From positions 1 to 20,056 of IMG/VR virus record IMGVR_UViG_3300017746_000232: 20,056 bases of DNA; one strand, written 5' to 3'. Shown one piece after another: positions 1 through 20,056 of this stretch (position 1 is the stretch's first letter; each line of letters begins with the position of its first letter). The translations under genes were made by a program, and so were the position numbers. The notes beneath the pieces are model-generated. The model made no database searches. It was not told the DNA's origin and worked only from the letters and a program-made list of their open reading frames with translations. The DNA is from a virus.

Positions 1-1626
1 AGTGTAGCACTTAGACGTTTCTCACGTAGATTAGGTGAAGCCAAAAAAGGTGTTGGTGAATTACGTCCAGCATTACGTGAAATAGGATTAAAAGACGCAG
101 AAATAAGGGCAATGAGTGCCGAACAAGCCTTATTTGCATTAGCAGATGGTATTGCAGACACAGAAGATGAATCCAAAAGACTAGCACTTGCGTTTAAGGC
201 GTTCGACAGTGAAGGTGCTGAGTTAGTTAACACCTTAAGGAATGGTAGTGAAGGCCTTAGGGAGATGTTTCGAGAGTTTCAAGAATTAGGAATATTATTA
301 GATAGAAGTAGCATCAAACAAGTAGAAGAACTTCAAGACAGTTTAACAAAACTACAAGCAGTAGGAACAGGAGCCGCTAATGCATTGTTAATAAGTTTAG
401 CACCAGCATTAACAGAATTAGTAGAAGGGTTTGCAGAAGCAATTACTAAAGAAGCAAAAGCACGTGGTGGCTTCCAAAAATTTGGACAATATTTAAAAGA
501 AGAATTTTTAACTATATTGCAAAAAATAGTAAGAACAGTTGCCGCATTATATAACATAATGTTTGACCTAACAATGCTTGTAATCAATACTGCTAAAGGA
601 TTTGGATTTTTTAGAACTGAAGCAGATGCAGTTAAAGAAGCACTAGAAATATTAACTGATTTAGACTTCGGACCACAACTAAACTTCGGTGGTGTCATTA
701 TGGACATGCTACAGTTTAAAACAGTCAGCGAAGATGTTAAAAAAGAATTAGAAAAAGTATTAGGCAAAGACGGCATTATAATTGATGATGCAGAAAGACT
801 TGCCGCTATAGATAAATTAAAAGCAAGATTAAAAACTATTGGCGACGATGGATTGTTTAAATTAGGCAAAATATCAGAAGAAGACCTTAACGGATTACTG
901 GGTGTATTAGAAAAACTAAAAGGTAAATCAACAGAAGTAGCAGAAGAAATAAATGAAGTTGTTGTAACAGGTACTAGAGGAACTATACATTTCCTAGATG
1001 CGGCACTTAACAAAGTGTTTGGTAAAGATAGAATAGACAAATTCTTTAGTGAATCACAAAAACATGCCGAAAAGGCAACACTTAGTATTGCTGACTTTAT
1101 TGGTATTACATTCGAATTATTACTAGAAGATATTGGTAGTTTCTTTAACAACATGAAAGAAAAATTAAGAAACAGTGGTATAGGTGATGCTGTTAAAACA
1201 TTAGAAGATGGATTTATTAAAGCAGGACAACTATTAGAAGATGCACTTACTGATGCAGTATTAACAGGTAAAGCCAGTTTTAGTGACCTAGCAGACCATA
1301 TTAAGAAAGTGTTAGCCAAAGCACTTATACAAAAGTTTATCACAGGACCAATATTAGGACTTATGGGACTAGCAGATGGTGGACCAGCAAAAGCAGGAAC
1401 CCCATACGTGGTCGGCGAAGAGGGCCCCGAATTATTTGTTCCAAATCAAAGCGGAACAGTTATACCAAATGATGAAATGACCAACGGTGGATCAGGATTA
1501 GGTGGAACAACAGTTAACTACAATATAAATGCAATTGACACAAGAAGTTTCCAAGAGAGATTAGCAGAAAATCCAGAGTTTTTATTTAACGTAACTAGGG
1601 TAGGCAGTAGGAGGCAACCAGCATAA
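1..1626 (+). CDS. Phage tail tape-measure protein, C-terminal part (5' end outside the window)
   Basis: The frame is open from base 1, so this is the C-terminal 541 residues of a longer protein and the ATG at 112 is only an internal methionine. Tape-measure proteins set siphovirus tail length and help DNA and the tail tip enter the host envelope. The visible part is rich in alternating charged and hydrophobic helix. It has hydrophobic stretches around bases 370-430 and 535-600, and near the end a Gly-rich segment ADGGPAKAGTPYVVGEEGPE followed by LFVP and SGTVIP. That ending is the classic C-terminal signature of many tape-measure proteins (xGGPVxAGxPYxVGExGPELFVP). The stop codon shares a base with the next start (TAATG), which implies translational coupling to the tail-tip genes. 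No catalytic (lysozyme or peptidase) motif is seen in the part present. The family call is confident. What precedes it is unknown. Confidence 0.9.
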   Translation, partial: SVALRRFSRRLGEAKKGVGELRPALREIGLKDAEIRAMSAEQALFALADGIADTEDESKRLALAFKAFDSEGAELVNTLRNGSEGLREMFREFQELGILLDRSSIKQVEELQDSLTKLQAVGTGAANALLISLAPALTELVEGFAEAITKEAKARGGFQKFGQYLKEEFLTILQKIVRTVAALYNIMFDLTMLVINTAKGFGFFRTEADAVKEALEILTDLDFGPQLNFGGVIMDMLQFKTVSEDVKKELEKVLGKDGIIIDDAERLAAIDKLKARLKTIGDDGLFKLGKISEEDLNGLLGVLEKLKGKSTEVAEEINEVVVTGTRGTIHFLDAALNKVFGKDRIDKFFSESQKHAEKATLSIADFIGITFELLLEDIGSFFNNMKEKLRNSGIGDAVKTLEDGFIKAGQLLEDALTDAVLTGKASFSDLADHIKKVLAKALIQKFITGPILGLMGLADGGPAKAGTPYVVGEEGPELFVPNQSGTVIPNDEMTNGGSGLGGTTVNYNINAIDTRSFQERLAENPEFLFNVTRVGSRRQPA

Positions 1627-2291
1627 TGAGTAGTTTACAAACAATTATAGATAATGCAACTTATCTAGAAATAAACAAACAAAAAGTTGCCGCATCGTCA
1701 GTTAGTAGAAGTGGAAGAATACTTACTGCTGAACGTGTGAATGCAATACCTTATAGATTTAAAGTAGGAATGCATAAAGGATTAGTATACAGTGACAACA
1801 GGGATCTTGTAGAAGCCTTAGACGCATTAGACGTTATTGTAAGTTCTAATGTTGATATAGGTGCAAGTAATCCTAATTTAAACTACATAACAAGTTATCA
1901 AGGTAGTGCATCTACTTCACAAGTTAATGAATTAGTAATGAGTAGCACAGGCACAGCAAACTTAGTTATAAGCACCGCAGGTGTAACTGGCGCACCAGGA
2001 GGCAATTTATTTGTTGTTGGTGATGTTATACAACCAGCGGGTAACACAGGAACATATAGATATCCTTACAATGTTACATCAAACGTTGCCTGGAATGCTA
2101 GTAGTGTTACAGTCCCAGTTCACAGACCAGTACTGGCACAAGACGGTGTAGCATTAACAAGTGGTGGTGTAAGAGTAGGAACAAACTGTAGGTACCATTT
2201 AAAATTAGTTAAGAAACCAAAAACACAAGTGCTACCACATAATAGATTAGGCTTTACAGAAGACTTCGAATTAGTAGAGGTAGTTCAATAA
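1626..2291 (+). CDS. Minor tail protein, tail-tip region (unrecognised family)
   Basis: A 221-aa protein between the tape measure and the gpL/DUF2163-like hub protein, overlapping both neighbours by one base (TAATG on each side). That position is where siphoviruses and gene transfer agents carry a distal-tail or minor-tail protein (lambda gpM, GTA gp12), and the role is inferred from position alone. The sequence is soluble and beta-rich. A Ser/Asn/Gly/Thr-rich middle (about residues 75-160) lies between better-ordered ends, and the C-terminus has a basic patch around KLVKKPKTQVLPHNRLGF. There is no signal peptide, membrane segment or catalytic motif. Codon use matches the flanking genes. I cannot name the family from sequence alone. 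Confidence 0.75.
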   Translation: MSSLQTIIDNATYLEINKQKVAASSVSRSGRILTAERVNAIPYRFKVGMHKGLVYSDNRDLVEALDALDVIVSSNVDIGASNPNLNYITSYQGSASTSQVNELVMSSTGTANLVISTAGVTGAPGGNLFVVGDVIQPAGNTGTYRYPYNVTSNVAWNASSVTVPVHRPVLAQDGVALTSGGVRVGTNCRYHLKLVKKPKTQVLPHNRLGFTEDFELVEVVQ

Positions 2292-2980
2292 TGGCAACAA
2301 CAATAGCACCAGTTACTGGCAAAACACATATTCAACATTGCATGATGGTTGACCTTACAATAGGTAGCACAACTTATTATCTAAGTGGTGCATACAAAAC
2401 AATTACATATGATGGTAATGATTACACAGAACTAGGTAGTTTCCTAGGTGTAAGTGAAATAGCAGAAGACATCAAAGCAACTAACGGTGATATTAATTTA
2501 AGTTTAAGTGGTATACCAAGTGACCAAAACTATATGAGTTTAATTTTAAACAGTGAAGTAAAAGGTGGTGTTGTAAAAATACACAGAGCATTTTTTAATG
2601 ATGATATGACTGTTGATAGTGCAAACATATTCCAACGTTATAACGGTATAATCACAAACTTTAGTATTGCAGAAAATACAAACATTATTGCAGGTGAAAA
2701 CACCAATAGTGTAACTGTAACATGTGCAAGTATAAACACTATTTTAGAAAACAAAACAGCAGGACAAAGAACAAACTTAGCAGATAGACAAAAACATTTT
2801 GCAAGTGATACTACATTTACCAGAGTAAGTGACTTACATAATGTTCAGTTTGACTTTGGTAAAGAATACAATGCCGGAGCAGGAGCCGGTGGGGGCTACG
2901 GTGGTGGCTACCATGGAGGCGGTGGATTTGGCGGAGGCATGGGTGGATTCGGAGGCTTTGGATTTATAGGCCACATGTAA
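2291..2980 (+). CDS. Tail-tip hub protein, gpL / DUF2163 (BR0599)-like, with glycine-rich C-terminal tail
   Basis: A 229-aa protein. The N-terminal half has LTIGSTTYYLSGAYKTITYD, then YTELGSFLGVSEIAEDIKAT and a short NLSLSGIP segment. This is the pattern of the DUF2163/DUF1833-type minor tail family (lambda gpL, GTA gp13) that forms the ring joining the tail tube to the J-like tip. The middle (residues 145-190) has a TCASINTILENKTAGQRTN and DTTFTRVSDL arrangement recalling that family's C-terminal part. The clustered cysteines that bind iron-sulphur in lambda gpL are missing: only two cysteines are visible, near residues 17 and 145. From about residue 191 the protein becomes almost pure Gly/Tyr/Phe, encoded by unusually G+C-rich DNA. 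The gene lies upstream of the GNAT-like and J-like genes, as expected for this module. The hub call is by motif pattern and position. Confidence 0.7.
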   Translation: MATTIAPVTGKTHIQHCMMVDLTIGSTTYYLSGAYKTITYDGNDYTELGSFLGVSEIAEDIKATNGDINLSLSGIPSDQNYMSLILNSEVKGGVVKIHRAFFNDDMTVDSANIFQRYNGIITNFSIAENTNIIAGENTNSVTVTCASINTILENKTAGQRTNLADRQKHFASDTTFTRVSDLHNVQFDFGKEYNAGAGAGGGYGGGYHGGGGFGGGMGGFGGFGFIGHM

Positions 2981-2981
2981 T

Positions 2982-3437
2982 ATGATTAGGCAAGCAACCA
3001 TACAAGACTATGATGACATAATGGCAATGATGATTAACTTTGCCAACAGTTCACCATATAATGCATTACAACAACCACAATACAATGACACTTATATAAG
3101 AAGGTTATTAGACAGTTTTAGCAAAGAAGGTTGCATACTGCTAGGCATAAAAGACAACAAACCAGTAAGCATGTTAATAGCACAAATACAAAGCGATGCA
3201 TGGTTACCAGAAATAAAAACAATGAAAGAAGTAGCATGGTGGGTAGAACCAGAACACAGACATAGTTCATTGGGTTATAGATTACTAAAAGAATATGTGA
3301 ACATAGGTAAAACTCTAGTAGACAAAAAAATTATAGAAGGTTTTACACTCACAAACATGGAGATATCGCCAGACTTTGATTTAGAAAAACGAGGTTGGCG
3401 ACCTATAGAAACAAATTATATATATGAGGGTGTGTAG
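2982..3437 (+). CDS. GNAT-family N-acetyltransferase-like protein in the tail-tip cluster
   Basis: A 151-aa protein. It opens with MIRQATIQDYDDIMAMM (beta1-alpha1 of GNAT folds), has GIKDNKPVSMLIAQIQ at residues 55-70 (beta2-beta3), and a core EVAWWVEPEHRHSSLGYRLL at 83-102. That core corresponds to motif A, where acetyl-CoA pyrophosphate is bound by R/QxxGxG/A. Here the loop reads RHSSLG, so the first glycine is a serine. The end, FDLEKRGWRPIETNYI, matches the usual GNAT ending in which a bulky residue follows an RGF/RGW turn. The start lies one base after the previous stop and the next ATG directly follows its stop, so it is part of the tail operon. In GTA and lambda-like clusters this slot normally encodes an NlpC/P60 or Mov34-type tail peptidase. 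Substrate unknown. Confidence 0.75.
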   Translation: MIRQATIQDYDDIMAMMINFANSSPYNALQQPQYNDTYIRRLLDSFSKEGCILLGIKDNKPVSMLIAQIQSDAWLPEIKTMKEVAWWVEPEHRHSSLGYRLLKEYVNIGKTLVDKKIIEGFTLTNMEISPDFDLEKRGWRPIETNYIYEGV

Positions 3438-6041
3438 ATGGCAGTATTTACAGCAATAGCAACAGCAATCGTAGGAGCAATCGGTATAAGTGGTATAGCC
3501 GCTACTATTGTAACTAGTATTATTAGTGCTGGTTTAGCCTTAGGAACTGCAAAAGCATTAGGTGTAATGGAACCACCTAAACAACAAAATACAAAAGATC
3601 CAGGTGTTAAGATACAATTACCCCCAAGCACAGACAACAGAGTGCCAGTATTTTACGGACAAAGTTTTACTGGTGCAATTATTGTTGATGCAGAAATTAA
3701 AAACCAAAACAACACAATGGTATATTGTATGGTTATTGGTGAACAAACAGATAGTGGTACTATAACAATTAATGACATTTACAGAGATGATGCTAAGTTA
3801 AACTTTGCAACTGGTAGTGCAAATGTTATTAGTGCAACAGATCCAAATGCTACAAACACAACTGTTATTGCAAACAAAATACGTTGTAGAGTGTTTGCCG
3901 GTAACGCACAAAGTAGTGTAAATCAAATATTTCCAACAAGCAACAAAGTAGCCGCACAAACATTAATGTCAACTATTACTAGTTCTACTAATTACGAAGG
4001 TTTAGTTTATTCAATTATAGAAATGGATTATGATGCTGAAAATGGATTGCAAGGTTTAGGTGCTATAACATATGACATCAACAACAGTTTAAATGAACCC
4101 AGTAACGTGCTGTTAGACTATCTACGTAACGATAGATATGGTGCTGGGCTTAGTAATGCTGATTTAGATTTAAACAGTTTTAACGACCTCTATGACTATT
4201 CAAATGCCCAAGTAGCCTATACAACAGCCGCTGGTGGTAGTGATACACATGACAGATGGCAAGTAGATGGTATGTTAAGCACATTTGTTCCAGTAAAAAC
4301 AAACATTAATGAAATATGTAGAAGTTGCCAAGCCTATTTTGCCTATGATGCCAAACAAGGTAAGTTTAAAATTATATCAAACAGAGCGGCAACTGTGGCA
4401 GAACAAGCCAATGCATTTGTGTTTAATGATGATAATATTGTTAGCAGTATTGAAATAACAAGCACAGAATTATACAGTTTATATAACAGTATTGATGCTG
4501 AATATCCAAGTGTAACCAAAAAAGACCAAACAAATACCATAATTATATCAACACCAAGTGGTGATAGAAACACCAACGAGCCCGATAACCCTTTGAATAC
4601 TAGATTTAATTTAGTTAACGACCGGGCAAGAGTAGGTAACTTAGCAAACATTGACTTACGTCAAGCAAGAACAAGTACTGTATTGAGCTTTACTGCAGAC
4701 TATAGTGCTATTGTGTGTGATGTAGGTGATGTAGTTAAAGTTACAAACAGTTTATATGGATTTACAAACAAATTATTTAGAGTTATGCGTGTTACAGAAA
4801 TAGAAACATCAGATGCAATGCTGGGTGCAAAAGTTATGTTGTTAGAATACAGTGATGACATTTATACTCACAACGATATACAAAGTGATGGTACCGTAGG
4901 ATTGCCTAATATCAATAATTGGTGGATAAATTGGGGTAACTTAGATATTGCAAATCTTATTGCTAACATAAATGTTGTAGACAGTCCAGCAACAAACACA
5001 GGTAATATTCTACATGCAAACGGGGTAGTGCAAACACCTAATGTAGCACTATCAACTATAAACTTACCAGTTATGGGTGGTGTTGGTAGTAGTTTATTCG
5101 ATGTTGGTGTAACAATACCAGCAAATGTTACTGCAGACACAATTGAAGTAGTAACCACAAATGAAGATATTACTAATAGCACACCACAATTAAATGTTGT
5201 AAGAAGTCATGATGTAGGTGCAGGTGACCACTTTACTCCAGGCGAAACAATTAGAGTTCCAATTATATCAAATGAATTTGGTATAAACACATATTATGAT
5301 ATTGAACGTAGACCAGCAGAAGGCAACATCAAAGCCAAAGTAAGAGTTAAAGATTCAAAAACAGGTGCGGTATCACCAGAAAAAGAAAGTGGTGCCTTTT
5401 TTATTAAACCACAAGGCTCAGTTACACCACAACAATTACGTGATATTGGTGCTGGTGTGCAAATAGAAGATAGACCAGCAAATAATAATAGTGTTGTTAG
5501 TAGTAGTTTAGGGTCAAACGATTTAGGAAGTGCAGGATCAAAAATAACAAACACATTTCCCTATGATTTAAAAGGTATTGATGAAGGTGACTACAGTATA
5601 ATTGCTTCGGGACAAGTTGGTGGACAAATGCCAGCGTCTGGATCATTTAATTATTCTTTTGGACATGGCGGTGATGTTATATATGAACAACGTTATCTGG
5701 CAAACAATGCATTGCAAGGCAATACTTATATACAATCCTTTGGTTATGGAGGCGGCACCGGTGGCCCGGGCGGCGTAGGCTTTCAGATAATAGGACAAAC
5801 TTCTGCACCACCTCCAAGTGTGTCAACAGAAAAAATTAATATATCAGATGCATCTGGCAGAGCAATAGTAACCGCGTTAGGTCAACCTACAACTGGTTTC
5901 ATTTATACTCCTAAAGAAGCAAATGTTATATTGTATGGTAATACAGATATAGATTCGGCAGTCGGTGCAGTAAGATCATTTAGTAATCTAAAATTTGATA
6001 TGATAAGAATTACAAAAGGAGATAGGTTTTTAACTCTTTAA
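3438..6041 (+). CDS. J-like tail tip / host-specificity protein
   Basis: An 867-aa protein. The first 35 residues are Ala/Ile-rich and hydrophobic (AIATAIVGAIGISGIAATIV), like the membrane-active N-terminal segment of lambda gpI or of J-like fusions. Next comes IQLPPSTDNRVPVFYGQSFT, typical of the start of the J/GTA gp15 hub domain. A long hub region follows, with LGAITYDINNSLNEPSNVLL and LRNDRYGAGL (about 210-240). The middle contains NLANIDLRQARTSTVLSFTA and DVGDVVKVTNSLYGF, recognisable J-family landmarks in which VGDVVxVTN precedes a fibronectin-like part. The C-terminal third is Ser/Asn/Gly-rich and includes a short glycine-rich loop (YGGGTGGPGGVGF) before a beta-rich end. The protein should cap the tail tube and contact the receptor. 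The start is supported by GAGGGTG a few bases upstream. Confidence 0.85.
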   Translation: MAVFTAIATAIVGAIGISGIAATIVTSIISAGLALGTAKALGVMEPPKQQNTKDPGVKIQLPPSTDNRVPVFYGQSFTGAIIVDAEIKNQNNTMVYCMVIGEQTDSGTITINDIYRDDAKLNFATGSANVISATDPNATNTTVIANKIRCRVFAGNAQSSVNQIFPTSNKVAAQTLMSTITSSTNYEGLVYSIIEMDYDAENGLQGLGAITYDINNSLNEPSNVLLDYLRNDRYGAGLSNADLDLNSFNDLYDYSNAQVAYTTAAGGSDTHDRWQVDGMLSTFVPVKTNINEICRSCQAYFAYDAKQGKFKIISNRAATVAEQANAFVFNDDNIVSSIEITSTELYSLYNSIDAEYPSVTKKDQTNTIIISTPSGDRNTNEPDNPLNTRFNLVNDRARVGNLANIDLRQARTSTVLSFTADYSAIVCDVGDVVKVTNSLYGFTNKLFRVMRVTEIETSDAMLGAKVMLLEYSDDIYTHNDIQSDGTVGLPNINNWWINWGNLDIANLIANINVVDSPATNTGNILHANGVVQTPNVALSTINLPVMGGVGSSLFDVGVTIPANVTADTIEVVTTNEDITNSTPQLNVVRSHDVGAGDHFTPGETIRVPIISNEFGINTYYDIERRPAEGNIKAKVRVKDSKTGAVSPEKESGAFFIKPQGSVTPQQLRDIGAGVQIEDRPANNNSVVSSSLGSNDLGSAGSKITNTFPYDLKGIDEGDYSIIASGQVGGQMPASGSFNYSFGHGGDVIYEQRYLANNALQGNTYIQSFGYGGGTGGPGGVGFQIIGQTSAPPPSVSTEKINISDASGRAIVTALGQPTTGFIYTPKEANVILYGNTDIDSAVGAVRSFSNLKFDMIRITKGDRFLTL

Positions 6042-6055
6042 ACCTTTAAAATTAT

Positions 6056-6469
6056 ATGGAAAGAAAACATTATATATTTTACAACACAACAACTGGTGTA
6101 ATTACTGCTAGTAGAAATTTAACGGAATCACAAGCCATGAAACATTGCAACGCAAACAGCAATACTGGATGTATGGAAGGAATTGTTAATAATCTAAATG
6201 GTTATAAAATAGACACTAGCACAGACCCAGTTAGTATTGTTAGTAACACAGACAACATGAATATTAATACACCTAAACCTTCATGCAGACTACAAAGAAA
6301 TGGTATGTTACAAGGAAGTGATTGGACTCAAGCGGCTGATAGTCCGTTAAGTGATAGTAAAAAGGCAGAATGGGCAACATACAGACAAGCACTAAGAGAT
6401 TTAATTAACGGATTAGATGACGATTTAGCAACAGCAGAGGGAGTAGTATGGCCTACTCCACCATCTTAG
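6056..6469 (+). CDS. Phage tail assembly chaperone-like protein (Phage_tail_APC family)
   Basis: A 137-aa protein. Its diagnostic feature is the segment from residue 80 to 115: QRNGMLQGSDWTQAADSPLS, then KKAEWATYRQALRDL. The pattern RNxxLxxxDWTQxxDSPLSxxxKxxWxxYRQxLRDL is characteristic of the phage tail-fibre/tail assembly chaperone family (Pfam Phage_tail_APC), which is found beside fibre genes and at the end of fibre-associated proteins. The protein ends soon after the motif with VVWPTPPS, also usual for the family. The N-terminal 75 residues, with several Asn/Thr runs and four Cys, show no recognised domain. It sits between the tip protein and the fibres, which fits a role in fibre assembly. 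No clear Shine-Dalgarno is seen in the 14-base gap before its ATG. Confidence 0.8.
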   Translation: MERKHYIFYNTTTGVITASRNLTESQAMKHCNANSNTGCMEGIVNNLNGYKIDTSTDPVSIVSNTDNMNINTPKPSCRLQRNGMLQGSDWTQAADSPLSDSKKAEWATYRQALRDLINGLDDDLATAEGVVWPTPPS

Positions 6470-6478
6470 GAGAATAAA

Positions 6479-8002
6479 ATGCCGTTAGGAAGTGGTAAAT
6501 TAGGATTTTTCAAAAATAGACAACTAGGAGTTGGTGGAGGCACTATTCCTATCAATACCTCTATGAGTTTAAATCTAACTTATAGCGGTAATACAGGTAT
6601 TAGTGTAGAAGCAAATGCTTTAAATATTGCAATAGATAGTAATTTTGCTAACAGTATAGTAAGTTATGCAATCACAGGTAATATTGCATCTAGTGACTTT
6701 GCAGATGCTACACTTACAGGCAATTTAACTTTAGATGCTAATGGCAATGCTAGTATATCTAAAACTATTGTAAGCACAACAGGTGCAGGACATAAAGATT
6801 TTATTTTTAGTGTTATAAGACCCGGTTCAAGTGTAGTACTTGCAAATACAGACAGTCAATACATATATGAAGTAATTGGAGATAACATAAGTGGTGGAGA
6901 TACCACAACAACAGCAGTTATTGAAGCAGGTAGTCATAAAATACATCAATTTACCACAGTTGGTAATGCTAATTTAACAATTACAAGTTTTGGTAATGAA
7001 AGCGGTAACACAAATGTTTGGAACAGATACTTTAGAACAGACAGCAGTAACAGTTATTTTGATGCTTCAGCAATGGGTATATCATTTAGAGGAACTGTTA
7101 TAGGTGCAGGCGGACAAAGAGACAGCCTAGGAGGTCCTGCAGGTGCTGGTGCTGGTGAATTAGGTATTTTAAAATATCCTAGAGCAAACATATATACTAT
7201 AGAAAGTTTTAGTGGTGTTGGAACACATGTAGTTACAGTAGGCGGATCAACGACTTCTCAATCCGGTGCACCTACAAATCCAGAAGCAAATTCAACTATA
7301 TTTACAAATTATGGTAGTTCTACAACTGTTAGAAGAATTGCATTAGCAGGTGGTGGAGCAACTAACATTGGTGGCAAGGGTGGTAGTGGACGAGGTAAGG
7401 CTTCTGAAAGATTAGCAACTGCTAATACTGATTTAGCAACCACAGGCGGAACATGGGCTAATAATTTTAGTCAATTTGTTGCTTTTGCAAGTGGTAGTAG
7501 TGGTAATGGTTATGGACCAGGAACGTATGGTAGTAGAATGGGAGGTGGTGGAGCCTTTGGTATAAGTGGTGCTTTTGTAGGTGTTACATCAAATACAAAT
7601 GCTTACGGAGCCAATGTATCAACAGGTAACCAAACTTATGCTAGTAGTGGTTCGGCAGAATTTGCTCCTGAAACTGGTGGACATGGTGCTAGGTTTGCCG
7701 CTAACAGTAGTGTAAACAGTAATGATCCAGCTCAACAATTTCCATATTTTGGCAACGCAAAAGATTACGTATCTTTTAAATATAATCCTATATATGATGG
7801 TGCTAATACTTTTGTTTGTTGCGGTGGTGGTAGAAGTTCTGGTACTGGATCAGGCTCTAATCAGAATCCAAGTATAGGCGAATATTCATTTGGTGGAGGA
7901 GGACGCTCTTCAGCAAACATAAGTTACACTCAAGATGGATTTGTAAGTTTTAGTTACCCACATGGTAATGTAAGATTTATAACAGGCTCTGTTGTTACAT
8001 AA
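6479..8002 (+). CDS. Glycine-rich tail fibre / adhesin-like structural protein
   Basis: A 507-aa protein with a good ribosome site (AGGAG six bases before the ATG, overlapping the previous stop). The N-terminal 25 residues (MPLGSGKLGFFKNRQLGVGG) form a short conserved-looking attachment segment. Residues 30-140 are a beta-rich Ser/Asn/Thr domain. From about residue 140 (EAGSHKIHQFTTVGNANLTI) to the end it has the layout of glycine-rich fibre domains: VIGAGGQRDSLGG, LAGGGATNIGGKGGSGRG, GGGGAF, CCGGGRSSGTGSG, SFGGGGRSS and a final VSFSYP strand. In other phages comparable Gly-rich segments build polyglycine-II or tip-adhesin structures that touch the receptor. That analogy is inference. A C-C pair sits in the VCCGGG motif. 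No lectin or enzyme domain is seen. Confidence 0.75.
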   Translation: MPLGSGKLGFFKNRQLGVGGGTIPINTSMSLNLTYSGNTGISVEANALNIAIDSNFANSIVSYAITGNIASSDFADATLTGNLTLDANGNASISKTIVSTTGAGHKDFIFSVIRPGSSVVLANTDSQYIYEVIGDNISGGDTTTTAVIEAGSHKIHQFTTVGNANLTITSFGNESGNTNVWNRYFRTDSSNSYFDASAMGISFRGTVIGAGGQRDSLGGPAGAGAGELGILKYPRANIYTIESFSGVGTHVVTVGGSTTSQSGAPTNPEANSTIFTNYGSSTTVRRIALAGGGATNIGGKGGSGRGKASERLATANTDLATTGGTWANNFSQFVAFASGSSGNGYGPGTYGSRMGGGGAFGISGAFVGVTSNTNAYGANVSTGNQTYASSGSAEFAPETGGHGARFAANSSVNSNDPAQQFPYFGNAKDYVSFKYNPIYDGANTFVCCGGGRSSGTGSGSNQNPSIGEYSFGGGGRSSANISYTQDGFVSFSYPHGNVRFITGSVVT

Positions 8003-8046
8003 AACAACCTATTTTTATAATAAAAGCATAAATACTGTATTATAAA

Positions 8047-8070
8047 GTTATAATGGAACACCATTATAAC
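8047..8070. promoter_or_regulatory. Perfect 10-bp inverted repeat (hairpin/operator) with embedded TATAAT
   Basis: In the 90-base gap between two fibre genes, GTTATAATGG (8047-8056) is followed by a four-base spacer AACA and the exact reverse complement CCATTATAAC (8061-8070). No T-run follows, so it is not an intrinsic terminator. The left arm contains a TATAAT hexamer, and ATAAATACTGTATTATAA lies just upstream. It could be an operator over a promoter, or an mRNA 5' stem-loop ahead of the 8093 gene. The sequence does not decide between these. Confidence 0.5.
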
Positions 8071-8092
8071 GCTATTTCCAACAGGAGAGAAC

Positions 8093-8878
8093 ATGTCAGG
8101 TAGATTACTATCCTTTTCACAATATTTAGGTGGAAGCAACAATTCAATTATTTCTGAAGTATTTCCAAGTACTCAAAAAACATTTCAATATGATTACCCA
8201 TCCAACATAGCACAATACGCCTTTAGTATGTCAAGTCAAACTATTGTCGTTGATACATTAAGTTATGATTTAAACACAGGTAATCCTAATTTTACTAACA
8301 GTAATGTAGTAGGTGTTTTTGCAAATACCACAATTACAACTAGTGGTAATGTAGTACCAGTAAGTAACGCAGACGGAACAGTAAATATTACTATTCCTGC
8401 TAATTTATATGCTGGACCAATTGAACCAGATGCAAGGGCCAATGTGCCTATTAATGTTGTAGAAATAAAATGGCAAGATAATGGTAGCACACCAGCAACT
8501 GTTGAAAGTCATAGACATGCTCAAATACAAAGATACGAACCAGGTGTCACTGTAGGAAATCCAAGATTAAGTAACGTATTTTTACCATTAGGCATAGGTG
8601 CTATAAGCACATTTACAGGTGCAGGCACAGCCGATGCATCGAGAACACCAGGCACATATTCAGGCATTACAGGTACTACATCAGGACCAAGTGCAACTAC
8701 TGGACAATCAGGCAATGGTGCAACATTCGAAGCAGTAGTTTTAGCCAATGGTGTATGTGATTTTGACATTATTACACGAGGACAAGACTATGTAATTGGA
8801 GATACTATTAGCATTCTAGACAGCAGTTTAGGTGGCGGTGGTGGAGCCGATATAACTATAACTGTTACAGCAACATAG
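8093..8878 (+). CDS. Structural (fibre/baseplate-associated) protein, marine-phage type
   Basis: A 261-aa protein starting after a strong AGGAGA ribosome site. It begins MSGRLLSFSQYLGGSNN. It has a beta-rich middle with INVVEIKWQDNGSTPATVES and HRHAQIQRYEPG, a Gly/Thr/Ser-rich linker (about residues 180-210), and a C-terminal unit with ITRGQDYVIGDTISILDSSL followed by five Gly and ADITITVTAT. The GxxYxxGDxIxI...LGGGGGxDxxITV pattern is a repeat commonly seen in virion proteins of marine phages, including T4-like ones. It lies between the glycine-rich fibre and the 1437-aa fibre, so a role in the distal tail is likely. No enzymatic motif is visible and the exact function is unknown. Confidence 0.65.
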   Translation: MSGRLLSFSQYLGGSNNSIISEVFPSTQKTFQYDYPSNIAQYAFSMSSQTIVVDTLSYDLNTGNPNFTNSNVVGVFANTTITTSGNVVPVSNADGTVNITIPANLYAGPIEPDARANVPINVVEIKWQDNGSTPATVESHRHAQIQRYEPGVTVGNPRLSNVFLPLGIGAISTFTGAGTADASRTPGTYSGITGTTSGPSATTGQSGNGATFEAVVLANGVCDFDIITRGQDYVIGDTISILDSSLGGGGGADITITVTAT

Positions 8879-8887
8879 GAGTTATAA

Positions 8888-11800
8888 ATGGGCAACATAG
8901 TAATAACAGAAACATCAGCAAACATTAGTGTAAACAACACTAGTAATGTAGTAACAGTAACAAATACACCAGCAAACATCAGTTTTGCAACAGTTAGTGC
9001 TGTTAGTAATGCCGCAGTTAGAGAAGCAATTAGTGTAACTGACAGTGGTGGAGACGGCAGTTTAACATATTCAAATGCAACTGGTGTAATAAATTATACA
9101 GGACCAAGTGCCAGTGAAGTAAGAGCACATTTATCAAACACATTGCCTATTACATATGATAGTAGCACAGGTGTTATTGGCTTTGACCAAAATTTAAGTA
9201 ATTTAACATTACAACAATATCAAGAAACAATAGTAAGCGGTGGCACAGTTAGTGGTAATATCAGTGCAAACATAGCCGCAGGAACAATACATCAATTTAC
9301 ACTAAGTGGCAATGTTACAAAATTAGATTTAAACAACATACAAAGTGGTGGTAGTGCTACTGTATTTTTAAATCAAGACAGTTTAGGTAACAACATAATA
9401 GACACATCTACATTTCCTTTAGAATGGGCTAATTGGGATTTTGTAAATGATTTTTCTAGTTTAGATGCTACTGCAAATGCATTTAACATTTTAAATGTTT
9501 TATATGATGGAACAAAATATTATGCAAGTTTAGTAGTAGACAGTGAAATATCACCAGATAGTTTATCAGTAAGTGGTAACATATCAGGCGGCAATGTTCA
9601 CAGTAATGCCGCAATGACAACAACAACACTAGTAGCATCAGGGAACATAACTAGTGGTGCAAATGTAGAAGCAGTAACACTAAAAGGCACAGGTGCCTTA
9701 GGATTAGAAGTAACAAATAATGCTACAATAGGTGGCAATTTAAATGTTACCGGAAACATAAATTCAGAAACAGTTGTTGACCTATTTGTAGAAGATAGAA
9801 ACATTACACTACAATTTGGTGCAACAGGAACACCTAGTGCAAACAGTCAAATATTTGTTGACAGAGGTTCAAGTTCAAACACTTATATCAAATGGGATGA
9901 AAGCACTGACAAATGGAAGTTTAGTAATGATGGTAGCACAGAATATGCAATACCAAGTAGCACTAGTGACCTAGCAGAAGGCACAAATTTATATTACACA
10001 AATGCAAGAACAGACGCAAGAATAGGTGCATACACAGGCGCACTAATACCGTCAACAGTTACAGCAACAGGCAATATTGATACTGCTACAGCAATAAACG
10101 TAGCAGAAAGCGGTGGTATTGGTGTAATCAATATACATTCAAATACATCTACAACAAGTAAACCTAATGTTTCTTTATTTGCACCTCTACTTGCAAGAAT
10201 GGCTACACAGCCAACTTCATTTGCAACAAGATTATCACCTAGTGGATTACAAAATAATGGCTTAGGTGATACAAACGTAACTACAAGTTCAAATAACTTT
10301 ACTGTTGACTTAACAGACTTAGACTTTTATGCAGGTAACATAACAGGTAGTACTAACCCAATTCAATTAAGAGTAGAAAACACTAGTGACTTTACTGGTA
10401 ATCCTAGCACAGATTTACGAAGAGGTAGGTTAAGAATAAACAAACAGGGTAATGGCTCTATACAAACTCAATTTACTGATGTTTTAACACATGAAGACTT
10501 ACAATTATTCCAAATTCCTTTTGCAGAACAAATTCAAATTAATAATGGTGCTAGTATTGCCAGTGGTAAAACAATTACAGGTGCAGGTGGTATTAATGTA
10601 TCCGGCAGTATTCAAGGTGCAAACTTAGTAGCAAACTCAAACGTTAATGCACAAATAATGATTGCTTCAGGCAACATTACAGGTGCAAACATAAATGCAA
10701 ACTATTTCCACGGTGATGGTTCAAACTTAACTGGTATTGCAGGTGACATTTCAAGTGTTGTAGCAGGATCAGGTCTTACTGGTGGAGGAGCATCAGGAGA
10801 TGTAACACTTAACGTAGGTGCAGGCACAGGCATAACAGTAAACGCAGATGACATAGCAGTTAATATGAGTGCGTTTAGTACTAGTGACCTTAGTGAAGGC
10901 ACTAACTTATACTACACAGATGCAAGAGCAGATGCTAGAGTAGACGCAGGCTTTACTGCTAAGTCAACTAGTGATTTAAGTGAAGGCACAAATTTATACT
11001 TTACAGCCGCAAGAGCAAGAGGCAACATTAGTGTTGGCACTCCTGCAAGTGCAAGTGGCGGTGGTAGTTTAGCATATGATGGTGGAACAGGTGCATTTAC
11101 ATTTACACCAGCAGATAGTGTTCAAACCGCAATAAATGCCACAAACGTAGCAATAACAGATGATACTTCAACTGATGCACCACATTATGTAACACTAAGT
11201 CCAGCGGCTACTGGTAATCATGGATTAGAAGTAAGTTCAAGTAAATTATCATTTAATCCTTCTACAGGAACTTTACAAACAGATAATATTACAAGTGGTG
11301 CAAGTGCAAACTTAAATTTATTAGGACAACAAAATGGTGTCCATATGAACAAAACTGTTGATAGTATAACAAGTAAACTTGTTGATGTTGATTCAACAGG
11401 TTATTCTATTACACAACCTACATTGCCAGCAACAACTACATTAGGAACAAATGCTCCTCCTGTGCTTCTTACTATGACAACAACAGCAGGTTCACCAATT
11501 GCAAACGTAACACCTATAAATACAGGATTTGGAATTATTGCATTACGAGGTCCATTATACACCACATATATGACAGGAACAAGTTTAGCAAACGTGTTTA
11601 CTGGTGTTGGTGTAAACACAATTGGTGTAGGAACAAATGGTCTAAACAACCCTAGTGCAGGATTATATGGTAGTGATAAAGGTTGGACTATATTTAATGC
11701 CGCATCAGGTAAAAGAGATGATATTTTCCCAATACAGGCATTTTCAACAGGCATAAGTGGTAATGACATAACTTTTAGTGAGAATGCTACAGTAAGTGGA

Positions 11801-13201
11801 ACATTTGCGTTATCTATTATTTTAAATCCAGGTGCGGCACAAACAACCGATGCTAATACACAACTTAAATATTTAACAACGCCAGGAAGTGCATCAAATA
11901 GTGCTATTAATACTGGCACACTATATGGTAGATTGGGTAGTTTTGAACATGCTGAAACACTTGCAAACTTAACTTATGATGCTATAAGTTATGCAAACAC
12001 ATCTACTATAGCATTTACTAGTATAGGCACTAAACAAAGTGCTGACATAGACAGTGGTAGTGAAAGTGCTGTAAGATATCCTAGATTATTAACAGTAGGA
12101 CCAGCAACAACACCAGATCCATTTAGTGGAAGAATAGAAACAAACAATCCATCACCACTTGGTGTTATAGTTGAAGATGATGGTATAACATATAGCGATG
12201 GACCAAATAGTCCTAAGAGCACATTCTTCTTTAACACTTACACTGGTAATTTTGATGATTTAACAGAATTGCCTAACTGGGCAACAATTGGGCCAACTGG
12301 CAATACAACATTAGACTTAAATTCATTAAAAGCACCTAGTTTGCATTTTAAAACATTTAGAGGAAACAAACCAGACGGTAATGCTTCTAACTATACTATG
12401 CTAGCCGGTGAGGTGCTTGGTAGAGTAAGTTTTGGTGCAGGGCAAGTTACAGGTTTTGCATTCCAAGGTGCAGACCAAGTTAATCCACCAGCGGCTTTAA
12501 CAGCAGATGTAGGTAGTGCAAATATTAACACTGGAGCCGCAAATGCACACGTTCATATTACAACTTCTCCATATCCATTAGGCGGAAGTTTAGGTTATTT
12601 TAGAAACAATGCAAATGCTGATAGTGGTATTAATCAACAAACTAACTTTACAACAAAAGGTGGTAACGTAACCATAGCCGCACAAACAGACGGTATGATT
12701 ACACTTGCACCTACACCAGATTATGGTGACAGCAGTAATGCTACTGTATGGACTAGAAGAGCTGGAACTACACATGAATACCACACATTCTTAGATGCTA
12801 AGTTCTTAGGAACAAAAGCAGGAACTCTACTAGAAATACAACCTAAATCAGGAACAACAACTGGTGGCGGTGGCTTACAGTATGATAGTGTAGGTAATTC
12901 AACAGTAAGATTAAGTTCACATCACAGTAATAGTGCCGTAAAAGCACAATGGGATATTACTAATGAACAAAGCAGTGGTAATTTAATTTTAAGAGACCAC
13001 ACTAACAGTAATGACAAAGTAGAACTTTCAGGTGCTAGAACAGAATTTAATTCTAGTGTGCGTTTACAGAACTTAACAACTACACAAATAAATGCACTAA
13101 GTGGACCGGCGGCAGGTGATATGGTGTTTAACACTACATTAGGACAAGTATGTGTATATGATGGTAGTGCTTGGCAGAAAATAACACAGGCTACAATGTA
13201 A
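8888..13201 (+). CDS. Large repeat-containing tail fibre protein
   Basis: A 1437-aa protein with AGGAG seven bases before the ATG, overlapping the previous stop. It is dominated by Ser/Thr/Asn/Gly beta-structure. Landmarks are: an N-terminal repeat-poor adaptor; around residues 255-340 a DxFVEDRNITLQFG...IFVDRGSSSNTYIKWDE...WKFSND segment; three copies of a TSDLxEGTNLYYT unit (from residues 359, 665 and 694); an ASGNITGANINANYFHGDGS-type unit; and a C-terminal LxxLTTTQINALSGPAAGDM...YDGSAWQKI motif. These elements are familiar from tail fibres of marine T4-like and siphoviral phages, where they form trimeric shafts. No Peptidase_S74 intramolecular chaperone is present at the C-terminus. It is the last gene of the tail operon and the probable main host-range determinant. 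Confidence 0.85.
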   Translation: MGNIVITETSANISVNNTSNVVTVTNTPANISFATVSAVSNAAVREAISVTDSGGDGSLTYSNATGVINYTGPSASEVRAHLSNTLPITYDSSTGVIGFDQNLSNLTLQQYQETIVSGGTVSGNISANIAAGTIHQFTLSGNVTKLDLNNIQSGGSATVFLNQDSLGNNIIDTSTFPLEWANWDFVNDFSSLDATANAFNILNVLYDGTKYYASLVVDSEISPDSLSVSGNISGGNVHSNAAMTTTTLVASGNITSGANVEAVTLKGTGALGLEVTNNATIGGNLNVTGNINSETVVDLFVEDRNITLQFGATGTPSANSQIFVDRGSSSNTYIKWDESTDKWKFSNDGSTEYAIPSSTSDLAEGTNLYYTNARTDARIGAYTGALIPSTVTATGNIDTATAINVAESGGIGVINIHSNTSTTSKPNVSLFAPLLARMATQPTSFATRLSPSGLQNNGLGDTNVTTSSNNFTVDLTDLDFYAGNITGSTNPIQLRVENTSDFTGNPSTDLRRGRLRINKQGNGSIQTQFTDVLTHEDLQLFQIPFAEQIQINNGASIASGKTITGAGGINVSGSIQGANLVANSNVNAQIMIASGNITGANINANYFHGDGSNLTGIAGDISSVVAGSGLTGGGASGDVTLNVGAGTGITVNADDIAVNMSAFSTSDLSEGTNLYYTDARADARVDAGFTAKSTSDLSEGTNLYFTAARARGNISVGTPASASGGGSLAYDGGTGAFTFTPADSVQTAINATNVAITDDTSTDAPHYVTLSPAATGNHGLEVSSSKLSFNPSTGTLQTDNITSGASANLNLLGQQNGVHMNKTVDSITSKLVDVDSTGYSITQPTLPATTTLGTNAPPVLLTMTTTAGSPIANVTPINTGFGIIALRGPLYTTYMTGTSLANVFTGVGVNTIGVGTNGLNNPSAGLYGSDKGWTIFNAASGKRDDIFPIQAFSTGISGNDITFSENATVSGTFALSIILNPGAAQTTDANTQLKYLTTPGSASNSAINTGTLYGRLGSFEHAETLANLTYDAISYANTSTIAFTSIGTKQSADIDSGSESAVRYPRLLTVGPATTPDPFSGRIETNNPSPLGVIVEDDGITYSDGPNSPKSTFFFNTYTGNFDDLTELPNWATIGPTGNTTLDLNSLKAPSLHFKTFRGNKPDGNASNYTMLAGEVLGRVSFGAGQVTGFAFQGADQVNPPAALTADVGSANINTGAANAHVHITTSPYPLGGSLGYFRNNANADSGINQQTNFTTKGGNVTIAAQTDGMITLAPTPDYGDSSNATVWTRRAGTTHEYHTFLDAKFLGTKAGTLLEIQPKSGTTTGGGGLQYDSVGNSTVRLSSHHSNSAVKAQWDITNEQSSGNLILRDHTNSNDKVELSGARTEFNSSVRLQNLTTTQINALSGPAAGDMVFNTTLGQVCVYDGSAWQKITQATM
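9962..11029 (+). repeat. Three copies of a ~63-bp TSDLxEGTNLYYT fibre repeat
   Basis: Copies start at 9962, 10880 and 10967 (about 21 codons each). They encode TSDLAEGTNLYYTNAR, TSDLSEGTNLYYTDAR and TSDLSEGTNLYFTAAR. The last two are almost adjacent, and the first lies about 0.9 kb upstream. DNA identity is high but not complete, with synonymous changes (GACCTAGCA against GACCTTAGT). This indicates old protein-level duplication rather than a recent tandem event. Confidence 0.8.
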
Positions 13202-13241
13202 TAAATTTAAAGAGTAACACAAAGGATACAACAACGGAGAA

Positions 13242-13658
13242 ATGCATGGCTTACATGAAAAAGAAGAAAAAGAAGAAAAAGAACAGAGGTTCAAAGAAGA
13301 AGTAGATTGGAATGCATACTTTGACAAAATTGCCACAGTATGTCCCTGGTCTAAAAAGTATTACATGCAAGATAAAATCTTACATGTCAAAACAGGATCT
13401 CCCGGCAACGAGTTAACCTGGGTAGCAAGTTATAGTGCTACAAACTATGAAGCCTTATTATTGGAGTATAATGAAGGCACTAGTATAGACACATTGTTGG
13501 CTGTAGTAGAGAAAATAGAAAAAAAGTATTTGCATTTAGTGGCTTTTTGGAGCCATCCAGATGAAAAAGAAAATAATACTCCAACACCTTGCGTTATAGT
13601 GCAAGACAAACAACAACTAACAGACTTAAGAAAGAAAATAGGATTCGAAAATGACTGA
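13242..13658 (+). CDS. Small conserved-looking soluble protein with CPWS motif (unknown function)
   Basis: A 138-aa reading frame. The body, from about residue 22 (WNAYFDKIATVCPWSKKYYM) through ELTWVASYSATNYEALLLEY, LVAFWSHPDEKENNTPTPCV and QQLTDLRKKIGF, looks like a compact folded domain with Trp- and Cys-containing motifs. I cannot assign a function. Its N-terminus is doubtful. The ATG at 13242 lies only two bases after GGAG, while the ATG at 13246 in the +1 frame has the ideal six-base spacing and opens a different, lysine-only ORF. No other in-frame ATG, GTG or TTG occurs before 13365, which is too late to include the CPWS part. Translation therefore starts at the poorly spaced 13242, or a -1 frameshift from the overlapping ORF occurs. 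Its end overlaps the next gene by eight bases. Confidence 0.6.
   Translation: MHGLHEKEEKEEKEQRFKEEVDWNAYFDKIATVCPWSKKYYMQDKILHVKTGSPGNELTWVASYSATNYEALLLEYNEGTSIDTLLAVVEKIEKKYLHLVAFWSHPDEKENNTPTPCVIVQDKQQLTDLRKKIGFEND
13246..13305 (+). CDS. Overlapping 19-aa poly-lysine mini-ORF
   Basis: The frame reads MAYMKKKKKKKKNRGSKKK and stops at TAG 13303-13305. Its ATG is six bases after GGAG (13236-13239), which is the best-placed ribosome site locally. The competing ATG at 13242 is only two bases away from it. The peptide is extremely basic (11 Lys and one Arg in 19). It could be a nucleic-acid-binding or packaging-associated micro-protein, a translation-stalling leader, or a shadow of the purine-only repeat. 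The ribosome site is the main support; conservation has not been tested. Confidence 0.4.
   Translation: MAYMKKKKKKKKNRGSKKK
13257..13283 (+). repeat. Exact 9-bp tandem repeat GAAAAAGAA x3
   Basis: Three perfect copies of GAAAAAGAA make a 27-base purine-only tract. Because the unit is 9 bp, copy-number change would keep both overlapping frames open, altering only the number of Glu/Lys residues in one frame and Lys residues in the other. Confidence 0.9.
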
Positions 13659-13782
13659 TTTAACAGATGTAGCATATGAAGATGCACCACAAGAACTAAA
13701 AGATGGTATGACTAAAGCCGAATATGATGAATTAGCGGCAATTGCCAAAAAAACTAGAGAAATGGTACTATCCCATGGCTAA
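13651..13782 (+). CDS. Small acidic protein, 43 aa (unknown)
   Basis: The reading frame encodes MTDLTDVAYEDAPQELKDGM followed by TKAEYDELAAIAKKTREMVL and SHG. It is supported by AGGA at 13640-13643 with a seven-base spacer, by overlap with the upstream gene (ATGACTGA) and by overlap with the downstream membrane-protein gene (ATGGCTAA). The protein is acidic and predicted helical. Its position just before a holin-like gene suggests a cotranscribed accessory, but no function can be assigned. Confidence 0.6.
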   Translation: MTDLTDVAYEDAPQELKDGMTKAEYDELAAIAKKTREMVLSHG

Positions 13783-14011
13783 ACCCACAGCACAAACAGT
13801 TCAAGCAGAATTAGTTCAACTTAAAAAAGAAAATACCAAAGAGCATCATGCTCTCGAGAACAAAGTGAATGACTTACAAGAACAAATAAAAGAAAACAGA
13901 ACATTCTTTACACAAAGACTGGATAGATTAGACAACAGACTGTGGATTATTATGGCAGGTACTATTACTACATTAGTTACTGTTATAGCAAGTATTGTTG
14001 GTGCTATGTAA
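13775..14011 (+). CDS. XhlA/holin-like small coiled-coil membrane protein
   Basis: A 78-aa protein. Residues 8-55 form a charged helix with heptad character (AELVQLKKENTKEHHALENK, VNDLQEQIKE). Residues 57-77 are a single hydrophobic segment (WIIMAGTITTLVTVIASIVG). A coiled coil followed by one C-terminal transmembrane helix in about 80 residues is the build of the XhlA haemolysin/holin-accessory family, encoded near lysis genes of many phages. The start at 13775 is preferred to the TTG at 13742: the MAKPT methionine overlaps the previous stop codon, and nothing upstream looks like protein. No endolysin is seen next to it. Holin function is therefore an inference from topology and position after the tail genes. 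Confidence 0.6.
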   Translation: MAKPTAQTVQAELVQLKKENTKEHHALENKVNDLQEQIKENRTFFTQRLDRLDNRLWIIMAGTITTLVTVIASIVGAM

Positions 14012-14316
14012 TGCCAGTACCTCCACAAAGTGTTAGAAACAACGCAAAAAAAGCCTTAGAAGCCAGAGAAAAAGCAGTTCCTAGTAAAAAAGCAATGACC
14101 AGAGTAGGACTTGCTAGGGCTAATCAACTTGCAAATGGTGACAATGTAAGTATGCAAACTATACAACGTATGGCTAGTTATCTTGCAAGAGCAAAAGACA
14201 ACTATGACCGTGCTAAACGTCAAGGACTTAAACCAGAAGAAAGCAGAGCAATACAAGCCTATTTAGGTTGGGGCGGTGCTAGTGCTTTGAGTTGGGCTAG
14301 AAGTCAGTTACGTTAG
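14011..14316 (+). CDS. Small protein with RAxxLAxGxxVSxxTIxRM ... WGG...WAR motif (unknown function)
   Basis: A 101-aa protein starting at the ATG that shares one base with the previous stop (TAATG). Residues 31-60 read RVGLARANQLANGDNVSMQT then IQRMASYLAR, and the end is AIQAYLGWGGASALSWARSQ. This combination recalls a small helical module found in many phage proteins, alone or attached to head-maturation proteins (a RAxxIAxGxxLSxxTIxRMxSFxxRH stretch, then a WGGxxGxxWA end). I recognise the pattern but not a proven function. The same frame is open upstream to 13942, but that part overlaps the membrane protein and is not needed. This is the last gene before the long non-coding region. Confidence 0.6.
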   Translation: MPVPPQSVRNNAKKALEAREKAVPSKKAMTRVGLARANQLANGDNVSMQTIQRMASYLARAKDNYDRAKRQGLKPEESRAIQAYLGWGGASALSWARSQLR

Positions 14317-14343
14317 ACCCACAGCGTCCATTGATTGACCGGT

Positions 14344-14442
14344 ATGGACCTAGCGGATCGTAACGGTATACCAAACCCACCAAACCCACCAAACGAATAC
14401 ACAATAATCAAAAAACATACCAAAAAAGCCTATTATAGATAA
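14344..14442 (+). CDS. Possible 32-aa ORF with in-frame PNP repeat
   Basis: ATG 14344 to TAA 14440-14442 encodes MDLADRNGIPNPPNPPNEYT then IIKKHTKKAYYR. The DNA is G+C-richer than its surroundings, and a 9-bp repeat gives PNP-PNP-PN in frame. A polar start, proline-rich middle and basic end form a plausible short peptide. However, no Shine-Dalgarno is visible, and the ATG lies in the 3' arm of a six-bp hairpin (GTCCAT 14326-14331 with ATGGAC 14344-14349). This may be a real micro-protein or chance. Confidence 0.3.
   Translation: MDLADRNGIPNPPNPPNEYTIIKKHTKKAYYR
14371..14394 (+). repeat. 9-bp tandem repeat CCAAACCCA, 2.7 copies
   Basis: Units at 14371-14379 and 14380-14388 are identical, and a six-base partial third copy follows. 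The C-rich strand stands out in an A+T-rich region and lies inside the possible 32-aa ORF. Confidence 0.85.
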
Positions 14443-14447
14443 ATAAT

Positions 14448-14563
14448 AATGTTGAAGAGTAGAACATATCTTATATGTTCGAACTCAATTAATATTATGA
14501 GCTCCACTTATTATATCAATATCGGTTATATGTTAGTCACTTAACAAATCACTCTTCAACATT
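14448..14563. ncRNA. 116-bp structured element closed by 13-bp perfect inverted arms
   Basis: AATGTTGAAGAGT (14448-14460) and its exact reverse complement (14551-14563) enclose 90 bases. Inside are a hairpin GAACATAT-CTT-ATATGTTC (14462-14480, eight-bp stem) starting one base after the closing arm, and a second hairpin TGTTAG-TCAC-TTAACA (14531-14546, one G-U). A weaker CTCA...TGAG pairing lies between them. There is no ORF. This could be a multi-branched non-coding RNA, a DNA cruciform or replication/attachment site, or paired protein-binding sites. It matches no class I can name. Confidence 0.5.
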
Positions 14564-14568
14564 TTTAA

Positions 14569-14577
14569 TGTTATAAT
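14569..14577 (+). promoter_or_regulatory. Candidate extended -10 promoter (TGTTATAAT)
   Basis: TG-T-TATAAT matches the extended -10 consensus exactly, with no convincing -35. It lies just after the 116-bp element and about 70 bases before the intrinsic terminator, so it could drive a short terminated transcript. In A+T-rich DNA such matches also arise by chance. Confidence 0.35.
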
Positions 14578-14584
14578 GCCATTT

Positions 14585-14679
14585 AATGTTAAAAATTATT
14601 TAAGCACAATACTAATTGTGCCATAGATAAACTTCTAAAAGGTAAAAGACCTATTACTCCAGTGATAGGTCTTTTTTTT
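14585..14679 (+). ncRNA. Putative ~95-nt small RNA (hairpin plus terminator)
   Basis: From a start predicted about seven bases after the extended -10, the transcript would contain hairpin GCACAAT-ACTA-ATTGTGC (14604-14621), a single-stranded A/T stretch and the terminal hairpin with its T-run. A 16-codon ORF from ATG 14576 lies over the first half but has no ribosome site and starts before the predicted transcript. The unit is inferred from promoter, hairpin and terminator spacing. Confidence 0.35.
14647..14679 (+). terminator. Strong intrinsic (rho-independent) terminator
   Basis: AGACCTATTAC (14647-14657) pairs with GTGATAGGTCT (14662-14672), giving an 11-bp stem with one G-U and a TCCA loop. 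A run of eight T (14672-14679) follows directly. It is the clearest terminator in the window. It separates the tail/lysis side from the polymerase and packaging side. Confidence 0.88.
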
Positions 14680-14723
14680 GACTCATTATTTTGCCCATAA
14701 TTTAACGTATTTGTATAAATATA

Positions 14724-14755
14724 TATGTATTAGAAGAATTGGAGCTCAATACATA
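14724..14755. promoter_or_regulatory. Hairpin/operator upstream of the 163-aa gene, with TATAAATA beside it
   Basis: TATGTATT (14724-14731) and AATACATA (14748-14755) are exact inverted arms around a 16-base loop that contains TGGAGCTC. TATAAATA, identical to the T4-type late-promoter core, lies at 14714-14721. The element ends 17 bases before the preferred ATG at 14773, so control of that gene is plausible but unproven. Confidence 0.4.
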
Positions 14756-14772
14756 ATATAATGGAGATTATA

Positions 14773-15264
14773 ATGAAGAAGAACCGAACATCCTTAAACA
14801 CATTCGATTATAACTTGTATGCAGTCAAAGTAGGACCGCATAGACCAAGTTTGGATCGCAATTCACAATATAGAGGTATTCACTTTGTGTTAATGCACAA
14901 AACAACTCCTATGCAATTAGAAGAACTAATCAGTTTTTATTCTGAAGAGTTCGATAATCATGTTCACTACAAAGCAATGGTAGAAATGCTAGATGCTGGA
15001 TATGTAGTTAAATTAGACAGTAAAAGACCTGACAAAGAGTTTTATTTTAAAAATAAATCAAGTACCAGTAGAGAAACAGACAATATACCCACATTGGTAA
15101 TTGATGCTGACAGTCAATTTAGTATTGAAAAGTATTGGGAACTTGAATACAACAGTTGCAATTTATTTAAAAGTTTAATTGCATATACTGACCAAGTAAC
15201 AAAAATTAAAGATGCAGAGCCTACATTGGTAGAGCATTTAAAAGTAATGAACGGTGTAAATTAA
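14773..15264 (+). CDS. Unknown 163-aa protein
   Basis: The start at 14773 is preferred over the ATG at 14761 because GGAG (14763-14766) sits six bases before it. The upstream ATG has no ribosome site and its own codons supply that GGAG. The protein begins MKKNRTSLNTFDYNLYAVKV. It has QYRGIHFVLMHKTTPMQLEE, a charged segment around EMLDAGYVVKLDSKRPDKEF, and a helical C-terminus. It is soluble, with no membrane helix and no recognised catalytic signature. As the first gene after the terminator and next to the polymerase-like gene, it may be a replication- or regulation-related early gene. That is position-based inference only. Confidence 0.65.
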   Translation: MKKNRTSLNTFDYNLYAVKVGPHRPSLDRNSQYRGIHFVLMHKTTPMQLEELISFYSEEFDNHVHYKAMVEMLDAGYVVKLDSKRPDKEFYFKNKSSTSRETDNIPTLVIDADSQFSIEKYWELEYNSCNLFKSLIAYTDQVTKIKDAEPTLVEHLKVMNGVN

Positions 15265-15297
15265 TTTGATATAACCGTCGATGATTTGATATAACCG
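15264..15297 (+). repeat. Direct repeat ATTTGATATAACCG x2, 20-bp period (iteron/operator-like)
   Basis: ATTTGATATAACCG occurs at 15264-15277 and again at 15284-15297, two helical turns apart. Its core reverse complement CGGTTATAT recurs at 14523-14531 inside the 116-bp structured element. Just downstream is a small palindrome CATATA-GTA-TATATG (15298-15312). Same-face spacing ahead of a polymerase-like gene suits a repressor or an initiator protein. Confidence 0.6.
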
Positions 15298-15354
15298 CAT
15301 ATAGTATATATGTAAGAAGTAATATCTATATATGAGGACATGAGGAAGAAATAG

Positions 15355-16746
15355 ATGGCTAAGAAAGTAATAAACTCGATACCAAGTGTAACTGAAATAG
15401 TTACTGCAATGCAAACAGTATCACCAATAACTGCAAAAAATAACAGAGGCACTAGTTATGAATCAATTGCTAGGAGTTATTTGTTAAGAACAGTTAATCA
15501 ATTAACAAATGCACAACAAGTAGACAATAAAAAGTTAGTTTATGTGCATGACATAGCACAACACATCAATCAACGTTACAATATGGGTAAAAAGTGGTAT
15601 ACATGGCTTAGAGACAATTATCCACTTTACATAATGATTACGCAGGGTAACAATATGAATGGTCGTGCTACACCCAGTGAAGTTAAAAGTTTAGTAAGTG
15701 ATAGAGAACTTATTGAATACAGAATGAATGAGAACTTTGACAGCATATACTCAATACCCACAGAAGATGTTATAGATATCTCTATAGATATGAAAAGTTT
15801 AGCAAACTTTATTATGAGAACAGCAATGCGTTATCAAACAGAAACTGATGGAGTATACAAACACAAATTGAGACGCAACATAGCACATGCTTGTGAAGTA
15901 TTAGATTGTGCAAAAGCAAACGGTGGTGTGTTAAGTTGTGAATACAGTCGCTCACCATATGGCAGAATATACATGCGTGGTGTAAACATACAAAATACTG
16001 TTAGCAGTGAAGTTAGAGAAGCCGCATTGGGTAAATGTTACAAGTATGACATAGCCAGTGCCAGTTATGCATTTAGATTGGGTTATATCAAAGAAAATGC
16101 TCCAGATATAAAAACACCAGCACTTATAGACATAGTAGAAAACAAAGCTCGTAACAGAAAGGTACTAGCAACACAATGTTTGCAGGATACCAACACCACA
16201 TTAGAAGTTAAAATTGGCTTAATCAAAAAAGCCTTAAATATGATTGGATTTGGTGCTAAAACATCAAGCAGTTTTGGTGCAATCAAAGACATCATATGGA
16301 ATGATGCAGACAGAGTTAGATTTGTTAATCATCCACTTATTGTAGAACTCAAAGCAGAACTTGACCAGTTCACTGAACTGTTAAAAGAGGAAATACCCAA
16401 AGCAACAGCAAAACGTTACTTGAATAACAGTACCAGATACAGTCAAAGTAAGTTTGAAAGTTATGTGTATCAACAAATGGAAACAGTTGTTATGCAAACA
16501 GTGATGACACAAACTAAAACAAATGTAATTATGTGGTGTCATGATGCAATATACACAGACAAATGTGAAGGTGTAGGTAACTTAAATTATGTGTTACATC
16601 AACAACCTTATTGGCAATATGCTAACTTTGAAGAAGAAAGCATAACAGCATGGACTAATCCTACGTTTTTAGAACAAGAAGTGCAACACAAAGCATTTAT
16701 AAAAGCAGAAGAACAACGTGCAGAACAGGTACTTGTTGCTGAATAA
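15355..16746 (+). CDS. Miniature divergent family-A-type (Pol I / T7 RNAP superfamily) polymerase, putative
   Basis: A 463-aa protein with AGGA(A) about eight bases before the ATG. Motifs occur in the order and relative places of the family-A palm/fingers. First is YGRIYMRGVNIQN (202-214), like TGRLSSxxPNLQN of DNA polymerase I or RGRxYxxxxNPQG of T7-type RNA polymerases. Motif A is KYDIASASYAFRLGYI (230-245), with D232 as candidate catalytic Asp. Motif B/O-helix is KKALNMIGFGAKTSS (291-305), like KxxxxxxxYG. Motif C is VIMWCHDAIYTDK (391-403), with H396-D397. The usual motif-A Glu steric gate (DYSQIE) is Ser237 here, and the O-helix Tyr is Phe299, so DNA versus RNA synthesis cannot be decided. 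No 3'-5' exonuclease domain is present and the length is far below typical Pol I. The N-terminal 190 residues are unassigned. The polymerase reading comes from motifs alone. Confidence 0.6.
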   Translation: MAKKVINSIPSVTEIVTAMQTVSPITAKNNRGTSYESIARSYLLRTVNQLTNAQQVDNKKLVYVHDIAQHINQRYNMGKKWYTWLRDNYPLYIMITQGNNMNGRATPSEVKSLVSDRELIEYRMNENFDSIYSIPTEDVIDISIDMKSLANFIMRTAMRYQTETDGVYKHKLRRNIAHACEVLDCAKANGGVLSCEYSRSPYGRIYMRGVNIQNTVSSEVREAALGKCYKYDIASASYAFRLGYIKENAPDIKTPALIDIVENKARNRKVLATQCLQDTNTTLEVKIGLIKKALNMIGFGAKTSSSFGAIKDIIWNDADRVRFVNHPLIVELKAELDQFTELLKEEIPKATAKRYLNNSTRYSQSKFESYVYQQMETVVMQTVMTQTKTNVIMWCHDAIYTDKCEGVGNLNYVLHQQPYWQYANFEEESITAWTNPTFLEQEVQHKAFIKAEEQRAEQVLVAE

Positions 16747-16754
16747 ATATATAC

Positions 16755-16916
16755 ATGAAGTTCAGTGAAAGAAGACCTTTTGTATACACTAATAAGTTCG
16801 AATTGCAAATGTTTGAATTGCGTATGGAGTTTGAATTGTTATTTCTTAGACAACAAACAGAACAATTGGTAAAAATCACAGCACAACAATACATAACCAA
16901 GCCAAATAATCGATAA
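16755..16916 (+). CDS. Small 53-aa protein with repeated FEL motif (unknown)
   Basis: ATG 16755 to TAA 16914-16916, eight bases after the polymerase-like gene. Residues 15-31 read FELQMFELRMEFELLFL: three F-E-L units give an amphipathic, strongly hydrophobic-plus-acidic helix, followed by a Gln/Thr-rich basic end. The DNA shows three GAATTG copies (16800, 16815, 16833). No Shine-Dalgarno is seen. It fills an otherwise empty gap and runs to within 18 bases of the next start, which supports it modestly. Confidence 0.45.
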   Translation: MKFSERRPFVYTNKFELQMFELRMEFELLFLRQQTEQLVKITAQQYITKPNNR

Positions 16917-16927
16917 CAGTTAAATAC

Positions 16928-16936
16928 TGTTATAAT
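16928..16936 (+). promoter_or_regulatory. Candidate extended -10 (TGTTATAAT) preceded by TAAATAC
   Basis: TAAATACTGTTATAATG at 16921-16937 carries an exact extended -10 and overlaps the ATG of the next gene. A similar TAAATACTGTATTATAA stretch occurs at 8030-8046. There is no -35. Because the -10 overlaps the annotated ATG, a promoter here would serve the internal start at 17007 rather than 16935. Confidence 0.3.
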
Positions 16937-17288
16937 GATTGTATCAGACCTAGAAACACACTTAGAATATGCTGTAAAACTGTTTGACAACAGTAGAGGT
17001 GACATGATGGGCACAATACCGCCTAACATGAATGACTACTACAAATACAGCAGTAATGGTAGAAGACAAATACCTTATCACTTGCATTATGACATACAAC
17101 GCATAGCAAGTGAATATAAACGCCGAGGTTATATCTCAAAAAGTGATGAAGCATACTTAAAGAAAGTGTATACACAAACTGATATTTGGTTGTGTAGTCA
17201 TGTGTATGTATTGGGTAAATGGTGGGCATACAGCAAGAAAAAGCCTAAAACACATAATATATTAACCAAAAGAAGTTATCGAAGATAA
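16935..17288 (+). CDS. Unknown basic protein, 117 aa (or 93 aa from an internal start)
   Basis: The frame from 16935 begins MIVSDLETHLEYAVKLFDNS. It continues with IPPNMNDYYKYSSNGRRQIP, a helical IQRIASEYKRRGYISKSDEA part, an aromatic WLCSHVYVLGKWWAYSKKKP segment and a very basic end. The start is uncertain. GAGGT (16996-17000) sits six bases before an in-frame ATG at 17007, a better ribosome site than anything before 16935. The net positive charge and YKRRG/KKKPK stretches would suit nucleic-acid contact, but no known fold is evident. It lies between the polymerase-like gene and the small terminase. Confidence 0.6.
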   Translation: MIVSDLETHLEYAVKLFDNSRGDMMGTIPPNMNDYYKYSSNGRRQIPYHLHYDIQRIASEYKRRGYISKSDEAYLKKVYTQTDIWLCSHVYVLGKWWAYSKKKPKTHNILTKRSYRR

Positions 17289-17351
17289 ATAACATTGCAA
17301 TTACAGTATCAGGTAACACTGATAGTGGACAACATTACAGGAATAGCATAT

Positions 17352-17759
17352 ATGACTGGGCAATCAGAAAAAACAGCCAAAACTACCTATCAAGTCAAAA
17401 ACATCAAAATGGGTGAAAAGACCGTTGTAGGCAGAGTTGTGGGCCGTAATAAAACTGTTATACCAGAAGATGAATTCTATAAATTAGCATGTCTACATTG
17501 TAGTTGGAAAGATTTGAGTGACTTTTATAGTGTGCCAGAAGGTACTCTACGCGATAACTTTCGCGATTTATATATAAAAGGAACACAAACTACGAAGCAG
17601 AAACTACGTCAAAAGATGTTTGAAACTGCTATGAACGGAGATAGGGTCATGATGATATGGCTCAGTAAACAGTGGTTAAGTATGAGTGACAATGGCATAC
17701 AAGGTGGAGACGATGATAGTATGCTACCATGGACCACAAAGGAACAAGATGAAGAATAA
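17352..17759 (+). CDS. terS: Terminase small subunit-like protein
   Basis: Read from ATG 17352 (AGGA ten bases upstream) as 135 aa. The frame is open to a TTG at 17295, which lacks a ribosome site, and a further ATG lies at 17409. Residues 46-73 (ACLHCSWKDLSDFYSVPEGT then LRDNFRDL) form a helix-turn-helix typical of small terminases that bind packaging-site DNA. Residues 82-113 (KQKLRQKMFETAMNGDRVMM then IWLSKQWLSMSD) match the characteristic LRxxQxxxAxxGNxxMxIWLxKQxLxxxD oligomerisation motif of many phage TerS proteins. The acidic C-terminus (GGDDDSMLPW...EQDEE) would contact the large subunit. TerL follows about 1.7 kb downstream instead of directly, separated by the membrane-protein and HNH genes. 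Confidence 0.75.
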   Translation: MTGQSEKTAKTTYQVKNIKMGEKTVVGRVVGRNKTVIPEDEFYKLACLHCSWKDLSDFYSVPEGTLRDNFRDLYIKGTQTTKQKLRQKMFETAMNGDRVMMIWLSKQWLSMSDNGIQGGDDDSMLPWTTKEQDEE

Positions 17760-17852
17760 GTTTGTGAGGTAAGACCTGGCTGGTGCAGACGCATAACGTA
17801 ATAGGAAACGTATGCAAATGTCAGCATTTCAGTCAGGCACTTTTTCACAAAC
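17760..17852. ncRNA. Three-way-junction structured element after terS (cos-like site or 5'-leader RNA)
   Basis: Beginning one base after the terS stop, GTTTGTGA (17760-17767) pairs with TCACAAAC (17845-17852), and CCTGGCTG (17775-17782) pairs with CAGTCAGG (17830-17837, one G-U). AAGA/TTTT can bridge the two stems. Inside sit two abutting hairpins: GCAT(A)ACGT...ACGTATGC (17791-17815) and AAATG-TCAG-CATTT (17816-17829). The element ends 17 bases before the ATG of the downstream membrane-protein gene. It may be an RNA leader or a packaging (cos/pac) site. It fits no RNA family that I recognise. Confidence 0.5.
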
Positions 17853-17869
17853 ACATAAGGATAAAAGAT

Positions 17870-18097
17870 ATGAAGATAAGCAAACCAAAAATCAAAGACA
17901 TTTCACAATTTCAAAAACAACGTATATGTGGCCCACTAAATGTGTGGAGCCTTATTGCTGTTAGTATGGTGTGGGGACACATGTTAAGTTTAATTAACTT
18001 GTGGTTCTTACCACTTACTGTATTAATAACTATAATAGGTTATGGAAGTGAAATAAACAAAGAAAAGCCAGAAACAGTTCAAACCATAAACGTGTAA
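17870..18097 (+). CDS. Small two-helix membrane protein, 75 aa (unknown)
   Basis: The start at ATG 17870 is chosen because AAGGA (17857-17861) lies eight bases upstream. The longer frame from GTG 17783 would run through the structured element. The N-terminus is basic (MKISKPKIKDISQFQKQR). Two hydrophobic segments follow at about residues 23-41 (LNVWSLIAVSMVWGHMLSLI) and 42-58 (LWFLPLTVLITIIGYG), then a charged C-terminal tail. A two-helix hairpin protein of this size could be a holin or other inner-membrane protein, but its place in the packaging region gives no clear answer. The next gene starts one base after its stop. Confidence 0.65.
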   Translation: MKISKPKIKDISQFQKQRICGPLNVWSLIAVSMVWGHMLSLINLWFLPLTVLITIIGYGSEINKEKPETVQTINV

Positions 18098-18098
18098 C

Positions 18099-18689
18099 AT
18101 GGCTGAATCAAAAATAAAGAAGAGTGGTCCACCAGGCGAACCACATCATGTGTGTAATATAGAACCACATTATATTCAACGATTTCATGACAGAATAAAA
18201 ATAATGCCAAACGGTTGTCACATGTTTCAAGGCAACACTCAAAACACTGGATACATTAATTGGTGGTATAAGTATGATGACCATGATGGTAGACGTTTGC
18301 GTTACATCACAGCACATAGATTTAGTGCATTAATAAGTGGCAAATTTCCAGAACAAGACGTAAATGATTATTGTGTGTTACATGATTGTGACCAACACTA
18401 TGAAAACAATGACATAACTTATAGACAATGTGTAAATCCAGACCATTTAAAAATAGGTACTGTTAGAGATAACATACTGGACTGCATGGCAAAAGGTAGA
18501 TATGTTAAGCCACCCAGAATGAGAGGCGAAGACAACTACAATGCTACACTTACTGAAAAACAAGTTATATGGGCAATAGAACAACACTACAAAATAACAC
18601 AAAAGAAGTTGGGTGAAATATTGAATGTAAGCACCAGCACAATAGAACGCATACATCAAAATGAAACGTGGAAACATTTACCAAGATGA
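18099..18689 (+). CDS. HNH endonuclease-like protein with C-terminal helix-turn-helix
   Basis: A 196-aa protein. The nuclease core at residues 90-120 has DYCVLHDCD...QCVNPDHLKIGT: H95 and H116 with N113 correspond to the H-N-H triad. The cysteines C97 and C111 are likely zinc ligands, spaced farther apart than usual by an insertion (QHYENNDITYR). After the core, DNILDCMAKGR leads to RGEDNYNATLTEKQVIWAI. The C-terminal part (about 150-193) is a helix-turn-helix (KKLGEILNVSTSTIERI) ending in TWKHL, common in phage-borne HNH homing-type proteins. It lies between the small and large terminase genes, where HNH proteins are often found and sometimes assist DNA packaging. The upstream gene ends one base earlier. 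Confidence 0.8.
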   Translation: MAESKIKKSGPPGEPHHVCNIEPHYIQRFHDRIKIMPNGCHMFQGNTQNTGYINWWYKYDDHDGRRLRYITAHRFSALISGKFPEQDVNDYCVLHDCDQHYENNDITYRQCVNPDHLKIGTVRDNILDCMAKGRYVKPPRMRGEDNYNATLTEKQVIWAIEQHYKITQKKLGEILNVSTSTIERIHQNETWKHLPR

Positions 18690-18913
18690 AAATGCAAGGA
18701 TTTAAAAGCAACGACCCCAAAGACTATGAAGCAGTAAAACAGGCTATAGCAGATTATTTGGAACAAGCAATAGACCCAGAAAGTTATGCAGTCAAATTGA
18801 TGTTTCAAAAGATTAAAAAGCCAGTATATAATTGGGACGATGAAGAAGTGTTGATACCAGTAGGCGGAGGAATGAAGCCGCACCCATGGGATGATGATCC
18901 ATGGGACCAATGA
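18686..18913 (+). CDS. Acidic, tryptophan-containing small protein, 75 aa (unknown)
   Basis: The start at ATG 18686 overlaps the HNH stop (ATGA), which is preferred to an upstream GTG at 18668. The N-terminal half is a helix (KDYEAVKQAIADYLEQAIDP). The C-terminus is short and strongly acidic with prolines and tryptophans (NWDDEEVLIPVGGG then HPWDDDPWDQ). Such an acidic Trp/Pro tail may bind a basic partner or mimic DNA, but this is speculation. It sits between the two HNH-like genes in one tight transcription unit. Confidence 0.6.
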   Translation: MKMQGFKSNDPKDYEAVKQAIADYLEQAIDPESYAVKLMFQKIKKPVYNWDDEEVLIPVGGGMKPHPWDDDPWDQ

Positions 18914-18919
18914 GAGAAA

Positions 18920-19426
18920 ATGACTTATTATAAAAGATTAAAAAAACCAATAACACAAAAAGATGTAGATAGATTTTGGACTCACGTTGATATAGGAAAG
19001 CCTAATGAATGTTGGGAATGGAAACTGGCAATAACCAAATATGGATATGGATTGTTTGCCGCTGGTAACACATTGCATAGACCAGCACGTTTTGCCTTTA
19101 TAAATGCTAAAGGATTAAACACCAATCCTATTTCAACAGAATATAAAGTAACAGTAGCATGTGGTAATAAAAAGTGTTGTAATCCAAAACATTTAAAACG
19201 TAACAATCAACAAGACGTATGGGATAAAATTAGAAAAGATGGCAATATAACTGTGGGCTCAAAACACAAAATGAGTAAGTTCAAAGAAGCAGATATAATT
19301 GATATCAGAAATAGATACAAACCACAAAGTGCTACAGATGGATATAAACCAATTGGCGATGACTATGGTGTTACACCAGGATGTATCAGAGATATTATAA
19401 TACGCAAAACTTGGCAACATGTATAA
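18920..19426 (+). CDS. Second HNH-like protein, first catalytic histidine apparently lost
   Basis: A 168-aa protein. The N-terminus has DRFWTHVDIGKPNECWEWKL and YGYGLF...RPARFAF, the usual front part of phage HNH_3-type proteins. The core reads VTVACGNKKCCNPKHL (77-92): the zinc-type cysteines, N88 and H91 are kept, but the expected His two residues before C81 is Val79. The C-terminal region (FKEADIIDIRNRYKPQ...DDYGVTPGCIRDIIIRKTWQHV) resembles the helix-turn-helix of the HNH gene upstream, so the two are probably paralogues. Without the first His, cleavage is doubtful, and it may act as a DNA-binding factor. Its stop overlaps the large-terminase start (TAATG). Confidence 0.7.
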   Translation: MTYYKRLKKPITQKDVDRFWTHVDIGKPNECWEWKLAITKYGYGLFAAGNTLHRPARFAFINAKGLNTNPISTEYKVTVACGNKKCCNPKHLKRNNQQDVWDKIRKDGNITVGSKHKMSKFKEADIIDIRNRYKPQSATDGYKPIGDDYGVTPGCIRDIIIRKTWQHV

Positions 19427-20056
19427 TGAAACTGAGTAAACCTCAACAAGTAATCAGTAATGATGGTACCAGATTTAGAATAGTAGTTGCCGGTAGACGT
19501 TTTGGTAAAAGTATGTTAGCCATTAATGAAATAGCCAAACATAGTGTAAAACCAAAGCAAAGAGTGTTGGCATTATACAGCACATATCGACAAGCAAAAA
19601 CGGTGATTTGGGATGAACTTCTAGATAGACTGTATTCTAAAAACTGGATTAAAAACGTAAACAAATCAGACTTAACTATTACATTGAAGAATGATAGCAA
19701 AATATTCATTCGATCTGCAGACTCTCCTCAGAGCTTACGTGGATCACGCTTCGACTATATTGTTATGGATGAGTGTGCTGACCTACACCCTGAAGTATGG
19801 AGCACTATATGTAGACCTATGTTAGCAGATACAAAAGGTGGAGCATTGTTCATAGGCACCCCAAAGGGGAAGGGCAACTGGTATTACGATTTATATGTTA
19901 GAGCAGGTGCTCAACAAGAATGGAATACGCACACATATAGAACAATAGATGGCGGTTGGATTACAGAAGAAGAAATAGAAAGTGCCAAAAGAGATTTAGA
20001 TTCACGTGAATTTGCCCAAGAGTTCTTAGCAGAGTTTCAAGACTATAGTGGCATCA
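19426..20056 (+). CDS. terL: Terminase large subunit, N-terminal part (3' end outside the window)
   Basis: The first 210 residues of the packaging motor are present and the frame is open at the right edge. The ATPase landmarks are clear: an N-terminal KPQQ/adenine-motif region, Walker A VAGRRFGKS (21-29), Walker B YIVMDECA with the D115-E116 pair, and coupling motif III LFIGTPKGKG (141-150). FAQEFLAEFQDYSG at 196-209 is the usual transition from ATPase to nuclease domain. The nuclease itself lies outside. The ATG shares a base with the upstream HNH-like stop. The enzyme moves DNA into the prohead with TerS, and the HNH proteins nearby may assist. Head genes are expected next. Confidence 0.93.
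   Translation, partial: MKLSKPQQVISNDGTRFRIVVAGRRFGKSMLAINEIAKHSVKPKQRVLALYSTYRQAKTVIWDELLDRLYSKNWIKNVNKSDLTITLKNDSKIFIRSADSPQSLRGSRFDYIVMDECADLHPEVWSTICRPMLADTKGGALFIGTPKGKGNWYYDLYVRAGAQQEWNTHTYRTIDGGWITEEEIESAKRDLDSREFAQEFLAEFQDYSGI

Follow-up and report, generated by a model that had tools for sequence, protein, structure and literature searches.

A TV-Pol-like, exonuclease-less family-A polymerase gene, putatively encoding a primase-polymerase, in a fragment of a tailed phage or prophage

The virus fragment IMGVR_UViG_3300017746_000232 comprises 20,056 bases, all of which were analysed here (hereafter 'the window'), and its gene order runs from a tape measure gene through tail genes to a 463-aa polymerase ORF, two HNH endonuclease genes and the start of a large terminase gene. 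This content of tape measure, tail, HNH and terminase genes identifies the fragment as a tailed phage or prophage. The polymerase gene (15355–16746; like the genes of the next sentence and the motifs and direct repeats below, on the plus strand) is placed between the late genes and the terminase, outside any replication block. Upstream of it lies a 167-aa ORF of unnamed function (14761–15264), while downstream are a 154-aa ORF (17295–17759), the putative small terminase subunit by its position, the two HNH endonuclease genes (18099–18689, phrog_1872, E 5e-16; 18920–19426, phrog_3593, E 9e-16) and the large terminase subunit gene, truncated by the window end (19426–20056; PF03237, E 1e-12; phrog_2, E 1e-30). 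Searches of Pfam and PHROG gave no match below 0.01 for the 154-aa ORF, and no family match for the 167-aa and 117-aa (16935–17288) ORFs that adjoin the polymerase gene; the 167-aa product is a possible candidate for a polymerase partner. The 20-kb window yielded no candidate for a helicase or an ssDNA-binding partner, nor was an integrase, resolvase or D5-type helicase found there. An acetyltransferase-like gene sits amid the tail genes (2982–3434; phrog_1249, E 2e-14).

In the 90-bp gap preceding the polymerase gene, TTTGATATAACCG occurs twice in direct orientation at a 20-bp interval (15265–15277 and 15285–15297, by sequence scan). Repeats directly upstream of the gene had been noted in a preliminary description of this DNA, and they are real, with a repeat unit slightly longer than first reported. 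An inverted copy with one mismatch lies within the polymerase gene itself (16080–16092), and three further minus-strand copies with two mismatches fall among the tail genes (1457–1469, 5260–5272 and 9880–9892). Altogether, six matches with two or fewer mismatches were observed against 0.48 expected, and none of 100 shuffles reached six. The repeats are possible candidates for an operator, part of a promoter or a binding site.

The polymerase ORF starts with ATG just 3' of a ribosome-site-like AGGAAG, and its GC content at the three codon positions (0.43/0.35/0.25) is coding-like. We annotate it as the gene of a TV-Pol-like, exonuclease-less family-A polymerase, on the basis of the ORF, a 21-member family and the Pol A fold of a relative. 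The motifs on which the preliminary description rested (GR204-Y, N-I-Q213-N, YD232IASAS, KK292ALNMIGF299G300A and CH396D397AIY) are all present, and their Pol I order and plausible spacing are borne out by comparison with E. coli Pol I. The GR204-x-Y .. Q213 hairpin motif (15961–15993), corresponding to Pol I R668..Q677 by spacing and HHalign register, is followed by motif A (16048–16065), in which D232 is the predicted metal ligand and S237 occupies the steric-gate position of E710; by an O-helix-like fingers motif, K291..N295..F299-G300-A301 (16225–16257; Pol I K758..F762..Y766-G767); by a Q373-x-x-E376 motif (16471–16482) that aligns to PMQG in the Q849 region of Pol I; and by motif C, H396-D397-A398 (16540–16548; HDE in Pol I, HDS in single-subunit RNA polymerases). 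In the window protein the R-Q distance of 9 and the K-(F/Y) distance of 8 equal those of R668/Q677 and K758/Y766 in E. coli Pol I, the latter spacing holding in all family members, whereas the R-D, D-K and K-H distances are 28, 59 and 105 as against 37, 53 and 123 in Pol I. The replacements of the motif-A Glu by Ser (S237) and of the O-helix Tyr by Phe (F299) were both seen as described, and the 463 residues gave no match to a nuclease family in Pfam or PHROG, in agreement with the reported lack of an exonuclease domain.

Direct searches with the window protein returned little. Neither Pfam nor PDB sequences gave a match, nor did PHROGs, where the best E was 0.08; at E 1 there was nothing for either Pfam DNA_pol_A (PF00476) or the single-subunit RNA polymerase family RNA_pol (PF00940). 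Weak matches to DREV in the window protein and to Clp_N in its homologue from Polaromonas plasmid pH8NP1 fell below cut-off and were judged to be chance, as were a Cmr6 identity proposed by PADLOC for the window protein (E 3e-4, 34 residues) and the three matches to a GR-Y..Q..YD pattern. By tblastn there was one significant phage relative, in Desulfovibrio phage 7757 (E 1e-3), and a weak plasmid relative in pH8NP1 (E 0.06). This last protein (L003:6095-7600) is a family member that carries the name 'Clp protease N-terminal domain-containing protein' owing to the sub-threshold Clp_N match; used as a query, it picked up a second Polaromonas plasmid (E 7e-58), Microcystis phages including Ma-LMM01 (E 1e-4 to 6e-5), Vibrio phage GR11A (E 2e-3) and, at E 0.5 only, an E. 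coli plasmid ORF. A profile of the early relatives was positive in 10 of 401 genomes from the family of a Rhodoferax bin, and these finds include the closest relatives of the window protein, L030, L031 and L033, which have HDA[I/V], YQ(Q/H)xE and FGA[K/R] in common with it; L030 and L031 also share its C-terminal HKA stretch. Pattern scans of IMG/VR added L037, L039, L043, L050 and L082, while patterns based on the window or on clade 1 yielded no close relatives in IMG/VR, and a clade-1 search of 369 genomes of the class of G082 gave only a match already known. In all, tblastn and profile searches recovered 20 relatives from phages, plasmids, prophages and integrated elements, their annotation mostly hypothetical or absent.

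In an alignment of the window protein with these 20 relatives, in which the region between D232 and K291 is aligned uncertainly, R204, D232, K291, G300, A301, H396 and D397 are identical in 21 of 21 members, and Q213 (19 of 21), Q373 (18 of 21) and E376 (20 of 21) are nearly invariant. Conservation of D232, K291 and H396-D397 among homologues had been put forward as a check on the polymerase assignment, and each of these positions is invariant. The residue after the HD of motif C is A, G or C, never E. Since identical residues are invariant across 21 homologues, the motif pattern exceeds chance; as aligned, only the Arg, the Lys, the Gly-Ala, the two predicted metal-binding Asp and their His persist across the family. 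That the members form one group is indicated by a profile of the window clade, built from four sequences, which finds members of the other clade that had no part in its construction (L002, E 3.5e-19; L029, 1e-10; L037, 3.5e-8), and by HHalign of the two clades' separately built profiles (99.2% probability, E 2e-19; here and below such pairwise E-values refer to a single comparison and were judged against controls). In the tree the window protein groups with L030, L031 and L033 (99/98) and then with L002 (87/87); the deeper order of the window clade, Ma-LMM01, Pol A and divPolA2, where long branches meet, is not separated.

Several comparisons link this family to Pol A. In HHalign the family and Pol A aligned at a score of 36.6 across 192 columns, and every motif (GR, Q, motif A, K..YG, QG and HD) fell into register; the accepted pairing of Pol A with single-subunit RNA polymerases scored 28.5, whereas Pol B (15.5) and reverse transcriptase (15.4) were rejected as parent families. 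Among PDB sequences, the family profile matched human DNA polymerase nu best (E 0.07), again with motifs in register. A single-sequence AlphaFold model of the window protein (pLDDT 35) was discarded as unusable, so we infer its fold from homology, using a model of L039 (mean pLDDT 75.6, core near 90) that was built from eight sequences, the window protein among them, and that represents a protein ~19% identical to it. In the model R234, in the place of the hairpin Arg R204, sits between strands 222–229 and 235–238, and helices 163–181 and 196–215 come before this hairpin. The best Foldseek match to the model was Klenow (E 1.7e-7), and VIA-align gave Z 18.3 (289 residues) for Pol theta and Z 17.4 for Klenow; among viral models the matches were, for example, to a Qinghai Lake virophage 'helicase/primase/polymerase' and to the DNA replication protein of Zamilon. 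The structural comparison with Pol I and T7 RNA polymerase suggested at the outset has an answer in this relative, whose confident model has the Pol A palm and fingers fold, and from homology and modelling we regard it as near certain that the window protein has a real exonuclease-less family-A-type polymerase fold.

The same data bear on whether the product might instead be a small single-subunit RNA polymerase, with the GATATAACCG repeats among the promoters from which it would transcribe the phage's genes. Such an enzyme could account for the Ser, not Glu, five residues after the motif-A Asp, for the HD-A of motif C (HD-S in T7 RNA polymerase) and for the repeats upstream of the gene. Every one of the 19 Foldseek matches at E ≤0.001 is nevertheless a family-A DNA polymerase (1e-7 to 1e-3), and T7 RNA polymerase comes next, well behind, at 7e-3; the HHalign match to the single-subunit RNA polymerase profile, itself made of five sequences, is short and weak; PF00940 is not matched; and the ~190 residues before the core are too few for a T7-type promoter-binding domain and specificity loop. 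We consider this explanation improbable. Among the three activities originally offered for this protein, the evidence favours DNA synthesis or primer making over transcription by a single-subunit RNA polymerase, whose structures trail those of DNA polymerases by a wide margin and whose promoter-binding parts could not be accommodated in a protein of this length.

In Pol I, two palm Asp bind metal ions and a fingers Lys contacts the triphosphate. By homology, D232 and D397 would hold the two catalytic metal ions, K291 would bind the incoming triphosphate and F299 would stack at the nucleotide site, both from the fingers helix, and R204 and Q213 would contact the template-primer. An inactive or re-purposed polymerase homologue, such as a DNA-binding regulator or decoy, would be in keeping with the strong sequence drift and with the loss of the Pol I side chains E710, F762, R754 and E883; yet enormous divergence has left the template Arg, the O-helix Lys and both metal Asp unchanged in all members, which indicates selection for catalysis and makes this explanation very improbable.

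Pol I discriminates against ribonucleotides through E710 and F762, both of which are retained by CCPol, which uses dNTPs only (PMC7581432). In the window protein these positions are occupied by S237 and N295, and across the 21 members the first is S, V, A, H, N, Q or F, never Glu, and the second N, T, L, I, H, Y or S, never Phe. Mutants of Pol I and T7 RNA polymerase predict weaker sugar selection once such residues are lost. Another potential gate is the His of the plasmid clade. On sequence, the branch is possibly ribonucleotide-tolerant, with a relaxed choice between dNTPs and NTPs following the loss of E710/F762-type residues. A further step would be a family-A branch whose new strands begin with ribonucleotides or with nucleotides of both types, as an RNA or mixed primase on a Pol I fold, a suggestion prompted by the absence of the two ribose discriminators from every family member. 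Such an enzyme would differ from the DnaG and AEP primases as well as from CCPol, with its exclusive use of dNTPs, and we put it forward as a tentative and rather doubtful possibility. If active without the Glu and Phe gates, these proteins would be natural material for studying how family-A enzymes switch between making DNA and making RNA, and could supply small polymerases capable of priming.

The relatives occur in a mobile-element context of integrases, resolvases and plasmid RepA/ParA; integrases or resolvases lie near L028, L030, L031, L033, L034, L037 and L050. Type I restriction-modification genes adjoin L027, L028 and L029, and a DrmD-like helicase lies by L033, as at defence or integration hot spots. 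Near the polymerase in clade-1 elements is a small protein of 145–150 aa (L031:6420-6857 and L033:6549-7001, 39% identical), which in L031 has no Pfam match and which is a possible conserved partner. One prophage-like contig (L082:1-10864) carries a family member and a ParA-like gene amid packaging and head genes, a plasmid-phage mosaic. In Vibrio phage GR11A (L008:3951-6720) a ribonuclease HI gene directly follows the family member, an adjacency that would fit RNA primer removal.

We favour, as the probable explanation, that the window gene encodes a stand-alone, nuclease-free phage replication primase-polymerase of the TV-Pol type, which would prime the phage genome and copy it over short ranges, as for its relative CCPol. 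Its activity, its priming and its service in phage replication are predicted here by analogy, with CCPol-MP as the precedent for priming (PMC7581432). Several points tell against it: the gene's location outside a replication block, the lack of any helicase or ssDNA-binding candidate in the window, the low confidence of the window protein's own model, the replacement of the RxxxK Arg typical of TV-Pols by I287, the strict dNTP use of CCPol, and the want of one common conserved neighbour among the relatives that would fix the function. The main competitor is a role in repair or damage tolerance, as an accessory DNA polymerase that extends existing 3' ends rather than priming, which is how the authors describing divPolA2 read their own enzyme (PMC11348598). 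The divPolA2 phages also encode a main DNA polymerase (PMC11348598), several relatives here reside in large phages not necessarily dependent on the polymerase, and Pol theta and Pol nu are among the best structural matches; other relatives, however, are carried by small plasmids and integrated elements that need priming, not repair, and the sole studied TV-Pol is a primase. We judge the repair role unlikely, if well short of negligible. The family illustrates that few parts of the Pol I active site have to stay constant in its phage, plasmid and integrated-element members, which are recognised by no Pfam or named PHROG family, and it gives a name to some 20 'hypothetical proteins', including Ma-LMM01 gp030 and the Polaromonas plasmid ORFs.

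Among known systems, the TV-Pols are the closest in kind: minimal Pol A enzymes of 400–600 residues, carried by mobile elements, predicted to be primase-polymerases and including one from Microcystis phage Ma-LMM01 (Iyer, Abhiman and Aravind, 2008; PMC2579912). Their marks are a pre-palm beta-hairpin with an absolutely conserved Arg, two active-site Asp in the palm, RxxxK and a conserved Asp in the fingers, and a thumb of two antiparallel helices preceding the hairpin; their context is a D5-type helicase, or the integrase or resolvase of a mobile element (PMC2579912). The window protein resembles them in size, minimal nuclease-free Pol A core, hairpin Arg (R204, 21 of 21), palm Asp pair (D232/D397, 21 of 21) and fingers Lys, and its relatives likewise reside in mobile elements with an integrase or resolvase, near restriction-modification islands. 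It differs in the HD-A of its motif C, in that no D5-type helicase is seen nearby, and in the Arg of RxxxK, which is replaced by I287 while the Lys (K291) is kept in 21 of 21. That Arg is present in just two of the 21 members and is missing also from Ma-LMM01 gp030; with RxxxK thus only half present, we call the protein TV-Pol-like. The Ma-LMM01 record contains exactly one family gene, gp030, beside two transposase genes, which fits the integrated-element description given by the TV-Pol authors, and its link to the window runs via intermediate relatives. By sequence, then, we assign the predicted enzyme to the TV-Pol group, related to phage divPolA2 and not a new class; the proposal of a 'new minimal DNA polymerase' overstated its novelty, this kind having already been described as TV-Pol (PMC2579912), with divPolA2 and CCPol as relatives.

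CCPol, the dNTP-only primase-polymerase of SCCmec and the sole TV-Pol to have been studied (PMC7581432, PMC10061031), is likewise a mobile-element family-A polymerase without an exonuclease and is the model for priming. It is near enough to Pol I to be annotated as PolA and retains the E710/F762 equivalents, in contrast to S237/N295 in the window protein, and it has OB-fold and helicase partners (PMC7581432, PMC10061031), whereas none was identified in the window. The phage divPolA2 proteins (e.g. AUR84708, L012:25469-26761) gave the closest tested profile to the family (HHalign 89.6%, E 1.9e-6, 186 columns) and share a length of ~430–460 aa, an exonuclease-less palm and a similar GR-Y..Q and motif A; they differ in having an F-D-E motif C and in forming their own clade of barbavirus and Vibrio phage sequences in the tree (100/100), and a family profile search of MG592441 for divPolA2 gave no match at E 1e-3. 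Pol I/Klenow, Pol theta and Pol nu (PF00476), finally, are alike in fold (Z 17–18) and in motif order and spacing, while the window protein departs from Pol I at the E710, F762, R754, Y766 and E883 positions, in its want of an exonuclease and of a sequence-family match.
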